Positions 1 through 64,000 of a stretch of 64,000 nucleotides of DNA are shown here, piece after piece. Position numbers and translations under genes: made by a program. This stretch comes from Octadecabacter algicola (GTDB lineage Bacteria; Pseudomonadota; Alphaproteobacteria; Rhodobacterales; Rhodobacteraceae): assembly GCF_021532625.1 (NCBI RefSeq), contig NZ_JAKGAR010000002.1:124001-188000 (forward strand). Direction: 5' to 3'. Position 1 is the stretch's first letter; the number at the start of each line of letters is the position of its first letter. The notes under the pieces are model-generated. The model did not search any database and was not told the origin of the DNA. It saw only the letters and a list, made by a program, of their open reading frames with translations.

Positions 1-255
1 CTGACCCATAAAGGGTCTTACGATGTTGTTGTGTCGAACCCGCCGTTTCATGCTGGCCGTGCTGGCGATCCGGATTTAGGCCGTGGTTTTATCGCCACGG
101 CGGCGAGGATCCTGAAACCGCGTGGCGTGTTTTATATGGTCGCCAACCGCCACCTCCCTTATGAGGCCGATCTCGATGCAAAATTTGCGCGTGTCGAAGA
201 ACTGAACGGATCAGGCGCGTTCAAAACATTCCGTGCGACTCGCCCTCGCCGATAA
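1..255 (+). CDS. RsmC-like rRNA guanine-N2 methyltransferase, C-terminal part
   Basis: The reading frame is open from base 1 and ends with TAA at 253-255, so the gene starts outside the window. The visible 84 residues contain the NPPFH motif, the N6/N2-methyltransferase (D/N)PP(Y/F) catalytic signature, followed by a segment like the end of RsmC-type enzymes (..ARILKPRGVFYMVANRHLPYE..). RsmC methylates G1207 of 16S rRNA using S-adenosylmethionine. Family membership is clear from the motif and the tail; exact target (RsmC or RlmG-like) cannot be decided from this fragment. Confidence 0.75.
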   Translation: MTHKGSYDVVVSNPPFHAGRAGDPDLGRGFIATAARILKPRGVFYMVANRHLPYEADLDAKFARVEELNGSGAFKTFRATRPRR

Positions 256-300
256 TTCCCGCTAGCGTCGTAGCATCTGCGCGGGCGAATAGGAGCCATC

Positions 301-1110
301 ATGTCTTTTTCAATCGACGGTAAAACCGCTATCGTAACGGGGGCCGCCAATGGTGTTGGCCTCGCGATTGGGCGGCATTTTTTGTCTAAGGGTGCGAATG
401 TTATCTTTGCGGATATGGACGAAGAACGCCTAGAGGCAGAGCTTGGGGACGGTAAGGCCGAAACCGAAAGCTATCGAACGTTTGCGTGTGATCTGCGAAA
501 GAAGCTCTCCATCAACAACCTGCTGTCCATGACGATCGATAACTTCGAAAAGGTCGACATCCTTGTGAATGCGTCTCGTCAGATCGTGCCATCCGATCCT
601 CTTGACCCAAAAGAAGACAACGTCGAAACGATGCTGAACCAAAACCTGATGACGTCCCTGCGCCTGACGCAAGCGATATCGAAACGGATGATCAAGCAAG
701 CAAGTGGCGACGAAGAAGACACTGGAAATGTCGGGTCTATCATCAACCTCAGCTCAATCGCGGCGCGCCGGGCCAACCCTGATCTTCTGGGGTATTCGAT
801 CGCGACAGCGGCTCTCGATCAGATGACACGCTCGATGGCCGTGGCTTTGGCTCCGCACCGCATTCGGGTGAATGCCGTTGCGTTCGGGTCAGTCATGTCC
901 TCTAGCCTCAAGCACCAGCTGCGCGACAACGAAGAGTATCGCAGCGACATTATCGACAACACGCCGCTCGGCCGTATCGCGGGCCCAGGGGAGGTTTCAG
1001 ACGCCGTGCAATACCTTGCGTCTGATGCGTCCAGCTTTGTGACAGGTCAGGTGATCACCGTGGACGGTGGCCGAACCTTGATTGATCCGGCCACAGCACC
1101 TGCACATTAA
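301..1110 (+). CDS. SDR-family oxidoreductase lacking the catalytic lysine
   Basis: A 269-residue classical short-chain dehydrogenase/reductase. The Rossmann glycine motif TGAANGVGLAIG is near residue 13, the NAG-type motif is NAS, and the active-site serine lies in LSSIAA. The tyrosine of the YxxxK motif is present but the sequence reads YSIAT, so the lysine that normally lowers the tyrosine pKa and binds NAD(P)(H) ribose is threonine. The C-terminal FVTGQVITVDGG motif is intact. The start ATG has a good upstream AGGAG. Cofactor binding is likely; catalysis is doubtful or altered. Substrate unknown. Confidence 0.85.
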   Translation: MSFSIDGKTAIVTGAANGVGLAIGRHFLSKGANVIFADMDEERLEAELGDGKAETESYRTFACDLRKKLSINNLLSMTIDNFEKVDILVNASRQIVPSDPLDPKEDNVETMLNQNLMTSLRLTQAISKRMIKQASGDEEDTGNVGSIINLSSIAARRANPDLLGYSIATAALDQMTRSMAVALAPHRIRVNAVAFGSVMSSSLKHQLRDNEEYRSDIIDNTPLGRIAGPGEVSDAVQYLASDASSFVTGQVITVDGGRTLIDPATAPAH

Positions 1111-1116
1111 AATCGC

Positions 1117-1506
1117 TTACTCAGGGTGAACCGCGATGCATTGCTGCGTGGTTGCCTGTGCCTGTTGCACAGCGGCTGCACGGCGCTCAGTGAACTGCGC
1201 TAGCTTTCTGCGCTCGTTGGCGATGTCGATTGAGACAGGCTCTTGGCGCGTGAAGGTCTCTGTTTCATCACAGCGGTAACGGAACCTCGTGCCGTCCTCG
1301 CGCACGTCTTCGCAGGTCCTGCGCAGAACACGTACATCTTCGACTTCAACCAAGGCATAACCTCGTTCGATATTGCCGCGGGTGGTCGCTATGAGGCGGT
1401 CTAGTGTGGCTACAGGGCGATTCGCACCGGCGATGCAGCGTTCGCGTGGTGTGCCGCAAGCGGCCAGTACGATGAGAGGGACGAAAACGAGGGTCTTGTA
1501 AAACAT
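1117..1506 (-). CDS. small predicted lipoprotein, unknown function
   Basis: About 129 residues from the ATG at 1506. The N-terminus MFYKTLVFVPLIVLAACGT has a short hydrophobic segment ending in an LAAC lipobox, so it is predicted to be lipid-modified and exported. The mature part has four further cysteines and a charged, probably helical C-terminus (..RKLAQFTERRAAAVQQAQ..). An in-frame upstream start at 1563 would hide the signal peptide and is rejected. It converges on the SDR gene with a 6-bp gap. I do not recognise the family. Confidence 0.65.
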   Translation of the reverse strand: MFYKTLVFVPLIVLAACGTPRERCIAGANRPVATLDRLIATTRGNIERGYALVEVEDVRVLRRTCEDVREDGTRFRYRCDETETFTRQEPVSIDIANERRKLAQFTERRAAAVQQAQATTQQCIAVHPE

Positions 1507-1613
1507 GGGTCTTCCTTTGGCAGCCAAATGGTCGCGTATGTTTGACAGGGTGTTGGCCTGCACGTTTAGTCAATGCTAGTGGTCATTGATAAGCAATAAC
1601 AAGGGTGCGGATC

Positions 1614-2510
1614 ATGGGTCTGGGCGACATGGAAACCGAAAAAAATGAAGCGTCTTCATGGTTTAGAACTTTGCGGGATGAGATCGTAAAGGCCTTTGAG
1701 AATTTAGAAGACAGCCAAGTCACCGGACCATTGTCTGACCAGCCTGCGGGTCGCTTTGAAGTAAGCGAAACCAAACGCAGTGGCGACAGCGGCGAAGATG
1801 CTGGTGGCGGTTTGATGTCAGTGATGCGCGGCGGACGTGTGTTCGAAAAGGTTGGGGTTAATATCTCGACTGTTTATGGCACTTTGGGTGAGCGCGCGCA
1901 GGCTGCCATGATGGCCCGCAAGGGACTGGCAGGAATGGCCGATGACCCACGGTTTTGGGCGTCCGGCATTAGCCTTGTGGCCCATATGCAAAACCCACAT
2001 GCACCTGCGGTGCATATGAATACGCGGATGTTCTGGACGCCCCATGCGTGGTGGTTTGGCGGCGGGTCAGATTTGAACCCATGCCTCGAATACGATGAAG
2101 ACACAGCGCATTTTCATGCCACACAAAAAGCGTGGCTCGATCCCCACGGAGAGGCGCATTATCCTAAGCTAAAGGCATGGGCGGACGAATATTTCTACAT
2201 TCCCCATCGTCATCGTGCACGCGGCGTTGGCGGTGTTTTCATGGATGATCACTGCAGCGGTGACTGGGTGGCCGATTTCAAGCTTACTCAGGACTTGGGC
2301 AATGCGTTCCTGCCGGCTTATGTTCCGCTCGTTGAAAAACGCAAAGGCACGCAGTGGAATGACGCGGATAAGGATGCGCAGCTGGTGCATCGTGGGCTCT
2401 ATGCCGAATACAATCTTGTTTATGATCGTGGCACAAAGTTTGGTCTCGAAACTGGCCATGATGCGAATGCAGTGCTGATGAGCCTGCCACCTTTGGCAAA
2501 ATGGGTCTGA
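1614..2510 (+). CDS. hemF: aerobic coproporphyrinogen III oxidase
   Basis: HemF oxidatively decarboxylates coproporphyrinogen III to protoporphyrinogen IX using O2 in the cytoplasm. About 298 residues, the usual family length. Recognisable family blocks are HMNTRMFW, the GGGSDLNP segment and GVGGVFMDD, with a C-terminal YNLVYDRGTKFGLETGH block. The start could be 1614 (AAGGG at -10) or 1629 (METEKNE); I prefer 1614. It lies in a haem group with hemE (convergent) and hemC. Being the oxygen-dependent enzyme, it would be complemented by a hemN elsewhere if the organism grows without oxygen. Confidence 0.95.
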   Translation: MGLGDMETEKNEASSWFRTLRDEIVKAFENLEDSQVTGPLSDQPAGRFEVSETKRSGDSGEDAGGGLMSVMRGGRVFEKVGVNISTVYGTLGERAQAAMMARKGLAGMADDPRFWASGISLVAHMQNPHAPAVHMNTRMFWTPHAWWFGGGSDLNPCLEYDEDTAHFHATQKAWLDPHGEAHYPKLKAWADEYFYIPHRHRARGVGGVFMDDHCSGDWVADFKLTQDLGNAFLPAYVPLVEKRKGTQWNDADKDAQLVHRGLYAEYNLVYDRGTKFGLETGHDANAVLMSLPPLAKWV

Positions 2511-2521
2511 CGGAACGACGC

Positions 2522-2545
2522 TCTTGAGGTCCTTCGACCTCAAGA
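2522..2545. terminator. hairpin between convergent hemF and hemE
   Basis: A perfect 10-bp inverted repeat (TCTTGAGGTC / GACCTCAAGA) with a four-base loop lies 11 bp after hemF and 19 bp after hemE. There is no clear T run on either side, so it is a candidate shared 3'-end structure rather than a textbook intrinsic terminator. Confidence 0.5.
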
Positions 2546-2564
2546 CGCCCCGCCCGCCATCCCG

Positions 2565-3599
2565 TTAATTGCCGCGGACGGTATCGATCATCAGTTGTAC
2601 ATTCTCAGGGTCTGCATCAGGCGTGATGCCGTGGCCGAGGTTGAAAATATGCGGGCCGTTGCTAAGCGCGTCGACAATACGGCGCGTTTCGCTGACCAGA
2701 TCATCCCCGCCCGTAACCATATGCGATGATTTCAGGTTTCCTTGAACACAACCGTTGACCTGAACTTTTTCCGCGGCCCAATGGACTGTCACGCCATCAT
2801 CGAGTGCGATGCAGTCTGCACCAATAGCTGCATGTAGCCCGACGTATTTTTCCCCTGCACCGCGTGGAAAGGCGATGATCGGCGTTGTTGGATGTTTCGC
2901 CTTAAGCGCCGCGACGATCTGAGCCATTGGTTTGACCGAATAATTCAGGAAATCAGACCCCTGCAGAGATCCGGCCCAGCTGTCGAAGAGTTTCACCACT
3001 TCGGCACCAGCTTTGATCTGTTCAGAAAGATAATCGATTGTCCCTTCGGTGATGCGATCCAAAAGAGCTTCGAAGACGTCTTTGTTCGCATCTTTCAGCG
3101 CGTGTGCCGGTCCTTGGTCAGGGGTGCCTTTACCTGCAACCATATAAGTCGCGACCGTCCAAGGCGCGCCCGCAAAACCGATCAAAGTTGTTTCGTCTGG
3201 CAGTTCGCGGGACAGGATTTTGACGGTTTCATAGATAGGGGACAGCGTGTCGTGGATCGCGGTCACAGGCTTCAACACGTCAAGTTCTTCAGCGGAGGTG
3301 ATTGTCGAAAGCCGTGGACCTTCGCCCGTCACAAACCACAAATCTGCGCCTAAAGCCTGTGGCAGCAACAGGATGTCCGCGAACAGGATTGCTGCGTCGA
3401 ATCCGTAGCGGCGGATTGGTTGCAGGGTCACTTCGGCGGCAAGTTCGGGATTGTAGCACAATGACAGGAAATCGCCGGCCTGAGCACGCGTTGCTTTGTA
3501 CTCCGGTAGATACCGCCCTGCCTGACGCATCATCCAGATCGGTGGCGTTGGCAGTGTTTCTCCTGCAAGGGCTCGAAGTATGGTTTTTTGCGTGCTCAT
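2565..3599 (-). CDS. hemE: uroporphyrinogen decarboxylase
   Basis: HemE removes four carboxyl groups from uroporphyrinogen III to give coproporphyrinogen III. It is 344 residues, normal for the family. Both family signatures are visible: [16 protein letters not shown] near residue 20 and [14 protein letters not shown] near residue 140. The ATG is preceded by AGGAGG at ideal spacing. It is divergent from hemC, so the two genes share the 92-bp region 3600-3691, which also holds the near-palindrome TTGCGG-CT-CCGCAA at 3635-3648. Confidence 0.96.
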
Positions 3600-3656
3600 C
3601 TGGGCCTCCTAAAGCTGAATGGAGGTCTGTGGTTTGCGGCTCCGCAAGTCAAGGGA

Positions 3657-3685
3657 TTGTAAGGCCGCTAGGGCGCGGCTAATTG
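3657..3685 (+). promoter_or_regulatory. candidate hemC promoter
   Basis: TTGTAA (3657-3662), a 17-bp spacer and TAATTG (3680-3685). The predicted transcription start falls at about 3691-3692, on the hemC ATG, and no Shine-Dalgarno sequence precedes that ATG, so a leaderless transcript is possible. Confidence 0.4.
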
Positions 3686-3691
3686 TGCTTT

Positions 3692-4657
3692 ATGGATTAT
3701 GAATTGCCCTCTGCCGTCGCGCCGCTGAAAATTGGCACCCGTGGATCACCGCTTGCGCTTGCGCAAGCTCACGAGACCAAAAACCGTTTGATGACGGCGT
3801 TTGACCTGCCTGACGACGCTTTTGAAATCTGCGTTATCAAGACCACTGGCGATGATCGCATGTTGATTGATGCTGATATTGCGCTCAAGACAATTGGCAA
3901 TAAGGGGTTGTTCACAAAAGAAATCGAAGAAGCCATGTTGGCCGGACGTATCGATATTGCGGTGCATTCGACTAAAGACATGCCAGTAGAGCAGCCAGAC
4001 GGGCTGGTGTTGGATGTCTTCCTGCCGCGCGAAGATTCGCGGGATGCATTCGTTTCGATTAAACACGCGGGGATCGCTGAATTGCCGCAGGGCGCTGTTG
4101 TCGGCACATCTAGTCTGCGTCGCCGTGCGCAATTGTTGGCCAAACGGCCCGATTTGCAGGTGGTCGAATTTCGCGGCAACGTTCAGACACGTCTTAAGAA
4201 ACTTGGTGATGGCGTGGCTGACGCGACATTCTTGGCAATGGCTGGGCTGAACCGGATGGACATGGGCGTTCATGCGACATGCGCCATTGACGTTGATGAA
4301 ATGTTGCCTGCCATTGCCCAAGGTACGATCAGTATTGAACGCCGCGCTGATGATCTGCGGGCGAAGGGCATGTTGGCCGCAATCCATGATGTCGCGGCTG
4401 GTCAGCAGATGGCCGCCGAACGGGCATTCTTGGGGGCGCTGGACGGATCTTGTGAAACACCGATTGCAGGGCTGGCTTTGATTGATGGCGATGAAATCTG
4501 GCTGCGCGGAGAGATTTTGAAACCTGACGGCAGTCAGGTTTTCACAGGCGAACGACGCGGTGCGATTGCGGATGGTGCGGCTATGGGCAAATCACTGGCG
4601 CAGGAATTGTTAGATCAAGCTGGACCAGACTTTTTTGAGGCTGTGTCTGCAGGGTGA
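3692..4657 (+). CDS. hemC: porphobilinogen deaminase (hydroxymethylbilane synthase)
   Basis: HemC polymerises four porphobilinogen units into hydroxymethylbilane. The product is 321 residues from the ATG at 3692. Visible blocks are KIGTRGSPLALAQA at the N-terminus, VHSTKDMP, SSLRRRAQL and GNVQTRLKKL in the substrate-binding part, and GALDGSCETPIAG, whose cysteine carries the dipyrromethane cofactor. A TTG nine bases upstream is in frame but less likely. It is read away from hemE and followed by an intrinsic terminator. Confidence 0.96.
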   Translation: MDYELPSAVAPLKIGTRGSPLALAQAHETKNRLMTAFDLPDDAFEICVIKTTGDDRMLIDADIALKTIGNKGLFTKEIEEAMLAGRIDIAVHSTKDMPVEQPDGLVLDVFLPREDSRDAFVSIKHAGIAELPQGAVVGTSSLRRRAQLLAKRPDLQVVEFRGNVQTRLKKLGDGVADATFLAMAGLNRMDMGVHATCAIDVDEMLPAIAQGTISIERRADDLRAKGMLAAIHDVAAGQQMAAERAFLGALDGSCETPIAGLALIDGDEIWLRGEILKPDGSQVFTGERRGAIADGAAMGKSLAQELLDQAGPDFFEAVSAG

Positions 4658-4660
4658 GTG

Positions 4661-4686
4661 AAGCCCGTTTCGCGGGTTTTGTTTTT
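4661..4686 (+). terminator. intrinsic terminator of hemC
   Basis: AAGCCCG-TTTCG-CGGGTT hairpin followed directly by TTTGTTTTT, starting four bases after the hemC stop codon. Confidence 0.75.
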
Positions 4687-4944
4687 GCCTGCTGAAGTTT
4701 CTTAAGGACCGCTTTGATTGCGAAGGGATCATTTGCCTGTGGCACATGGGAAATTCGGTTTTTGCATTAAGTTTAGCCTACATTTCAACCTTGTCTTGTC
4801 GCACCCCTGTCGCAAAAGAAATCTGATCTAGGTTCGTCGCGGTCGTAGAGTTTCGACTCGGCAAGGGGAACTTGAAGCCAAAAAAAATCTATATCGCAGC
4901 CCGTTTTACAAAAGCTTCACTGTTCAAAGTTTCATAGTTCACAT
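4687..4944. other. intergenic region without a recognisable gene
   Basis: About 260 bp between the hemC terminator and the arsenic operon. No open frame with a ribosome binding site and no strong hairpin was seen. It presumably carries the arsenic operon promoter near its right end. Confidence 0.5.
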
Positions 4945-4962
4945 ATTCATGAAGTATGGAAT
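4945..4962. promoter_or_regulatory. candidate ArsR operator over the arsR-arsC start
   Basis: An imperfect dyad with outer arms ATTC and GAAT (ATTCAT...ATGGAAT) overlaps the start codon at 4956. ArsR-family operators are often ATTC/GAAT-type dyads placed on their own promoter. No Shine-Dalgarno sequence is seen and an AT-rich -10-like CATATT lies about 10 bp before the ATG, so a leaderless message under autorepression is plausible. Weakly supported. Confidence 0.35.
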
Positions 4963-5795
4963 CAGTTATACCCCAACGCCTCTCAACACTTGGTCACCCT
5001 CAACGGCTGGCTGTCTTTCGGTTGTTGATGCGCCGTTACCCAGACCGCGTTCCGGCCACCGAGCTGGCTCAAGCGCTTGAGTTGAAGCCAAACACGCTCT
5101 CCACCTATGTCAACGCTCTGATGCAGGCCGGATTGGTGAGCCAAGAACGTGTGGGAACATCATTGCGTTACGCGATCGACCTGAATGTAACCCGCGAGAC
5201 GATCGACTACCTCTTGCACGACTGTTGCAGAGGGCACCCTGAAATTTGCACGCCCAATGCCTATTCCTCGTCTTTCGGAGACAAATTAGAGATCGGCCGG
5301 AAATTTAATGTTCTCTTCATTTGCACAGGCAATTCCGCACGTTCCATCTTTGCGGAATCCATCCTGCGCGACATCGCGGGGGATCGTTTTGTGGCTTATT
5401 CGTCGGGAACAAGACCGCGCTCGGAGCTGAACCCCTTTGCGCTCGATGTGCTGGCGCAGAATGGGCACGACGTCTCTGTCCTTCGGGCCAAGAATATTTC
5501 CGAGTTTCAGGGGCCAGATGCTCCGCAATTCGATTTCGTTTTCACTGTCTGCGATCAGGCCGCCAACGAGGAATGCCCCGCATGGCAAGGCCAGACCATC
5601 AGCGCGCATTGGGGGCTCCCTGATCCCGTGAAGGTCGAAGGAACGGACGCCGAAAAGAGCCTCGCATTCCATCAGATCTACGGCGCGCTTCGCAACCGGA
5701 TGACGGGTTTCACGGCCCTGCCTATTGCGTCGCTCGACCGAATTTCCCTCCAAAAAGCAGTCGATAATATCGGCCAATCCAACACCGAAGGATGA
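4956..5795 (+). CDS. ArsR repressor fused to low-MW-phosphatase-type arsenate reductase ArsC
   Basis: A 279-residue two-domain protein. Residues about 5-90 form an ArsR-type winged helix; just after it a cysteine group (C90, C91, C98, in DCCRGHPEIC) is placed to bind As(III). Residues about 117-260 are an arsenate reductase of the low-molecular-weight tyrosine phosphatase fold: P-loop CTGNSARS (C123) and a second redox pair in VCDQAANEECP, equivalent to the Cys82/Cys89 pair of thioredoxin-coupled ArsC. It should sense arsenite and reduce arsenate in one chain. It heads an operon with the arsenic GAPDH and arsJ, five bp upstream of the former. Confidence 0.88.
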   Translation: MESVIPQRLSTLGHPQRLAVFRLLMRRYPDRVPATELAQALELKPNTLSTYVNALMQAGLVSQERVGTSLRYAIDLNVTRETIDYLLHDCCRGHPEICTPNAYSSSFGDKLEIGRKFNVLFICTGNSARSIFAESILRDIAGDRFVAYSSGTRPRSELNPFALDVLAQNGHDVSVLRAKNISEFQGPDAPQFDFVFTVCDQAANEECPAWQGQTISAHWGLPDPVKVEGTDAEKSLAFHQIYGALRNRMTGFTALPIASLDRISLQKAVDNIGQSNTEG

Positions 5796-5800
5796 CTTAG

Positions 5801-6799
5801 ATGACCGTTTACGCCCTAAATGGCCTTGGCCGTATTGGTAAACTCGCCCTGAAACCCTTGCTAGCACGCGGTGCCAAAATCGCATGGATCAACGATGCGG
5901 TTGGCGACCCTGAAATGCACGCCCATCTGCTGGAGTTCGATACAGTCCACGGCCGCTGGAACGCCGAATTCGCCCATGACGCGGACAGCGTCACCATTGA
6001 TGGCACCCGCCTTCCGTTCATCGGAACCCGCGACCTTGGCGCACTGCCACTCGAAGGTGTTGATGTAGTAATCGACTGCACCGGAGTTTTTAAAACCGAA
6101 GAGAAACTCGCGCCATATTTCGACGCGGGCGTCAAAAAAGTTGTCGTTTCTGCGCCGGTCAAGGATGGCGATGCCGCGAATATCGTATTCGGTGTGAATG
6201 ACGATACCTACCAGCCAGACCGCCACCGCATCGTTACCGCCGCCAGCTGCACTACCAACTGCCTCGCTCCCGTGGTCAAGGTCATCCACGAAAACCTGAA
6301 GATCAAACACGGCTCCATCACGACCATTCATGATGTGACCAATACGCAAACCATCGTGGATCGTCCTGCCAAGGACTTGCGCCGTGCGCGTTCGGCCCTC
6401 AATTCGCTGATCCCAACAACAACCGGCAGCGCCACGGCAATCACGTTGATCTATCCTGAACTAACGGGTCGCCTCAACGGGCATGCAGTCCGTGTTCCGC
6501 TGCTTAACGCGTCACTGACCGATTGCGTTTTTGAAGTGGAGCGTGAAACCACCGCAGAAGAGGTGAACGCCCTGTTCAAAGCCGCGTCTGATGGGCCATT
6601 GAAGGGTATCTTGGGCTACGAAGAGCGCCCGCTGGTCTCTACTGATTATACCAACGATGAACGCTCCAGTATCGTCGACGCCCCGTCAACGATGGTTATC
6701 AATGGCACACAGGTGAAAATCTACGCGTGGTATGACAACGAAATGGGCTATGCGCACCGTCTGGTGGACGTGGCTTACATGGTTGGTGACAGCCTGTGA
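5801..6799 (+). CDS. arsenic-operon glyceraldehyde-3-phosphate dehydrogenase
   Basis: A 332-residue GAPDH-family protein with [13 protein letters not shown] at the N-terminus and the catalytic [10 protein letters not shown] block. Adjacent to arsJ, its known role is to make 1-arseno-3-phosphoglycerate from glyceraldehyde 3-phosphate and arsenate, the labile organoarsenical that ArsJ exports. The glycolytic housekeeping role cannot be excluded by sequence alone, but the operon context and the 4-bp overlap with arsJ strongly favour the arsenic function. A GGA ribosome-binding element sits before the ATG. Confidence 0.88.
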
Positions 6800-8079
6800 G
6801 CGACACGTCATCGCAGCCTGAGGGTCTGTCGGCCTACATTGCAGTCACTGCGGCCTACTGGGCGTTTATGCTGACCGACGGCGCGTTGCGCATGCTGGTG
6901 CTGCTGCACTTTCATACGCTGGGTTTCTCAGCCGTTCAGCTTGCCTATCTCTTCGTGCTTTATGAAATTGCGGGCGTCGTCACGAATCTTTGTGCGGGCT
7001 GGATTGCTGCACGGTTCGGGCTGACATCAACGCTCTATGCCGGTTTGGGACTGCAAGTATTGGCTTTGTTGGCTTTGACACAGCTTGATCCGGCTTGGGC
7101 GCTTGGCACATCCGTGGTCTTTGTGATGTTGGTGCAAGGCGCGAGTGGTGTGGCCAAAGATCTGGCCAAGATGTCGTCGAAATCGGCGGTTAAATTACTG
7201 GCCCCGACCGAAGGCGGCGGGTTGTTCCGCTGGGTCGCACTCCTGACGGGGTCTAAGAACATGGTGAAAGGCGCGGGTTTCTTCTTAGGGGCTGCTCTTC
7301 TGGCAGCCGTTGGTTTCGTCTGGGCGGTGCTCGGCATGGCTGCGATCCTGTTCGTAATCCTGCTCGCGGTTCTAACCGTTATGCCCGACGGTTTGCCCAA
7401 AGGCAGCAAAGGCACCAAATTCTCCGAGGTATTTTCCAAGTCGGCAAATGTGAACTGGCTTAGCGCCGCTCGGGTCTTTTTGTTTGGCGCGCGCGACGTC
7501 TGGTTTGTCGTCGGAATCCCCATCTATTTCTACGCAGTCTTGTCTGATGGCACGACAGAAGGGAACCGCACGGCATTCTTCCTCATTGGGACGTTCATGG
7601 CGGTCTGGGTGATCTTGTACGGCTTGGTGCAGGCTAACGCGCCGCGGATTCTACGTGCAAAAACGCGGTCGGAACATGAGTTGATCGGTGCCGCCCGCAA
7701 ATGGGCTTGGGGTCTTGCCCTTGTGCCTGCGGCGCTCACCTGCGCCGCGCTCGCCGCAGAAGGGCCTCAAACATGGCTAACGATTAGCATCGTGGTTGGA
7801 TTGCTGACGTTCGGGGCTGTCTTTGCCGTGAATTCCTCTCTCCATTCCTATCTCATCTTGTCCTTTACCAAGGCAGAGCGGGTTACGATGGATGTGGGAT
7901 TCTATTACATGGCTAACGCAGCGGGTCGTCTTGCAGGAACGCTGTTGTCCGGTTTCACCTATCAGGTCGGTGGGCTGCCACTGATGCTGGGCGTCGCGGC
8001 TGTTATGGTTGCGCTTTCTGCTGTGATGGTTGGCTTTTTAAGACCCGAACATGAGCCACCATTATCTCAAGCGCGATGA
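6796..8079 (+). CDS. arsJ: ArsJ organoarsenical efflux permease (MFS)
   Basis: A 427-residue major-facilitator protein with about 12 hydrophobic segments; the start GTG overlaps the GAPDH stop by four bases (GTGA), so translation is coupled. ArsJ exports 1-arseno-3-phosphoglycerate, giving arsenate resistance through futile-cycle-free extrusion after hydrolysis outside. Family blocks visible are [20 protein letters not shown] and the loop [25 protein letters not shown], which is characteristic of ArsJ rather than of other MFS drug pumps. Last gene of the arsenic operon. Confidence 0.9.
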
Positions 8080-8137
8080 CAACGTGATGGCCCGCGCATG
8101 AATTTCCGCTATGCGGACAAAGCGACAACTGCAAACG

Positions 8138-8431
8138 TTAGGGTTTGGGGTACTCAGAAAGCCATACTTCCATACCAACTTTCACGAGTGTTTGCATCGC
8201 GGAGACAGAAAGGATGGCTCCGCCACCAGTCGCGTCCGGCCTTAGGCTAAAACCGATGTCAGCAACGTAGCTCCCCTTCGGAAGATTCGTTCCGTCTTTC
8301 TCAAGCCAGCGTTCAAATTCAAAGAGTTGGGCCGGTAATTCCCAGCCATCATCGCAAAGCCATGCTATAGATTTTGGCTTCTCTTTAGAGGGGGCGGCTT
8401 CCTCTAAGCTGGCAAAAATATTGATGGGCAC
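8138..8431 (-). CDS. hypothetical protein, 97 residues
   Basis: A small soluble protein, MPINIFASLEEAAPSKEK at the N-terminus, with alternating strand-like segments (GSYVADIGFSLRPDATGGG). No signal peptide, membrane span or known motif. It stands alone on the minus strand between arsJ and the FAD-linked oxidase. The reading frame is clean and has plausible composition, but the family is not recognised. Confidence 0.55.
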   Translation of the reverse strand: MPINIFASLEEAAPSKEKPKSIAWLCDDGWELPAQLFEFERWLEKDGTNLPKGSYVADIGFSLRPDATGGGAILSVSAMQTLVKVGMEVWLSEYPKP

Positions 8432-8533
8432 TCAGAACCTCATTTCTTAACGATGTGATCAGGATGCAAGCAATACAAGGCGCAAAACAAGAGGAATTCG
8501 TTGAGGCTTCTGGCAATCAATTACTGATCAAAT

Positions 8534-8551
8534 GGGCTCAAAGCGGACATT
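8534..8551 (-). repeat. dispersed intergenic repeat, copy 1
   Basis: Read on the minus strand this is an 18-mer beginning AATGTCCGCTT and ending GAGCCC. It matches the copy at 52419-52436 at 17 of 18 positions; the AATGTCCGCTT core also occurs at 53771. All copies are intergenic. Confidence 0.6.
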
Positions 8552-8577
8552 CCCATTCCTTCCCATTCCTTCCCATT
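8550..8577. repeat. 10-bp tandem repeat at the oxidase stop codon
   Basis: Nearly three tandem copies of TTCCCATTCC; the last, truncated copy contains the stop codon of the minus-strand oxidase gene (8576-8578). Confidence 0.7.
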
Positions 8578-9955
8578 AATCTGGGATCATTTTCCCTGGA
8601 TTAAGGATGCCGTTAGGGTCTAGGGCCGCTTTGATTTTTCGCATCATATCTAACGCCACGGGGTCTTTGCGACGGCGCATAGTGTTCAGCTTGGATAGAC
8701 CGACACCGTGTTCGGCTGAAAAACTACCGCCCAACTCCTCAACCACGTCTTCGATGGCTTCAACGACTTTATCATTTAAGGCGGTATCATCGCGGGATGG
8801 GTAGACGCTGTAATGCACATTGCCGTCACCAAGGTGGGCGACGAAGTTTGGTTCAAAATCGGCATCGAGCGCCGCCATGCGAACAGCCACTTTTTCAAAA
8901 AACGCCGGCACCAGATCAAGAGGAAGCGCAACGTCAGTATCCACAATAGGTTGGCGCCAAAACGCGAGCTCTGCAGCCGCCTCTCGGCGCTCCCACATTT
9001 CGCGACGTTGACCTTCGTTCTGGGCGACGACAGCGTCAAGTACAGTGCCGTCTTCCATCATGTCGGCCATGATGTCCAAAAGGGTCTCGTTCACATCGAA
9101 ATCGGTCGTGGTGGCGACTTCGACCATGATGTTGATGTCACGGGGCGCGTCAAAGGGTTCGCGGGCGCCGTCTATGCGGTCCATGTGCACGTCAATGTAG
9201 TTGCGCGGCATGTACTCGAACGCCTCAACAGAACGCCCTGTGGCGTCTTGTGCGCGGTTCAGGAGCGTGAGGGCGTCCTCAAGAGTGGGGGTGGCGACCA
9301 TCGCTGTAGCGTAGCTACGTGGTTTAGGGGCCAGCTTTAGAATGGCTTTCGTAATCACACCCAGTGTGCCTTCTGATCCGATCAGAAGTTGCCGCAAGTT
9401 CAGGCCGGAATTGTCTTTGTGCAGGGATGACATCAAGTTCACGACACGCCCGTCAGCCAAGACCGCCTCAAGCCCTAGAACAAGGTCACGGGTGTTCCCG
9501 TAGCGCAGCACGTTGGAACCGCCTGCGTTGGTGGACATTACACCGCCAATCATCGCCGATCCACGTGCGCCGAAAGTTAGTGGGAAAATTAAATCCTGCA
9601 TTTCGGCTGCATCATGAAGGGACGACAGAATCACACCAGCATCCACGGTTGCGGTACGGGCTGCGGTGTTAATCTCATGGATCGTATTCATGCGGTCCAG
9701 CGACAAAAGCACCCCACCGGGCGCATAGGTCCCGCCAACCAACCCCGTGTGACCACTGACCGGGGTGATGGATTGTCGTTCTTGATTGGCCAGGGCCATA
9801 ATCTGCGAGACTTCGGATGTGGACGCGGGGCGCAATACAACACCCGGTTCGGCACAGTACTTACCTGTCCAGTCTTTTGACCAACGGGCGGTGTCCGCGC
9901 CAGTCAACGCAAACTTATCCCCCACAATAGCAGCAAAATCTTGCAGCAACGGCAT
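8576..9955 (-). CDS. FAD-linked 2-hydroxyacid dehydrogenase (GlcD/D2HGDH family)
   Basis: A 459-residue flavoprotein with an N-terminal PCMH-type FAD-binding domain (VSGHTGLVGGTYAPGG, then MIGGVMSTNAGGSNVLRYGNTRD) and a C-terminal FAD-oxidase domain with the metal/substrate motifs HLGDGNVHYS and SAEHGVG. This arrangement fits D-2-hydroxyglutarate or D-lactate dehydrogenases that pass electrons to a flavoprotein or quinone. Start chosen at 9955, where GGGGGAG precedes the ATG; a TTG at 9970 is in frame. Substrate is not determined. Confidence 0.88.
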   Translation of the reverse strand: MPLLQDFAAIVGDKFALTGADTARWSKDWTGKYCAEPGVVLRPASTSEVSQIMALANQERQSITPVSGHTGLVGGTYAPGGVLLSLDRMNTIHEINTAARTATVDAGVILSSLHDAAEMQDLIFPLTFGARGSAMIGGVMSTNAGGSNVLRYGNTRDLVLGLEAVLADGRVVNLMSSLHKDNSGLNLRQLLIGSEGTLGVITKAILKLAPKPRSYATAMVATPTLEDALTLLNRAQDATGRSVEAFEYMPRNYIDVHMDRIDGAREPFDAPRDINIMVEVATTTDFDVNETLLDIMADMMEDGTVLDAVVAQNEGQRREMWERREAAAELAFWRQPIVDTDVALPLDLVPAFFEKVAVRMAALDADFEPNFVAHLGDGNVHYSVYPSRDDTALNDKVVEAIEDVVEELGGSFSAEHGVGLSKLNTMRRRKDPVALDMMRKIKAALDPNGILNPGKMIPD

Positions 9956-10030
9956 ATCAATCTCCCCCAAGCTTGAACCTAGGTAACTACGTCAGTGAGT
10001 TAAAGAAAAATACTATGAAAAGGGAGTGCG

Positions 10031-10107
<77 letters not shown>

Positions 10108-10228
10108 ATGCACAGCGGGCGGGATAGTCGCGCTTGAGCGTCCTGTCAAACCGATTCTGCTGCTTTTGTGGGGTTGTTCTTTCTTCGTGCCCTTGATCAA
10201 GTCTACGGACGAGGCGAAGGGGCGCAAA

Positions 10229-13200
10229 ATGACAGATAAACAGTGGGAATTTTGGGTCGATCGCGGCGGAACGTTTACCGACATTGTGGCGCGCACCCCC
10301 GACGGAGATGTGCGCACACATAAACTGTTGTCAGAAAACCCTGAACAATACGCCGATGCTGCCGTTCAAGGGGTTCATGACCTGATCGGAACGTCTGATC
10401 CAGCGCTTGGATCTATCTCAGCTGTTAAAATGGGCACCACGGTTGCAACCAATGCTTTGCTTGAACGCAAAGGCGAAAAAGTTCTGTTGTTGATCACGGA
10501 CGGGTATCGCGATCTTTTGAAAATAGGCTATCAGACCCGCCCAGATTTATTTGCATTGGAGATCGTTCGCCCAGAACTGCTGTATTCCGAGGTGGCTGAA
10601 GTTACCGAACGATTGGACGCTGAGGGCCATATTCTTGTGCCGCTAGATGAAGACGCGGTTCGTGTATCGCTGCAGCAGGCGTTTGATTCTGGCCTAAGGG
10701 CAGTCGCCGTTGCGTTTCTACATGCGTACCTTAACCCTGAACACGAAATTCGCGTGGCCCAGATCGCGACTGAGATCGGATTTACTCAGATAAGCACCAG
10801 TCATGAAGTCTCGCGCCTCGCCAAACTGGTCGGGCGCGGGGACACAACGGTGGTGGATGCTTATCTGTCGCCGATTCTGCGGCGCTATGTTGATCAGGTG
10901 GCAGGTGCTTTGGATGTGGGGCGTGTGTGTGAACGGTTGTTTTTCATGCAATCCAGCGGCGGGCTGACGGATGCCGCGCGGTTCCAAGGACGTGATGCCA
11001 TTCTGTCTGGTCCGGCGGGTGGGATTGTCGGCATGGTCAAAACCGCAGAGGCCGCAGGGCATCCCAAGTTGATCGGTTTCGACATGGGCGGCACCTCGAC
11101 GGATGTCAGCCACTACGCGGGCGAATATGAACGCTCGTTTGAAACCGAAGTCGCAGGCGTGCGTATGCGCGCGCCGATGATGGATATTCACACCGTTGCG
11201 GCGGGGGGCGGGTCGATCTGTCGTTTTGCGGATGGACGGTTCCAAGTGGGCCCTGAAAGTGCAGGCGCGAACCCTGGCCCAGCATGTTATCGACGCGGCG
11301 GTCCTTTGACCGTGACGGATTGCAACGTTCTCTTGGGAAAGTTGAACCCCGAACATTTCCCCCAGGTGTTTGGACCAAATGGGGACCAACCACTGGACGT
11401 GGCGACAGTTCGTGCAAAGTTTGAAGCGATGGCCGCCGACGTGGCACACGAAACAGGCAACGCCCCGCGGGCCGTAGAAGACATCGCTGAAGGATTCCTC
11501 GCGATTGCGGTCGATAACATGGCCAACGCGATCAAAAAGATCAGCGTTCAGCGCGGTCATGATGTGACGGACTATACCTTACAGTGTTTTGGCGGCGCGG
11601 GCGGGCAGCATGCGTGTTTGGTGGCCGAAGCCTTGGGCATGTCGCGTGTGCTGATCCATCCGTTCGCGGGTGTTTTGTCTGCATTCGGGATGGGGTTGGC
11701 TGAGCTGCGGGAACTTCGCGAAGTGCAGTTTGATGCGCCATTGTCGGATGTGAAACGTGCCGAGGGTGAACTGACGGCGATGACCAAAGACGCGCGTGAC
11801 ACTGTCTTCGGGCAGGGTGCCGCTGAAGTGCGTACGATGGCATGGGCGCATTTAAGGTACGACGGAACACAGCAGGACCTACGGGTGGGTTTTGGCAGCG
11901 CGGATGCCATGAAGGCCGCCTTTGAGACTGCACACCTCGCGCGGTTTGGCTTCACTAGCCCGAACGCTGATATCTTGTTTGAAATGCTAAGCGTCGAAGC
12001 GATTGGAGAGGGCGCGGACCTGCCGGACCTCGGCGTGAAAGCAGCACAAAACCCCGATCCAGTCGCGACCTATGACCGTCCCTTTTATGACCGTGAGACA
12101 ATGGGTGTCGGCGATAAAATCAACGGCCCCGCGATTGTTCTGGAACCAACAGGTACCAACGTCATCGAGGCTGGTTGGCAAGCCGAAGTAGATACGCTCG
12201 GCAATCTGATCCTTACGACGGACAACACCTCACGGTCTCTCAGCGCAAACAGTGACGCGGATCCCGTGGTGCTTGAAGTGATGTCCAATCTGTTCATGTC
12301 GGTGGCCGACCAAATGGGCGCAACGCTTGCCAACACCAGCCAGTCTGTAAACATTAAGGAACGGTTCGATTTTTCCTGCGCGATCTTTGACAGCGCGGGT
12401 GATCTGGTGGCCAACGCACCCCATGTGCCTGTGCACCTCGGGTCGATGTCAGACAGCATCAAAACGGTGATGAAGGGTTGGCCGGATGTAAAAGACGGCG
12501 ACGCGTTCATGCTCAATTCGCCGTACAACGGCGGCACCCATTTGCCTGACGTAACGGTGGTGACGCCTGTGTTCATCGACGGCAAACCTCGGTTCTGGCT
12601 GGGCTCTCGTGGGCACCATGCCGATATTGGGGGACGCACGCCGGGGTCTGCACCGCCAGACAGCAAGCACATCGATGAAGAAGGTGTGTTGATCGACAAC
12701 ATGAAGCTGGTTTCGGCGGGGCGTTTCCTTGAGGAAGACGCGCGTACGACGCTCGCATCGGGCAAGTACCCGTGCCGCAATCCAGATCAAAACATTGCTG
12801 ATCTAAAGGCGCAAGTGGCAGCCAATGCAACGGGCCAGGCTGAACTCAACCGTATATGTACCAGCTACGGCGCGGATGTGGTCAGCGCTTATATGGGGCA
12901 CGTGCAAGACAACGCCGAAGCCAGCGTGCGCCGGGTGATCGACAGCCTTTCGGATGGGATCTTTAGCTACCCAATGGACGAAGGCCAAAGCATTGAGGTT
13001 TCGATTACTGTCGACAAACCCAGTCGCTCGGCAACGGTCGACTTCACAGGCACCAGTGCACAGCATGCGGGTAACTACAATGCGCCTTATGCGGTGTGTC
13101 GCGCGGTGGTCTTGTATGTGTTCCGCACGCTTGTCGGATCTGCGATCCCGCTCAATGAGGGGTGTCTGAAACCGCTTAACATCATCGCGCCCGAAGGGAC

Positions 13201-13777
13201 GATGTTGAACCCAACTTATCCGGCTGCGGTGATTGCAGGGAATACAGAAGTGTCTCAGGCAACGTGCAATGCGCTTTTCGGCGCACTTGGCGTGATTGCT
13301 GGATCACAGGCGACAATGAACAACTTTGTTTGGGGCAATGAGGCGTTTCAGAACTACGAAACCATTGCGGGCGGAACAGGAGCGGGCCCTGATTTCGATG
13401 GCTGTGATGCAGTGCAAAGCCATATGACCAACACCCGCATGACAGACCCCGAAGTGCTGGAAAAACGCTTTCCTGTGCGCCTTGATCGCTTTGAGGTGAG
13501 GGATGGATCAGGGGGTAAAGGGGCGCATGTGGGCGGAAACGGTGCCCGCCGTATGATGACGTTCCTAGAACCCGTTACCGTTACGACGCTGTGTTCGCAC
13601 CGAATTGTGCCGCCCTTTGGTGGGGCAGGAGGTGGTGCCGGTACGGTTGGGCGCAACTGGGCTGTTTTGCCTGATGGCACGCGGCATGACCTGAGAGGAA
13701 ACGATGAAATTGACCTTCCAGCAGGCGGGCAATTCGTGATGGAAACACCCGGAGGCGGTGGTTGGGGCGAACCTTAA
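10229..13777 (+). CDS. 5-oxoprolinase / N-methylhydantoinase A-B fusion
   Basis: A 1182-residue fusion. Residues about 5-680 are hydantoinase A (FWVDRGGTFTDIVARTPDG, MGTTVATNALLERKGE, GFDMGGTSTDVS: the ATP-binding actin-like motifs); residues about 690-1180 are hydantoinase B (NSPYNGGTHLPDVTVVTP, RGHHADIGG, ending GGGGWG). Full-length fusions are usually ATP-dependent 5-oxoprolinases that open 5-oxo-L-proline to glutamate in the glutathione cycle; hydantoin substrates are possible. The in-frame start at 10166 adds 21 non-conserved residues and is rejected; the ATG at 10229 has GAAGGGG upstream. Confidence 0.9.
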   Translation: MTDKQWEFWVDRGGTFTDIVARTPDGDVRTHKLLSENPEQYADAAVQGVHDLIGTSDPALGSISAVKMGTTVATNALLERKGEKVLLLITDGYRDLLKIGYQTRPDLFALEIVRPELLYSEVAEVTERLDAEGHILVPLDEDAVRVSLQQAFDSGLRAVAVAFLHAYLNPEHEIRVAQIATEIGFTQISTSHEVSRLAKLVGRGDTTVVDAYLSPILRRYVDQVAGALDVGRVCERLFFMQSSGGLTDAARFQGRDAILSGPAGGIVGMVKTAEAAGHPKLIGFDMGGTSTDVSHYAGEYERSFETEVAGVRMRAPMMDIHTVAAGGGSICRFADGRFQVGPESAGANPGPACYRRGGPLTVTDCNVLLGKLNPEHFPQVFGPNGDQPLDVATVRAKFEAMAADVAHETGNAPRAVEDIAEGFLAIAVDNMANAIKKISVQRGHDVTDYTLQCFGGAGGQHACLVAEALGMSRVLIHPFAGVLSAFGMGLAELRELREVQFDAPLSDVKRAEGELTAMTKDARDTVFGQGAAEVRTMAWAHLRYDGTQQDLRVGFGSADAMKAAFETAHLARFGFTSPNADILFEMLSVEAIGEGADLPDLGVKAAQNPDPVATYDRPFYDRETMGVGDKINGPAIVLEPTGTNVIEAGWQAEVDTLGNLILTTDNTSRSLSANSDADPVVLEVMSNLFMSVADQMGATLANTSQSVNIKERFDFSCAIFDSAGDLVANAPHVPVHLGSMSDSIKTVMKGWPDVKDGDAFMLNSPYNGGTHLPDVTVVTPVFIDGKPRFWLGSRGHHADIGGRTPGSAPPDSKHIDEEGVLIDNMKLVSAGRFLEEDARTTLASGKYPCRNPDQNIADLKAQVAANATGQAELNRICTSYGADVVSAYMGHVQDNAEASVRRVIDSLSDGIFSYPMDEGQSIEVSITVDKPSRSATVDFTGTSAQHAGNYNAPYAVCRAVVLYVFRTLVGSAIPLNEGCLKPLNIIAPEGTMLNPTYPAAVIAGNTEVSQATCNALFGALGVIAGSQATMNNFVWGNEAFQNYETIAGGTGAGPDFDGCDAVQSHMTNTRMTDPEVLEKRFPVRLDRFEVRDGSGGKGAHVGGNGARRMMTFLEPVTVTTLCSHRIVPPFGGAGGGAGTVGRNWAVLPDGTRHDLRGNDEIDLPAGGQFVMETPGGGGWGEP

Positions 13778-13778
13778 G

Positions 13779-14603
13779 TTACAGGATCACCTGATGCTCG
13801 GCTTGCCCGACCGCATCAACGGAGGTCGCGAATGTTTTGCCGTCATCTGGGCCTGACTGTCCTATTCCAGCTGAGGTGCAGAATAACGTCTTGAACCCGA
13901 CGCCACCAAAGGCAGGGCAACTGGTCTGTTTCGCTGGAAACGAGATGGTTTGCGTGAGCGTGCCATCGGGTGCATAACAGGCCACCCGATTAGCGCCCCA
14001 CTGAGCGTTCCAAAAGTTTCCATCCAAATCCACGACGGCCCCATCCGGCCCCCATGGAGTATCGCCAAAGTCGAGCCAGACTTCGGGGTCCCCAACGGGC
14101 CAACCATCTTTTTCGGCCAGTTTTTGACGCATGATCTTGCGGGTCTTCGTGTCGGTAAAAAAGGCATGGGTGGCATTGGGAACGAAACAAATCGCGTTGG
14201 ACGTAGAGATACCAGCGAACAGTTTGCGCACTTCTCCACGGTAGTAGCGATAGATCGCGCCAGCCTTGGCTTCTCCGTCCATACCCATTGTTCCGATCCA
14301 GAACCCGCCCCAAGGATCGGCGCGACCATCATTTGAACGGGTAATCGGGTTGTCGACTTCGATCTCGGCGATCTGGTCGCCCGTACTGGTCGTCAAATCA
14401 AAGACATGCAGTCCGATGCTGTCCGCGATGAGAAGGCGGTTGTCGTCCACCCAGCCAGCGGCGGAAACATAACGGGTAAATTGCCAGTGATGGTCCTTGG
14501 TGTGTAGGCGTTTTGACAGGATATCAAACCAATACAGCTCCCCACGCGACGGGTGCCAAAGGGGGCCTTCACCCAGAGTACACTTGGTTTCGTCAAAGAT
14601 CAT
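13779..14603 (-). CDS. SMP-30/gluconolactonase/LRE-family lactonase
   Basis: About 274 residues, a six-bladed beta-propeller lactonase of the SMP-30 family. N-terminal CTLGEGPLWHP contains the metal-binding glutamate; SNDGRADPWGGFWIGTM carries the Asn/Asp ligands, and PWGPDGAVVDLDGNFW the third region. Such enzymes hydrolyse sugar lactones such as gluconolactone or L-arabinonolactone. An in-frame ATG at 14657 would add 18 residues. The gene converges on the oxoprolinase gene with a one-base gap; no sugar-catabolic gene is adjacent, so its substrate stays open. Confidence 0.82.
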   Translation of the reverse strand: MIFDETKCTLGEGPLWHPSRGELYWFDILSKRLHTKDHHWQFTRYVSAAGWVDDNRLLIADSIGLHVFDLTTSTGDQIAEIEVDNPITRSNDGRADPWGGFWIGTMGMDGEAKAGAIYRYYRGEVRKLFAGISTSNAICFVPNATHAFFTDTKTRKIMRQKLAEKDGWPVGDPEVWLDFGDTPWGPDGAVVDLDGNFWNAQWGANRVACYAPDGTLTQTISFPAKQTSCPAFGGVGFKTLFCTSAGIGQSGPDDGKTFATSVDAVGQAEHQVIL

Positions 14604-14721
14604 GATTGGGCGCCCCTCGGCCCTTAGTACGGTTGTCAGAAGGGCCAAAGCAAGCATTGGATCGCTTTGGCCAATGGTAAAAGTTACGAATTAATTCGAG
14701 TTAACAGACGACTAAGCGCTG

Positions 14722-15594
14722 CTACCGCTTTCCGTAATACAATCCGACGACATGTTCGGCTTGTGCAAAGAATAACCAACGTGCGGTAAAAACACCGACA
14801 AGGTGGCTGATCGCGGCCAGTGCAATAAAGATAAACGATTGCCCAAGAAGAACCAAGGCAAGCGGAACAGCAATCATCAGGATCAACGCAATGATGCGAA
14901 GTTTCAAAGCATGTTTACGTCCGATCACATAAACGAACTCGTTCAGCAGGTAGTTGGTGCCTGTGTGTGGCGGCTCAAAGGCACGAACTTCACCGCGTGC
15001 GCCAAGGCCCGTTGCGGTCGCCAATGTTGTCCCACTTTCTGCTAGGGCGCGATCCCCAAACAACCAATGCCCGATTTGGGCTGCGGCAGCGAGGATCAGC
15101 AATGGTACAGCGAATTTGACCTCTCCGGCCAACAAGGCGCCACCAGCAATACAGATGGAAAGGAACATTGCAGGGGTCGTCGTGTTGTTCCAACGCGGAA
15201 CCGTTTTGATTTGTGTGTAGATCATCGAGGTCGTGAAAACGGTCCCAAACGAGAGGATTGCGCCGATGGTCCCTAACAGCCCGATACGGGTGCCAAAGAA
15301 CACTAGTCCCGCGCCGTAGATCGCCATGACAACCAGCGCAGCGACGGCGCAAATACCTTCGCGTGACAACCAGCTGGAGCGCCACTGCTTAAACGCCTTC
15401 ATCGCGCGTTCAGGATGACCAAGGTGGAAGGTCGAGGCAATCAACCCGCCCACCGCCAGTAGATAGGCTAACGCGAAATATCCAAATGCTAACCCACCTG
15501 TGACAACGGGTAGGCCAAGACCGAGGAATGCCAAAAGGCCAAAGCCCGCGCCGGACATCGTGGAAAACAGAATAACAGAAGGTGCTGGATGCAT
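14722..15594 (-). CDS. soeC: SoeC, membrane anchor of sulfite-oxidising enzyme
   Basis: A 290-residue DmsC/NrfD-class integral membrane protein with about eight hydrophobic segments. In SoeABC it anchors the cytoplasmic molybdenum and iron-sulfur subunits and transfers electrons to the quinone pool. It starts on the ATGA that ends soeB, so the two are translationally coupled. By sequence alone it could belong to other DMSO-reductase-type complexes; the taurine/sulfite context decides for Soe. It is the last gene of the cluster on this strand; no intrinsic terminator was seen after it. Confidence 0.85.
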   Translation of the reverse strand: MHPAPSVILFSTMSGAGFGLLAFLGLGLPVVTGGLAFGYFALAYLLAVGGLIASTFHLGHPERAMKAFKQWRSSWLSREGICAVAALVVMAIYGAGLVFFGTRIGLLGTIGAILSFGTVFTTSMIYTQIKTVPRWNNTTTPAMFLSICIAGGALLAGEVKFAVPLLILAAAAQIGHWLFGDRALAESGTTLATATGLGARGEVRAFEPPHTGTNYLLNEFVYVIGRKHALKLRIIALILMIAVPLALVLLGQSFIFIALAAISHLVGVFTARWLFFAQAEHVVGLYYGKR

Positions 15595-16373
15595 CAGTTT
15601 GATCCCCCTTTAGGGCCGCCGGGCATGGCATCGAGTGCTTTGTCTAGCCAACCAAGGAAACCCTTGGGGGCCTCTGTGATGGGTTCAAGGAATGGGGCGA
15701 GGATATCGACCTCTTCCTTAAGGGATTGGTCCTTGGGCCGTGGTGGCAGGTATTTGTTCACGGGTTTTGTACCCATCTCTGGCATCAGGTCCATACCGCC
15801 GCGTTGCGCGGTCAATTGCGAGACATTACTGTCAGGATCTGCGAAGTCACCAAAGTGACGTGCGCCTGCAGGGCAGGTGCGCACGCAGGCAGGTTCACGG
15901 TCTTCTTCGGGTAGGTTTTCGTTATAGATGCGGTCCACACACAGCGTGCATTTCTTCATGACCTTTTCTTCGGCATCCATCTCACGGGCGCCATACGGGC
16001 ATGCCCACGCGCACAATCCACAGCCAATACAATCGCTTTCGTTGACCAGAACAATCCCGTCCTCGACCCGCTTGTAGCTGGCCCCTGTCGGGCAGACGGT
16101 GACGCATGGGGCGTCTTCGCAGTGCAGGCAGGATTTAGGGAAGTGGATCAGCTGAGCGGGGGCCGCCTCGGGCTGAATTTCATAGGAATGCACGCGGTTC
16201 AGAAACGTGCCGGTCGGATTCGCGCCATATGGGTCTTGGTCTGACAAGGGCGCGCCATAGTTTTCTGTGTTCCACCCTTTACAGGAAATGACGCAGGCAT
16301 GGCACCCGACACAGGTATCAAGGTCAATCACAAGCCCGAGTTTACGGTCCGTTGATGTGGGAAGCGTTGTCAT
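15594..16373 (-). CDS. soeB: SoeB, iron-sulfur subunit of sulfite-oxidising enzyme
   Basis: A 259-residue ferredoxin-like electron-transfer subunit with four cysteine groups for four [4Fe-4S] clusters: CVGCHACVISC, CLHCEDAPCVTVCP, CIGCGLCAWACP and CTLC...PACVRTCP. There is no signal peptide. A much longer frame upstream (to 16688) overlaps soeA and lacks any family sequence, so the start is placed at 16373, where ATG overlaps the stop of the small upstream gene (ATGA). It transfers electrons from SoeA to SoeC. Confidence 0.9.
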   Translation of the reverse strand: MTTLPTSTDRKLGLVIDLDTCVGCHACVISCKGWNTENYGAPLSDQDPYGANPTGTFLNRVHSYEIQPEAAPAQLIHFPKSCLHCEDAPCVTVCPTGASYKRVEDGIVLVNESDCIGCGLCAWACPYGAREMDAEEKVMKKCTLCVDRIYNENLPEEDREPACVRTCPAGARHFGDFADPDSNVSQLTAQRGGMDLMPEMGTKPVNKYLPPRPKDQSLKEEVDILAPFLEPITEAPKGFLGWLDKALDAMPGGPKGGSN

Positions 16374-16510
16374 GTGGTGGCCCCTAATTGAATGGGTCGG
16401 ATCAAGCTGACGGGTTCTTCCTTGCTGGCGTCCCATGTGGCGACGAACCAGATGAACGATCCAATCATCAAGGCGAGGAAGGCGAAGATGAGGAGCAGGG
16501 TGCGGATCAT
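16370..16510 (-). CDS. 46-residue single-span membrane protein between soeA and soeB
   Basis: A complete small gene: ATG at 16510-16508 overlaps the soeA stop (ATGA) and its TGA at 16372-16370 overlaps the soeB start (ATGA). The product begins MIRTLLLIFAFLALMIGS, has one hydrophobic stretch at residues 4-24, then WDASKEEPVSLIRPIQLGA. Coupling on both sides shows it is translated with the complex. Candidate roles are a small structural or assembly subunit of SoeABC, comparable to small accessory subunits of other membrane oxidoreductases. Function is inferred only from position; I know of no name for it. Confidence 0.8.
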   Translation of the reverse strand: MIRTLLLIFAFLALMIGSFIWFVATWDASKEEPVSLIRPIQLGATT

Positions 16511-19341
16511 TTGCCGACCTTCCATGCCTGTGATTTGGGCCCTTTTCCAACGGGGGATTCTTGTGGTGAGAATTCCGGTTTGGACTGGTCAGCCGCTGGG
16601 GCGTCTGTCTTTTCGATCTTAACGCGCAGGTCGAACCATGCGGCTTGGCCGGTGATCGGATCAGAATTGGACCAGCGCATGCCGTCACCTTTGGCAGGCA
16701 GCAATTCGTGGATCAGATGATTCAGCAAGAACCCTTCTTTGGTTTCGGGGGCGTCCTTGTCCAGCGCCCATGCACCTTTGCGTTTGCCAATGGCGTTCCA
16801 TGTCCAGACAGTGTTTTCGTTCAGGGCCGCCATATGGGCGACGGGGACGGTGATGGTACCGGATGGGCTGGTAACTTTGGCCCAATCGCCGTCCTCAAAC
16901 CCGTTGGCCTCCCAGATCTTGGTTGGCACATACAATGGGTTGCGTCCGTGGATTTGGCGTAGCCAAGCGTTCTGCGTTCCCCATGAGTGATACATCGCCA
17001 TCGGGCGCTGGGTTAGCGCGTGGACGTTGTATTCGTCACAGTCGATCATTTCGTCTGACAGCGGCGCATACCAGATCGGCAGCGGGTCCATTGTGTCCTT
17101 TACCTGCTGGCGCAGGTGATCCGGTGGTTGGACGCGTCCGTGACCCTCGGCGGCCAATTGCATACGGCGAAGCGGTTCAACGTAGGGGGTGAAAATGTAG
17201 GGCTGAACGGAATCATAGAACCCCATTTCTACTGCCCAGTTTTGGTAGGCCATGTTGAAGGGCTTATAATAAGACGCCTCTTCTGGGACGTGAGAGACCC
17301 AGAAACCGCCGTTCTGGATGTAGCTGTCCAACTGACCCTCATTGGGGTCTCCACGACCGTCTTGCAGCCCATCTTCGCCCATGCGCCAACCCGCCAAAGG
17401 CCCGATTCCGGGGCGGCGGATGTGGTTGGTGATGTAATCTGCGTAGTCTTCGTATTTTTGACTGCCGTCTTCGTTCACAAAGCCAGTAAGGCCAAGTCGC
17501 GCACCGAGTTCGCAAAGTACGGATTGAAAGCCGCGCACATCGCGGTCGGGTTCGACCACGGGCCAACGGATCGCGTCAGCCACGCCGTCGGCTTCGCTGA
17601 TGGGGCGATCCAACAGGCTGATGCAATCGTGGCGCTCAAGGTAGGTCGTGTCCGGCAGTATCAGGTCGGCATAGGCGACCATTTCGGATGAATAGGCGTC
17701 TGAGTATATGATGTGAGGGATGACGTAATCGCCGTTCTCATCCTTATCCGTCAGCATTTCCATGACGCCAGTCGTGTTCATCGAAGAATTCCACGACATA
17801 TTCGCCATATACATAAACAGCGTGTCGATCTTGTACGGATCACCTGCATGGGCATTGGAAATGACCATATGCATCATGCCATGCGCACTGAGAGGGTTTT
17901 CCCACGTATAGGCCTTGTCGATGCGAATGGCGGAACCATCTTCGTGCAGCATCAAATCATCTGGGCCATGGGGGTAACCAAGGTGTGGCCCATTGAGAGC
18001 GGCCCCTGGTGTGACTTTGCCGTGGGGTTTTGGGTGTGCGGTTGCGGGCTTGGGATAGGGCGGTTTGAACCGCATCCCGCCGGGGGTTTCGACTGCCCCA
18101 AGGATGATCTGCAAAGTATGGAGCGCACGGCACGTCTGGAACCCGTTCGAGTGTGCTGAAATCCCGCGCATAGCGTGCATCGACACAGGCCGGCCCACCA
18201 TCTTGTCGTGCTTCTTGCCGCGAAAGTCCGTCCACGAACGGTCCAGCACAATTTCTTCGTCAAAGGCGACGCGGGCCATATCCGCGGCAAGCCGTTTGAT
18301 CCGAGATGCTGAAATACCGGTCTTGTCGGCGGCTTCCTCGGGGGCGTATTTTGGATCAAGAAAACGATCTGCCATGAGGTGGAAAACCGGGCGATGTGTA
18401 ACACCAGCCGCGCGGTGGGTGCCTGAAAGGTCAGGTTCGACCCCTTGGCCATTCCATGGAGCAAGATGACCGGTGTTGCGATCGATTACCAACGGTTCGC
18501 CATCATCATCGCGCATCAACAGGCCGAATTGGTCTGACTTAGTGTCCTCATTCACAAGACAGGACGCGTTGGTGAACCGAGCAAGGTAATCAAGGTCGAG
18601 CTTGCCCGCCTTAAACAGCTCATGGATCAATGCCATGATTAGCAGCCCGTCCGTGCCCGGAGTGATGCCAAACCAATCGTCCGCCACGGCATTGTAGCCA
18701 CTGCGGATCGGGTTGACACCAACCATACGTGCGCCGCGGTCTTTGATCTTGCCGATGCCCATTTTGATCGGGTTGCTGTCGTGGTCTTCGGCGACCCCGA
18801 ACAGCACGAACATCTTCGTGTGGTCCCAATCGGGTTGGCCAAATTCCCAGAATGCGCCGCCCATCGTATAGATGCCCGCCGCCGCCATGTTCACCGAACA
18901 GAACCCACCATGTGCGGCGTAGTTCGGTGTGCCGAACCCCTGCGCCCACAATGACGTAAACGATTGCGACTGATCGCGCCCTGTGAAGAACGCTAGCTTT
19001 TCGGGGGCTTCCTTGCGGATAGGTTCCAGCCACTCAGTGGCCAATGTTAGGGCTTCTTCCCAGCTGATTTCCTCAAACTCGCCCGACCCGCGTTCACCGA
19101 CCCGTTTCAGCGGCGCTTTTAGGCGTGACGGCGCGTTAACCTGCATGATCCCTGCCGAACCTTTGGCGCAAAGAACGCCTCGGTTGACGGGGTGGTCTTT
19201 GTTGCCTTCGATATATGCAACTTTACCATCCTTCATGTGGACATTGATGCCGCACCGACACGCGCACATGTAGCAGGTCGTCTTACGCACCTCATCAGAG
19301 ACGGGGGGCGACGTGTCGAGGTTTGGCTGGTCTTTGGGCAT
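16507..19341 (-). CDS. soeA: SoeA, molybdopterin subunit of cytoplasmic sulfite-oxidising enzyme
   Basis: A 944-residue DMSO-reductase-family molybdoenzyme. The N-terminus has the [4Fe-4S] motif CYMCACRC...CAKG (residues about 23-58) and no Tat signal, so the enzyme faces the cytoplasm, as SoeA does. The bis-MGD-binding and C-terminal molydopterin-dinucleotide-binding domains follow (..HSWGTQNAWLRQIHGRNPLYV..). Function: sulfite to sulfate with electrons to quinone via SoeB/SoeC. It starts 12 bp after the TauE-like gene in a run containing xsc, the source of sulfite, which distinguishes it from related formate or polysulfide enzymes. Confidence 0.87.
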   Translation of the reverse strand: MPKDQPNLDTSPPVSDEVRKTTCYMCACRCGINVHMKDGKVAYIEGNKDHPVNRGVLCAKGSAGIMQVNAPSRLKAPLKRVGERGSGEFEEISWEEALTLATEWLEPIRKEAPEKLAFFTGRDQSQSFTSLWAQGFGTPNYAAHGGFCSVNMAAAGIYTMGGAFWEFGQPDWDHTKMFVLFGVAEDHDSNPIKMGIGKIKDRGARMVGVNPIRSGYNAVADDWFGITPGTDGLLIMALIHELFKAGKLDLDYLARFTNASCLVNEDTKSDQFGLLMRDDDGEPLVIDRNTGHLAPWNGQGVEPDLSGTHRAAGVTHRPVFHLMADRFLDPKYAPEEAADKTGISASRIKRLAADMARVAFDEEIVLDRSWTDFRGKKHDKMVGRPVSMHAMRGISAHSNGFQTCRALHTLQIILGAVETPGGMRFKPPYPKPATAHPKPHGKVTPGAALNGPHLGYPHGPDDLMLHEDGSAIRIDKAYTWENPLSAHGMMHMVISNAHAGDPYKIDTLFMYMANMSWNSSMNTTGVMEMLTDKDENGDYVIPHIIYSDAYSSEMVAYADLILPDTTYLERHDCISLLDRPISEADGVADAIRWPVVEPDRDVRGFQSVLCELGARLGLTGFVNEDGSQKYEDYADYITNHIRRPGIGPLAGWRMGEDGLQDGRGDPNEGQLDSYIQNGGFWVSHVPEEASYYKPFNMAYQNWAVEMGFYDSVQPYIFTPYVEPLRRMQLAAEGHGRVQPPDHLRQQVKDTMDPLPIWYAPLSDEMIDCDEYNVHALTQRPMAMYHSWGTQNAWLRQIHGRNPLYVPTKIWEANGFEDGDWAKVTSPSGTITVPVAHMAALNENTVWTWNAIGKRKGAWALDKDAPETKEGFLLNHLIHELLPAKGDGMRWSNSDPITGQAAWFDLRVKIEKTDAPAADQSKPEFSPQESPVGKGPKSQAWKVGK

Positions 19342-19353
19342 TGAAAGAAACCT

Positions 19354-20118
19354 CTAGCTAACAAGTGTTCGGATGAGCCCAGCAGACGCGAGACCGATCA
19401 AAAGGATAAGGCAAAATGGACGATAGTAGGCTGATAGCCGTTCGGTAAAGAGCTGTTGCCCTAAAAGAACGCCAAACATTGTTGGGCCTGCAAAGACCAA
19501 ACCGCGTGCTGCGCCAGAGAAATCCATCACGCCAAACAGCAGCAGCACAACCATCGACGATGCGGAGCCAAGAAACAAATAGAGCACAAGCGAGGCCCGC
19601 ATCACACGGGCAGATTGATCTGCAGCGAGAACGTAAAACGCCACGACCATGCCGCCGACATGGGCAACACCGGACACAATTCCGGCGACAATACCCGTGC
19701 CATAAAGACCCGGTTTGCTTGCCAAGAAAGACAACCGCACTTTGGCCAGCTGGCTGATCGCAAGAACAACAATAACGCTGAGCGCCAGTGCCTTTGATGT
19801 CTCAACCGGAAGAGACAACGTAAGCCACAATCCAATTGGCCAGCCAATCAATGCGCTGATCACGAGGCCATAAGCCATTGGGCGGTCTGCTTCGGCCCAG
19901 CCGTTTTTCATCATCAGCAGTGATGCTGACATTTCCAGCCACCACAGCATTGGGATCAGCTCAATCGGGGGCAGGATAACGACGGCTGTGGCCATAACCA
20001 TTGCAGACAATGCGAAGCCCGAGAACCCACGTACGATCCCAGCCAACAGGGTCAGTCCAACAAGAATGAAGAAATGGTCTCGGCTAAGCTCCGTTGTCTC
20101 TAGAATCCAGTCCATCAA
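19354..20118 (-). CDS. tauZ: TauE/SafE-family anion exporter (TauZ-like)
   Basis: A 254-residue membrane protein with roughly eight hydrophobic segments and the TauE/SafE repeat (LLAGIVRGFSGFALSAM, GIVAGIVSGVAHVGG). Members next to xsc are proposed to export sulfite, sulfate or sulfoacetate formed during taurine breakdown. Its ATG overlaps the ackA stop by four bases and it is 12 bp upstream of soeA, so it sits between carbon and sulfur branches of the pathway. The gene name is by context; the transported anion is not shown by sequence. Confidence 0.75.
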   Translation of the reverse strand: MMDWILETTELSRDHFFILVGLTLLAGIVRGFSGFALSAMVMATAVVILPPIELIPMLWWLEMSASLLMMKNGWAEADRPMAYGLVISALIGWPIGLWLTLSLPVETSKALALSVIVVLAISQLAKVRLSFLASKPGLYGTGIVAGIVSGVAHVGGMVVAFYVLAADQSARVMRASLVLYLFLGSASSMVVLLLFGVMDFSGAARGLVFAGPTMFGVLLGQQLFTERLSAYYRPFCLILLIGLASAGLIRTLVS

Positions 20119-21164
20119 GTGGTGACCTGCATCGCATCTTGCGCGATCTGACGCTCTTCGCGGGCCTCTACGGTATGAAAGGGAACATCGCCCAAGAAGC
20201 TCAAATGCGCCATTATACGGTCGCGAATAGGTGCGCTGTTTTCACCAATGCCGCCGGTGAACGCCACAGCGTCGATACCGCCCATTGCGACAATCGCACT
20301 TCCCGCATGGCGCGCCGCCCAGTAACAGAAATGATCAACCGCAAACTGTGCGTCAGTGCCGTCAGACGCCAGCAAGTCGCGCATATCGTTCGTCCCAGCG
20401 AGCCCCTTAAGACCTGATTGTTTGTTGAGAAGGGTACCCGCCGCGTCGATCCCAATCTCTTCCGCGATCCGTAGCACGGCCATACCATCAATGCAGCCCG
20501 TGCGCGTGCCCATGGTCAGCCCCTCGAGGGGGGAGTATCCCATGGATGTGGCAACAGATTTACCATCAAGGATCGCACAGAGAGATGCGCCATTGCCGAG
20601 GTGAAGCGCCAGAAGGCGCTTGGGAATACCAGCGCCGAAATGATCCACCATTGATGCATAAGACAACCCGTGAAACCCGTAACGTCGTATGCCCGCGTCG
20701 CGCTGGGCTTTGGGCAAGGCATAGGTGGTCGCCAAATCGGGTTGTGTGGCGTGAAACGCGGTGTCAAAGCTAGCAAACTGCGGCAGGTCAGGGCGTACGG
20801 TTGCCATCGCATGGATGCCCGCCAAGGCAGGGGGATTGTGTAGCGGGGCAAGCGGTACATTCGCCTCGATCGTAGCAATAGCCGCGTCAGTTAGGCGTGT
20901 TGGTGCGGTCAGCTTTGTGCCGCCATGCACGACGCGGTGAGCAACGGCTGTAATCTCGTGCCCAGAAAGCGCATCAAGAATGACAGCAATGCCAGCCCCA
21001 TGATCATGGGCCGCGACAGTCTGTTTTTGCCCTGTGACTGACAGGACAGCGTCACCATCTGCGTCCCCCAATCCGGTGAGGGTCGCGCCTGCAATTTCAG
21101 TAAGGGTACCGTCAAAGATTGCGGCCTTAATAGAAGACGATCCGGTGTTGAGAACCAGAATCAT
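20115..21164 (-). CDS. ackA: acetate/propionate kinase
   Basis: A 349-residue acetokinase-family protein with the N-terminal phosphate-binding motif NTGSSSIKAAIFD, the central HRVVHGG and GFHGLSY motifs and HLGNGASLCAI, and the C-terminal FTGGIGENS block. It is about 50 residues shorter than E. coli AckA. It would turn acetyl phosphate from Xsc into acetate and ATP. It is coupled by four-base overlaps to pta upstream and the TauE-like gene downstream. Confidence 0.9.
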   Translation of the reverse strand: MILVLNTGSSSIKAAIFDGTLTEIAGATLTGLGDADGDAVLSVTGQKQTVAAHDHGAGIAVILDALSGHEITAVAHRVVHGGTKLTAPTRLTDAAIATIEANVPLAPLHNPPALAGIHAMATVRPDLPQFASFDTAFHATQPDLATTYALPKAQRDAGIRRYGFHGLSYASMVDHFGAGIPKRLLALHLGNGASLCAILDGKSVATSMGYSPLEGLTMGTRTGCIDGMAVLRIAEEIGIDAAGTLLNKQSGLKGLAGTNDMRDLLASDGTDAQFAVDHFCYWAARHAGSAIVAMGGIDAVAFTGGIGENSAPIRDRIMAHLSFLGDVPFHTVEAREERQIAQDAMQVTT

Positions 21165-22096
21165 CCAGCTGCCCCCGCCAATACGACGCCCAGCGCCGCC
21201 GATGCCAAACGCGCGGGCGCTTTTTGGCTACGGGATGTAAGTAGGATCGGGACTTTGGCTCCCATCACGATACCACCTGCGCAGCAGCCCATGCCCAGCA
21301 CCATCAATTTGAAAACCGCGTTTCCTGTTGTGATGTTGGGCGTCATGATGATGTCTGCGTCTCCGGCGACAGGGTTTTCATACCCTTTCACAGCGGCTGC
21401 TTCCTTTGAGAGGATCAAGTCCATGGCAATGGGGCCAGCAACATCCGCATCGGGCAAATGATCCTTTGCCCAGGCCGTAATCGCGGCACTTTCCATTGTG
21501 TTGTTTATCGAGGGGATTGGGTCTTCTGTTGGGGCCAACAGTGCCGCCTTTGGCCGCTGTGTTCCAAGAATTTTGGAAAGCTTAACGGCATGGGTCAAGC
21601 ACGCCTGCCGTGTTTCGATGCTTGGATCGACGTTTAGCGCCGCATCGGTCAGCAGCAACGGGCGGTCGTGCCCAGGTGCCGTGATGTGAAAAACATGGCC
21701 ACAGCGTGTGCCCTTTTCGCGCAGGCCCGCCTTGGACGGCAGTAGCCCTTTGAGGAACGTCGAAGTGTGGACCTGACCCTTCATGATCGCGTCAGCTTCG
21801 CCTTCGCGGGCGAGCTCGGCGGCCTTGACGGCGGCTTCTGCGTGGGGCGCATGGATCACGGGCAGGTCGGAAATATCGTAGCCGATCTCTTCGGCGGCGG
21901 CGCGAATCTTTGCCTCATCACCAATTAAGATTGGATTTGCGAGGCCTGCTTCGGCTGCTTCTTTAATACCAGCAAGCGGCGTGACAGCCCCCGCATTTAC
22001 GAGTGCAACGCGCGGCACAGGCAGGCTACGCGCCTGATCCAGAAGGCGTTGCGGGGCAACAGGTGATTGGGCGGATAGAAACGGATACTCGGACAT
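21161..22096 (-). CDS. pta: phosphate acetyltransferase (Pta/Ptb family)
   Basis: A 311-residue phosphotransacylase. It contains DAIMKGQVHTSTFLKG, PLLLTDAALNVDPS and GDADIIMTPNITTGN, which resemble phosphate butyryltransferases and the C-terminal half of enoyl-CoA hydratase/phosphate acetyltransferase fusions as much as classical Pta. Next to xsc its job is acetyl phosphate + CoA to acetyl-CoA. It overlaps ackA by four bases and is separated from xsc by 72 bp holding a strong hairpin. Function as Pta is well supported by context, subfamily less so. Confidence 0.82.
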   Translation of the reverse strand: MSEYPFLSAQSPVAPQRLLDQARSLPVPRVALVNAGAVTPLAGIKEAAEAGLANPILIGDEAKIRAAAEEIGYDISDLPVIHAPHAEAAVKAAELAREGEADAIMKGQVHTSTFLKGLLPSKAGLREKGTRCGHVFHITAPGHDRPLLLTDAALNVDPSIETRQACLTHAVKLSKILGTQRPKAALLAPTEDPIPSINNTMESAAITAWAKDHLPDADVAGPIAMDLILSKEAAAVKGYENPVAGDADIIMTPNITTGNAVFKLMVLGMGCCAGGIVMGAKVPILLTSRSQKAPARLASAALGVVLAGAAG

Positions 22097-22122
22097 GAAA
22101 ACGCGGGCCTTTCAATGGGGGC

Positions 22123-22152
22123 GGTTCGGGGTGGAGTTCTCTACCCCGAACC
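22123..22152. other. strong intra-operon hairpin between xsc and pta
   Basis: Perfect 10-bp inverted repeat GGTTCGGGGT / ACCCCGAACC that extends inward by three more pairs (one G-T) to a four-base loop. No T run follows on the minus strand, so it is more likely a processing or mRNA-stability element that separates the abundant xsc message from pta-ackA-soe than a full terminator. Confidence 0.65.
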
Positions 22153-22168
22153 TATCTTTCAAGGCCAG

Positions 22169-23950
22169 TTACGCAAGCGGCTGCTTTTGCATGTCGTCTT
22201 TGCTGATGCCTGCAACTTTTACAGGCTTCTTCATAGCGTCGCGACGGAATGGTTCACCAAGCTCTTGGTTGATCATTGCTTCGATCAGAGTGGTGATGCC
22301 GTTTTCCATCTGGTCTTTGATCGCTTGATCCAAAGCCGCTGTCAGCTCGTCTTGTGTGCGCGCAACGACGCCTTTGAGGCCACATGCCTTAGCGATGCCA
22401 GCGTAGGACACATCTTCGTCTAGCTCAGTGCCGACAAAGTTGTCGTCAAACCACAGGGTCGAATTGCGTTTTTCCGCGCCCCACTGGTAGTTGCGGAATA
22501 CGATCTGCGTGATCGCAGGCCATTCGCCACGGCCAATCGCTGTCAGTTCGTTGACGGAAATACCGAACGCACCGTCACCAGCAAAACCAACCACCGGAAC
22601 ATCAGGCCGGCCGATTTTGGCACCAACGATGGACGGCAGGCCGTAGCCACACGGTCCGAACAGACCAGGTGCCAGATATTTTCGGCTGTCATTGAAGGAC
22701 GGGTAGGCGTTGCCGATCGCACAGTTGTTGCCGATGTCAGAACTGATGATTGCCTCAACAGGCAAAGCGGCCTGAATAGCGCGCCACGCCATGCGCGGTG
22801 CCATCCAATCTGGCTTGGCGTTGCGTGCGCGTTCGTTCCAAGTGGTGCCCGGATCGTCGGCCTCGTCCGTCATGGATGTCAGTTCTTGTGCCCATGCGGA
22901 TTTGGTTTGTGCGATGGTGTCTTTGCGGGCGCTGCGGTTTGCGTCGCCTGCGCTGTCAGACAGGTTTGCCGCGATGCCGGATGCCACCTTAGCTGCATCA
23001 CCAACAATTCCGACTGTGACTTTCTTGGTCAAACCGATGCGGTCAGGGTTGATATCAACCTGAATGATCTTGGCCTCGGACGGCCAGTATTCCATGCCGT
23101 AACCGGGCAGGGTGGAGAATGGGTTCAGGCGGGTACCAAGGCACAGCACAACATCGGCCTGTTTGATCAACTCCATGCCAGCTTTGGATCCATTGTAGCC
23201 CAATGGACCAGCAAACAGTGGGTGATTGCCGGGGAATGCATCGTTGTGCTGGTAACCAACACAAACAGGAGCATCCAAAGTCTCGGCCAGAACGCGGGAG
23301 GCTTCGATCCCGCCTTTGGACAGGATTGCGCCAGCGCCGTTCAGGATCACAGGGAATTTCGCATTGGACAAAAGATCAGCCGCTTCTTGCACGGCAGCCT
23401 CGCCACCTTGTGGCAATTCAAAGTCCACGATGACAGGCAGTTCAATGTCGATGACCTGTGTCCAGAAATCACGTGGAACGTTGATTTGAGCCGGCGCGGA
23501 GGCGCGTTTGGCTTGCATAATAACGCGGTTCAGCGTTTCGGCGATACGGGACGGGTCGCGCACTTCTTCTTGGTAGGCGACACAATCGGCGAACAGGTTC
23601 ATCTGTTCCATCTCTTGGAAGCCACCCTGACCGATTGTTTTGTTCGCGGCTTGCGGTGTCACAAGAAGAACAGGTGTGTGGTTCCAATAGGCTGTTTTAA
23701 CAGCTGTCACGAAGTTGGTGATACCGGGACCGTTTTGCGCGATCATCATGGACATCTTACCAGTTGCGCGCGTGAAACCGTCAGCCATCATGCCGCCAGA
23801 TGTTTCGTGGGCGCAGTCCCAGAACTTGATCCCTGCGTCAGGGAAAATGTCTGAAATAGGCATCATTGCGGAACCGATAATCCCAAAGGCGTTATCGATG
23901 CCATGCATCTGGAGTGTTTTTACGAAGGCTTCTTCGGTCGTCATTTTCAT
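22169..23950 (-). CDS. xsc: sulfoacetaldehyde acetyltransferase
   Basis: A 593-residue thiamine diphosphate enzyme that converts sulfoacetaldehyde and phosphate to acetyl phosphate and sulfite. The N-terminal domain has the TPP-activating glutamate in CAHETSGGMMADGFTRATGK; the C-terminal domain has the TPP/Mg motif GDGAFGISVNEL...FRNYQWGAEKRN. Length and sequence match Xsc rather than acetolactate synthase. The start at 23950 has GGGGA upstream; a TTG seven codons earlier is less likely. It lies 100 bp downstream of tauR, with candidate TauR repeats in that gap. Confidence 0.95.
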   Translation of the reverse strand: MKMTTEEAFVKTLQMHGIDNAFGIIGSAMMPISDIFPDAGIKFWDCAHETSGGMMADGFTRATGKMSMMIAQNGPGITNFVTAVKTAYWNHTPVLLVTPQAANKTIGQGGFQEMEQMNLFADCVAYQEEVRDPSRIAETLNRVIMQAKRASAPAQINVPRDFWTQVIDIELPVIVDFELPQGGEAAVQEAADLLSNAKFPVILNGAGAILSKGGIEASRVLAETLDAPVCVGYQHNDAFPGNHPLFAGPLGYNGSKAGMELIKQADVVLCLGTRLNPFSTLPGYGMEYWPSEAKIIQVDINPDRIGLTKKVTVGIVGDAAKVASGIAANLSDSAGDANRSARKDTIAQTKSAWAQELTSMTDEADDPGTTWNERARNAKPDWMAPRMAWRAIQAALPVEAIISSDIGNNCAIGNAYPSFNDSRKYLAPGLFGPCGYGLPSIVGAKIGRPDVPVVGFAGDGAFGISVNELTAIGRGEWPAITQIVFRNYQWGAEKRNSTLWFDDNFVGTELDEDVSYAGIAKACGLKGVVARTQDELTAALDQAIKDQMENGITTLIEAMINQELGEPFRRDAMKKPVKVAGISKDDMQKQPLA

Positions 23951-24007
23951 ATGGGAATCCCCTGTGTCCAAGCTTGTTGCGAAGGTAAGGTTTTTGGCGG
24001 GTTTGGG

Positions 24008-24040
24008 TTAGGTCCAGTTGGGCGGCCCGCTTATGGCCAC
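24008..24040 (-). promoter_or_regulatory. candidate TauR site upstream of xsc
   Basis: On the minus strand: GTGGCCATAA, 13 bp, then CTGGACCTAA, i.e. two direct half-sites 23 bp apart, ending 58 bp before the xsc ATG. The same arrangement and period lies upstream of tpa (29690-29722). CTGGAC-type direct repeats are, from memory, the described TauR recognition pattern in Rhodobacter. Confidence 0.7.
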
Positions 24041-24050
24041 TTGGCTGTTC

Positions 24051-25514
24051 TTACCCCATCTCTTGCAGAGTTCGCGCCAGAATGTCGATGCCTTCCGGGA
24101 TACGGGCGGACGGGATCGAGCTATACGCAAGTCGATAATAATTCTGCGGCGCATTCTCACCGGCAAAAAACTTCTGGCCGGGTTCGATTAGGACGCCCTT
24201 GGGGCGCAGCCGTTCGGCAAGTTCCGCTGTATCAATATGATCGGGCGCACGCATCCACTGCGCCGACCCGCCAAAGCTTCCTGCGCCAGCAACGGTAAGG
24301 CCGTGGTCTTCTACGGCTTGATCCATCACTTTACGTCGATCGTGAAAGGCGCGGCTCATGCGGCGAACAAGGGCGTCGTAGTGTCCACGTGACAGGAAAT
24401 AAGTAACCGTGCGCTGAATGTGGCCTGGTGGATGGCGCAAAACGGAGGCCCGAAGGGCGCGCGCTTCGCGGATAAATGGCGCAGGCCCCACGAGGTAGCC
24501 CAACCGTAAACCCGGAAAGATCGATTTCGAGAAACTGCCGACATAGATGACCCGCCCATTCTGATCGAGCGATTTTAATGCGGGTGATGGGGGCTTGAGA
24601 AAGGACATCTCGAATTCATAGTCGTCTTCAACGATGAGAAAATCATCGGCTTCCGCTTTGTCGAGTAAGGCCCTGCGCCGTGCCATCGGCATGGTCGCCG
24701 CTGTCGGGCATTGGTGGCTTGGGGTTGTGAAAACAACATCTGTGCCATCAGGAAGTGCATCAGGTGGCAACCCATCACGATCCACTGGAATTGAGTGCAG
24801 GTGGCAGCGCGATTGTTCAAGAATGCCGCGTAGGTTCGGATAGCAGGGATCTTCTATAGCCGCCGTACGGCGCTGTGTTAGCAAAACTTGCGCCGTGAGC
24901 CATAGCGCATTTTGCGCACCAAGCGTCAGCAGGATTTCGTCTGGCCTCGCGAGGATACCGCGACGCGGCAGAGTTTGACGCGCGATGAAATCGAGCAGTT
25001 TCGGGTCATCACTATCAAAATAGTCGGCCGTCAAGGCGCCGAAATCTTTGCGGCCCAATGCTTCGAGCGCGCAAAGCCGCCAGTTGGCTGTATCAAATAG
25101 GGTAGGGTCGGCTTGTCCGTAGATGAACGGGTAACGATAGCTGGCCCAGTCAGATGGTTTCGTCAGTCTATCGTCCGTCGTGAATTTTTGGCCGATTGCA
25201 CGGGACCAATCGACTGTGCTGTTCTCGCTTGCGGTGGCGGGAAAGGCTGGAGGTTCAGGGGCGTTTTCGGACACAAAATACCCAGACCGACCCTTGGCCA
25301 CGATATAGTCATCCGCAAGAAGTTCCGTGAACGCCAAGGTGACAGTGATGCGGCTTACGCCAAGGTGGTGTGCCAATTTACGCGACGAGGGGAGCTTTTC
25401 TCCCGCACGAAAACGGCCTGAAAGGATGCCCTCAGCGACCAGTTGGCGGATTTGGGTTTGCAGGGTTCCCTCTGCATTGGATTCTAAGAAAAAGGTTTCA
25501 ACAGGAAGAGCCAT
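24051..25514 (-). CDS. tauR: TauR, MocR-type (GntR + aminotransferase domain) regulator
   Basis: A 487-residue MocR/PdxR-class regulator. Residues about 10-80 are a GntR winged helix (LVAEGILSGRFRAGEKLPSSRKLAHHLGVSR); residues about 130-480 are a class-I aminotransferase-like domain with the PLP-lysine segment SFSKSIFPGLRLGY. TauR activates taurine catabolic genes when taurine is bound by PLP. It lies between the repeat-protease gene and xsc on the same strand. The ATG has no clear Shine-Dalgarno sequence and abuts a 10-bp inverted repeat. Confidence 0.87.
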   Translation of the reverse strand: MALPVETFFLESNAEGTLQTQIRQLVAEGILSGRFRAGEKLPSSRKLAHHLGVSRITVTLAFTELLADDYIVAKGRSGYFVSENAPEPPAFPATASENSTVDWSRAIGQKFTTDDRLTKPSDWASYRYPFIYGQADPTLFDTANWRLCALEALGRKDFGALTADYFDSDDPKLLDFIARQTLPRRGILARPDEILLTLGAQNALWLTAQVLLTQRRTAAIEDPCYPNLRGILEQSRCHLHSIPVDRDGLPPDALPDGTDVVFTTPSHQCPTAATMPMARRRALLDKAEADDFLIVEDDYEFEMSFLKPPSPALKSLDQNGRVIYVGSFSKSIFPGLRLGYLVGPAPFIREARALRASVLRHPPGHIQRTVTYFLSRGHYDALVRRMSRAFHDRRKVMDQAVEDHGLTVAGAGSFGGSAQWMRAPDHIDTAELAERLRPKGVLIEPGQKFFAGENAPQNYYRLAYSSIPSARIPEGIDILARTLQEMG

Positions 25515-25516
25515 GG

Positions 25517-25555
25517 GACCAGTTTATCTGGCTCCATGTGTCGCGTAAACTGGTC
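25517..25555. promoter_or_regulatory. inverted repeat upstream of tauR, probable autoregulatory site
   Basis: Perfect 10-bp arms GACCAGTTTA and TAAACTGGTC separated by 19 bp, beginning three bases from the tauR ATG. The arm contains CTGG as do the TauR half-sites, but in inverted rather than direct arrangement. Placement over the start region suggests repression of tauR by its own product. Confidence 0.55.
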
Positions 25556-25563
25556 TTATTGCC

Positions 25564-27534
25564 TTATTGGCGCGCAGCAACTTCAGCGGCAAACGCACGG
25601 CTATCAACTGCAAGGTTGGCTTGGCCGAATGGTGATTTTTCATCTTCTGCGTCAAAGAACTGACTGTCGAGTGCCACAACGTTCCATTCCCCATTCAGGT
25701 TCAACAAGAATGGCGATCCGCTGTCTCCTTTCGCTGTATCGCATTCATGCAGAACGGAACTGTCGTTGAAGGCTTGAACGATGCGACAGCCACTATTGCC
25801 AGACAGGTTGTCGCCCGTGTCCCAAGAATACCCAGCCTGATTTACGATCAATCCGGAACGGCCGATCTGTGTCAGTTCCGTCGCTGTCAATTCATGGACG
25901 TTCAAATATCCAACTTGGTCGCCAAGCGGTGAGGCGAGTTCAAGCAACGCCCAATCGTCGCCGTTGCCACCGCCCGCTGGGGCCGAATCCGGTGTGTAAC
26001 CGGGGAAGGCATAGGCGCTGCGCACCTTGGCTTCGCCCATGTTGTTGCCAAGGGACTGACCTGCATAGAAGAAATCCGGTGTGATGAGGTGGTTGTCTTC
26101 ATCAAAGACACAGTGTGCTGCGGTCAGAACCAAAGACGGCCCAACAAGCGTACCTGTGCAATACCCGTCGATCGACCCGATCGCCCGCCAAGGCATTTGG
26201 GTTGCATCGACTAGGAAGCGATCATCACGCCCAAAGAAGTGATTTTCCAAACCCGCCGGACGTGATCGGCCAAGGCAATCGGCCGTGTCCGTGAATGCTT
26301 CGCACGTGTTGTCGCCGCCGATGGCCTCGTTGCAGACACCATCAAAAGCGGTGCTGCAAGTGTCCGTACGGTTGCGAAGATAGGCCACATCGGCACAGTC
26401 TGTGACGTCGGTTCCGGATGTGCAATTGTTCGTCCCGATACCGGGTTCGTCGCATTCGTTGTCATTGGCCCAGCGACACGAATCTTCACCGCCCAGCGCC
26501 ATCGCTCGGCAATCGGACGCATCCGTACCCGGCGTACAATAAACAGTCCCGCCGAAGTTCACATCATCGCATTCCGCGTCATTTGCATATTCGCAGCTGT
26601 CATCGCCCAATTGGGCGCGCAACGTATCTGGGACCAATTCCAGCAGACGCGCCAGTGCCTCGGGCGAGTTGCCGTAGTTGTTACAGTCAGTGGAATCCGA
26701 CCCGTCTACACATGCGCCGCCACCACCGTAGCGCAATTCGTCACACTCGTTGTCATTGGCCCATTGGCAGCTGTCATCATCAAGGCCGGCGGCCAGTTGA
26801 CGGCAATCCGTGGTGTCTGTGCCTTCGGCGCAATAATCGCCTCCGCCGTAGCGGAGCTCGTCGCATTCGTTGTCATTTGCGTATTCGCATGTATCTCCGG
26901 GGCCGCCTGTGGGGGTCTCGGAAATGTTGGCCTCGCCAGCGCTACAATCATTCGCGTCCGTGCCGTCAGCGCAATATCCACCGCCGCCGAACCGCGCTTC
27001 GTCGCATTCATTGTCGTTGGCATATAGGCAGGAATTGTCACCATCAGCCGCTCCTGCGGAGCCGTTCACCAAAGCGATACAATCGCTTGCGTCTGTTCCG
27101 GGTGTACACGCACCCGTTCCGCCGAGGTTCCCGTCGTCGCATTCGTCGTCATTGTTCCAGCGGCAGGTGTTGTTGCCAAGGCTGCGGATCACGTCATTCT
27201 CAAGCTCGAGAGCCAAGGCGCGTTCCATGAAATTTCGTTCCCGATCCGCTTGCCACTGCAGGCAGTCTGTCGTGTCAGACCCATCCAGACAGGCCCCGCC
27301 GCGACCATAGCGAAACTCATCACATTCGCCGTCGTTCGCCCATTGGCAGCTGTCATCCGAGATGCCTTGGCTGACCAAACGGCAATCGGTGGTGTCCGTG
27401 CCATCATCGCAATAGCCTTGGCCGCCGTATCGAACTTCATCACATTCATTGTCATTGGAAAATTCGCAGCTGTCTTGGGCATTAGCCGGAAGCGCGATCA
27501 CAAATGTCACGAGGATGATGAAATATCGAAGCAT
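25564..27534 (-). CDS. secreted trypsin-like serine protease with nine Cys/Asp-rich repeats
   Basis: 656 residues. Signal peptide MLRYFIILVTFVIALPANA. Residues about 20-410 hold nine repeats of roughly 29 residues with pattern C-x4-NDxECDE-x6-GG-x-C-x2-GTDxxDC (repeats 8 and 9 degenerate). Residues about 430-656 are a trypsin-fold S1 protease with His in LVLTAAHC, Asp in DDWALLEL and Ser in AKGDSGSPF, so the triad is complete. The acidic repeats could bind calcium; four cysteines per repeat suggest disulfides. Repeats 1-3 and 5-7 show the same order and linkers, implying internal duplication. Substrate unknown. Confidence 0.85.
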   Translation of the reverse strand: MLRYFIILVTFVIALPANAQDSCEFSNDNECDEVRYGGQGYCDDGTDTTDCRLVSQGISDDSCQWANDGECDEFRYGRGGACLDGSDTTDCLQWQADRERNFMERALALELENDVIRSLGNNTCRWNNDDECDDGNLGGTGACTPGTDASDCIALVNGSAGAADGDNSCLYANDNECDEARFGGGGYCADGTDANDCSAGEANISETPTGGPGDTCEYANDNECDELRYGGGDYCAEGTDTTDCRQLAAGLDDDSCQWANDNECDELRYGGGGACVDGSDSTDCNNYGNSPEALARLLELVPDTLRAQLGDDSCEYANDAECDDVNFGGTVYCTPGTDASDCRAMALGGEDSCRWANDNECDEPGIGTNNCTSGTDVTDCADVAYLRNRTDTCSTAFDGVCNEAIGGDNTCEAFTDTADCLGRSRPAGLENHFFGRDDRFLVDATQMPWRAIGSIDGYCTGTLVGPSLVLTAAHCVFDEDNHLITPDFFYAGQSLGNNMGEAKVRSAYAFPGYTPDSAPAGGGNGDDWALLELASPLGDQVGYLNVHELTATELTQIGRSGLIVNQAGYSWDTGDNLSGNSGCRIVQAFNDSSVLHECDTAKGDSGSPFLLNLNGEWNVVALDSQFFDAEDEKSPFGQANLAVDSRAFAAEVAARQ

Positions 27535-27575
27535 AAGAAAACCTATTGTCTAACTTGAATTGGTTCATCATGGGC

Positions 27576-27612
27576 AAAACAAAGGGCTGGGTCCACTAAG
27601 AACCCAGCCCTC
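27576..27612 (-). terminator. intrinsic terminator after the three-repeat protein gene
   Basis: On the minus strand a 10-bp stem AGGGCTGGGT / ACCCAGCCCT is followed by TTTGTTTT. It lies 36 bp beyond the stop codon at 27647 and resembles the terminator after tpa. Confidence 0.8.
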
Positions 27613-27646
27613 AATTGAAAATCCGGAGCGTCGTGCGCTTCGGGCC

Positions 27647-28126
27647 TTAGTTTACAGGCTTAGCCGCTACGCAGTCCATTGCGTCGGTGCCTGCATCGCA
27701 CGCGCCGGTGCCGCCAAAATTCGGGTCATCACATTCGTCGTCATAAGACCAACGGCATGAGTTATCGCCCAGCAATGTTACGACAGGGGCAGCCACACCA
27801 AGTCCTGCAGCGCGTTCAAGGAACGTCGCCTCACGGTCGACTTGCCAAGCTGCACAGTCTGTCGCGTCAGATCCATCCTGACATGCGCCGGACCCGTTGT
27901 AGCGGTATTCGTCACACTCGCCATCATTTGCGAAGGAACAGCTATCATCGTTAATCCCAGCGCTGAGCAATGTGCAGTCGGTGGTGTCTGTTCCATCGTC
28001 GCAGTAGCCCATACCACCGTAACGCACTTCGTCACATTCATTGTCGTTGGCGAATTCGCAGCTGTCATTTGCAAGCGCTGGCAAGGCGATAACGCAGGTA
28101 AGCAATATGAGGAGAGACCGAAACAT
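27647..28126 (-). CDS. secreted protein with three Cys/Asp-rich repeats
   Basis: 159 residues from the ATG at 28126 (AAAGG upstream). Signal peptide MFRSLLILLTCVIALPALA, then three C-x4-N/YDxECDE...GTDxxDC repeats and a short tail. The sequence aligns along its entire length with the first third of the neighbouring protease (same signal peptide type, same repeats 1-3, same helical linker between repeats 2 and 3), so the two genes arose by tandem duplication and one lacks the protease part. It may be a ligand-binding or inhibitory partner of the protease; function is unknown. Confidence 0.82.
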   Translation of the reverse strand: MFRSLLILLTCVIALPALANDSCEFANDNECDEVRYGGMGYCDDGTDTTDCTLLSAGINDDSCSFANDGECDEYRYNGSGACQDGSDATDCAAWQVDREATFLERAAGLGVAAPVVTLLGDNSCRWSYDDECDDPNFGGTGACDAGTDAMDCVAAKPVN

Positions 28127-28173
28127 GAGGGAACCTTTCAAGGTATTAAAAACTGTGCGCCCACCATGCTCAA

Positions 28174-28207
28174 AACCAAAGGGCGGGTCCAGTAGTGAAC
28201 CCGCCCC
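28174..28207 (-). terminator. intrinsic terminator after tpa
   Basis: On the minus strand GGGCGGGT / ACCCGCCC stem followed by TTTGGTTTTG, 22 bp beyond the tpa stop. It separates tpa from the repeat-protein genes. Confidence 0.8.
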
Positions 28208-28228
28208 TTGCCAAACTTAGTTTTGCTG

Positions 28229-29617
28229 CTAGCCGAAAACGCGACCCAAGGCGTTGCCAACGGCGTCGGTGATCTGGTCAATGTCGTCTGCGGTGGCAAT
28301 CAATGCAGGCGAAAAGCATAGCGTGTTGTTCTTGCCCGGCACTGAGCGGTTTGTCGCCCCGATGATCACACCATTCTTGGCGCAATCGGCGACAACTGCG
28401 CCCACGCGCTTTTCGTCCATTGGCTCTTTGGTTGTGCGATCCACGACCAATTCAGCACCAACAAACAGCCCTTTGCCGCGAACATCCCCGATCACATCGT
28501 ACTTTTCAGCGAGCGCTTTCAGGTTCACCACCATACGATCGCCCATGGCGACGGTGTTTTCCAACAGGTTCTCGTCTTCGATGATCCGCATGTTTTCAAG
28601 CGCCGCGGCAGGACCTGCCGTGCAGCCGCCAAATGTCGAGATATCGCGGAAGTAGTTCAGCGGATCGGACGGGTCGTCCTTAAACAGCTCGAATACCTTT
28701 TCAGAGGTAACACAGCACGAAATCGCCGCATAGCCAGAGGCCACACCTTTGGCCATCGTCACGAAATCAGGTTGGACATCATAGTGCTGATATCCGAACC
28801 ATTTCCCAGTGCGGCCAACGCCGCAGACAACTTCATCGATATGCAGCAAGATGTCGTACTTCTTGCAGATTTCTGAAACGCGCGGCCAGTAGCCTTCGGG
28901 TGCTTCGATCACGCCGCCACCCGCAGTGACAGGTTCAAGGCACAATGCGCCGACTGTATCAGGGCCTTCGCGCAGGATCACTTCTTCGATCTGGTTTGCA
29001 GCCCATTCGCCATAGTTCTCGTCCGGCGCGCCATCCTGTTCATGCTTGCGGTATTCCATGCAGTGGGGCACGCGAATGAACCCCGGTGCAAAAGGGCCGT
29101 ACTGCGCGTTGCGTTCATCCTGACCACCCGCCGACATCGCGGCAATTGTAGAGCCATGATAATCACGGTCCCGATAGAGGATCTTGTGTTTCTTGCCGCC
29201 GTAACGTTTGTGCGCGATCTGGCGCACCATCTTAAAGGCTTTCTCGTTCGCTTCGGAGCCCGAGTTCGCGTAATAGACCCGCGTCATTCCCGGCATTTTG
29301 GACATCAGCTTTTCCGCGAACAAAGCACCCGGAATAGATCCGACCGTGCCACCGAAGAAATTCATCTTCAGGATTTGGTCGCGGACGGCATTTGCGATGC
29401 TTTCACGGCCATAGCCAACATTGACGGTCCAAACACCGCCAGACACGGCGTCGATGGATTCTTTGCCGTGTTGGTCCCAAACGCGCATGCCTTTGCCTTC
29501 GACGATGATCCGCGGCTCGCCGTCTTCAAAGGGCTTGTGCTGAACAAGGTGGTGCCAAACGTGGGCGCGATCGGCGTCAACTACGTGGCTCAGGTCGTTT
29601 GCAGTCATTCCGTCCAT
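28229..29617 (-). CDS. tpa: taurine-pyruvate aminotransferase
   Basis: A 462-residue class-III PLP aminotransferase. The N-terminus (TANDLSHVVDADRAHVWHHL) and blocks YYANSGSEANEKAFK, DRDYHGSTIAAMSAGG, HIDEVVCGVGRTGKWFG and the PLP-lysine segment DFVTMAKGVASG match Tpa enzymes, which transfer the amino group of taurine to pyruvate giving sulfoacetaldehyde and alanine. The ATG follows GGAGG at good spacing. It is separated from xsc by two repeat-protein genes and tauR but shares a putative TauR site with xsc. Another omega-amino acid:pyruvate aminotransferase is the alternative; the context favours Tpa. Confidence 0.88.
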   Translation of the reverse strand: MDGMTANDLSHVVDADRAHVWHHLVQHKPFEDGEPRIIVEGKGMRVWDQHGKESIDAVSGGVWTVNVGYGRESIANAVRDQILKMNFFGGTVGSIPGALFAEKLMSKMPGMTRVYYANSGSEANEKAFKMVRQIAHKRYGGKKHKILYRDRDYHGSTIAAMSAGGQDERNAQYGPFAPGFIRVPHCMEYRKHEQDGAPDENYGEWAANQIEEVILREGPDTVGALCLEPVTAGGGVIEAPEGYWPRVSEICKKYDILLHIDEVVCGVGRTGKWFGYQHYDVQPDFVTMAKGVASGYAAISCCVTSEKVFELFKDDPSDPLNYFRDISTFGGCTAGPAAALENMRIIEDENLLENTVAMGDRMVVNLKALAEKYDVIGDVRGKGLFVGAELVVDRTTKEPMDEKRVGAVVADCAKNGVIIGATNRSVPGKNNTLCFSPALIATADDIDQITDAVGNALGRVFG

Positions 29618-29689
29618 TGGGACCTCCGTTTGGAATCAGGGGCATTGAAGGGGTGGTTCCAAAACTATCACGGTTTTGTTGTGCGGCAG

Positions 29690-29722
29690 ATAGGGCCAGC
29701 TACCTACCGCTCATAGGTCCAA
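29690..29722 (-). promoter_or_regulatory. candidate TauR site upstream of tpa
   Basis: On the minus strand: TTGGACCTAT, 13 bp, CTGGCCCTAT; two direct half-sites 23 bp apart, ending 73 bp before the tpa ATG. Same period and similar sequence as the site before xsc. Confidence 0.7.
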
Positions 29723-29744
29723 TTGGGCGATTGCCAAGCGGGTC

Positions 29745-29775
29745 TTGACCTTCCTGTAACTGGAACCTCTATATG
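29745..29775 (+). promoter_or_regulatory. CueR/HmrR-type copA promoter
   Basis: TTGACC (29745-29750) and TATATG (29770-29775) are separated by 19 bp, the over-long spacer typical of MerR-family promoters. Within it lies ACCTTCC-N7-GGAACCT, closely matching the copper-responsive CueR operator. Confidence 0.85.
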
Positions 29776-29798
29776 ACCTGCATAAACAAGGATCCCCC

Positions 29799-31952
29799 AT
29801 GGCAACTCTACGATTCGAGATTGAAGGAATGACCTGTGGCGGCTGCGCTGCGCGAGCCCAGAAGGCGCTGGCTGGGGTCGAAGGCGTGATCTCGGCGAAT
29901 GTGAACTTGGCGGATCACACAGCAACAGTGGATGCGCCTGCGAAACTTGCGGCCCAAATAGCGGCCGCGTCCACACGAGCAGGGTATGCAGCCAAACCTT
30001 TGGCCGCTGGTGATTTGCCACAAGATAACGTCGACGAAACGCCTGCCTTATTGCGCAATACCTTAATTGCGGCGGCCCTGACACTTCCAATCTTTGTGGC
30101 TGAGATGGGCGGACATGTGTTTCCGAGCGTCCACCATTTCATTGCTTGGGTTCTTGGGACACAGAACAGTTGGCTGATACAATTCGCATTGGCGACGCTT
30201 GTTCTGATCGGCCCCGGCCTGTCATTCTACCGTAAAGGCGTGCCCGCCTTGTTGCGCCGTGCACCAGATATGAATTCTCTGGTTGTGCTCGGGGCCACAG
30301 CCGCTTGGTCCTATTCGACCGTTTCGGTATTTCGCCCCCAGTGGCTGCCCGAGGGGTCTGTCGCCGTCTATTTCGAAGCCGCCGCCGTGATCGTGACGTT
30401 GATCCTGCTGGGCCGCTATCTTGAAGCCCGCGCCAAGGGACGCACGGGGGTCGCAATCAAACGACTTATCGGCTTGCGCCCTGACACTGCTCGCGTCGAA
30501 AGGGGCGACACGCTAGAAGATGTCCCGCTTGATGCTGTCCAAATTGGCGATGTGATTCACATCGCGGCGGGCGGGCGGATTCCGGTTGATGGTGTGCTGC
30601 GCAAGGGCGCGGGGTATGTCGACGAAAGCATGATTTCGGGCGAACCGATGCCTGTTGATAAGGCCATTGATGATCATCTGGTTGCAGGCACAATCAACGG
30701 TACATCTACCCTCGTGATGGAGGCTCGCGCAGTAGGGTCGGACACGATGCTTGCGCGGATCATCGCCATGGTCACGGAGGCACAGGGCGCGCAATTGCCG
30801 GTGCAAGACCTCGTCAACAAGATCACTCTTTGGTTTGTGCCCGCAGTCATGGCCATCGCAATGGTGACTACTTTGACGTGGCTCTTGTTTGGCACTTTAC
30901 CGCAAGCTCTTGTTGCGGGTGTCTCTGTGCTGATCATTGCGTGCCCTTGTGCCATGGGGTTGGCCACTCCGACGTCGATAATGGTTGGCACAGGTCGCGC
31001 AGCGGACCTTGGCGTGTTGTTCCGACGTGGTGATGCGTTGCAGGCGCTACACGGCGTTGATGTTGTGGCGTTTGATAAGACTGGGACCTTAACGATGGGC
31101 AAACCTGCTGTGGTCTCTTCTACGCTGTCTGATGTTGATCTCGCTGCCGTTGCCGCTGTCGAAAGTGCTTCCAACCATCCATTAGCAAGCGCCATAGTTG
31201 CCTTTGCCAATACGGTGTTGCCCGACGCTGAGAATGTGGAAACCATTCCCGGTCACGGGGTGACAGGAACCGTTGATGGGCGCCAAATTGTGATCGGTAA
31301 CGCCGCAATGATGGAACGTTTCGGGACTCACGATAAAATAACGGCAACCGCTGGCCTGACACCTGTGTATGTTTCAATAGACGGACAGGTCGCAGGCATT
31401 CTGGCTTTGCAGGACGAGGCAAAGCAGACAGCCGCTGCAACCGTACAAGCGCTGCAGGATCGCGGGGTTGAGGTTGTGATGATTTCTGGCGACGCGCAGG
31501 CCGCTGCGGACGCGCTTGGCGCACGATTGGGTATCGATCAGGTCGTCGCGGGCGTGCTTCCTGAGGGGAAGGTCGATGCGGTTCGTGCACTCCAAAAAGG
31601 TGATCGTACGGTCGCCTTTGTGGGGGATGGCATCAACGACGCGCCTGCATTAGCAACGGCGGATGTCGGCATAGCCATGGGTGATGGCACCGACGTAGCT
31701 GTTGAAAGCGCAGATGTGGTGCTGGTCTCGGGCAACCCGCTGGGCGTTTTGCGGGCCGTTGAAATCAGCCGACGCACCATTCGAAACATCTGGCAAAACC
31801 TTGGCTGGGCCTTTGGCTACAACGTCGTATTGGTGCCCGTGGCCGCGCTCGGCCTGCTGTCGCCACAACTGGCCGCCCTCGCGATGGCGGCGTCCAGTGT
31901 GTTGGTGGTTAGCAATGCCTTGCGGCTGCGTTGGGTCAAAGGAGGAGTCTGA
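29799..31952 (+). CDS. copA: copper(I)-exporting P1B-type ATPase
   Basis: 717 residues. One N-terminal heavy-metal domain with GMTCGGCAARA, eight membrane segments, transmembrane metal motif CPC (IIACPCAMG), phosphorylation motif DKTGTLTMGK, nucleotide-domain histidine in SNHPLA, and GDGINDAP hinge. CPC plus the single GMTCxxC domain identifies Cu(I)/Ag(I) export from the cytoplasm. It is read from a CueR-type promoter and its stop overlaps the start of the regulator gene by one base (TGATG). Confidence 0.95.
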   Translation: MATLRFEIEGMTCGGCAARAQKALAGVEGVISANVNLADHTATVDAPAKLAAQIAAASTRAGYAAKPLAAGDLPQDNVDETPALLRNTLIAAALTLPIFVAEMGGHVFPSVHHFIAWVLGTQNSWLIQFALATLVLIGPGLSFYRKGVPALLRRAPDMNSLVVLGATAAWSYSTVSVFRPQWLPEGSVAVYFEAAAVIVTLILLGRYLEARAKGRTGVAIKRLIGLRPDTARVERGDTLEDVPLDAVQIGDVIHIAAGGRIPVDGVLRKGAGYVDESMISGEPMPVDKAIDDHLVAGTINGTSTLVMEARAVGSDTMLARIIAMVTEAQGAQLPVQDLVNKITLWFVPAVMAIAMVTTLTWLLFGTLPQALVAGVSVLIIACPCAMGLATPTSIMVGTGRAADLGVLFRRGDALQALHGVDVVAFDKTGTLTMGKPAVVSSTLSDVDLAAVAAVESASNHPLASAIVAFANTVLPDAENVETIPGHGVTGTVDGRQIVIGNAAMMERFGTHDKITATAGLTPVYVSIDGQVAGILALQDEAKQTAAATVQALQDRGVEVVMISGDAQAAADALGARLGIDQVVAGVLPEGKVDAVRALQKGDRTVAFVGDGINDAPALATADVGIAMGDGTDVAVESADVVLVSGNPLGVLRAVEISRRTIRNIWQNLGWAFGYNVVLVPVAALGLLSPQLAALAMAASSVLVVSNALRLRWVKGGV

Positions 31953-32344
31953 TGAACATTAAAGACGCAGCAGAAAAATCGGGACTGCCCGCCAAAACGA
32001 TCCGCTACTATGAGGATATCGGGTTGGTCACGCCGGACCGCGCTGTCAATGGTTACCGCGACTTCGATGCGGCGCATTTGCACAAACTTACCTTCTTGGC
32101 GCAGGCCCGCGGCCTTGGGTTCTCGATTGAGGACTGCCGCAACCTTCTGGCGCTTTGGGAAGACCAAGACCGCGCCAGTGGCGACGTGCGATCCATTGCA
32201 AAACAGCATCTCGCCGAGATCGAAAGCAAAATATCAGGGTTGGAAGCCATGCGTGCAACTCTTGCCGATCTTGTGGAAACCTGCGCTGGGGATGACCGGC
32301 CCGATTGCCCGATTATCGACCGTCTGCAAGGCCCTGCGAAGTAA
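31952..32344 (+). CDS. copper-responsive MerR-family regulator (CueR/HmrR)
   Basis: 130 residues. MerR winged helix at residues 1-70 (AGLPAKTIRYYEDIGL-type: KSGLPAKTIRYYEDIGL), dimerisation helix, and a C-terminal C-x7-C (CAGDDRPDC) equivalent to the Cu(I)-binding Cys112/Cys120 pair of CueR. GGAGGA within the copA end gives its ribosome binding site, so it is coupled to copA. It would twist the 19-bp-spacer promoter upstream of copA when Cu(I) binds. Both cueR and hmrR names are in use. Confidence 0.92.
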   Translation: MNIKDAAEKSGLPAKTIRYYEDIGLVTPDRAVNGYRDFDAAHLHKLTFLAQARGLGFSIEDCRNLLALWEDQDRASGDVRSIAKQHLAEIESKISGLEAMRATLADLVETCAGDDRPDCPIIDRLQGPAK

Positions 32345-32350
32345 GTTCCG

Positions 32351-32418
32351 CGAAAAAACGACTCGAATGCGCCTAAATTTTGCCTAACATGTTTGGCAAA
32401 CTGAGGCCGGTTTTTTCG
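32351..32418. other. nested inverted repeats between the copper regulator and the next gene
   Basis: Outer arms CGAAAAAAC (32351-32359) and GTTTTTTCG (32410-32418) enclose an inner stem TTTGCC / GGCAAA (32379-32384 and 32395-32400). The ribosome binding site of the next gene follows at once, so it may terminate copper-operon transcription or modulate the downstream gene. Confidence 0.45.
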
Positions 32419-32433
32419 TAAGGAGCGGTTTTG

Positions 32434-32886
32434 ATGGCACTTAGTTTTGCAAACGATAGAATGATCGCGCGCGCGCCGCTGGTGCTTGGCATGATAGCTC
32501 TTGCCGTCTTGGTTGCAGGGGCTTTCATGCAATCATTTGGGATTGGTTCGGGCCTCCTCGAAAAGGTTTCGATTGGCGCGACCACTATTTTCGGGTTGAT
32601 GGCAAAAATCGCTGGCGGTGTCGGGTTCGCTGCATTGGGCGTGTTCGTGCTGCATTCCCGTCCGACGGACACACCGTCCGAAACCCAAGACTTATCACCG
32701 AACACCCCCGAACCGATCCACGCCTACGAGGCGACCGACGCGGACGACGTAGTTCCAAAAACCAGTGCAGGATTCGGAATACGAAAAATGCTGATCGTAT
32801 TTGTAGGGGTTCTGTTCCTGTTGGGGCTGGCCGCTGTACTGTCCGATTTTATGGGTTCATCGGCAACGGGCCTTAACCCAGCTTAG
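32434..32886 (+). CDS. hypothetical membrane protein, 150 residues
   Basis: Three hydrophobic segments (residues about 14-34, 44-68 and 114-138) with a central polar stretch rich in Asp, Glu, Pro and Thr (residues 72-105). AAGGAGCGG precedes the ATG. Its stop codon overlaps the convergent mipZ stop by four bases. No known domain is recognised. Inner-membrane location is inferred. Confidence 0.7.
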   Translation: MALSFANDRMIARAPLVLGMIALAVLVAGAFMQSFGIGSGLLEKVSIGATTIFGLMAKIAGGVGFAALGVFVLHSRPTDTPSETQDLSPNTPEPIHAYEATDADDVVPKTSAGFGIRKMLIVFVGVLFLLGLAAVLSDFMGSSATGLNPA

Positions 32887-33698
32887 AAATCGACGGTGAC
32901 ACCCGGCAAGTTCAGCGCCTTGATCAGGTCGCGTAGTTCTTGGCGGGCTGCGACGTTCGAGATGTTCAGACCTTTTACGCCCAAATCGCGCAGGTCCAGC
33001 AAGGTCAGGCCACGTGGGAACAATTCACGAAAGATGACCCGCTCGTTAAACCCGGGTGCCGTGCGAAAGCCGATCCGCTTGGATAGTTTTTCAATCGCGG
33101 CTTCCATCTTTTGTTTGTTCACCATGTTCTGCGCGCCCATCCGGTTTCGGACGACAACCCAATCGATGGGTTCGAAACCTGCCTGCGCCCGCAGCTGACG
33201 CGCATTCCAGACCATTTGGCTATAGACGGCAGGACCGGTGATCGTTTCACCGTCGCTGTCGATGTGGGCCAACAGGTCAAAATCGATGAAGCTGTCGTTC
33301 AATGGGGTGATCAACGTGTCCGCCAGCGAATGCGCGACTTGGGACAGGCGCGTGTGGCTACCTGGGCAATCGATCAGGATGAAATCATTGTCAGGTTCCA
33401 AACCCGCGACCGCAACAGATAAGCGGTGGTCAAAGATGTTCTCACCATCGCGCAAGGTTGCAGGATCTACCTCGGGGAGGTCGTGGTACGTGGGCGTTGG
33501 CAGTTCCAAACCCTGTTCGGCCATGTATTTCTGACGATTGGTCACATAGCGGCCCAGCGTTTTCTGGCGCAAGTCCAGATCAAGCGTGCCAACCTTATGG
33601 CCCATGCGTGAAAGGGCTGTTGCTACGTGCATCGATACGGTTGATTTACCCGCGCCGCCCTTTTCGTTCCCCACGACGATAATATGTGCCACTGCCAT
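32883..33698 (-). CDS. mipZ: MipZ-type division-plane positioning ATPase
   Basis: 271 residues, ParA/MinD superfamily. Start at 33698 gives MAVAHIIVVGNEKGGAGKST with the deviant Walker A motif near residue 10; switch regions TLDLDLRQKTLGRY and ILIDCPGSHTRLS follow. This DLDxRQ arrangement is typical of MipZ, which forms a gradient from the poles through ParB and inhibits FtsZ in alphaproteobacteria. A longer frame to 33884 is not conserved in character and is rejected. Divergent from the DEAD-box helicase gene. Confidence 0.9.
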   Translation of the reverse strand: MAVAHIIVVGNEKGGAGKSTVSMHVATALSRMGHKVGTLDLDLRQKTLGRYVTNRQKYMAEQGLELPTPTYHDLPEVDPATLRDGENIFDHRLSVAVAGLEPDNDFILIDCPGSHTRLSQVAHSLADTLITPLNDSFIDFDLLAHIDSDGETITGPAVYSQMVWNARQLRAQAGFEPIDWVVVRNRMGAQNMVNKQKMEAAIEKLSKRIGFRTAPGFNERVIFRELFPRGLTLLDLRDLGVKGLNISNVAARQELRDLIKALNLPGVTVDF

Positions 33699-33778
33699 TT
33701 GCCCCTTTGTTGATCCGGATCGTTGTCCGAAGTGCGTGGCGTAACTATAGGCGCGGCGGGACGCAAGGCAAAGAGGGA

Positions 33779-33784
33779 TTGACT
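33779..33784 (+). promoter_or_regulatory. candidate -35 element for the helicase leader
   Basis: TTGACT at 33779-33784, upstream of the structured leader; the matching -10 is poor (CATTTG at 33802 with 17-bp spacing), so the transcription start is only approximately placed near 33810. Confidence 0.3.
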
Positions 33785-33817
33785 TGTGGGCATATAGGCC
33801 CCATTTGGCCCTCAGGT

Positions 33818-33880
33818 CTGATACCGGCTGCCGCGTGAGCAGGCGCCCCGAAAAGCAAATGGGGCGCACAGGAGTATCAG
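33818..33880 (+). ncRNA. three-way-junction RNA element in the 5' leader of the DEAD-box helicase gene
   Basis: P1: CTGATAC (33818-33824) pairs with GTATCAG (33874-33880). P2: CTGC (33828-33831) with GCAG (33839-33842). P3: GCGCCCC (33843-33849) with GGGGCGC (33861-33867) closing an 11-base A-rich loop. Further hairpins follow, such as CGCCG/CGGCG at 33908-33924 and GGCC/GGCC near 33995-34010. The leader, 33785-34064, has no coding sequence. A structured autoregulatory leader for an RNA helicase is a reasonable inference; I cannot assign it to a known RNA family. Confidence 0.6.
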
Positions 33881-34064
33881 CCAAAGGTTCCCACCATCAC
33901 GCAGGGGCGCCGCGCCAGTCGGCGGGCCTCGATTTTGTTAGGCATGGGCATTCGGCCCACCGCGAGCCTTTGGCGCATCCCTTTTGCGATGCCGCGGCCG
34001 TTCGGGCCTGTGGCGACATTTTTACGCGGGTGCTGATGTGTCCGCCCCGATCCAAGGAAAATAC

Positions 34065-35378
34065 ATGGATTTCGATATGCTGGGCCTCGCGCCCCGACTG
34101 ATTAAAGAACTGGAACGCCAAGGGATCACTGATCCAACGCCGATCCAAGCCCAAGCCATCCCGCATGCTATGAACGGCCGCGACGTGATGGGCCTTGCCC
34201 AAACGGGCAGTGGTAAAACGGCGGCCTTTGGCTTGCCGATGATTGATATGCTTTTGAAAGAACAGGGTAAGCCTGACCCGAAAACAGCCCGTGCGCTGAT
34301 TTTGGCCCCAACCCGTGAGTTGGCAAAACAGATTCAAGAGAACCTCGCGGCTTACACAACAGGCACACACCTTAAGACGATGTTGGTCGTTGGTGGTGCT
34401 GGCATCGTTGGCCAAATCCGAAAGCTGGAACGCGGTGTTGACTTGTTGGTCGCAACGCCGGGCCGTCTGATTGACCTGCTGGACCGCAAGGCCGTGCGCT
34501 TGGACGACACCAAATTCCTCGTTCTCGACGAAGCTGACCAAATGCTCGACATGGGGTTCATCCATGCGCTGCGCCAAATCGCTCCGCTGTTGGCCACACC
34601 GCGTCAAACAATGCTGTTCTCCGCGACAATGCCAAAACTGATGGCTGAACTTGCAGGGGCCTTCCTTGATAACCCGATGCGGGTGCAAGTGAATGCACCG
34701 GGTAAAGCCGTCGATCGGATCGAACAATCCGTTCATTTCGTTGCCAAGGCAGCAAAGACTGACCTGTTGTTGGAACTGATCGACAAACACCGCGATGAAC
34801 GGGCGATTGTTTTTGGTCGCACAAAGCACGGGTCTGAAAAGCTTCATAAATTGCTGGAAAAGAAGGGCTTTAAGTCTGCTTCGATCCACGGCAACAAAAG
34901 CCAAGGCCAGCGTGACCGCGCGATCACCGATTTCAAAGCCGGCAAGGTGAAAATTCTTGTGGCGACGGATGTTGCGGCCCGTGGTCTGGATATTCCAGAG
35001 GTAAAGCACGTCTATAACTACGACTTGCCGAACGTACCTGAAAACTATGTCCACCGGATCGGCCGTACCGCACGAGCCGGTGCCGAAGGGATGGCGATTG
35101 CATTCTGTGCGCCAGACGAAATGGGCGAACTGCGCGACATTCAAAAGGCGATGAAGGCGGATATCCCCGTTGCTGGTGGCCGCCCTTGGGCGCGCGACGA
35201 AGAAGAAGCCAAGCCTAAACGCGGCGGGGGTGGCGGTGGTCGTCGTTTCGGCGGCGGTGGTGGTAAAGGACGCGGCAAACCCGGTGGCGGACGCCCTCAG
35301 GGTGGCGGTGGCAATCCTGGTGGCGGTAAGCCTGGCGGCGGCAACCGACGCCGCAAACCGCGCAAGCCGAGCGCCTAA
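34065..35378 (+). CDS. rhlE: RhlE-type DEAD-box RNA helicase
   Basis: 437 residues. Motifs in order: Q motif around PTPIQAQAIP, AQTGSGKTAAFGLP (I), PTRELAKQI (Ia), TPGRLIDLL (Ib), LDEADQMLDMGF (II), FSATMP (III), ATDVAARGLDIP (V) and HRIGRTARAGAEG (VI). The C-terminus from about residue 375 is a Gly/Arg/Lys-rich tail of GGG and RGG-like repeats that binds RNA non-specifically. ATG chosen at 34065 with AAGGA upstream; an in-frame extension to 33984 runs into the structured leader. ATP-dependent RNA unwinding, ribosome assembly or mRNA turnover. Confidence 0.92.
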   Translation: MDFDMLGLAPRLIKELERQGITDPTPIQAQAIPHAMNGRDVMGLAQTGSGKTAAFGLPMIDMLLKEQGKPDPKTARALILAPTRELAKQIQENLAAYTTGTHLKTMLVVGGAGIVGQIRKLERGVDLLVATPGRLIDLLDRKAVRLDDTKFLVLDEADQMLDMGFIHALRQIAPLLATPRQTMLFSATMPKLMAELAGAFLDNPMRVQVNAPGKAVDRIEQSVHFVAKAAKTDLLLELIDKHRDERAIVFGRTKHGSEKLHKLLEKKGFKSASIHGNKSQGQRDRAITDFKAGKVKILVATDVAARGLDIPEVKHVYNYDLPNVPENYVHRIGRTARAGAEGMAIAFCAPDEMGELRDIQKAMKADIPVAGGRPWARDEEEAKPKRGGGGGGRRFGGGGGKGRGKPGGGRPQGGGGNPGGGKPGGGNRRRKPRKPSA

Positions 35379-35448
35379 GTTGCAATTCGGCGGGCATCTA
35401 CTTATATTGTTGGCAAATAATAAAACAAAAACTGGCAGTTAGTAGTAG

Positions 35449-35910
35449 ATGTCCAAAGTAGATACGTTTCTTCGTGACTATGTCGCGCCCATGTTCCGTC
35501 GCCCGAAAAAGCTTCAGGTGGCGGCTCTGTGCCATCGCGAGTCCAAGCGCGGCAAAGAGGTTCTGTTGGTCACCAGCCGCGGAACGGGCCGTTGGATCAT
35601 CCCCAAAGGATGGCCCATCAATGGTCTCGCCTCGGCTGAAGCCGCAGCACAAGAAGCATGGGAAGAAGCGGGCGTTGAAAACGGTCGGGCGGATAGCACC
35701 TCTATTGGCAGCTACAGCTACGATAAGGTCATGAATTCTGGTCTTCCGGTTCCGGTTGAGACGCTTGTTTACTCGGTCGAAGTCGACAATCTCGCCAATG
35801 ACTTCCCTGAGGCGGGCCAACGCGAACGTAAATGGGCCACCCCTGAAGAAGCGGCAGAACTGGTCGATGAACCTGAATTAAAGTCGATTCTGAGCGTAAT
35901 TGGCGATTAA
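35449..35910 (+). CDS. Nudix hydrolase
   Basis: 153 residues. PKGWPINGLASAEAAAQEAWEEAGV is the Nudix box; the catalytic EE pair is present but the usual arginine of REUXEE is glutamine and the first box glutamate is leucine, a form seen in alphaproteobacterial relatives of diadenosine/diphosphoinositol polyphosphate hydrolases. Likely cleaves a nucleoside diphosphate-linked or polyphosphate compound. It stands alone, 70 bp after rhlE. Substrate not determined. Confidence 0.85.
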   Translation: MSKVDTFLRDYVAPMFRRPKKLQVAALCHRESKRGKEVLLVTSRGTGRWIIPKGWPINGLASAEAAAQEAWEEAGVENGRADSTSIGSYSYDKVMNSGLPVPVETLVYSVEVDNLANDFPEAGQRERKWATPEEAAELVDEPELKSILSVIGD

Positions 35911-35993
35911 CTCTGCTGGCTACGCGATCTTGCGGGATTGAAATTTAGGCGACTCGCTGTCACAGGTGATCCCACTTAATGCGGGGGGAACCA

Positions 35994-37484
35994 ATGAGTG
36001 ACGATAACAAGGGCGACGCACGCCACCTTGAAACGCTAGACCGAGATCTGGCACGCTATTCAACATTAGAAGTCGCGACACAGTATGTGGCCCGCCCGAT
36101 GGTCGGTCCAGGGATCTCGCTGGTGTTTATTGTGCTCGCTGGTTTGGCGGCTGCGCTGTTCTTCGGCCAATCTACAAATTCTATGGTTGTGATCGTTGCT
36201 ACCTGTTTGGGCGCTTACATGGCGCTCAACATTGGCGCGAATGACGTCGCCAACAACATGGGGCCAGCTGTGGGTGCCAACGCGCTTACCATGGGCGGCG
36301 CAATTGGTATTGCCGTCGTGTTTGAAAGCGCAGGCGCCCTAATTGCGGGCGGGGACGTTGTGTCCACCATTGCCAAAGGCATCATCGCGCCCGAAAGCAT
36401 GGGCACTGCGACAACATTCATCTGGGCTATGATGGCCGCGCTTTTGTCTGCTGCGTTGTGGGTTAACCTTGCGACCTTCGTCGGCGCACCCGTTTCCACG
36501 ACACATTCGGTCGTTGGGGGCGTGATGGGTGCTGGCATTGCGGCGGCGGGTTTTGGCGCTGTCAGTTGGGGCACCATGGGCGCGATTGCTGCGTCTTGGG
36601 TGATTTCGCCTGTTTTGGGCGGCGCGATTGCTGCGTTTTTCCTGTTCATCATCAAATCTCGTATCATCTATCAAGACGACAAGATTGCAGCCGCGCGTCG
36701 TTGGGTTCCTGTTCTTGTGGGAATTATGGCGGGGGCTTTCGGCGCTTATTTGGCGCTCAAGGGCCTTAAGAAAATCATCAAAATCGACATGCCGACTGCG
36801 CTGTTGATTGGCTTGGCGATTGCCGTGTTGGTCTGGATGGTGATGATCCCAGTTATCAAAAAGCAATCCGAAGGTCTGGAAAACCGCAACAAATCTCTCA
36901 AGGTTCTGTTTGGTATTCCGCTGGTCGTGTCTGCGGCATTGCTGAGCTTTGCACATGGCGCCAACGATGTTGCGAACGCGGTTGGACCACTTGCGGCGAT
37001 CGTGCAGGTTTCGCAATCCGGTGATTTCACGCATTCGTTCGGCATCCCGTTCTGGGTGATGGTCATCGGTGCGTTTGGTATCTCGTTCGGTCTGTTCCTG
37101 TTTGGGCCAAAACTGATCCGCATGGTCGGCAGCCAGATCACCAAACTGAACCCGATGCGTGCCTATTGTGTGGCGCTGTCCGCAGCCATCACAGTGATCG
37201 TGGCTTCTTGGCTGGGCCTGCCCGTAAGCTCCACACACATCGCTGTTGGTGGTGTGTTTGGCGTCGGGTTCTTCCGTGAATGGGACGCAGAGCGTCGCTT
37301 GCGCAACGCCCGTGCGGCGATGCCGGATAAGCCTATCTACTCCGTAGAAGAACGCCGTCGCCGTAAGCTGGTACGCCGCTCGCACTTCCTGACGATCATC
37401 GCTGCATGGGTCATCACAGTTCCAGCTGCCGCGCTGTTGTCCGCCGTGATCTTCTTTGTGCTGAACGCAGTGCTGGGGGCGTAA
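35994..37484 (+). CDS. PiT-family inorganic phosphate transporter
   Basis: 496 residues from the ATG at 35994 (GGGGGGA upstream). The two inverted-repeat signatures of the PiT family are clear: GANDVANNMGPAVGA near residue 80 and GANDVANAVGPLA near residue 325; about ten to twelve membrane segments. Low-affinity proton- or sodium-coupled phosphate uptake, possibly as metal phosphate. No PhoU-like gene is adjacent. A strong hairpin follows the gene. Confidence 0.92.
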   Translation: MSDDNKGDARHLETLDRDLARYSTLEVATQYVARPMVGPGISLVFIVLAGLAAALFFGQSTNSMVVIVATCLGAYMALNIGANDVANNMGPAVGANALTMGGAIGIAVVFESAGALIAGGDVVSTIAKGIIAPESMGTATTFIWAMMAALLSAALWVNLATFVGAPVSTTHSVVGGVMGAGIAAAGFGAVSWGTMGAIAASWVISPVLGGAIAAFFLFIIKSRIIYQDDKIAAARRWVPVLVGIMAGAFGAYLALKGLKKIIKIDMPTALLIGLAIAVLVWMVMIPVIKKQSEGLENRNKSLKVLFGIPLVVSAALLSFAHGANDVANAVGPLAAIVQVSQSGDFTHSFGIPFWVMVIGAFGISFGLFLFGPKLIRMVGSQITKLNPMRAYCVALSAAITVIVASWLGLPVSSTHIAVGGVFGVGFFREWDAERRLRNARAAMPDKPIYSVEERRRRKLVRRSHFLTIIAAWVITVPAAALLSAVIFFVLNAVLGA

Positions 37485-37524
37485 TCCCAATTACCGGTAC
37501 GAATGTATTCAAGAAACTATTTGA

Positions 37525-37556
37525 AGGGGCGCCCTATCTGGGGCGGCCCTTTTCTG
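37525..37556 (+). terminator. intrinsic terminator after the phosphate transporter
   Basis: AGGGgCGCCC-TATCT-GGGCGgCCCT hairpin followed by TTTC, 40 bp after the stop codon. Confidence 0.7.
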
Positions 37557-37588
37557 TTCGACACAAGAATAGTGAATGCATTCGGACG

Positions 37589-37924
37589 TCAGTCTTTGAG
37601 GCCGTAGCGGTCGCCTTCTTCAAATACGTCGATAGCTTGCGTGCCAGATTTGACTTTAACGCTGTGCACCATGCCGGAAGGAATGTCGTAGCTTTCGCCC
37701 GGTCCGTAAACCTTGGACGTTCCATCCATGGTCAACTCAATCTGCCCCATGACGACCGTTCCCCATTGGCCTTTGTGAGAATGGGGCGGTAGTTCGAAGT
37801 CTTCGTGGAACGTGAAGAACACAACAAGCCCAGCATCCGATGCGATAGCCTTGGTTGTGACCGTAGTTTGAGGGATTGGCACATCGAGGGAGGGGAAGCT
37901 ATCTATGAACGTTGCGAAAGCCAT
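37589..37924 (-). CDS. small cupin-domain protein
   Basis: 111 residues forming a single cupin: a first motif HEDFELPPHSHKGQWGTVVMGQ with metal-type histidines, and a second motif GPGESYDIPSGMVHSVKV. It is a cytoplasmic beta-barrel likely to bind a metal; role unknown. Monocistronic between the PiT terminator and the ribosomal genes. Confidence 0.82.
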   Translation of the reverse strand: MAFATFIDSFPSLDVPIPQTTVTTKAIASDAGLVVFFTFHEDFELPPHSHKGQWGTVVMGQIELTMDGTSKVYGPGESYDIPSGMVHSVKVKSGTQAIDVFEEGDRYGLKD

Positions 37925-37987
37925 GTGATTTCTCCGGTGATAGGTCGGTTCGATGCATCATGCGCCAGTGCATTAACGATCCCAAAC

Positions 37988-38020
37988 GAAAAACGCCGCC
38001 CCCAAGTAGGAGCGGCGTTT
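37988..38020 (-). terminator. intrinsic terminator after rpmE
   Basis: On the minus strand AAACGCCGC / GCGGCGTTT stem running into TTTTTCG, 24 bp after the rpmE stop. Confidence 0.85.
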
Positions 38021-38043
38021 TCTTTTTCCAAAAGGTAGGTGCT

Positions 38044-38265
38044 TTAGAAGCCCAGACCTTCGTATTTTTTCTTGAACTTGGAAACACGACCACCCGTGTC
38101 CATCAAGCGGGAGTTACCGCCTGTCCATGCAGGGTGCACGGTAGGGTCAATGTCCAGCTGCATAGAGTCGCCTTCGGCGCCCCATGTGGATTTCATCTGG
38201 TACGCAGTACCGTCTGTCAGTTTGACTTCGACGATGTGGTAATCTGGGTGAATATCTTTTTTCAT
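38044..38265 (-). CDS. rpmE: 50S ribosomal protein bL31
   Basis: 73 residues, [19 protein letters not shown]...[21 protein letters not shown], typical bL31. It has no cysteines, so it is the zinc-free form. It follows rplS by 11 bp and is terminated by a strong hairpin. Confidence 0.95.
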
Positions 38266-38276
38266 CTCGATAATCC

Positions 38277-38663
38277 TTACGCGTCTGCGCCGCTGGAGAG
38301 CGGACGGTAGTTTGTCTTTTCAGCGATACGTGCGGACTTACCACGGCGGGTGCGCAGGTAGTACAGCTTGGCGCGACGAACGCGGCCACGACGGACTACT
38401 GTAATGCTGTCGATGTTGGTGGAGTGCAGCGGGAACACACGTTCTACGCCTTCACCAAAGGAAATTTTGCGAACTGTGAACGAACCAGCAATGCCGGAAC
38501 CGTTTTTACGAGCGATGCATACGCCTTCGTAGTTCTGAACACGTGTACGAGTTCCCTCGGTCACGCGGAAGCCAACACGGATTGTGTCACCGGCTTTAAA
38601 GTCTGGGATGTCTTTACCCAGTTCGGCGATTTGTTCCGCCTCGATTTGTGCGATCAGGTTCAT
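38277..38663 (-). CDS. rplS: 50S ribosomal protein bL19
   Basis: 128 residues from the ATG at 38663, which has GGAGAAGG upstream. bL19 core is unmistakable: [61 protein letters not shown]. In this lineage rplS normally follows trmD; here about 3.1 kb of esterase, permease and stress-protein genes lies between them. The 290 bp upstream has no other gene except a possible short leader frame ending nine bases before the ribosome binding site. Confidence 0.96.
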
Positions 38664-38957
38664 GACCTTCTCCTTAGTTTTCACGCGGTTTGCCCGCGGA
38701 TGTGAGAGCTGCCAGAGCTTTGGTCTTCATCGGGTCGATCAAGTCGCCCACCAAAGGTTTCGCTGCCTTGTAATGCTATCTGGCGGGTTCGTGGTGAAGA
38801 GGTCACGGCCATACCAAAAAGGTCCAACGACTCATTTGGGACGCAGACTTGGGCCGTATAGGGGCATGTGCTGTTTATAGCAAGTGTTTGCGCAGTGGTT
38901 TGACGGGTATTGACGCGTGGCGTCTTTGGTCGAAGACTTCCACATAGGAGGCTTCAG

Positions 38958-39797
38958 ATGCGATCAGTTTTGACGGCGCTTGTTTTGGTCCTGCTTAGTG
39001 CGGCACCCGCCATAAGTGAACAGTTCTTGGGCCGCACCGTGGCCATATCCGACGGGCGTTCTGACACGTCGGTTGCCGCGCCCGTAATCATTGCCATGCA
39101 CGGTTTTCTGGGGACCTCTCGTAATATGCAGCGTAAGACGTCTTTCGATCAGTTGGCGAGGCGGAACGGGTTTGTTGTGGTTTACCCGAACGGCGAAGGG
39201 CGAAGGTGGAATGATGGACGTTCGCCAGACAATCCTGTGGATGACGTGGGCTACTTGTCCGCATTGATTGGATCGTTGGTGTCTGATGGCCTTGCCGATC
39301 CGCAGCGGGTTTATCTAACGGGGCATTCAAATGGCGGTGGGATGGCTATGCGTATGGCTTGCGACCGGCCTGATCTGATCGCAGCGATTTCCGTCGTCGC
39401 GACGAAGCTGCCGACGGCTTACACTTGTGCAAACGGGGCAGCGGTGCCCGCGATTTTATTTCATGGCACAGAGGACCCAATCGCACCTCATACGGGCAGA
39501 CCGGAGGGGAGCCGTTTAGGGGCCACCCTTTCAGCGCAAGATAGTTTAGCAGTTTGGGAACGTCGGAATAGATGTTCCGGTGCTGTGACAACGCAAGAGA
39601 TTGATCGCGCCAATGATGGAACAGAGGCGCATATATCTCAGTACGCACCATGTACCGCGCCGCTGACCTATGTTCTGATACATGGGCATGGCCATGACTG
39701 GCCCGGGGTGGGCCAGCGCAGTACTCGCTTGCAAGGTCCCGCGACAAGAGAAGTCGATGCTGCTCAGCTTAGCTGGTGGTTTTTCAGCGCTCTCTAG
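38958..39797 (+). CDS. secreted polyhydroxybutyrate-depolymerase/feruloyl-esterase-like hydrolase (LpqC family)
   Basis: 279 residues from the ATG at 38958, which has AGGAGG upstream. Signal peptide MRSVLTALVLVLLSAAPAISE. Alpha/beta-hydrolase: oxyanion HGFLGTS, nucleophile GHSNGGG, acid in GTEDPIAP and catalytic histidine in HGHGHDWPG. The family includes extracellular PHB depolymerases and acetyl xylan/feruloyl esterases. Its substrate is not determined. Gene is read convergently with the permease. Confidence 0.85.
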   Translation: MRSVLTALVLVLLSAAPAISEQFLGRTVAISDGRSDTSVAAPVIIAMHGFLGTSRNMQRKTSFDQLARRNGFVVVYPNGEGRRWNDGRSPDNPVDDVGYLSALIGSLVSDGLADPQRVYLTGHSNGGGMAMRMACDRPDLIAAISVVATKLPTAYTCANGAAVPAILFHGTEDPIAPHTGRPEGSRLGATLSAQDSLAVWERRNRCSGAVTTQEIDRANDGTEAHISQYAPCTAPLTYVLIHGHGHDWPGVGQRSTRLQGPATREVDAAQLSWWFFSAL

Positions 39798-39812
39798 TTC
39801 TGCGAAACCGGA

Positions 39813-41048
39813 TCAAAGAAAAGTGCTGCCAAGCAATACAAAGCTGGTGACGATCCCCAACACGGGCACGACCATCGGTACAGAGAAATGATCACCCCCC
39901 GAACTATCGCCGCGTTTGATCATAATCAGCGCGATGTTCACAAAGACGAAGACGCCCAAAACGATCTGTGACGTCCACCCTGCAAGGCTTTCAATAGGGA
40001 GGAAAAGCGCCAAGACCATGATCGCCACGGCAACAAATAGCGTTGCCACCCATGGGGTCTGTGTGCGGGGCGACAAGCGGGCTAGGACTGTCGGGAGCTG
40101 GCCGCGGTCCGCCATGCCGTACAACACGCGCGAGGCCATGATCATCTGGATCAGCACACCGTTTACCGTTGCCACCACGGCAATCGCCGCAAAACCCACC
40201 TGAACGCTAGAGGGTGCGTTGGCAAACACCAGCGTCAGCGGTTCGGCTGAAACCGCAAGGGTATCGGTGGGAACAGACATCAACACGGCGATAGATACCG
40301 CAACATACAGGATTGTCGCCGCGATCAGTGTTAGAATAATCGCGGTTGGTATTGTGCGACGCGGGTCAGCGACTTCTTCAGCGACGTTAACCATGTCCTC
40401 AAAGCCGATGAAGGCGAAGAACGCCAGCAGCGAGGCAGCTGCGATGCCGCTCCAATGGGGACCTGTTAAGGGCGGGATAAGTTCGGCAGGCGTCACACCG
40501 CCATTCTCGGACATTCCGAAACCCCAAGAGATCACAAAGATCAGCCCACAGATTTCAATGAGGGTAATCAAGGCAGCGACGCTGACGGATTGCGTGATCC
40601 CCCACCAAGCCAAGACCCCCATAGAAATAACAACAGCGATGATTAACACAGACTGCGACACAGGGATAAGCCCCCCAAGATACCCCGCCGCACCGACCGA
40701 AACAGCCGACGCGGACACCATGCCCGAGGCCACAACCAATAGCCCAACCAGCCGCGCGAGGTTTGGGCTGTTAAAGCCCGCGTCGACATAAGCAGCTTCA
40801 CCGGCACTGACAGGAAACCGCGTCGCGAGCTCTGCATAGGAGAAGGCAGTAAAGGCAACCACGATAGCCGCCAGTAGGAATGAAACCCAAGCATAGGCAC
40901 CTGCCTGCGCGACAGTCGTCCCGATCAAGACATAAATGCCTGCACCAACAGTTACGCCCAGCCCATATAGGGTCAGCAACGGTAGAGTTAGCGTACGCCG
41001 CAGGGTCGGCGCTTCTGGTGCGCTATTACCACTCAATTCAGTATTCAA
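39813..41048 (-). CDS. APC-superfamily amino-acid permease
   Basis: 411 residues, about eleven to twelve membrane segments. N-terminal LPLLTLYGLGVTVGAGIYVLIG is the substrate-binding TM1 of the APC superfamily and FFAFIGFEDMVNVAEE is the TM6 block. Probable inner-membrane amino-acid/polyamine:proton symporter or antiporter. It lies 51 bp downstream of the stress-type gene on the same strand and may be co-transcribed from the FNR-linked promoter. Confidence 0.85.
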   Translation of the reverse strand: MNTELSGNSAPEAPTLRRTLTLPLLTLYGLGVTVGAGIYVLIGTTVAQAGAYAWVSFLLAAIVVAFTAFSYAELATRFPVSAGEAAYVDAGFNSPNLARLVGLLVVASGMVSASAVSVGAAGYLGGLIPVSQSVLIIAVVISMGVLAWWGITQSVSVAALITLIEICGLIFVISWGFGMSENGGVTPAELIPPLTGPHWSGIAAASLLAFFAFIGFEDMVNVAEEVADPRRTIPTAIILTLIAATILYVAVSIAVLMSVPTDTLAVSAEPLTLVFANAPSSVQVGFAAIAVVATVNGVLIQMIMASRVLYGMADRGQLPTVLARLSPRTQTPWVATLFVAVAIMVLALFLPIESLAGWTSQIVLGVFVFVNIALIMIKRGDSSGGDHFSVPMVVPVLGIVTSFVLLGSTFL

Positions 41049-41099
41049 TTCGAGACCTCATTTGTATCGGGCTGTCGGCCGCTGACCTGCAATGAAAGA

Positions 41100-41666
41100 T
41101 CATTTGCTCCACGAGTGGACATGAACATCTCTACCAGAGTGACCTTTCATGATTTTGACCGCTAGATGTTCGTGTTCTTTGTCCCGCACGCGAACCCAAA
41201 GAAGGATACCGCCTCGTTCGATCTGATCTGCGTAATAGTCTTTATGATGATTACCAACGCGGCGTGCCAGCAATGTTCCTACGACCGCAGCGGGGCTTCC
41301 GCCGATGGCAATCGCAGCGATTGATGCGGCAATTGTACTGGCAGGTGTCAGCATGGCGGCCATTGCTATGTAAGAACCGACAAAGAACAGCCCGCCTGCA
41401 ATTGCGCCTTCCAATTCGCCAATGGCTTCCTCGGACACGAAATTCGCGCGCGGCGCTTTTGGGTCATCCTCAAGATCAGGGGTTCGCCAGTAAGCCTTAC
41501 CGAGCTTTTCTTTCAGAGTTTTCTCATCCGCCAAGAGGCTGATGTCAGAATGATGGATCCCAACCATTCGCAAGTCATAAAATGCCTTCTGCAGATCCTC
41601 TGCGGTGTCGAAAATGCCAACGGCTTCGGGAACCTTGATTACGACAGTCGTTTGCTTGTCGGACAT
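41100..41666 (-). CDS. stress-type membrane-associated protein, unknown function
   Basis: 188 residues. N-terminal region (VVIKVPEAVGIFDTAEDLQKAFYDLRMVGI) resembles general-stress proteins with an amphipathic helix; the middle has a glycine/alanine-rich hydrophobic segment (residues 85-140, GGLFFVGSYIAMAAML); the C-terminus is histidine-rich (HHKDYYADQIERGGILLWVRV...HVHSW). ATG preceded by GGAG. A perfect FNR box lies about 70 bp upstream, so it is probably induced at low oxygen. No named family assigned. Confidence 0.7.
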   Translation of the reverse strand: MSDKQTTVVIKVPEAVGIFDTAEDLQKAFYDLRMVGIHHSDISLLADEKTLKEKLGKAYWRTPDLEDDPKAPRANFVSEEAIGELEGAIAGGLFFVGSYIAMAAMLTPASTIAASIAAIAIGGSPAAVVGTLLARRVGNHHKDYYADQIERGGILLWVRVRDKEHEHLAVKIMKGHSGRDVHVHSWSK

Positions 41667-41701
41667 GTTAGTCTCCTGTTCAGACGTAAAAGCTCTCTGA
41701 A

Positions 41702-41745
41702 CATACTAATCATCTCAAGACCTGTTCCCGCCTTGATCAAGATCA
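41702..41745 (-). promoter_or_regulatory. FNR/FnrL box and promoter of the stress-type gene
   Basis: TTGATCAAGATCAA at 41732-41745 is a perfect match to TTGAT-N4-ATCAA. On the minus strand TAGTAT (41702-41707) forms a -10 placing the start near 41695, which puts the box centre at about -43, close to the class-II activator position of -41.5. Confidence 0.75.
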
Positions 41746-41810
41746 AGACATTTGAAGTGGCCTGTGGCACCCGATTATCGACGACCTTTGATGATCTGCC
41801 GATCTGGGTC

Positions 41811-42602
41811 TTATGTTTTGTCCTGCTTCGCCCACAAATCGGGGCGGCGTTCTTTGGTGATCTTCTCCGACATCTCACGCCGCCATTGCGCGACCTTCTT
41901 GTGGTCGCCCGACGTTAGAACCGGCGGAATTGTACGGCCCTCCCATTCCGCGGGGCGGGTATATTGGGGGTGTTCCAACATACCGTTGGAATGGCTTTCC
42001 TCAACCGCGCTTTCTGCATTTCCTAATACGCCGGGCAATAAGCGCACGCAGGCATCGATCAATGTCATCGCGGGCAATTCGCCACCAGTCAGAACGTAGT
42101 CCCCCATGGAAACTTCCATGATCTCGTAGTGTTCTAGAACCCTCTCGTCGACACCCTCAAAGCGGCCACACAACAGCGTCACGCCGTCTTGTTCACTTAG
42201 ATCCTGAGCGATTTTCTGGGTGAATGGCACACCGCGGGGGCTGAGGTATAGCAGAGGCATCCGTCCACGTGCCTTGCGGCGGGTGTCGCCGATCGCGTTG
42301 GCCACGACGTCGGCCCGCAGCACCATGCCCGCGCCGCCACCTGATGGCGTGTCATCGACGTTGCGATGTTTGCCCACGCCATAGCGCCGCAGATCGGTCG
42401 CCTGTAACTGCCAAATCCCGTCTTTCAGGGCCTTTCCCGTCAGGCTTTCGCCCAGCAACCCTGGAAAGGCATCGGGGAACAATGTGATGACCTGTGCGGT
42501 CCACGCATTGGCGAGCTGGGGCTTGTCGGTCATTAGCTCTTGCGGCTTGGCGCTGACCTGCACCGACTTGCGACCGATAGATTTGGTGGGTTTATCCGTC
42601 AT
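41811..42602 (-). CDS. trmD: tRNA (guanine37-N1)-methyltransferase
   Basis: 263 residues. The SPOUT knot is clear: SPRGVPFTQK, LLCGRFEGVDERV and SMGDYVLTGGELPAM for SAM binding. TrmD makes m1G37 and prevents frameshifting. The first ~30 residues (MTDKPTKSIGRKSVQVSAKPQ) precede the universal ITLFP block and are lineage-type; an internal start at 42533 is possible. Its start overlaps the sulfotransferase end by 11 bp. Confidence 0.95.
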   Translation of the reverse strand: MTDKPTKSIGRKSVQVSAKPQELMTDKPQLANAWTAQVITLFPDAFPGLLGESLTGKALKDGIWQLQATDLRRYGVGKHRNVDDTPSGGGAGMVLRADVVANAIGDTRRKARGRMPLLYLSPRGVPFTQKIAQDLSEQDGVTLLCGRFEGVDERVLEHYEIMEVSMGDYVLTGGELPAMTLIDACVRLLPGVLGNAESAVEESHSNGMLEHPQYTRPAEWEGRTIPPVLTSGDHKKVAQWRREMSEKITKERRPDLWAKQDKT

Positions 42603-43389
42603 CTTCTTGTGCCTTTCCAAGCAAATCCATCTTAGCCGCCTTCAGCGCCTCATCCGACAACGCGCTGCGATTGAGCGCAAGCAAATCATCTACAAGCCCA
42701 TCATTTGGCCCCGCGTTTTGGGCTGGATGGGGCGTTAATCGGCGGCCTAGATGATCTGGTAACCCGATAAGGTCAATGAGAGGTTGGGCAGGGCCTAATC
42801 CCCCTGTGAGGTCTTTTAGATTAGCGACGTGAACCGCGCCCGTGACAGCCTGTTCCACATCCTGCACAACCGTGGCTAGGTTTGCCGCCCCGCGGTAGGT
42901 TGCCGTGTATTCGGCCTCATCCATCACCAAACGGGATGTACGCAAGTTGTGTTTATACGAAGACCGCAGCCATGCGTCTGGCGCGCGGGTAGTAAATTGA
43001 AACACCACATCAGCGTCGGTTCCGAACACTTCGCGGATGACCGTTTCGGCACGGGCCATCAGGGCAGGGGCGGCTTCGTAATTTGGCTGACCGTCCCGAC
43101 CGGGCATACGCCCCGAAAGATTTTCATCTGAAATAAGAACAGCGCGGTTCTTGACTTCGATCGCGCTCAACACGTCACGCAGGTCCTCTCCGAATTGATC
43201 TAGCAAAGCGTCCGTTCCAAACCGCGAAAAGCGGACGGCCATGCGGGCGGCACCTTTGCGCAATCTACCCGGCAGCACGAGGGCGCAACGCGGATAAATA
43301 TGTTTGCCATTGGCGCGAAGAAATTTTTGGACTGTCGTCGTGCCGGTTTTGTGAAAGCCAGCGTGGACGATCACGCGCGGCCGGGACAT
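42592..43389 (-). CDS. P-loop sulfotransferase-like protein inside the ribosomal operon
   Basis: 265 residues. N-terminal HAGFHKTGTTTVQKFL is the 5'-phosphosulfate-binding loop of PAPS-dependent sulfotransferases; ISDENLSGRMPGRDGQ and VVFQFTTRAPDAWLRSSYKHN correspond to the 3'-phosphate-binding region. Its ATG overlaps the rimM stop by one base (TAATG) and its end overlaps trmD, so it is embedded between two RNA-maturation genes. Acceptor unknown; possibly a carbohydrate or protein. Confidence 0.8.
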   Translation of the reverse strand: MSRPRVIVHAGFHKTGTTTVQKFLRANGKHIYPRCALVLPGRLRKGAARMAVRFSRFGTDALLDQFGEDLRDVLSAIEVKNRAVLISDENLSGRMPGRDGQPNYEAAPALMARAETVIREVFGTDADVVFQFTTRAPDAWLRSSYKHNLRTSRLVMDEAEYTATYRGAANLATVVQDVEQAVTGAVHVANLKDLTGGLGPAQPLIDLIGLPDHLGRRLTPHPAQNAGPNDGLVDDLLALNRSALSDEALKAAKMDLLGKAQEDDG

Positions 43390-43916
43390 TATTCGGCCGT
43401 GTCGTCTTCTGCGAACAACCCACGCGGCGGATCGAGCACAATGCGCCCTGACGCCAGATCAACCGTCGGTACGACGGCCTTTGAAAACGGTACCAATACG
43501 GTGTCTTTGTCGCTTGGGCTGATGATTTCAAGTAGATCGTCCGCGCCGTTGCTCTGAATGGCCTTTACGCGGCCCAGTTCGGCACCGCCGGTGTCATAGG
43601 TCATCAGACCGACAAGGTCGGCGTGGTAAAATTCGTCGTCTGGCAGGGACGGCAGTTGTTCGCGGGTCGCAAACAGCTCCATGCCGCGCAGACCGTCGGC
43701 TTGTTCTTTGGTGGTGATGCCGTCCACGCGCGCAATCAAAGCGCCTTTGGTCTGGCCCTTTAGGACGATTGTCGTGATCAGCGCGCCATCGGCGCGCATC
43801 AACGGTGTGTAATCGGCCAGTGCCTCTGGGTCGGCACAGAATGATTTTAGGCGCACATCCCCATGGACCCCAAAAGATCCAGCGAGTGTTCCGACAATGA
43901 TGCGGTCCTCAGACAT
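43389..43916 (-). CDS. rimM: 16S rRNA processing protein RimM
   Basis: 175 residues. RimM domain with [29 protein letters not shown]-type segment [14 protein letters not shown], and a PRC-barrel second half ending [14 protein letters not shown]. RimM assists assembly of the 30S head and binds uS19. Start set at the ATG 43916; a TTG two codons earlier is possible. Follows rpsP by 70 bp, which contain a hairpin. Confidence 0.95.
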
Positions 43917-43940
43917 GGGCAAATCCTAGTGCGTCAAAAC

Positions 43941-43966
43941 GGTGGGGCGATCTGTGCCGCCCCACC
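43941..43966 (-). terminator. hairpin between rpsP and rimM, possible attenuator
   Basis: Perfect 9-bp stem GGTGGGGCG / CGCCCCACC with 8-base loop; on the minus strand it is followed by GTTTTG, a weak U tract. Probably reduces readthrough from rpsP into the less needed downstream genes. Confidence 0.55.
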
Positions 43967-43986
43967 AAATAGCGTTAAAGCGGCGC

Positions 43987-44415
43987 TTATTCAGCTGCGG
44001 CTTCTTCTGCTGGTGCTTCCTCAGCAGGAGCTTCTTCTGCAGGTGCAGCAGCAGCTTCGGCAGCAGCTTCAGCGGCAGCAGTAACTTTAGCAGCTTTTTC
44101 TTCAGCGCGATCAACAGCTTTCTTGCCTGGCTCACCTTTTTTAAGGTTTGCGCGCTCTTTCTTCTCAACAACACCAGCTGCTTCGAGGAAACGGGAAATA
44201 CGGTCTGTTGGTTGTGCACCTTCGCCCAACCAGTAGTTGACGCGTTCCATGTTCATCTGAACGCGGTTTTCGTCGTCTTTGGCCAGCAGAGGATTATATG
44301 TGCCGAGCTTTTCTACGTAACGGCCGTCACGTGGCATGCGGGAGTCCGCAGCAACAATACGGTAAAACGGGCGCTTCTTGGAGCCACCGCGTGCGAGGCG
44401 AATTTTCATAGCCAT
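43987..44415 (-). CDS. rpsP: 30S ribosomal protein bS16 with acidic Ala-rich tail
   Basis: 142 residues. Core [21 protein letters not shown] to [12 protein letters not shown] is standard bS16 (about 80 residues). From about residue 85 it has a Lys-rich then Ala/Glu-rich extension with repeats such as [14 protein letters not shown], longer than the family norm; similar low-complexity tails occur in alphaproteobacterial bS16. Lies 13 bp after chorismate mutase. Confidence 0.95.
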
Positions 44416-44428
44416 GATGTTAGTTCCT

Positions 44429-44731
44429 TTAGGGTTTATCTTGATGATTTTTGTGGTGCTGAATGACTTCAGCGATGATGAAGTTGAGAAACTTCTTGGC
44501 GAATTCGGGGTCGAGTGACGCCCTGTCTGCCAAATCTTCTAGTCGTGCGATCTGCGCCTCTTCGCGGGCGGGATCGGACGGGGGAAGGTCGTGGCTGGCT
44601 TTGAGTTTCCCCACAGCCTGCGTGTGCTTGAACCGCTCGCCCAAGGTATAGACGAGGATCGCATCAAGGCGATCAATGCTGTCGCGGTGTTCTTTTAGAA
44701 GGTCCGCCGCGCGGATAACAGCGTCGGTCAT
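44429..44731 (-). CDS. chorismate mutase (AroQ type)
   Basis: 100 residues, all-helical AroQ fold: residues [54 protein letters not shown], with the active-site Arg/Lys pattern (R in helix 1, K in helix 2, and D/R in the PARE segment). Converts chorismate to prephenate for Phe/Tyr synthesis. Its ATG overlaps the GNAT stop (ATGA). Located in the ribosomal operon in many alphaproteobacteria. Confidence 0.88.
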
Positions 44732-45291
44732 GTCAGGCTCCCTTTGTGGTGACGCCAAATGTTGACGAGTGGGCTGCCTTCGTCGCCGAAATCCCCACCC
44801 GGTGCATTGGCGATGCGGGTTTCTTCTGCATCAAACGTAGCGCCCAGTGCTTTTGCCACGGCGACAGAGGCGTCGTTGCCTTCATCAATGTGGCTTTGGG
44901 CTGTGTTCGTACCAATCACGTCCCAAGCCCAAGGAATGACCGTGCGCATAGCTTCAGTCGCGTAGCCTTTGCCTTCATAAGCCGCGTCATAAAGCGCCCA
45001 GCCGAATTCAGGTTCTTCGATATTCACGGGGTGAAAAACACCAAACCCACCCAAAGGTGCTTCTGGATCAGACTTAAGTGCACCGATGAAATAGCCATAG
45101 CCACGCAGCATCCATTGACCAAGAAAACCTGCGAAACTGCGTGCGGCATAGCCTTCGACAACAGGCCCGCCAACGAATTTCGCGCGTTCCGACATCAAAA
45201 ACGCCATGAACGCCTTCGCATCCGACAGCATAGCTGGACGCAGCACCAGACGCTCTGTTTCAAGCGTGGGTATGGTGACGGTCAAAGTCAT
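44728..45291 (-). CDS. GNAT-family N-acetyltransferase (RimJ/RimL type)
   Basis: 187 residues. TLETERLVLRPAMLSDAKAFMAF start and EPEFGWALYDAAYEGKGYATEAMR acetyl-CoA-binding block identify the RimJ/RimL-like Acetyltransf_3 group. May acetylate a ribosomal protein or small molecule. Overlaps ffh by four bases and chorismate mutase by four, so all three are coupled. Confidence 0.87.
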   Translation of the reverse strand: MTLTVTIPTLETERLVLRPAMLSDAKAFMAFLMSERAKFVGGPVVEGYAARSFAGFLGQWMLRGYGYFIGALKSDPEAPLGGFGVFHPVNIEEPEFGWALYDAAYEGKGYATEAMRTVIPWAWDVIGTNTAQSHIDEGNDASVAVAKALGATFDAEETRIANAPGGDFGDEGSPLVNIWRHHKGSLT

Positions 45292-46784
45292 TTCTTTTTG
45301 CCGAACCCAGACAGGCCGGGGGGCAGCGCTGAGCCGCCCAAACCAGGCAAGCCGCCAGCTGGCATATTTGCGCCTAATTGTTTTGCGGCTGCTTCCATTG
45401 CGGCTGGGTCGTTCATGTCCGGCATACCGCCGCCTTTGCCCATCATGCCCTTCATGGCTTGCTTAAGCATGCCACCTTTACCCATTTTGCCCATCTTCTT
45501 CATCATGTCCGACATCTGTCGGTGCATTTTGATCAGTTGGTTGAGTTCGCGGACCTCAAGGCCTGCACCGGCCGCAATGCGTTTCTTGCGGGATGCCTGC
45601 AACAACTGCGGGTTTGCGCGTTCTTTTTTGGTCATCGAATTGATCAGCGCGATCTGGCGTTTCAAAACGCTGTCGTCCATGCCGGATTCTTCGATCTGTT
45701 TGGCGGCTTTCTTCATGCCGGGCATCATGCCCATCATGCCTTCCATGCCGCCCATTTTCATCATCTGGTCGAGCTGCATTTTCATGTCGTTCATGTTGAA
45801 CCGGCCCTTTTGGAACCGTTTCATCATACGTTCGGCTTGCTCGGCCTCGATGGTTTCTTGGGCTTTTTCAACGAGCGACACGATATCGCCCATGCCAAGG
45901 ATACGGCCTGCGACGCGATCAGCATGGAATTCTTCGATCGCGTCCATCTTTTCGCCAAGACCAACGTAGCGGATCGGTTTGCCAGTGACGGCACGCATGG
46001 ACAGGGCTGCACCACCGCGACCATCGCCATCCATTCGTGTCAGAACAACGCCGGAAATGCCGATGCGTTCATCAAAGTTTTCAGCGGTGTGAACGGCGTC
46101 CTGACCCGTCAGGCCATCAACCACCAGCAACGTCTCGCGCGGGTTGGCGACATCGCGCACCGCTTCGACCTGCTGCATAAGTTCTTCGTCAATCGACAAA
46201 CGGCCCGCAGTATCGAGCATGTAGACGTCATAACCACCAAGTCCGGCTTGGGTCTTGGCACGCTTGGCGATCTGTACGGGGTTCTCGCCCTTTACGATCG
46301 GCAGAGTGTCCACGCCGATTTGCGAACCAAGGATCGCCAGCTGTTCCATCGCGGCAGGGCGGTTAACGTCAAGCGATGCCATAAGGACGCGCTTGCCTTC
46401 ACGCTCAAACATCCGCTTGGCAAGTTTCGCCGTCGTTGTTGTCTTACCAGAGCCCTGCAGGCCCACCATCAGGATCGGCGCAGGCGGGTTGTCGATTTTC
46501 AGTTTGCCGTCGCCACCGTCACCGGCAAGCACATGCACCAACTCGTCGTGAACAATCTTGACGACCTGCTGACCGGGTGTGACCGATTTCGTGACAGACT
46601 GGCCAGAGGCCTTATCTTGGACGGCTTTGATGAAATCCCGCGCGACTGGTAGGGAAACGTCAGCCTCAAGCAGCGCAACGCGCACTTCGCGCAACGCTGT
46701 TTTGACGTCGTCCTCAGACAACGCACCTTGTTTGGTGAGGCGATCAAAGACGCCACCTAGGCGATCTGAAAGTGACTCGAACAT
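45288..46784 (-). CDS. ffh: signal recognition particle protein Ffh
   Basis: 498 residues from MFESLSDRLGGVFDRL at 46784. N domain, then GTPase with GLQGSGKTTTTAKLA, DTAGRLSIDEELM, TRMDGDGRGGAALS and closing GLGEKMDAIEEF; the C-terminal M domain is methionine-rich (QMMKMGGMEGMMGMMPGM), binding signal peptides and 4.5S RNA. Longer frame to 46838 lacks support. First gene of a seven-gene operon down to trmD. Confidence 0.96.
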   Translation of the reverse strand: MFESLSDRLGGVFDRLTKQGALSEDDVKTALREVRVALLEADVSLPVARDFIKAVQDKASGQSVTKSVTPGQQVVKIVHDELVHVLAGDGGDGKLKIDNPPAPILMVGLQGSGKTTTTAKLAKRMFEREGKRVLMASLDVNRPAAMEQLAILGSQIGVDTLPIVKGENPVQIAKRAKTQAGLGGYDVYMLDTAGRLSIDEELMQQVEAVRDVANPRETLLVVDGLTGQDAVHTAENFDERIGISGVVLTRMDGDGRGGAALSMRAVTGKPIRYVGLGEKMDAIEEFHADRVAGRILGMGDIVSLVEKAQETIEAEQAERMMKRFQKGRFNMNDMKMQLDQMMKMGGMEGMMGMMPGMKKAAKQIEESGMDDSVLKRQIALINSMTKKERANPQLLQASRKKRIAAGAGLEVRELNQLIKMHRQMSDMMKKMGKMGKGGMLKQAMKGMMGKGGGMPDMNDPAAMEAAAKQLGANMPAGGLPGLGGSALPPGLSGFGKKK

Positions 46785-46955
46785 GGGCGCATCCTTTGCG
46801 GCGGTTTCATCGGTGCCCCCAATATAGGGACGATTCAAAGCAGTTTTACCCCAGTGGGCGCAACGCGCTGACTGAGGGCGATCCCTGCATAGGCAAGGAC
46901 CGGAGGTTTAAAACTCCGGATTTGAAAGAGCGTTTAGGCCTGAGAGGCTGTCGAG

Positions 46956-47504
46956 TCAAGCGCTGGCTGAAGAGCAAGCCGTTGTCAAAACCTGACTTCG
47001 GCGTTCATGGCGATTCAGCCACATCTTGATGCCTCTCTGAATGCGATAGACATCTACTTCATCCCCCTGACCAACAAATATGGGCCGCGGCTGTGTCGAG
47101 AGGTTCAGGACCACATGATAGGTCCGTTTTTCGCGGGTTTGGCCGGACTTGGTCCTGTAGGTTTCCGTGTGCTCATGAAGTGCGGCGCCAGAGACGTCAC
47201 TTAAGGGAAACGTTTTCACGGTTTGACGTGTGCCCCAACGGCCTTTGTAAATCGCAGCGAGATTGTAGTCCGATTCAAAAACCAGCTGCCAGTTTTCGTA
47301 GGTGTCCCAGACCCATTTGAAGATGGTGAACGGTACAACCACTCCAGCGCCCATAGCCATGAGGCGCTCAGTTGGTTCATCAACGTGAGATAGCAACCAC
47401 ACCCATAGAGGTGTGCAGAGCAGGAAAACCAATGCGAGTGCAAAGCGGTGCCAGCTGTAGCCACGAATGATGAGTGTCTCGTCGGTGTCTTTCGCAAAGT
47501 ACAT
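46956..47504 (-). CDS. membrane protein with two spans, unknown function
   Basis: 182 residues. Two hydrophobic segments at about 20-38 and 48-66 near the N-terminus, then a soluble PH-like beta-rich part (VKTFPLSDVSGAALHEHTETYRTK, YHVVLNLSTQPRPIFVGQGDEVDVYRIQ). GAAAGGCGG precedes the ATG. Not assigned to a named family. A weak hairpin CCGGAG/CTCCGG (46900-46919) lies downstream. Confidence 0.65.
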   Translation of the reverse strand: MYFAKDTDETLIIRGYSWHRFALALVFLLCTPLWVWLLSHVDEPTERLMAMGAGVVVPFTIFKWVWDTYENWQLVFESDYNLAAIYKGRWGTRQTVKTFPLSDVSGAALHEHTETYRTKSGQTREKRTYHVVLNLSTQPRPIFVGQGDEVDVYRIQRGIKMWLNRHERRSQVLTTACSSASA

Positions 47505-47552
47505 GGGCCGCCTTTCTGACCTTAGTCAAACGCGGCCCATGGGCTAAGTCAA

Positions 47553-48092
47553 TCAAGCGGCGAGTGGCGGCACAATGTCTTTGGCAGCCACGAATTCGAC
47601 GTCCGTGATGCCGATGAACCCAAGGAAAACACGTAAGTGAGAGGATAGAAAGTCCATTTCGCTACCCACGGGAACACCGCCACTCGCCACGGCGATTATA
47701 GCTTTCTTTCCTGTCAAAAGACCCTCGGGCCCGTTTTCTGAATAACGAAACGTCACGCGGGGCCGAGCAATCAGATCCATCCATGCCTTTAGCGACGCAG
47801 GAGCGGCGAAGTTGTAAATCGGGGTGCCAATAACAATTACGTCTGCCGCAGCAGCCTCAGCGACGATCTCGTCGGACAATTCAAGGCGCTCGGCGTCTTC
47901 GGCGCTGCGTGTATCTGGGTCAGTTAAACGGGCATCCGCCCATGGACCGTCAATCTGTGGCAGGGGAGTTTGGGCAAGGTCACGGTAAGTGACTGTGCCA
48001 CCCAGGTCCGCGACCAACTTGGCAGATGCCGCGCGGCTAACGCTGGTGGTGGTCGTGTTCGCAGATGCGTCGATATGAAGGATGTGTGTCAT
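47553..48092 (-). CDS. azoR: FMN-dependent NADH-azoreductase (AzoR)
   Basis: 179 residues, flavodoxin-like fold: ILHIDASANTTTTSVSR FMN phosphate loop, TPIYNFAAPASLKAWMDLIAR and the GVPVGSEMDF loop. AzoR reduces quinones and azo dyes by two electrons with NADH, protecting from quinone stress. ATG at 48092 has GAGG upstream. It is divergent from a LysR regulator with about 100 bp between them, a common regulator/target arrangement. Confidence 0.88.
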   Translation of the reverse strand: MTHILHIDASANTTTTSVSRAASAKLVADLGGTVTYRDLAQTPLPQIDGPWADARLTDPDTRSAEDAERLELSDEIVAEAAAADVIVIGTPIYNFAAPASLKAWMDLIARPRVTFRYSENGPEGLLTGKKAIIAVASGGVPVGSEMDFLSSHLRVFLGFIGITDVEFVAAKDIVPPLAA

Positions 48093-48195
48093 TTGGGACC
48101 TCATGAATGTGTGATGTTAGTCATATGGCCTTTGCGCCTGCGAACGCTATAATCCATTTTCAACAGGTCATGTTCATATTTGCACAGGGGTCATC

Positions 48196-49074
48196 ATGGA
48201 CAATTGGGATGAAATTCGCACAGCTTATCAGGTGGCTCAAATTGGCACCGTAAGTGGCGCCGCAGATGCGCTGGGCGTTCACCACGCCACGGTCATCCGC
48301 CATATCGATGCGTTGGAAGAACGGCTCGGTGTGAAGCTGTTCCAGCGGCACGCACGGGGCTACACAGCAACGGAGGCCGGCCAAGACCTAATGCAGGTCG
48401 CGACGACGACCGATGATCAGTTTGCACAATTAGAAGGCCGTATTCGCGGGCACGGCGAAGGCGTCTCTGGTGATTTGGTTGTCACATCGTTGGTAATGCT
48501 ATCGCCCGTACTTACACCGGTCCTTGCCAAATTCCGGCGGGAGAACCCTGACCTTACGGTGCGTTTCTTGACCGGCGATCGACTGTTCCGCCTTGAGTAC
48601 GGTGAAGCGCATGTTGCAATTCGTGCGGGCAAAGCGCCTGATCAACCCGACAACGTGGTACAACCGTTCATGTCACAAAGCATCCATTTGGTCGCCGCGC
48701 CTTCTTACATCGAACAATATGGGGCTCCATCTGGAGAGGACGATCTGAAGAACCATTGGTTCGTAGGTAACGACGACAGAGGCAGCCGCGCCCCGTTTTA
48801 TCAGTGGCTAATCAGTAAAGTTCCGCACAACAACATTGTTTTCCGTACGACCGACATCCGTTCAACGATGGATGCAGTTCGGGCCGGAGCGGGCATTGGA
48901 TTTGTGTCATCACTTGTTCTCAAGTCGCACCCAGAACTGGTCGAAGTTATTCCACCTAAGCCGGATTGGTCGGGGGACCTATGGCTTGTGACGCATGTTG
49001 ATTTGCATCGCACGACGAAGGTTCAGGCATTTTTGTCATTCCTCAAGGAGGAGGCAAAGGGCTGGGAGATTTAG
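48196..49074 (+). CDS. LysR-family transcriptional regulator
   Basis: 292 residues. Winged helix at 1-65 (WDEIRTAYQVAQIGTVSGAADALGVHHATVIRHIDALEERLG) and a periplasmic-binding-like effector domain at about 90-290. A TATAAT at 48148-48153 is a possible -10 of this gene. Most likely controls the divergent azoR; effector unknown (probably a quinone or electrophile). Confidence 0.88.
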   Translation: MDNWDEIRTAYQVAQIGTVSGAADALGVHHATVIRHIDALEERLGVKLFQRHARGYTATEAGQDLMQVATTTDDQFAQLEGRIRGHGEGVSGDLVVTSLVMLSPVLTPVLAKFRRENPDLTVRFLTGDRLFRLEYGEAHVAIRAGKAPDQPDNVVQPFMSQSIHLVAAPSYIEQYGAPSGEDDLKNHWFVGNDDRGSRAPFYQWLISKVPHNNIVFRTTDIRSTMDAVRAGAGIGFVSSLVLKSHPELVEVIPPKPDWSGDLWLVTHVDLHRTTKVQAFLSFLKEEAKGWEI

Positions 49075-49130
49075 CTATCCGAATAGGTGGTCAATGACGG
49101 CGCGGTGGCGGCAGCGCTATTGAATCAGGC

Positions 49131-49484
49131 TTATTCCGAGGCGATGTCCTCGTTCGGAAGTTCTAGCGCCAGGAATCTTTCAAAATCATCAAGATTGACG
49201 GCTTCGAACTGGCCAAACCCCTGCATCCATATGGACGCTTCCTTAAGGGCATCTGGTTCCAGCTTGCACCATTTCACACGCCCTCGCTTTTCTTGGCTGA
49301 TGAGGCCTGCTGAGGTTAAGACCTGTAAATGCTTGGAGATCGCGGCCAACGACATTTCGAACGGTTCAGCCACATCGGTCACGGCCATATCGTCCTCTAG
49401 CAGCATCGCAAGGATCGCGCGGCGGGTCGGATCGCCAAGGGCGGCGAAAACAGTATCAAGCTTGAGTGTCGATGTCGTGGCCAT
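49131..49484 (-). CDS. ArsR-family repressor
   Basis: 117 residues. Winged helix with GDPTRRAILAMLLEDDMAVTDVAEPFEMSLAAISKHLQVL. No cysteine pair for a metal is present, so it is probably not a metal sensor. The ATG lacks a Shine-Dalgarno sequence and coincides with the predicted transcript start. A partner target (often an SRPBCC/AHSA1 gene) is not adjacent here; the neighbouring genes are lysR and the atp operon. Confidence 0.87.
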   Translation of the reverse strand: MATTSTLKLDTVFAALGDPTRRAILAMLLEDDMAVTDVAEPFEMSLAAISKHLQVLTSAGLISQEKRGRVKWCKLEPDALKEASIWMQGFGQFEAVNLDDFERFLALELPNEDIASE

Positions 49485-49489
49485 ACGTG

Positions 49490-49530
49490 TATTGAGCGCA
49501 ACACGCGGTAAACGTCAACCAAATGGTTGA
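49490..49530 (-). promoter_or_regulatory. ArsR promoter with TCAACC-N4-GGTTGA operator
   Basis: On the minus strand: TTGACG (-35, 49518-49513), 17-bp spacer, TCAATA (-10, 49495-49490), transcript start at about 49484, the first base of the ATG. The perfect inverted repeat TCAACC-AAAT-GGTTGA (49515-49530) overlaps the -35. Confidence 0.7.
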
Positions 49531-49632
49531 ATAACGCAAAACGCGATCCTGACGTTGCCTGCGTCAAAATGACCAGCCTTTCTCGAAATTAAATCATTTT
49601 ATTTCAGTGAGTTAATGAACAGATTCAATCTG

Positions 49633-49661
49633 TTGACTCTAAGCCTGTGCAACCTTAGACC
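49633..49661 (+). promoter_or_regulatory. candidate promoter of the F0 ATP synthase operon
   Basis: TTGACT (49633-49638), 17-bp spacer, TAGACC (49656-49661), about 28 bp before the atpI ATG. Confidence 0.55.
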
Positions 49662-49688
49662 ACCGGCAACCAAGGCAGGGGCCTCTTC

Positions 49689-50030
49689 ATGTCCGATCCG
49701 GCTGACCATGACGATCAATCGACGCGCTTAAAAGCGCTGGAAGATCGGATTGCAGCAGCAAAGGGCGACGATAAGAAACCTCAGTCAGAAGAGCACTATT
49801 CGCAGGCCAACATGGCATGGCGCATGGTGATTGAATTGGTCGCCGGTCTAGGGATCGGGTTTGGCATCGGGTACGGGCTGGACGTTTTGTTCGGTACAAT
49901 GCCCATCTTTATGGTGCTGTTTATATTTTTCGGCCTCGCAGCCGGTGTTAAGACCATGATGCGAAGCGCCGCCGAGATGCAGAATGAAGCGTTGGCAAAG
50001 CAAGCCGACAAACACGAGGACGAAGACTGA
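49689..50030 (+). CDS. atpI: ATP synthase protein I
   Basis: 113 residues with a charged N-terminus and two membrane segments ([22 protein letters not shown] and [19 protein letters not shown]). AtpI helps assemble the c-ring. First gene of the F0 operon; its stop overlaps the atpB start by one base (TGATG). Reads from the candidate promoter just upstream. Confidence 0.92.
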
Positions 50031-50788
50031 TGGCAGACGAAGCACACAGCGCAGAGGGCGGATTGTCCTTTCACCCCCTCGACCAGTTTGAAGTCCACCG
50101 CCTGTTTGGCGAAGGCCCGATCCACTGGTACACGATCACCAACGTAACAATGTGGATGGCGATTGCCGTGGTTTGCATCGTTCTCTTGTTGGTTATCGGC
50201 ACACGCAAACGCGCAGTTGTTCCAAGCCGTACCCAGTCCGTTGCCGAAACACTTTATGGTTTCGTCTATACAATGGTCGAAGACGTGACGGGTAAAGACG
50301 GGATCAAATACTTTCCGTATATCTTTACGCTCTTTATCTTCATCCTGATTTCGAACTTCCTTGGTTTGCTGCCAATGTCGTTCACAACAACTTCTCACAT
50401 CGCAGTTACAGCGATCCTTGCTTTTGCAGTCTTCTTTACGGTCACAATCATTGGCTTTGTAAAGAACGGCGCAGCCTTCTTGGGACTCTTCTGGGTGTCT
50501 TCAGCACCTTTGGCGCTGCGCCCGATCCTCGCGATCATTGAAGTTATCTCTTACTTTGTACGCCCGGTTAGCCACTCCATTCGTTTGGCAGGTAACCTGA
50601 TGGCGGGCCACGCGGTTCTCAAGGTTTTCGCGGGCTTTGCACAAGTAGGCTTTATCATCGCACCGGTCGCCATCCTCGGCGTTGTCGCGATCTACGCTCT
50701 CGAAGTTCTGGTGTCCGCGATCCAGGCCTACGTATTCACAATCCTGACGTGCGTTTACCTGAAAGACGCGCTTCACCCGTCACACTAA
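50030..50788 (+). CDS. atpB: F0F1 ATP synthase subunit a
   Basis: 252 residues, several membrane helices. [17 protein letters not shown] carries the essential proton-path arginine, and [18 protein letters not shown] is the conserved C-terminus. Forms the proton half-channels with the c-ring. Confidence 0.96.
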
Positions 50789-50855
50789 TTACTAAGAATG
50801 CTACCTCGGGGAAAAGCCTCGGGGTGCTAAACTTCCAATCGTAAGGAGATACATT

Positions 50856-51083
50856 ATGGAAGGCGAACTCGCACACATCGGCGCTGGCTTGGCTGCAATC
50901 GGATCCGGCGCTGCCGCAATCGGTGTTGGTCACGTAGCTGGCAACTTCCTCGCAGGCGCACTGCGTAACCCGTCAGCTGCTGCTGGCCAGACTGCTACGC
51001 TGTTCATCGGCATCGCATTCGCAGAAGCTTTGGGGATCTTCTCGTTCCTCGTAGCACTTCTGCTGATGTTCGCTGTCGGCTAA
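50856..51083 (+). CDS. atpE: F0F1 ATP synthase subunit c
   Basis: 75 residues, hairpin of two membrane helices. The glycine-rich first helix ([20 protein letters not shown]), polar loop RNPSA and the carboxylate in [15 protein letters not shown] are present. AAGGAG precedes the ATG. Followed by a strong stem-loop before atpF'. Confidence 0.96.
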
Positions 51084-51108
51084 GGCACGACATTACGATC
51101 CTTACGCT

Positions 51109-51138
51109 TAGGGGGAAATCTAACGGTTTCCCCCTAAT
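51109..51138 (+). other. intra-operon stem-loop after atpE
   Basis: Perfect 11-bp inverted repeat TTAGGGGGAAA / TTTCCCCCTAA with an 8-base loop and no T run after it. Position after atpE suggests 3'-end stabilisation or partial termination that raises subunit c output relative to b and b'. Confidence 0.6.
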
Positions 51139-51205
51139 GTAAGACCCCCGATATCGTCGCGTTCAGCGGCGGAATCAATTTAGATCATCGAGAGGGATGT
51201 GAAAC

Positions 51206-51736
51206 ATGGCTGATACAGCAGTCGAACATGGGGCCGAAGCTGGCGGGGCAGGAATGCCACAGCTAGATTTCTCGACCTTCCCGAACCAGATTTTCTGGCT
51301 CGTGGTCACGTTGATCGTGATCTATTTCATCTTGTCCCGTGTGGCTCTGCCACGCATTGGCGCGGTCTTGGCCGAACGTCAGGGCACGATCACAAATGAC
51401 ATTGCCGCCGCCGAAGAGCTAAAGCAACGCGCACAGGAGGCCGAGGCCGCCTACGAAAAAGCGCTTGTAGATGCCCGCGCGGAAGCTGGCAAAATCGTCG
51501 ACACCGCCAAGGCGGACATCCAAGCTGAGCTTGATGTTCAACTGGCAAAAGCCGACGCTGAAATTGCCGCTCAAACGGCTGAAAGCGAAAAAGCAATCGC
51601 CGAAATTCAGGCTGGTGCTGCGGACGCGGTGAAAGCCGTCGCCAAAGACACTGCCAAAGAAATCGTCGCTGCGATGGGTGGCAAGGCCGATGCGAAAGCA
51701 ATCACCGCCGCTGTCACTGCACGGATGAAAGGGTAA
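51206..51736 (+). CDS. F0F1 ATP synthase subunit b'
   Basis: 176 residues. One N-terminal membrane anchor ([23 protein letters not shown]) followed by a long charged coiled coil. The separate b' subunit is typical of photosynthetic-type alphaproteobacterial ATP synthases, where b and b' form the heterodimeric outer stalk. Three-base gap to atpF. Usually called atpF' or atpG. Confidence 0.94.
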
Positions 51737-51739
51737 GCC

Positions 51740-52312
51740 ATGAAATATTCAGTAGCCGCCCTTTTGACACTTGCTGCATCGCCTGCATTGGCTGCCAGCA
51801 AGAACCCGTTCTCTGCAGACTTCTGGTCGCTCAGCAACACAGACATGATCGTTCTGATCGCCTTCCTCATCTTCGCAGGCGTTTTGATCAAGTTTAAAGT
51901 TCCGGGCATGATTTCCGGTCTGCTGGACAAGCGTGCTGAAGGCATCAAATCCGATCTGGACGAAGCCAAAGCGCTTCGCGAAGAAGCACAAACTTTGCTG
52001 GCCTCTTACGAGCGCAAGCAACGTGAAGTGCAGGAACAGGCCGACCGCATTGTTGCGAACGCCAAAGACGAAGCAAGCCGCGCTGCTGTCACTGCGAAAG
52101 AAGACATCGCAGCGTCCGTAACGCGCCGTCTGGCCGCCGCCGAAGAACAGATCGCAAGCGCGAAATCGTCTGCCATCCGCGACGTGCGCAACCAAGCAGC
52201 GACTGTTGCCGTTGCCGCCGCTCAGGACGTGATCGCCAAGCAGACAACTGCTGCGGATGCGAACAAACTGATCGACGATGCAATTGCCGAAGTCGGCGCC
52301 AAGCTGCACTAA
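51740..52312 (+). CDS. atpF: F0F1 ATP synthase subunit b
   Basis: 190 residues. It starts with a signal-like MKYSVAALLTLAASPALAAS, then a membrane anchor (TDMIVLIAFLIFAGVLIKF) and a long coiled coil rich in Ala, Glu and Lys. Partner of b' in the outer stalk. Last gene of the operon before the terminator. Confidence 0.95.
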   Translation: MKYSVAALLTLAASPALAASKNPFSADFWSLSNTDMIVLIAFLIFAGVLIKFKVPGMISGLLDKRAEGIKSDLDEAKALREEAQTLLASYERKQREVQEQADRIVANAKDEASRAAVTAKEDIAASVTRRLAAAEEQIASAKSSAIRDVRNQAATVAVAAAQDVIAKQTTAADANKLIDDAIAEVGAKLH

Positions 52313-52332
52313 GCAAGTTCAAGTTTTCTAAG

Positions 52333-52366
52333 AGGGCCTGATGCGGAAACGCGTCGGGCCCTTTTT
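52333..52366 (+). terminator. intrinsic terminator of the atp operon
   Basis: AGGGCCTGATGCG-GAAA-CGCGTCGGGCCCT hairpin (13 bp with a GNRA-like GAAA loop and two G-T pairs) followed by TTTTT, 20 bp after the stop codon. Confidence 0.92.
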
Positions 52367-52418
52367 CGTTTGAGGGGGTGGAGAGGCTTGTGGGAGCTTG
52401 ATTGCGTTGGGTACTCTG

Positions 52419-52436
52419 AATGTCCGCTTCGAGCCC
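52419..52436 (+). repeat. dispersed intergenic repeat, copy 2
   Basis: AATGTCCGCTTCGAGCCC, 17 of 18 identical to the copy at 8534-8551 (other strand); the first 13 bases recur at 53771-53783. Confidence 0.65.
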
Positions 52437-52543
52437 GTAGTGACCGACGCTGCGAAACGCATGAATGTCAGCTTTCCGGCAGCCACAATTACGTCAGATA
52501 GCTTGGTCATATTGGTTCCAACGTTAGAATTTTGGAGGAACCC

Positions 52544-53728
52544 GTGCGTCGTTCAATGAAGCTGCTTAGTGCAGTAGTCTTAAATCTGTTTGCATTTTCA
52601 AATAGCGTTTCAGCTCAAGAGACCTATTTAACGACCACCGGATCGCAGGTCGCCTTGCTCGATGTCTTCCAAGACTGTGATGTCTGCCCAGAAATGATTG
52701 TTCTGCCGCTGGGAACATTCCATATGGGGTCATCCATCGAGGAAGCCATCGCTGCTCGACTGCTGTTTCATTCCAACAACAACATAGATGTCTCAGCGTT
52801 TGAGGAGGCTACAAGACAGTCATTTATCGACCTTGGTCTCGATCCGGATGATCCAGAAGACGGCTTGCTTAGCTATTACGCGAGCACACGTTACAGACGG
52901 GAGAATGACCCGCAGCGCTGGTTGAATCCGTTTCTTAACGAGGTGCCTGAGTTTAGATTTACGATTGATGTGCCAATAGCAATGGGTCGCAATGAAGTGA
53001 CAAGGGAGGAATGGGCCGTTTGCGTCGCAGATGGCGTTTGCGAACGGGGGCAGACATACGTGCCGCCAGATGAATTTATCTCATGCGACGAAAGTAGTGA
53101 TTGCGAACCGACGCCCGACGCCCGCGTCGCGTTTCGCAAGCAATTTCAGCCCCCCACTTTTCACCCTCGCGGTCCCATGGTGGGCATTACCTATTTCGAA
53201 ATGGAAGGCTATGTGTCCTGGCTGAATGACAGAGTTGGCGCTGATTTGTACCGGATTCCGACTGAGGCCGAGTGGGAATATGCCGCCCGAGCCGGAACCA
53301 ACACAAGGTACGCCCAAGGAGAGTCGCTGACTTTGGATCAAGCAAACTTTACCGTCTTGACTAGAGAGTTTCTCGACGGCGAATTTGTGTGGAACCGAGA
53401 TATAAGGAGCCCGACTGAACCTTTGCCGGTTGATGAACTCGATGCCGCAAATCCTTGGGGCATGAGGCATATGTCTGGCAATGTATCCGAGTTTACGAGT
53501 ATGTGTGCAGAGGGCCTGCACCGTAGCTTCACATCATCCAGCGAGTATCTTCATGCAAACTCTAGTGACCCATCTTGTGAACATTCCCTGAAGGGCGGCA
53601 TGTACAGCGGCTACGCCGAACTGGCACGACCTGCTCGGCGTGTTGGTATACCCAGTGACCATTGGTCTCCGTCAACAGGGTTTCGTGTCGTTAGAGACCT
53701 AGAACCTGATTTGCGCCCGTCTGAATAG
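52544..53728 (+). CDS. secreted formylglycine-generating-enzyme-like (SUMF1) domain protein
   Basis: About 394 residues. GGAGG lies five bases before a GTG at 52544, giving MRRSMKLLSAVVLNLFAFSNSVSA as signal peptide; ATG at 52556 is an alternative. C-terminal FGE-sulfatase fold from about residue 50: VLPLGTFHMGSSIEE, NEVTREEWAVC, RIPTEAEWEYAARAGT, GMRHMSGNVSEFT and TGFRVVRDL. Contains several extra cysteines. No sulfatase is nearby, so true FGE catalysis is uncertain; many such secreted proteins are non-catalytic. Sequence looks less GC-rich than neighbours. Confidence 0.8.
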   Translation: MRRSMKLLSAVVLNLFAFSNSVSAQETYLTTTGSQVALLDVFQDCDVCPEMIVLPLGTFHMGSSIEEAIAARLLFHSNNNIDVSAFEEATRQSFIDLGLDPDDPEDGLLSYYASTRYRRENDPQRWLNPFLNEVPEFRFTIDVPIAMGRNEVTREEWAVCVADGVCERGQTYVPPDEFISCDESSDCEPTPDARVAFRKQFQPPTFHPRGPMVGITYFEMEGYVSWLNDRVGADLYRIPTEAEWEYAARAGTNTRYAQGESLTLDQANFTVLTREFLDGEFVWNRDIRSPTEPLPVDELDAANPWGMRHMSGNVSEFTSMCAEGLHRSFTSSSEYLHANSSDPSCEHSLKGGMYSGYAELARPARRVGIPSDHWSPSTGFRVVRDLEPDLRPSE

Positions 53729-53744
53729 ACAGAACTTTAGCAAA

Positions 53745-53797
53745 AAGCGGACACTGCCGATATGGTAAGTAATGTCCGCTTCGTCCGCAAAGCGGAC
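53745..53797. repeat. inverted repeats with dispersed-repeat core, copy 3
   Basis: AAGCGGACA (53745-53753) pairs with TGTCCGCTT (53773-53781), then GTCCGC-AAA-GCGGAC (53783-53797) forms a second hairpin. 53771-53783 equals the 13-base core AATGTCCGCTTCG of copy 2. Confidence 0.6.
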
Positions 53798-53832
53798 TCT
53801 CAACACTTATTTTTGGATCAACCCAAAGCCGT

Positions 53833-54600
53833 TTAACGCCGCACCTCATGATCTAGCCGTTTCTGTGCAATCGCTTCATTGCGGTCTGCTTTATCCTGTC
53901 CCCATAAGGCGTCTTCCACAAATCCCAAATGCGCCTCAACGGCTGCCCGCGCACCGGCAGCATCCCGCGCCTGCAATGCATCGTTGATCGCGCGGTGCTG
54001 ATCTAGCAAGGCGTCCCGCGTCGTGCGTTGTTTGAACATAATCTGACGGTTGTAAAACACGCCTTCGCGCAGCAATTGATACATGGATCGCATCATATGC
54101 AGCATGATCACGTTATGGCTCGCCTCGATGATACTGAGGTGAAAATCAGCATCCAATCCCGCTTCTTCGGTCGGATTACGTTTGCTGTGGGCGGTTTCCA
54201 TCTTCTTGAAGATCGTATCGACGACTTTCAAGTCGGTATCGCTGCCCAAAGTTGCCGCGCGTTCTGCGGCCAACCCTTCCATGTCCCGCCGAAACGCGAT
54301 GTAGTCGAACACGGCTTCGTCATGGTTTGAAAACAGCCGCACCAAGGTGTCCGAGAATGCCGAGCCGAGCACATTGCCGACAAAGACCCCAGACCCCGCG
54401 TGGCTGACCAGCAGGCCACTCACCTGCAGCTCGGCCAAGGCTTCGCGCAAAGATGGGCGCGATACGCCAAGCCGTTCAGACAATTCCCGTTCTGACGGTA
54501 GGCGTTCACCGGGTTTCAGGATGCCGCGCAGGATCAACTGCTCAATCTGGCGCACCACCGATTGCGAAATCTTCTCAGGTTGAATGGGTTCGAATGGCAT
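53833..54600 (-). CDS. GntR-family (FadR/PdhR subgroup) transcriptional regulator
   Basis: 255 residues. Winged helix at about 8-75 (GILKPGERLPSERELSERLGVSRPSLREAL) and FCD effector domain at about 85-230 with histidines for a metal. FadR subgroup members sense organic acids. A TGGTCA-N7-TGACCA dyad 18 bp upstream of its ATG is probably its operator. Target genes are not evident nearby. Confidence 0.87.
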   Translation of the reverse strand: MPFEPIQPEKISQSVVRQIEQLILRGILKPGERLPSERELSERLGVSRPSLREALAELQVSGLLVSHAGSGVFVGNVLGSAFSDTLVRLFSNHDEAVFDYIAFRRDMEGLAAERAATLGSDTDLKVVDTIFKKMETAHSKRNPTEEAGLDADFHLSIIEASHNVIMLHMMRSMYQLLREGVFYNRQIMFKQRTTRDALLDQHRAINDALQARDAAGARAAVEAHLGFVEDALWGQDKADRNEAIAQKRLDHEVRR

Positions 54601-54617
54601 GCTGGCCCCTTACTTAA

Positions 54618-54638
54618 TTGGTCAAATGATATGACCAT
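54618..54638. promoter_or_regulatory. FadR-type operator upstream of gntR
   Basis: TTGGTCA-AATGATA-TGACCAT; inverted repeat with perfect TGGTCA/TGACCA core, the TGGTNxxACCA style of FadR-subfamily GntR sites, 18 bp from the gntR start. Confidence 0.65.
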
Positions 54639-54717
54639 CGGGCACGCAGGGAAACCCCGATCGCGCTGTTGACTTCATATTGAACCTGATCAAATTTCAA
54701 CCGTGGGGAGATCATGA

Positions 54718-56136
54718 ATGCGTCTGATAAATGTTGTAAGCCTTTGCTCAGTCCTGTGGGCTAGTGCGACCACAGCGCAGGAGTGCCAGCATGCGGATTT
54801 GATCGTGTCGATGGCGGATCATCAAATTGATGCGCCTTTGCCGCGCTTTCATTCCGTACTGAGCACCAATGTCGCGCGGGCCGCCTATCTCAAAATGCAC
54901 TACGGCGCGTTGGATGGTGAGGAGATCGAGGCGCTTTTTGACCGGATCGCATGGGATGATGCCGACTCGGTATCTTTAGATGTGCTTCGTGCGATCTATG
55001 ACCTTTCTAAACCGAGCGGGCTGTCGGTCTGGGCCCAAACGAATGAGGACACAATCGAGCGGTTTAGAAATGCCAGTCCTGCTTTGTTGCGGGCCCTTGT
55101 CTTGGCCGATGACGGAGCGACATTTCTACGGCTGCGTGTTGCAACTACACCAGAGCCCGACAACGGCTACCTGCCGTTCGCCTACAGATCAAATGTCGCA
55201 CATTTAGTCTCGGACCAGTCAGACGACTTTCGCGAAACCTTTGCGGCGCTTGCCGAAGAAAAAGGCGAAATCCACCTCGCCGCGGCCATTTTGACTGGGC
55301 ATTCCGACCTCGCCAAGTTTGACGATGTGGTGGCCCGCAATGATGCTGTTTTTGAACAAGATGAGAGGCGTCGGAACTGGGAATTCTTTGGCTATTCGGA
55401 TGCCATGCGAGAAAGAAAAATTGAAGCTATAGCGGAAGAGTCACCGGAGTATGGCGCTTTCATTCGTGAGCAATACGCTATCGAAGCAGCAACGCGGGCT
55501 ACCTACCCAACCTCTTTTCTTTGGATTTACTACAATCAGTCCGGAGCGCTGGCTCAATCCAGCGCGGCGGCACAGACCGTTTTGAATGCGATAGCAACGG
55601 GTGACGATGACCCATTGGCAGAGCCAGAAACATTTTGGTTGTTAGCATTCCAGTCTTTATTGGACGGTGATGATCCAGATGAAGTGCGCCGCCAACTGGC
55701 TCGTCTTGGTTTTGCAACGACCACCCGTTGGCACGAATTGCGTGATGCACTGTCACAATTGGATGTGATGGCGGCCAAGGCGGCTCTAGGCCCTTACGTG
55801 CAGGGGGACCTCGCGGACCCGCCCGCCATGCCTGACAACAGCACCGTGGATTGGGACGCTTGGCTTTCAGCGGCTGAAGCTTTGAGGGTTGGTGAATTGA
55901 ACGCAGCATTTGCGGCCAGTCCGACAGCGACGATCGAACTGCTTTGGGCGGCTGAAGAATATGCTGCAGCGTGGAGGCTGACACTGGCCAACGCCGGTGG
56001 CGAAAATAGCCCTGACACCCTGAAGATGGCGACAGATCTTATGACGCGGTTGGATATGCTGTGTGATCAACGCATGATCGTGCTTGAGCTCAACGGTAAT
56101 TGGGGGCGCCAGCCTTTGATGCATTTCCCAAACTAA
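54718..56136 (+). CDS. secreted protein of unknown function, 472 residues
   Basis: Signal peptide MRLINVVSLCSVLWASATTAQ, then a largely helical sequence with a repeated alpha-helical character (..LAALAEEKGEIHLAAAILTGHSDLAKF..). GGGGAG precedes the ATG. Three cysteines. No metal or catalytic motif was found. Perhaps an exported TPR-like or helical-repeat scaffold. It sits between the GntR regulator and the OmpA lipoprotein. Confidence 0.7.
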   Translation: MRLINVVSLCSVLWASATTAQECQHADLIVSMADHQIDAPLPRFHSVLSTNVARAAYLKMHYGALDGEEIEALFDRIAWDDADSVSLDVLRAIYDLSKPSGLSVWAQTNEDTIERFRNASPALLRALVLADDGATFLRLRVATTPEPDNGYLPFAYRSNVAHLVSDQSDDFRETFAALAEEKGEIHLAAAILTGHSDLAKFDDVVARNDAVFEQDERRRNWEFFGYSDAMRERKIEAIAEESPEYGAFIREQYAIEAATRATYPTSFLWIYYNQSGALAQSSAAAQTVLNAIATGDDDPLAEPETFWLLAFQSLLDGDDPDEVRRQLARLGFATTTRWHELRDALSQLDVMAAKAALGPYVQGDLADPPAMPDNSTVDWDAWLSAAEALRVGELNAAFAASPTATIELLWAAEEYAAAWRLTLANAGGENSPDTLKMATDLMTRLDMLCDQRMIVLELNGNWGRQPLMHFPN

Positions 56137-56137
56137 C

Positions 56138-56172
56138 AAAAAAGCCGCCCTTCATTTCAGAAGAGCGGCTTT
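56138..56172 (-). terminator. intrinsic terminator of the OmpA lipoprotein gene
   Basis: AAAGCCGC / GCGGCTTT stem; on the minus strand it is followed by TTTTTGTT, 20 bp after the stop codon at 56193. Also lies at the end of the plus-strand gene. Confidence 0.85.
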
Positions 56173-56192
56173 AGAATTCTTATCGAACGGGC

Positions 56193-56855
56193 TTAGCCGT
56201 TTGGTGTGATGGTGATTTCCACACGGCGGTTCAATGCGCGGCCTTCTGGCGTCAGGTTGGATGCGATTGGGGCATTTTCACCACGACCGATGGACCGGAT
56301 ACGGCCCGGATTAACGCCGCTGCTGATAAGCGCGGAGGACACAGCCTGCGCACGACGTGCGGACAGGTCTTGGTTGTAAGCTGCGCCACCTGTGTTGTCG
56401 GCATGACCGATCACATTGATCGTTGTGTTTGGGTAGTTGTTGATGGATGCCGACAGCGCGGTGATATCGCTGCGCAGGCCACCTGTCAGTGCTGCGCTAT
56501 CTGTTGCGAACAAGATATCTTGTGGCAGGCTTACGATCAGCTGTTCACCGGTGTTGGTGATGGTCGCATTGGACCCGAGCTGTTGGCGAAGTTCGGCTTC
56601 TTGCTGGTCCAGCAACACGCCAGCGCCTGCACCCAGACCCGCACCAAGAACCGCGCCGACGATTGCGCTGCGGTTGCGGGCGCCAGAATCGCCATCTGAA
56701 CGTGCGGCGCCAATGATCGCACCAACACCTGCACCAACAAGGGCGCCGGTCTGTGTATTGCTGTTGGGGTTGTTCGGGTCAGTTACTGAGTCACAGGCTG
56801 TCAGCACCATGACGCCAGACAAAGCGACGGCGAGGGACATTTTGGACAGGGTCAT
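56193..56855 (-). CDS. OmpA-family outer-membrane lipoprotein
   Basis: 220 residues. Lipobox LTAC at residues 18-21; glycine-zipper segment (GALVGAGVGAIIGAARS...) at 37-80; OmpA C-terminal peptidoglycan-binding domain at 110-218 (NVIGHADNTGGAAYNQDLSARRA, GRGENAPIASN). YiaD/Pal-like: ties the outer membrane to peptidoglycan. Single gene with its own terminator. Confidence 0.9.
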   Translation of the reverse strand: MTLSKMSLAVALSGVMVLTACDSVTDPNNPNSNTQTGALVGAGVGAIIGAARSDGDSGARNRSAIVGAVLGAGLGAGAGVLLDQQEAELRQQLGSNATITNTGEQLIVSLPQDILFATDSAALTGGLRSDITALSASINNYPNTTINVIGHADNTGGAAYNQDLSARRAQAVSSALISSGVNPGRIRSIGRGENAPIASNLTPEGRALNRRVEITITPNG

Positions 56856-56984
56856 ATTCTAAAATCCTATTTGGGCACCGGACGTGGTGCGCTTGGTAGG
56901 AGTTATATCGACCAATCCCGCTTGTTATCCAATAACGCCCTAATGAGCGGCGGGGTTCCGCCGACTGTCATGGGTTTCAATGTC

Positions 56985-57848
56985 TTAACCGGCGTCCTCA
57001 CGGGCACTTTCCCACGCTAACATCGCCCGTTTAACAGGAAGTCCCCAATGGTAGCCACCAAGGCCGCCGGATTTGCGCAGGGCACGATGACAGGGGATCA
57101 ACCAACTGACAGGATTGCGGCCGACCGCGGTACCGACAGCCCGCACCGCACGCGGTGATCCGATCGTTTCGGCGATTTCGGAATAGGTCGTGACATGGCC
57201 GGACGGTATACTCAGAAGCGCTTCCCAAACCTTCAGCTGAAACGGCGCACCAATCATGAAAAGCGGGGCCTTATCATTCGTTTTCGTCACACCAAACGCT
57301 GTCTCAACCCAAAAACGTAAACGCCCGATGTCCTCAACGAAGTCGGCGTTCGGCCAGCGGCCAAGCAGGTCTTCCATTGCCGCTTCGGCGCCCATTTCTT
57401 CGGCGAACCCCAAGCCGCAGATGCCCCTGTCGGTGCCCATGACTATGGCAGGACCAAAGGGGCTTTCGAACCACCCCCAATAGATAGTCAGCCCCGCGCC
57501 ACCCTTGGCAAAGTCACCGGGGCTCATGGCCTCCCATTTCAGAAACATGTCATGCAGGCGGCCGGACCCAGATAGGCCCACAGCGTCTGCCGTCGCCAAT
57601 GTGGTGAAGTTATTGGAGAGCAAAGTCTTGGCGTGATCCAGCGCGAGGTATTGCTGATACCGTTTCGGCGACACCCCAACCCAGCGCGAAAAGACCCGTT
57701 GGAAATGGGCGGACGACATCTCCATGCGCGCCGCTAGTTCGTCGAGCGAAAGAATGCCCTCGGCGGCGTCGATCTCATCCAAGGCGCGGCGAATGACATG
57801 ATAATGATAGCGATCTGACTGTTCCATGCTGGAAACGTAGCGACCCAT
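56985..57848 (-). CDS. Ada-like AraC/methylated-DNA-protein cysteine methyltransferase
   Basis: 287 residues. AraC-type helix-turn-helix at about 30-105 (LDELAARMEMSSAHFQRVFSRWVGVSPKRY) fused to an O6-methylguanine methyltransferase with active-site LIPCHRALRKSGGLGGYHWG and GHVTTYSEIAETIGSPRAVRAVGTA. It lacks the N-terminal zinc/cysteine domain of E. coli Ada that senses phosphotriester methylation, so control must differ. Start 57848; an internal ATG at 57827 is possible. Confidence 0.9.
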   Translation of the reverse strand: MGRYVSSMEQSDRYHYHVIRRALDEIDAAEGILSLDELAARMEMSSAHFQRVFSRWVGVSPKRYQQYLALDHAKTLLSNNFTTLATADAVGLSGSGRLHDMFLKWEAMSPGDFAKGGAGLTIYWGWFESPFGPAIVMGTDRGICGLGFAEEMGAEAAMEDLLGRWPNADFVEDIGRLRFWVETAFGVTKTNDKAPLFMIGAPFQLKVWEALLSIPSGHVTTYSEIAETIGSPRAVRAVGTAVGRNPVSWLIPCHRALRKSGGLGGYHWGLPVKRAMLAWESAREDAG

Positions 57849-57918
57849 CGTGCCCTGTGCGACCCGAATGTTGCGCCTTTGACTTGTTTGTAACCCGCAA
57901 GCTGGGCAAAAGGGCGCT

Positions 57919-58572
57919 ATGGCTAAATTAACAAAACAGCTCGACTACAACACGATCCGCGAAATTTTCACGCGGTTTCGCGATGGTGACGCCGAACCCA
58001 AAGGCGAACTTGATCACGTTAACGCTTATACCTTGGTGGTCGCCGTGGCACTGTCCGCGCAGGCCACGGACAAAGGTGTGAACAAAGCGACGGCTGAGTT
58101 ATTCAAGGTCGCCGATACGCCGCAGAAAATGCTCGACCTCGGGATTGATGCGCTGACGGACCACATCAAGACGATTGGCCTGTTTCGTCAAAAGGCCAAG
58201 AACGTGATGAAGACCGCGCAAATCCTTGTGGATGAATACGGCGGCGAAGTCCCGAATTCCCGCGCGGCGCTGCAATCACTTCCGGGTGTGGGGCGCAAGA
58301 CGGCGAATGTGGTTTTGAACATGTGGTGGGGTCAGCCCGCGCAGGCAGTGGATACGCATATTTTCCGGCTTGGTAATCGCAGTGGCATCGCGCCGGGCAA
58401 AGATGTAGACGCCGTCGAGCGCGCGATCGAAGACAACATCCCAGCTGATTTTCAACTGCACGCTCACCACTGGATGATCCTGCACGGGCGGTATATCTGC
58501 GTTGCGCGCAAACCAAAATGTCAGGCCTGTCACATCCGTGACCTGTGCCTATTCGAGGATAAAACAGAATGA
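57919..58572 (+). CDS. nth: endonuclease III
   Basis: 217 residues. Helix-hairpin-helix with catalytic lysine (LPGVGRKTANVVLN), catalytic aspartate in VDTHIFRLGNR, and C-terminal [4Fe-4S] motif CVARKPKCQACHIRDLC. Removes oxidised pyrimidines. Overlaps the PfkB kinase gene by four bases (ATGA). Confidence 0.96.
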   Translation: MAKLTKQLDYNTIREIFTRFRDGDAEPKGELDHVNAYTLVVAVALSAQATDKGVNKATAELFKVADTPQKMLDLGIDALTDHIKTIGLFRQKAKNVMKTAQILVDEYGGEVPNSRAALQSLPGVGRKTANVVLNMWWGQPAQAVDTHIFRLGNRSGIAPGKDVDAVERAIEDNIPADFQLHAHHWMILHGRYICVARKPKCQACHIRDLCLFEDKTE

Positions 58573-59546
58573 ACTACGACGTCATCGGTATCGGCAATGC
58601 AATTGTTGATGTGATCTCTCCCTCCAGCGATACATTTCTGGATCAAATGGGGATCGAAAAAGGGATCATGCAGTTGATCGAACGTGATCGTGCTGAGCTG
58701 CTGTATGCGTCCATGGACAGCCGTGTCGAAGCGCCCGGTGGATCTGTGGGAAACACACTTGCCGGGATCGGTGAACTGGGTTTGCAGACCGCGTTTATCG
58801 GTAAGGTTAAAGACGACGCGTTGGGGAAATTCTACGCTGATGCGCTGGTTGACGCTGGCACTGCATTTCCCCTGCCACCACAGGATGTCGATCTGCCTAC
58901 ATCGCGCTCGATGATTTTCGTTTCACCTGATGGCGAACGTTCAATGAACACATACCTTGGTGCGGGTGCGGATATTTCCAGCGCCGATGTACCGGATGTT
59001 TTCGGTGCAGGGTTGCTGTTCCTCGAAGGTTATTTGTTCGACAAAGACGAAGGAAAGACCGCGTTCTCCGAAGCCGCTGCAAAAATGAAGGCCGCTGGTG
59101 GTCGCTCCGTGATCACGATCTCCGATCCGTTCTGCGCCGAACGCCACCGCGACGATTTCAAACGTTTAATTGCCGAGGATATGGATATCGCCATTGGCAA
59201 CGCGCAAGAATGGCTGACCCTTTATGAGACAGACGACCTAGATGACGCGATCCGCCAAGCCGCTGAGGTTTGCGATGTCGTAGCATGCACTCGTTCTGGT
59301 GACGCAGTTTGGGTCCAGCAAGGCGAAACCCGTTACACCGCAGAGGTCACGCCAGTGACACCTGTCGACGCAACCGGAGCAGGCGATCAGTTCGCCGCAG
59401 GTTTTCTTTATGGGATATCGACAGGGGCTGCGCTGGACGTGGCGGCGCAAATGGGCGTGATGTGCGCCGCAGAGGTCATTGGCCACATCGGACCGCGGCC
59501 AGAAACGAATATGCTAGAGGCATTCAAAACCGCTGGTTTGGTCTAA
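58569..59546 (+). CDS. PfkB-family sugar/adenosine kinase
   Basis: 325 residues. N-terminal IGNAIVDVISP, signature PGGSVGNTLAGIGELG, and C-terminal catalytic DATGAGDQFAAGFLYG with the base aspartate. Closest in style to adenosine kinases (adenosine + ATP to AMP), which would salvage nucleosides; ribokinase or similar remains possible. Translationally coupled to nth. Confidence 0.87.
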   Translation: MNYDVIGIGNAIVDVISPSSDTFLDQMGIEKGIMQLIERDRAELLYASMDSRVEAPGGSVGNTLAGIGELGLQTAFIGKVKDDALGKFYADALVDAGTAFPLPPQDVDLPTSRSMIFVSPDGERSMNTYLGAGADISSADVPDVFGAGLLFLEGYLFDKDEGKTAFSEAAAKMKAAGGRSVITISDPFCAERHRDDFKRLIAEDMDIAIGNAQEWLTLYETDDLDDAIRQAAEVCDVVACTRSGDAVWVQQGETRYTAEVTPVTPVDATGAGDQFAAGFLYGISTGAALDVAAQMGVMCAAEVIGHIGPRPETNMLEAFKTAGLV

Positions 59547-59575
59547 GCGACCATTCCGAACGGTTTTAGAAAATA

Positions 59576-59604
59576 GCAAAACTGGGCTAGCTGCCCAGTT
59601 TTGC
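59576..59604 (-). terminator. hairpin terminator covering the sulfotransferase stop codon
   Basis: Perfect 12-bp arms GCAAAACTGGGC / GCCCAGTTTTGC with a five-base loop; on the minus strand followed by TATTTTC. The 5' arm encodes the last amino acids and the stop TAG. It can also end the convergent kinase gene. Confidence 0.8.
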
Positions 59605-60405
59605 GTGCACTTCGTCCAAATCGATTTCACCAATGGGCATTTTGTTGCCCGGGTTTTCAAAGTCATATTTGAACAGGTTGAAGTCCTTCTTGTAGATCTC
59701 ATAGACCAAGTGCTTTGACAGATCGTCAAAATAGTCTTCCACAGGATGGGCGCGTTTTGGCCCGTGGCCTTCGGATTCGTTGAAGCGAGGGATTTCAGCT
59801 AGATTGACGTCGTTCTTGGTCTCGATCCCGTCAAGGACCTGTTGCATGCCGTCATTGAACTGTTCGGTCCAAAAAATCTTATCGTAGCGCCCGCCGTTTA
59901 CAATGAACGTGCTGATGTGGCCCGACATTGCGGACCAGTGGATGTCTGGGTCCATGGGGCGACGGTATTTGATGGTGTCACGGGCAAACAGCAGAAAGCG
60001 GCGGAACGATTTGATCTGGTCAAACTCGAACCCATCCTCTGGGCTGCCAACTTCGATGCCGTATTTTTGGATCAGTAGTGGGACAAGGTTGCCACGATAG
60101 CGTCGTCCATTGCGCTGGATACCGCAAATCTTGTCAAAGAAGGACGATAGGATGCGGGTGTAAGGGTTGCGAACACAGGTGAACGAATAGCTGCTGTGAT
60201 TTTTGACGTTGTCAGTGATGAGTTGCTGACTGTCTTCCATGGCCCATTTATGCATACCGCCTTCGGCATCGTGGATGTCGCCGTCAAAGAACTCGCCGTG
60301 ATCAGAATAGTACATGATCTGACCGATGGTCGAACAGGCGCATTTAGGTACCACGCGGTACACTACGCTCTCGGATTCAGTCATCCATGTTCCTGGGAAA
60401 CCCAT
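59587..60405 (-). CDS. sulfotransferase family 2-like protein
   Basis: 272 residues. VVPKCACSTIGQIMYY is the 5'-phosphosulfate-binding block and CVRNPYTRILSSFFDKI the 3'-phosphate-binding block of carbohydrate sulfotransferases (chondroitin/heparan type). No membrane anchor is seen. It is divergent from a large glycosyltransferase gene, a pairing that suggests sulfated surface glycan synthesis. Confidence 0.83.
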   Translation of the reverse strand: MGFPGTWMTESESVVYRVVPKCACSTIGQIMYYSDHGEFFDGDIHDAEGGMHKWAMEDSQQLITDNVKNHSSYSFTCVRNPYTRILSSFFDKICGIQRNGRRYRGNLVPLLIQKYGIEVGSPEDGFEFDQIKSFRRFLLFARDTIKYRRPMDPDIHWSAMSGHISTFIVNGGRYDKIFWTEQFNDGMQQVLDGIETKNDVNLAEIPRFNESEGHGPKRAHPVEDYFDDLSKHLVYEIYKKDFNLFKYDFENPGNKMPIGEIDLDEVHAKLGS

Positions 60406-60558
60406 ATGCTCGTCCTTGTCCGTTACAGTTGCCGTGCGCGTCAGTTTTACTATTTGCTAAAAAAACAAAGAATTCGTGTTTCTTCAATCTGTCATCGCGT
60501 TTACACAAGAAAAACTAAACGATTACAATCTAACCCATAGGGGAAAATTGTTTCTAAG

Positions 60559-62136
60559 ATGGCAAGAATCGCGTTCATCCTGCTGTGTCACAAAGACCCT
60601 GAAGCCATCGTGCAACAGGCCGAACAGCTGACGGCTGTTGGGGATTACATGTCGATCCATTTCGATGCCAGTGCCCCAAAAGAAGCATTTGCTTATATTC
60701 AAGAGCATTTGGGCGACAATCCCAACGTGACCTTTGCCAAAAAACGGATCAAATGCGGTTGGGGTGAATGGTCCCTCGTGCAGGCAACACTTTATGCCGT
60801 TGAGGCCGCCGTCGATGCCTTTCCACGCGCCACACATTTTTACATGGTTTCCGGCGATTGCATGGCAATCAAATCCGCAAGCCATGCAAAGGCCCTGCTG
60901 GACAGCGACGATTGTGACTACATCGAGAGTTTCGATTTCTTCGAGTCCGACTGGATCAAGACTGGCATGAAAGAAGAACGGCTGATCTATCGCCACTTCT
61001 TCAACGAGCGCACGCACAAGTCATTGTTTTACAATTCGTGGTGGGCGCAGCGAAAACTGGGCCTAGAACGGGAAATTCCGGCTGATTTGCAAATCATGAT
61101 TGGGTCACAGTGGTGGTGTCTGCGCCGTCGTACGATTGAGTGGATCATCGATATGACGAAAAATCGTCCTGATGTGATGAAATTCTTCCGCACGACGTGG
61201 ATTCCGGATGAGACGTTCTTTCAGACACTTGTCCGTCATCTGGTGCCAGAACCTGAAATTCGTACCCGCACGCTGACGTTCTTGATGTTTACCGACTACG
61301 GAATGCCGGTGACGTTTTACAACGATCACTATGACCTTCTGCTATCGCAAGATTTCCTGTTTGCGCGAAAAATCTCACCTGAGGCGACGCTGCTCAAGGA
61401 ACGCTTGGGCCGTCTTTATGCCTCTGATCGCGATGATTTCAGTATTTCCGGTGAGGGGCAAAAGCTGTTTAGCTTCCTGACTGGGCGCGGCCGGATCGGG
61501 CGGCGATTTGCACCGCGCTTCTGGGAAACCGAGACCTCCCTTGGGCGCGAACGCGAACTGCTAATTGTTGCCTGCAAGAAATGGCATGTTGCAAAGCGTC
61601 TCGTCGGGTCGATCAAACATCACACAAACATCCCGTCCATCGATTACCTGTTTAACGAAGAAGATACGGATCTTCCGGATCTGGGCGGCATTCAATCCAC
61701 GTTGAGTAAACGGACCCGCCACAGGCGTGCGCTGATGCGGATGTTGTTTGACTACTATGACACTGATCGGTTGATTATCTGTCTGGACACGGCGAACCTC
61801 GATTTGATGCAGGATTTCTTTAACGATCGCTCGACCACGCGGCTGTTGGAGCTGGAATGCGAATTCTCGGATGACTATTTGACGGGTCATGCCAAACGGG
61901 TCGGACTTGCCGGAGAAGAGACCGCGGAAGAAACCATGCAGCAGTTGTTGCCGACAATCCGTTACGATGTTGTCTATGAAAGCGACCGTATTCGTGATGC
62001 GGGCTTCGAGAACCATCTTCGCGTGCGCGAGGTCGCCAGCCCAGATGAAAACACAGCGCCCATCGCTGAATTCTTGAGCCTGTCCGAAGACGAGGCGCGT
62101 GCAATTGCCCAAACCCCATATCTGTTCGCCGACTAA
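60559..62136 (+). CDS. core-2/I-branching-type glycosyltransferase with extra C-terminal domain
   Basis: 525 residues. Residues 1-260 resemble beta-1,6-N-acetylglucosaminyltransferases (FILLCHKDPEAIVQQAEQL; YMVSGDCMAIK; SQWWCLRRRTIEWI; WIPDETFFQTLV). Residues about 300-525 form a second domain (ELLIVACKKWHVAKRLVGSIK...) of unknown function, the DUF5927/5928 arrangement of roseobacters. Cytoplasmic. Probably adds a GlcNAc-like residue to a surface polysaccharide. Confidence 0.8.
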   Translation: MARIAFILLCHKDPEAIVQQAEQLTAVGDYMSIHFDASAPKEAFAYIQEHLGDNPNVTFAKKRIKCGWGEWSLVQATLYAVEAAVDAFPRATHFYMVSGDCMAIKSASHAKALLDSDDCDYIESFDFFESDWIKTGMKEERLIYRHFFNERTHKSLFYNSWWAQRKLGLEREIPADLQIMIGSQWWCLRRRTIEWIIDMTKNRPDVMKFFRTTWIPDETFFQTLVRHLVPEPEIRTRTLTFLMFTDYGMPVTFYNDHYDLLLSQDFLFARKISPEATLLKERLGRLYASDRDDFSISGEGQKLFSFLTGRGRIGRRFAPRFWETETSLGRERELLIVACKKWHVAKRLVGSIKHHTNIPSIDYLFNEEDTDLPDLGGIQSTLSKRTRHRRALMRMLFDYYDTDRLIICLDTANLDLMQDFFNDRSTTRLLELECEFSDDYLTGHAKRVGLAGEETAEETMQQLLPTIRYDVVYESDRIRDAGFENHLRVREVASPDENTAPIAEFLSLSEDEARAIAQTPYLFAD

Positions 62137-62147
62137 GGATCGCCGCT

Positions 62148-62510
62148 ATGCAATTTGACTATGATGACCAGAATATCTTTGCCAAGATTTTGCGTGGCGA
62201 GATTCCAAACAACACCGTTTTTGAAAACGAGCATGCGCTTGCGTTTCGCGATATCAATCCGCAAGCACCGGTGCATGTTTTGGTGATCCCGAAGGGGCCA
62301 TACATGACTCTTGATCATTTCGCGCAGGATGCGAGCGCGGACGAGCAAGTCGGGTTTATGGCCGCAGTTGCCGAAGTTTGCCGCCTTGAAGGGGTCGAAG
62401 CGGGTTTCCGTGCGGTTGCGAATGCCCGCGAGGATGGCGTGCAAGAAGTGCCGCACTATCACCTGCATATTCTGGCCGGCCGCAATCTTGGACCAATGCT
62501 GGCGCGGTAA
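62148..62510 (+). CDS. HIT-family hydrolase
   Basis: 120 residues with the histidine triad in HYHLHILAG and the N-terminal IFAKILRGEIPNNTVFENEHALAFRDINPQAPVHVLVIPK. HinT-type nucleoside phosphoramidase or AMP-transferase fold. Lies 11 bp after the glycosyltransferase gene, likely in one transcript. Confidence 0.92.
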   Translation: MQFDYDDQNIFAKILRGEIPNNTVFENEHALAFRDINPQAPVHVLVIPKGPYMTLDHFAQDASADEQVGFMAAVAEVCRLEGVEAGFRAVANAREDGVQEVPHYHLHILAGRNLGPMLAR

Positions 62511-62560
62511 GCGGTTTCGAATTTGCTTTGCAAATCCGACGAGTGTGCCTTTGGCGCGCG

Positions 62561-63487
62561 TTAGTCCCGTGTGAGATTCAAGAAGACATCTTCTAGGTGG
62601 GGGTCTTCGGTGCGGATGTCTTTGATCAAAACGCCCGCTCCACGCAAGAGATCAAGGACTGCGTCGGCGCGTGTGTGTGATGTTTTATATGTGAAGGCTA
62701 AAGTGCCGTCATCGCGACGGGTCAGATCGATGCCTGCCGGAAGATCTGGTAAAGTCGCGTCACCATCTGGCGTTATCACTAATGTTTTGCTGTCCAGTTG
62801 CCCCAGCAGATTTGAGGTCGTGTCATTTGCGATAACCGATCCGTGGTTGATGATGGCGATTTGATCGCACATGGCCTCTGCTTCTTCTAGGTAATGGGTT
62901 GTGAGGATGATCGTCATGCCTTCGTCATTCAGGCGGCGCACATGGGCCCAAAGCTGATTGCGCAAATCGATATCTACGCCAGCAGTTGGTTCATCCAGCA
63001 CTAGGATTTGTGGCGAATGAACCAGCGCTTTGCCCAACAGCAATCGGCGTCGCATCCCGCCAGACAGCGATCTTGCATAAGCCTCGGCCTTGTCAGTGAG
63101 GCCGGTGAGTTCAAGCAGTTCTTCTGTGCGGCGTTGGGATTTTGGCACCCCGTATAGGCCTGCCTGCACATCCAACGACCCGCGCGGTGTGAAAAATGGG
63201 TCAAGGTTGGGTTCTTGCGGCATGATACCAATGGCAGCGCGGCTTTGGCGTGGGTTTTCGTCCTGATCGAAGCCCCAAATTTTCACTGAGCCTGCCGATT
63301 TTGTCACCAGCCCAGCCAGTATATTGATGATGGTAGATTTACCGGCCCCGTTCGGCCCAAGCAGCCCAAAGATCGATCCGCGCGGCACGCACAGGTCGAC
63401 ACCCGTAAGCGCTTCTTTGGCAGGGCTACGTTTACTTGAGGCATAGGTCTTTTTCAGCCCCGTGATCTCTAACGCGTTCTCTGACAT
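62561..63487 (-). CDS. ABC transporter ATP-binding protein
   Basis: 308 residues. Walker [13 protein letters not shown], signature [12 protein letters not shown], Walker [13 protein letters not shown] and H-loop LTTHYLEEA. Belongs to the DrrA/NodI/CcmA-like exporter group with C-terminal extension. Start set at 63487 (MSENALEIT); the longer frame has no support. No permease gene is adjacent in the window, so its partner is elsewhere. Confidence 0.9.
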
Positions 63488-63580
63488 CAGGTGTTTCCCA
63501 TCTTGATTGGTGCCCTGTTTGACGGCTATACACTCTGCATGCAACGGCACGTTTTGTGCCCCCGACACAAAGGCCTACCT

Positions 63581-63760
63581 ATGACCCTTACCGCGCCAGA
63601 GACCAAGATCGTTAACCAACGACGCGTGGCCTGTGATGGCGGCGAAGGTGGTCTTGGGCACCCACGGGTCTGGCTGCAGATTCCGCTGAAAGAGGGTTAC
63701 GTTGAGTGCCCCTATTGCGATTGCAAATATGTTTATGGTGAAGACGCTGACGCGACCTGA
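63581..63760 (+). CDS. small zinc-finger protein (zf-CHCC family)
   Basis: 59 residues. Metal-binding pattern C...GHP...[23 protein letters not shown] and [12 protein letters not shown]. Matches the bacterial relatives of the mitochondrial complex I NDUFS6 subunit zinc domain. Short gene between the ABC ATPase (divergent) and the DUF2459 gene. Function in bacteria may relate to complex I assembly. Confidence 0.85.
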
Positions 63761-63772
63761 ATTCGGCAACGC

Positions 63773-64000
63773 ATGATCTGGTTAAGGCGACTCTTTCGGG
63801 CCGTCACTTGGGCACTTGTTCCCTTTATTTTGTATTTTGGTGTGGCCTTGCTGGGTGCGTTTGCCCCACAAAGCCCACGCGCGGGTGTTGGTGATGCACC
63901 AACGGATCGAGAGATCATCCTTGTTGCAGGGCTAATCCACTACGATATCTTATTGCCCGTAGACGACGCGACGCTGACAAATTTTGGCTTTCTGGAAAAC
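63773..64000 (+). CDS. DUF2459/TIGR02117-family protein, 5' part
   Basis: The window ends inside this gene. The first 76 residues show an N-terminal membrane anchor (AVTWALVPFILYFGVALLGAF) and then EIILVAGLIHYDILLPV, the characteristic H-x-D-x-x-L-P-V segment of the DUF2459 family. Function is unknown. Twelve bp after the zinc-finger gene. Confidence 0.75.
   Translation, partial: MIWLRRLFRAVTWALVPFILYFGVALLGAFAPQSPRAGVGDAPTDREIILVAGLIHYDILLPVDDATLTNFGFLEN

Follow-up and report, generated by a model that had tools for sequence, protein, structure and literature searches.

Between soeA and soeB in Octadecabacter algicola lies a frame of 46 residues, which raises the question of whether an extra protein is encoded within the operon of an enzyme described with three subunits and, if so, what this protein does. 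The window, i.e., the whole stretch of DNA that was analyzed, comprises 64,000 nucleotides. A first-pass annotation had taken the frame, labelled soeX or X here (a name used in the present work only), for a fourth, small subunit or an assembly factor, arguing mainly from its double translational coupling. Overall, this interpretation is partly supported: judging from the sequences compared, the evidence for a function of X comes from conservation of its core and not from the coupling.

SoeABC sulfite oxidation is common in marine Rhodobacteraceae degrading taurine, DMSP and other organosulfur compounds. The domains of the host operon fit a Soe-type complex, with molybdopterin and Fe4S4 domains, a 4Fe-4S dicluster protein and a DmsC anchor (Table 1); soeC overlaps soeB by 1 nt, and it also matches PF03916 (NrfD) slightly under the cut-off of that model. 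No Soe model was among the NCBIfam matches listed for the window, and the naming as SoeABC, with sulfite as the putative substrate, rests on gene order, domains and neighbours. The soeA–soeB–soeC order and the expected domains are shared with SoeABC of Allochromatium vinosum, Aquifex aeolicus and Ruegeria pomeroyi (SPO3559–SPO3557). In the accessible parts of the sources, SPO3557–3559 are tabulated as soeC, soeB and soeA (PMC4334477) and Soe is listed as SoeABC (review PMC8076601); these descriptions have three subunits, as the first-pass annotation had it, whereas here a further gene stands between soeA and soeB. Among the rows compared, the nearest relative in SoeA+SoeB was Octadecabacter sp. 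B2R22, with 97% identity.

Two other frames of the window may be mentioned. A TauE-like gene lies upstream of soeA, in the 19354-21164 region of the minus strand, and overlaps the end of an acetate-kinase-like ORF (20115-21164; identity assigned by eye). The 1203-aa ORF at 10166-13777 resembles, by eye, a fused hydantoinase/oxoprolinase-type protein.

Table 1. Coordinates of the soe genes, of X and of its parts in the window
Feature	Position	Strand	Description and evidence
soeA, molybdopterin catalytic subunit, 944 aa	16507..19341	minus	Pfam Molybdop_Fe4S4 (PF04879), Molybdopterin (PF00384)
soeB, 4Fe-4S subunit, 259 aa	15594..16373	minus	Pfam Fer4_11 (PF13247) and related
soeC, DmsC-type membrane anchor, 290 aa	14722..15594	minus	Pfam DmsC (PF04976) above cut-off
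X (soeX)	16370..16510	minus	46-aa predicted single-span membrane protein; stop included; ATGA at both ends
ATGA overlap, soeA stop/X start	16507..16510	minus	read from sequence
ATGA overlap, X stop/soeB start	16370..16373	minus	read from sequence
GGAAGG, Shine-Dalgarno-like	16518..16523	minus	in the terminal part of soeA, ahead of the X start; sequence
X conserved core, residues 1-34	16409..16510	minus	membrane span, motif GSF-x-W-x-x-A-TWD; alignments, dN/dS
X variable tail, residues 35-46	16373..16408	minus	dN/dS 0.96 in 7 Octadecabacter sequences

The sequence bears out the 46-residue ORF with ATGA at both ends that had been reported between the two genes: on the minus strand, the X ATG (16510-16508) shares nucleotides with the soeA stop (16509-16507), as does the X stop (16372-16370) with the soeB ATG (16373-16371). 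Translation of this minus-strand ORF gives a 46-aa product, MIRTLLLIFAFLALMIGSFIWFVATWDASKEEPVSLIRPIQLGATT, which would lengthen to 51 aa if an upstream in-frame ATG inside soeA were used as the start. A single hydrophobic stretch, at about residues 4-25, agrees with the one membrane span assigned earlier; the best 17-residue mean hydropathy, taken in the 51-aa frame containing X, is 2.62. Scans for promoters and terminators gave results near the shuffle level. Each of the 27 X junctions examined had a Shine-Dalgarno-like match of 3–4 nt in its soeA end. In alignments, the N-terminus of X is mostly basic and the region after the span acidic. With the positive-inside rule as a guide to membrane orientation, this charge distribution suggests that X would be oriented with its N-terminus inside and its C-terminus outside.

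Distribution, selection and history of X

A single-sequence search detected relatives of X in 28 of 295 Rhodobacteraceae genomes (E<=1e-3, own genome included), and a profile built from 26 X sequences found it in 29 of the 295 (E<=0.01), with one match each. The 29 genomes represent 28 genera, and all 29 copies are located between soeA and soeB, so that the recurrence of a conserved single-span frame at other Rhodobacteraceae junctions, for which the first-pass annotation had proposed a search, was confirmed. A soeA match (E<=1e-150) was present in 220 of the 295 genomes; X was found in 29 of these 220 versus none of the 75 others (Fisher p 1.8e-4), and its absence from the remaining 191 makes it a minority trait among soeA-bearing members of the family. 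Of the X junctions, 27 were read among 120 fetched junctions and two further ones separately. The 120 comprised the 100 best soeA matches and 20 of the next 50 listed, hand-picked to include both known X genomes of that part; 27/120 is consequently not an unbiased rate, and 29/220 is the better one.

In a named collection, 104 stretches encoded a relative of X, and soeA and soeB were found beside it in all of the best 80 of the 104. One locus counted in the 80 (L251, by its length the same contig as L026) has soeA and soeB in broken frames and for this reason was left out of the 79-locus counts below. The collection and the 295-genome set overlap (at least 13 contigs agree exactly in length between them) and are not independent. 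X-bearing names include Octadecabacter, Pseudooctadecabacter, Yoonia, Loktanella, Roseovarius, Nereida, Aestuariivita and Roseibaca. Two long proteins (L061 and L146) were not counted as X.

Outside the family, the best profile E-value in 289 genomes of the class, two family genomes aside, was 0.001; the best outside-family matches were stretches inside frames of 224-357 aa and were read as chance. The description of X as uncatalogued was upheld, with no significant match in Pfam, NCBIfam or PDB. For the window protein, Pfam gave nothing and NCBIfam two weak matches far below the cut-off; the 26 members gave scattered weak matches, each involving 1-3 members, in Pfam (best E 0.0045) and NCBIfam (best E 0.0091). 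The profile search of PDB returned nothing significant (best E 0.22), a plasmid collection yielded no match to X, and no report of X was found in open-licence literature as covered by titles, the starts of abstracts and parts of a few papers.

Selection was assessed by pairwise Nei-Gojobori counting with the Jukes-Cantor correction, pooled over pairs that are not independent. For a 25-codon core of X, dN/dS was 0.139 in 10 Octadecabacter/Pseudooctadecabacter sequences, 0.148 in 10 Roseovarius sequences and 0.233 in the other 59 sequences, and the +1 and +2 frames of the same core gave 0.84-4.99 in the Octadecabacter/Pseudooctadecabacter and Roseovarius groups. Across seven 46-residue Octadecabacter copies, the value was 0.305 for the whole gene, 0.220 for residues 2-34 and 0.96 for the tail (residues 35-46), i.e., no constraint. 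The core is under purifying selection. X is thus constrained, though less than soeB, for which dN/dS was 0.047 (codon-aligned, nine operons of the same group). Within the GSF...TWD motif, S, F, T and W are invariant in 74 copies, and G, the first W, A and D are present in 95-97% of the same copies. The codon-substitution check named in the first-pass annotation therefore came out for the core (0.14-0.23) and against the tail (0.96); of the span and short polar tail described there, the span core is conserved and the tail is not. Tail length and sequence vary widely in relatives outside Octadecabacter, some of which reach about 80 aa through their tails, and we read the tail as a frame-keeping bridge to soeB.

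Since its relatives are bound to one junction and purifying selection acts in its own frame alone, X appears, from these sequence comparisons, to be a genuine, conserved gene for a single-span membrane protein. A spurious or chance ORF, an idea that its shortness and lack of a significant family match might encourage, is in practice refuted by the dN/dS values and by conservation across genomes.

Distances between X sequences correlate with those between the SoeA+SoeB sequences of the same loci (Mantel r 0.41, 74 loci; no permutation out of 2000 reached this value). A tree of SoeA+SoeB was built from 124 rows (76 with X, 40 X-less from the family and 8 outgroup; 76 of the 80 X rows were kept), and on it the distribution of X demands at least 14 changes, of which 8 are imposed by starred branches; the mean after shuffling was 38.1. 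With a SoeB tree of 112 rows, built without eight of 120 rows having a short soeB, the count was 16 changes versus 23.5 shuffled. Two groups consist of X rows only, one of 29 Yoonia/Loktanella rows (support 89) and one of 10 Octadecabacter/Pseudooctadecabacter rows (starred); as X rows were found by carrying X and about one genome per genus had been drawn for the X-less rows, such uniform clades are partly a sampling effect. Some X rows also branch close to the family base, where the forks of the SoeA+SoeB tree are weakly supported and one outgroup row (L298) is placed inside the family. Because every examined X occupies the same site, early gain followed by repeated loss is the simplest account. 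We read the patchy distribution as such loss; it could also reflect transfer of the operon.

The soeA–soeB junction as a coupling slot

soeA and soeB adjoin directly at 32 of the 120 junctions. A small gap (25-255 nt) separates them at 72 and a large one (526-1179 nt) at the remaining 16; X was found in 25 of the small and two of the large gaps. We define a chain as a run of ORFs from soeA to soeB in which each start overlaps the previous stop (NTGA or TGATG type). Small gaps had a chain in 24 of 25 cases with X (5.0 expected) and in 39 of 47 without it (9.3 expected), and large gaps had one in 13 of 16 (0.5 expected), with expectations taken from shuffles with random phase, a null that ignores relatedness. 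In the named loci, 71 of 79 had a chain. The other 8, three of them the Yoonia loci described below, lack it, and so do 8 X-less small gaps and 3 large ones. The lengths of the X-less small gaps are 1 modulo 3 in 39 of 47 cases (24 of 31 distinct lengths), and they are too varied for one inherited insert. None of the 47 spacers matched the X profile at E<=1.

Double coupling had been put forward as strong evidence of function. This does not hold, as X-less small-gap junctions are doubly coupled too, in 39 of 47 cases; coupling alone is weak evidence for a functional protein, and an ATGA at both ends of a tiny ORF is by itself no proof of a functional peptide. The frame kept in X-less gaps indicates instead that the junction tends to hold a translatable bridge whatever occupies it. 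The soeA–soeB junction is a coupling slot, of which X is one conserved, patchily distributed occupant, and the sole small occupant for which conservation at the protein level was observed. The operon is thus a Soe operon with an extra conserved, predicted one-span protein in such a slot.

Outside the family, all 26 soeA–soeB junctions read, drawn from 69 outside-family genomes with a soeA match, are direct, with spacings of -4 in 20, -8 in 1, +1 in 4 and +2 in 1. At soeB–soeC inside the family, only 1 of 115 gaps exceeds 20 nt (measured in 115 of 119 loci). Together, these two observations mark the inserts, as far as seen, as a Rhodobacteraceae trait restricted to the soeA–soeB junction. Inside the family, the junction would have become a slot entered by repeats and whole genes.

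That most inserts stay translatable from overlap to overlap can be understood if coupling would be lost across about 20 nt of untranslated sequence. According to the available text of PMC10666635, an intergenic distance of ~20 nt nearly abolishes termination-reinitiation, and short overlaps are enriched among complex subunits; the review PMC12548453, in its accessible part, describes short ORFs that merely deliver ribosomes. These principles would account for the inserts between soeA and soeB, and the relay part of the slot can, by analogy, be regarded as a new instance of a known principle. The ATGA overlap type and its link to complex subunits are as described, in the portions available, in PMC10666635 and PMC6728339, with the difference that coupling is here extended through an inserted third frame. 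Another relative is the axe-txe minigene, a mini-ORF that, according to PMC8708949, influences in cis how the following gene is translated, its frame and distance being critical; unlike X, it has two codons and no conserved product. With its many genera and insert lengths, and a frame that is mostly kept, the junction is a natural experiment on translational coupling.

Candidate roles of X

X is set apart from relay frames by its conserved core. Its likeliest role, which on location and conservation we consider somewhat more probable than all others combined, would be that of a putative Soe accessory subunit that lies beside SoeC and is synthesized in step with SoeA and SoeB. The ribosome would end soeA, restart at the ATGA on X, end X and restart at the next ATGA on soeB, and SoeA, X and SoeB may thereby be made in a set proportion. 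The X core would insert as one helix, with its basic start inside and its acidic TWD end outside, and could pack beside the SoeC anchor, stabilizing or tuning the membrane part of the complex; the tail would mainly carry the ribosome in frame to soeB. Absence from 191 of 220 genomes and at least 14 state changes indicate that the enzyme evidently works without X. SoeC has a median length of 290 aa and similar hydropathy counts in all three groups compared (74, 19 and 20 sequences, with or without X), which gives no sign of a lost contact and no support for an X–SoeC contact; single-site frequency differences by X state are present in SoeC and are confounded by ancestry. If X is part of the complex, it would be an overlooked component of the sulfite enzyme in Octadecabacter, Yoonia, Roseovarius and relatives.

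The analogy behind this proposal is CydX, whose gene is located in the operon of cytochrome bd oxidase: like the X of the window, it has fewer than 50 residues and one span and is encoded in the operon of a membrane enzyme. X is thus CydX-like in being short, single-spanning and part of an enzyme operon; it has no significant sequence relation to CydX-like subunits or membership of a known small-subunit family in the Pfam, NCBIfam and PDB searches. In the parts of PMC4325964 and PMC6005532 that were available, CydX is a 37-aa member of the complex that is needed for function.

An assembly or insertion factor, acting while SoeC and SoeAB are joined and not remaining in the complex, is possible but doubtful. 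Location and conservation serve this reading and that of an accessory subunit equally; synthesis between SoeA and SoeB fits co-translational assembly, and a patchy presence suits a helper better than a core subunit, whereas the genes of assembly factors often stand apart from the run of subunit genes.

It is distinctly unlikely that X is a regulatory or transport partner, serving, e.g., sulfite or sulfate export, which shares the operon and does not touch the Soe complex. The TauE-like exporter gene upstream of soeA in the window and the LysE-type exporter genes that fill the same slot in some genomes would suit such a partner, yet at 40 of the 80 named X loci, some of them incomplete, the window TauE-like protein gave no match (E<=1e-20), and X still adjoins soeB when another gene separates it from soeA.

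Very unlikely is a mere coupling relay, in which the peptide is functionless and its frame only ferries the ribosome from soeA to soeB. Frames of this kind do occur in 39 of 47 X-less small gaps, with none matching X, and the tail drifts (dN/dS 0.96 in 7 sequences); against it, the protein sequence of the core is kept (0.14-0.23) and recognizable in 29 genomes of 28 genera. Moreover, in two Yoonia vestfoldensis loci and one Yoonia MAG (L222, L229, L233), X ends 95-99 nt before soeB, and the core is kept although the chain to soeB is broken.

Other occupants of the slot

Many of the X-less spacers that were folded give strong hairpins. Three of the 47, all hairpin-forming (L044, L129 and L075), were tested for further copies, which were found for each in its genome (G284, G200 and G187); these three spacers are therefore dispersed repeats. 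In some of 24 copies, a stop codon stands at the start of the repeat element, with no clear rule, and a repeat pattern search of the window's own genome gave 4 matches versus 9 for the reversed control.

The X-less spacers resemble MIRUs, repeats that enter a gene junction with a coupled ORF; in the accessible part of the review PMC12548453, the MIRU ORF becomes coupled, at -4 spacing, at a mycobacterial insertion site. Membership of a dispersed repeat family holds for the 3 of 3 spacers tested, and an internal ORF coupled by short overlaps for 39 of the 47 spacers at the soe junction. Here the elements fold into hairpins and comprise more than one kind, and X is no repeat; the likeness is one of description only. 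A further step, in which X arose within the slot as a new gene out of a repeat-type spacer and was then recruited as an enzyme subunit, the slot being a translation relay nursery, seems unlikely. If true, it would mean that landing repeats or genes are translated in step with a membrane enzyme whenever a coupled frame is kept.

Larger occupants encode LysE-type exporters, alpha/beta hydrolases, DUF6882 proteins and one weakly Imm10-like protein, and X adjoins soeB whenever a larger gene and X share the slot. LysE-like proteins were found at five loci (L036, L061, L190, L242 and L244; Pfam on L242, the rest by sequence resemblance), and alpha/beta-hydrolase-like ones at L051, L054, L079, L087, L091, L099, L139, L179, L188 and L199 (Pfam on L188, the rest by resemblance; L091 and L179 are apparently the same contig). 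DUF6882 proteins are encoded between soeA and X at L207, L212 and L224, and at L196 the same position holds a 121-aa protein with a weak Imm10 match under the Pfam cut-off.
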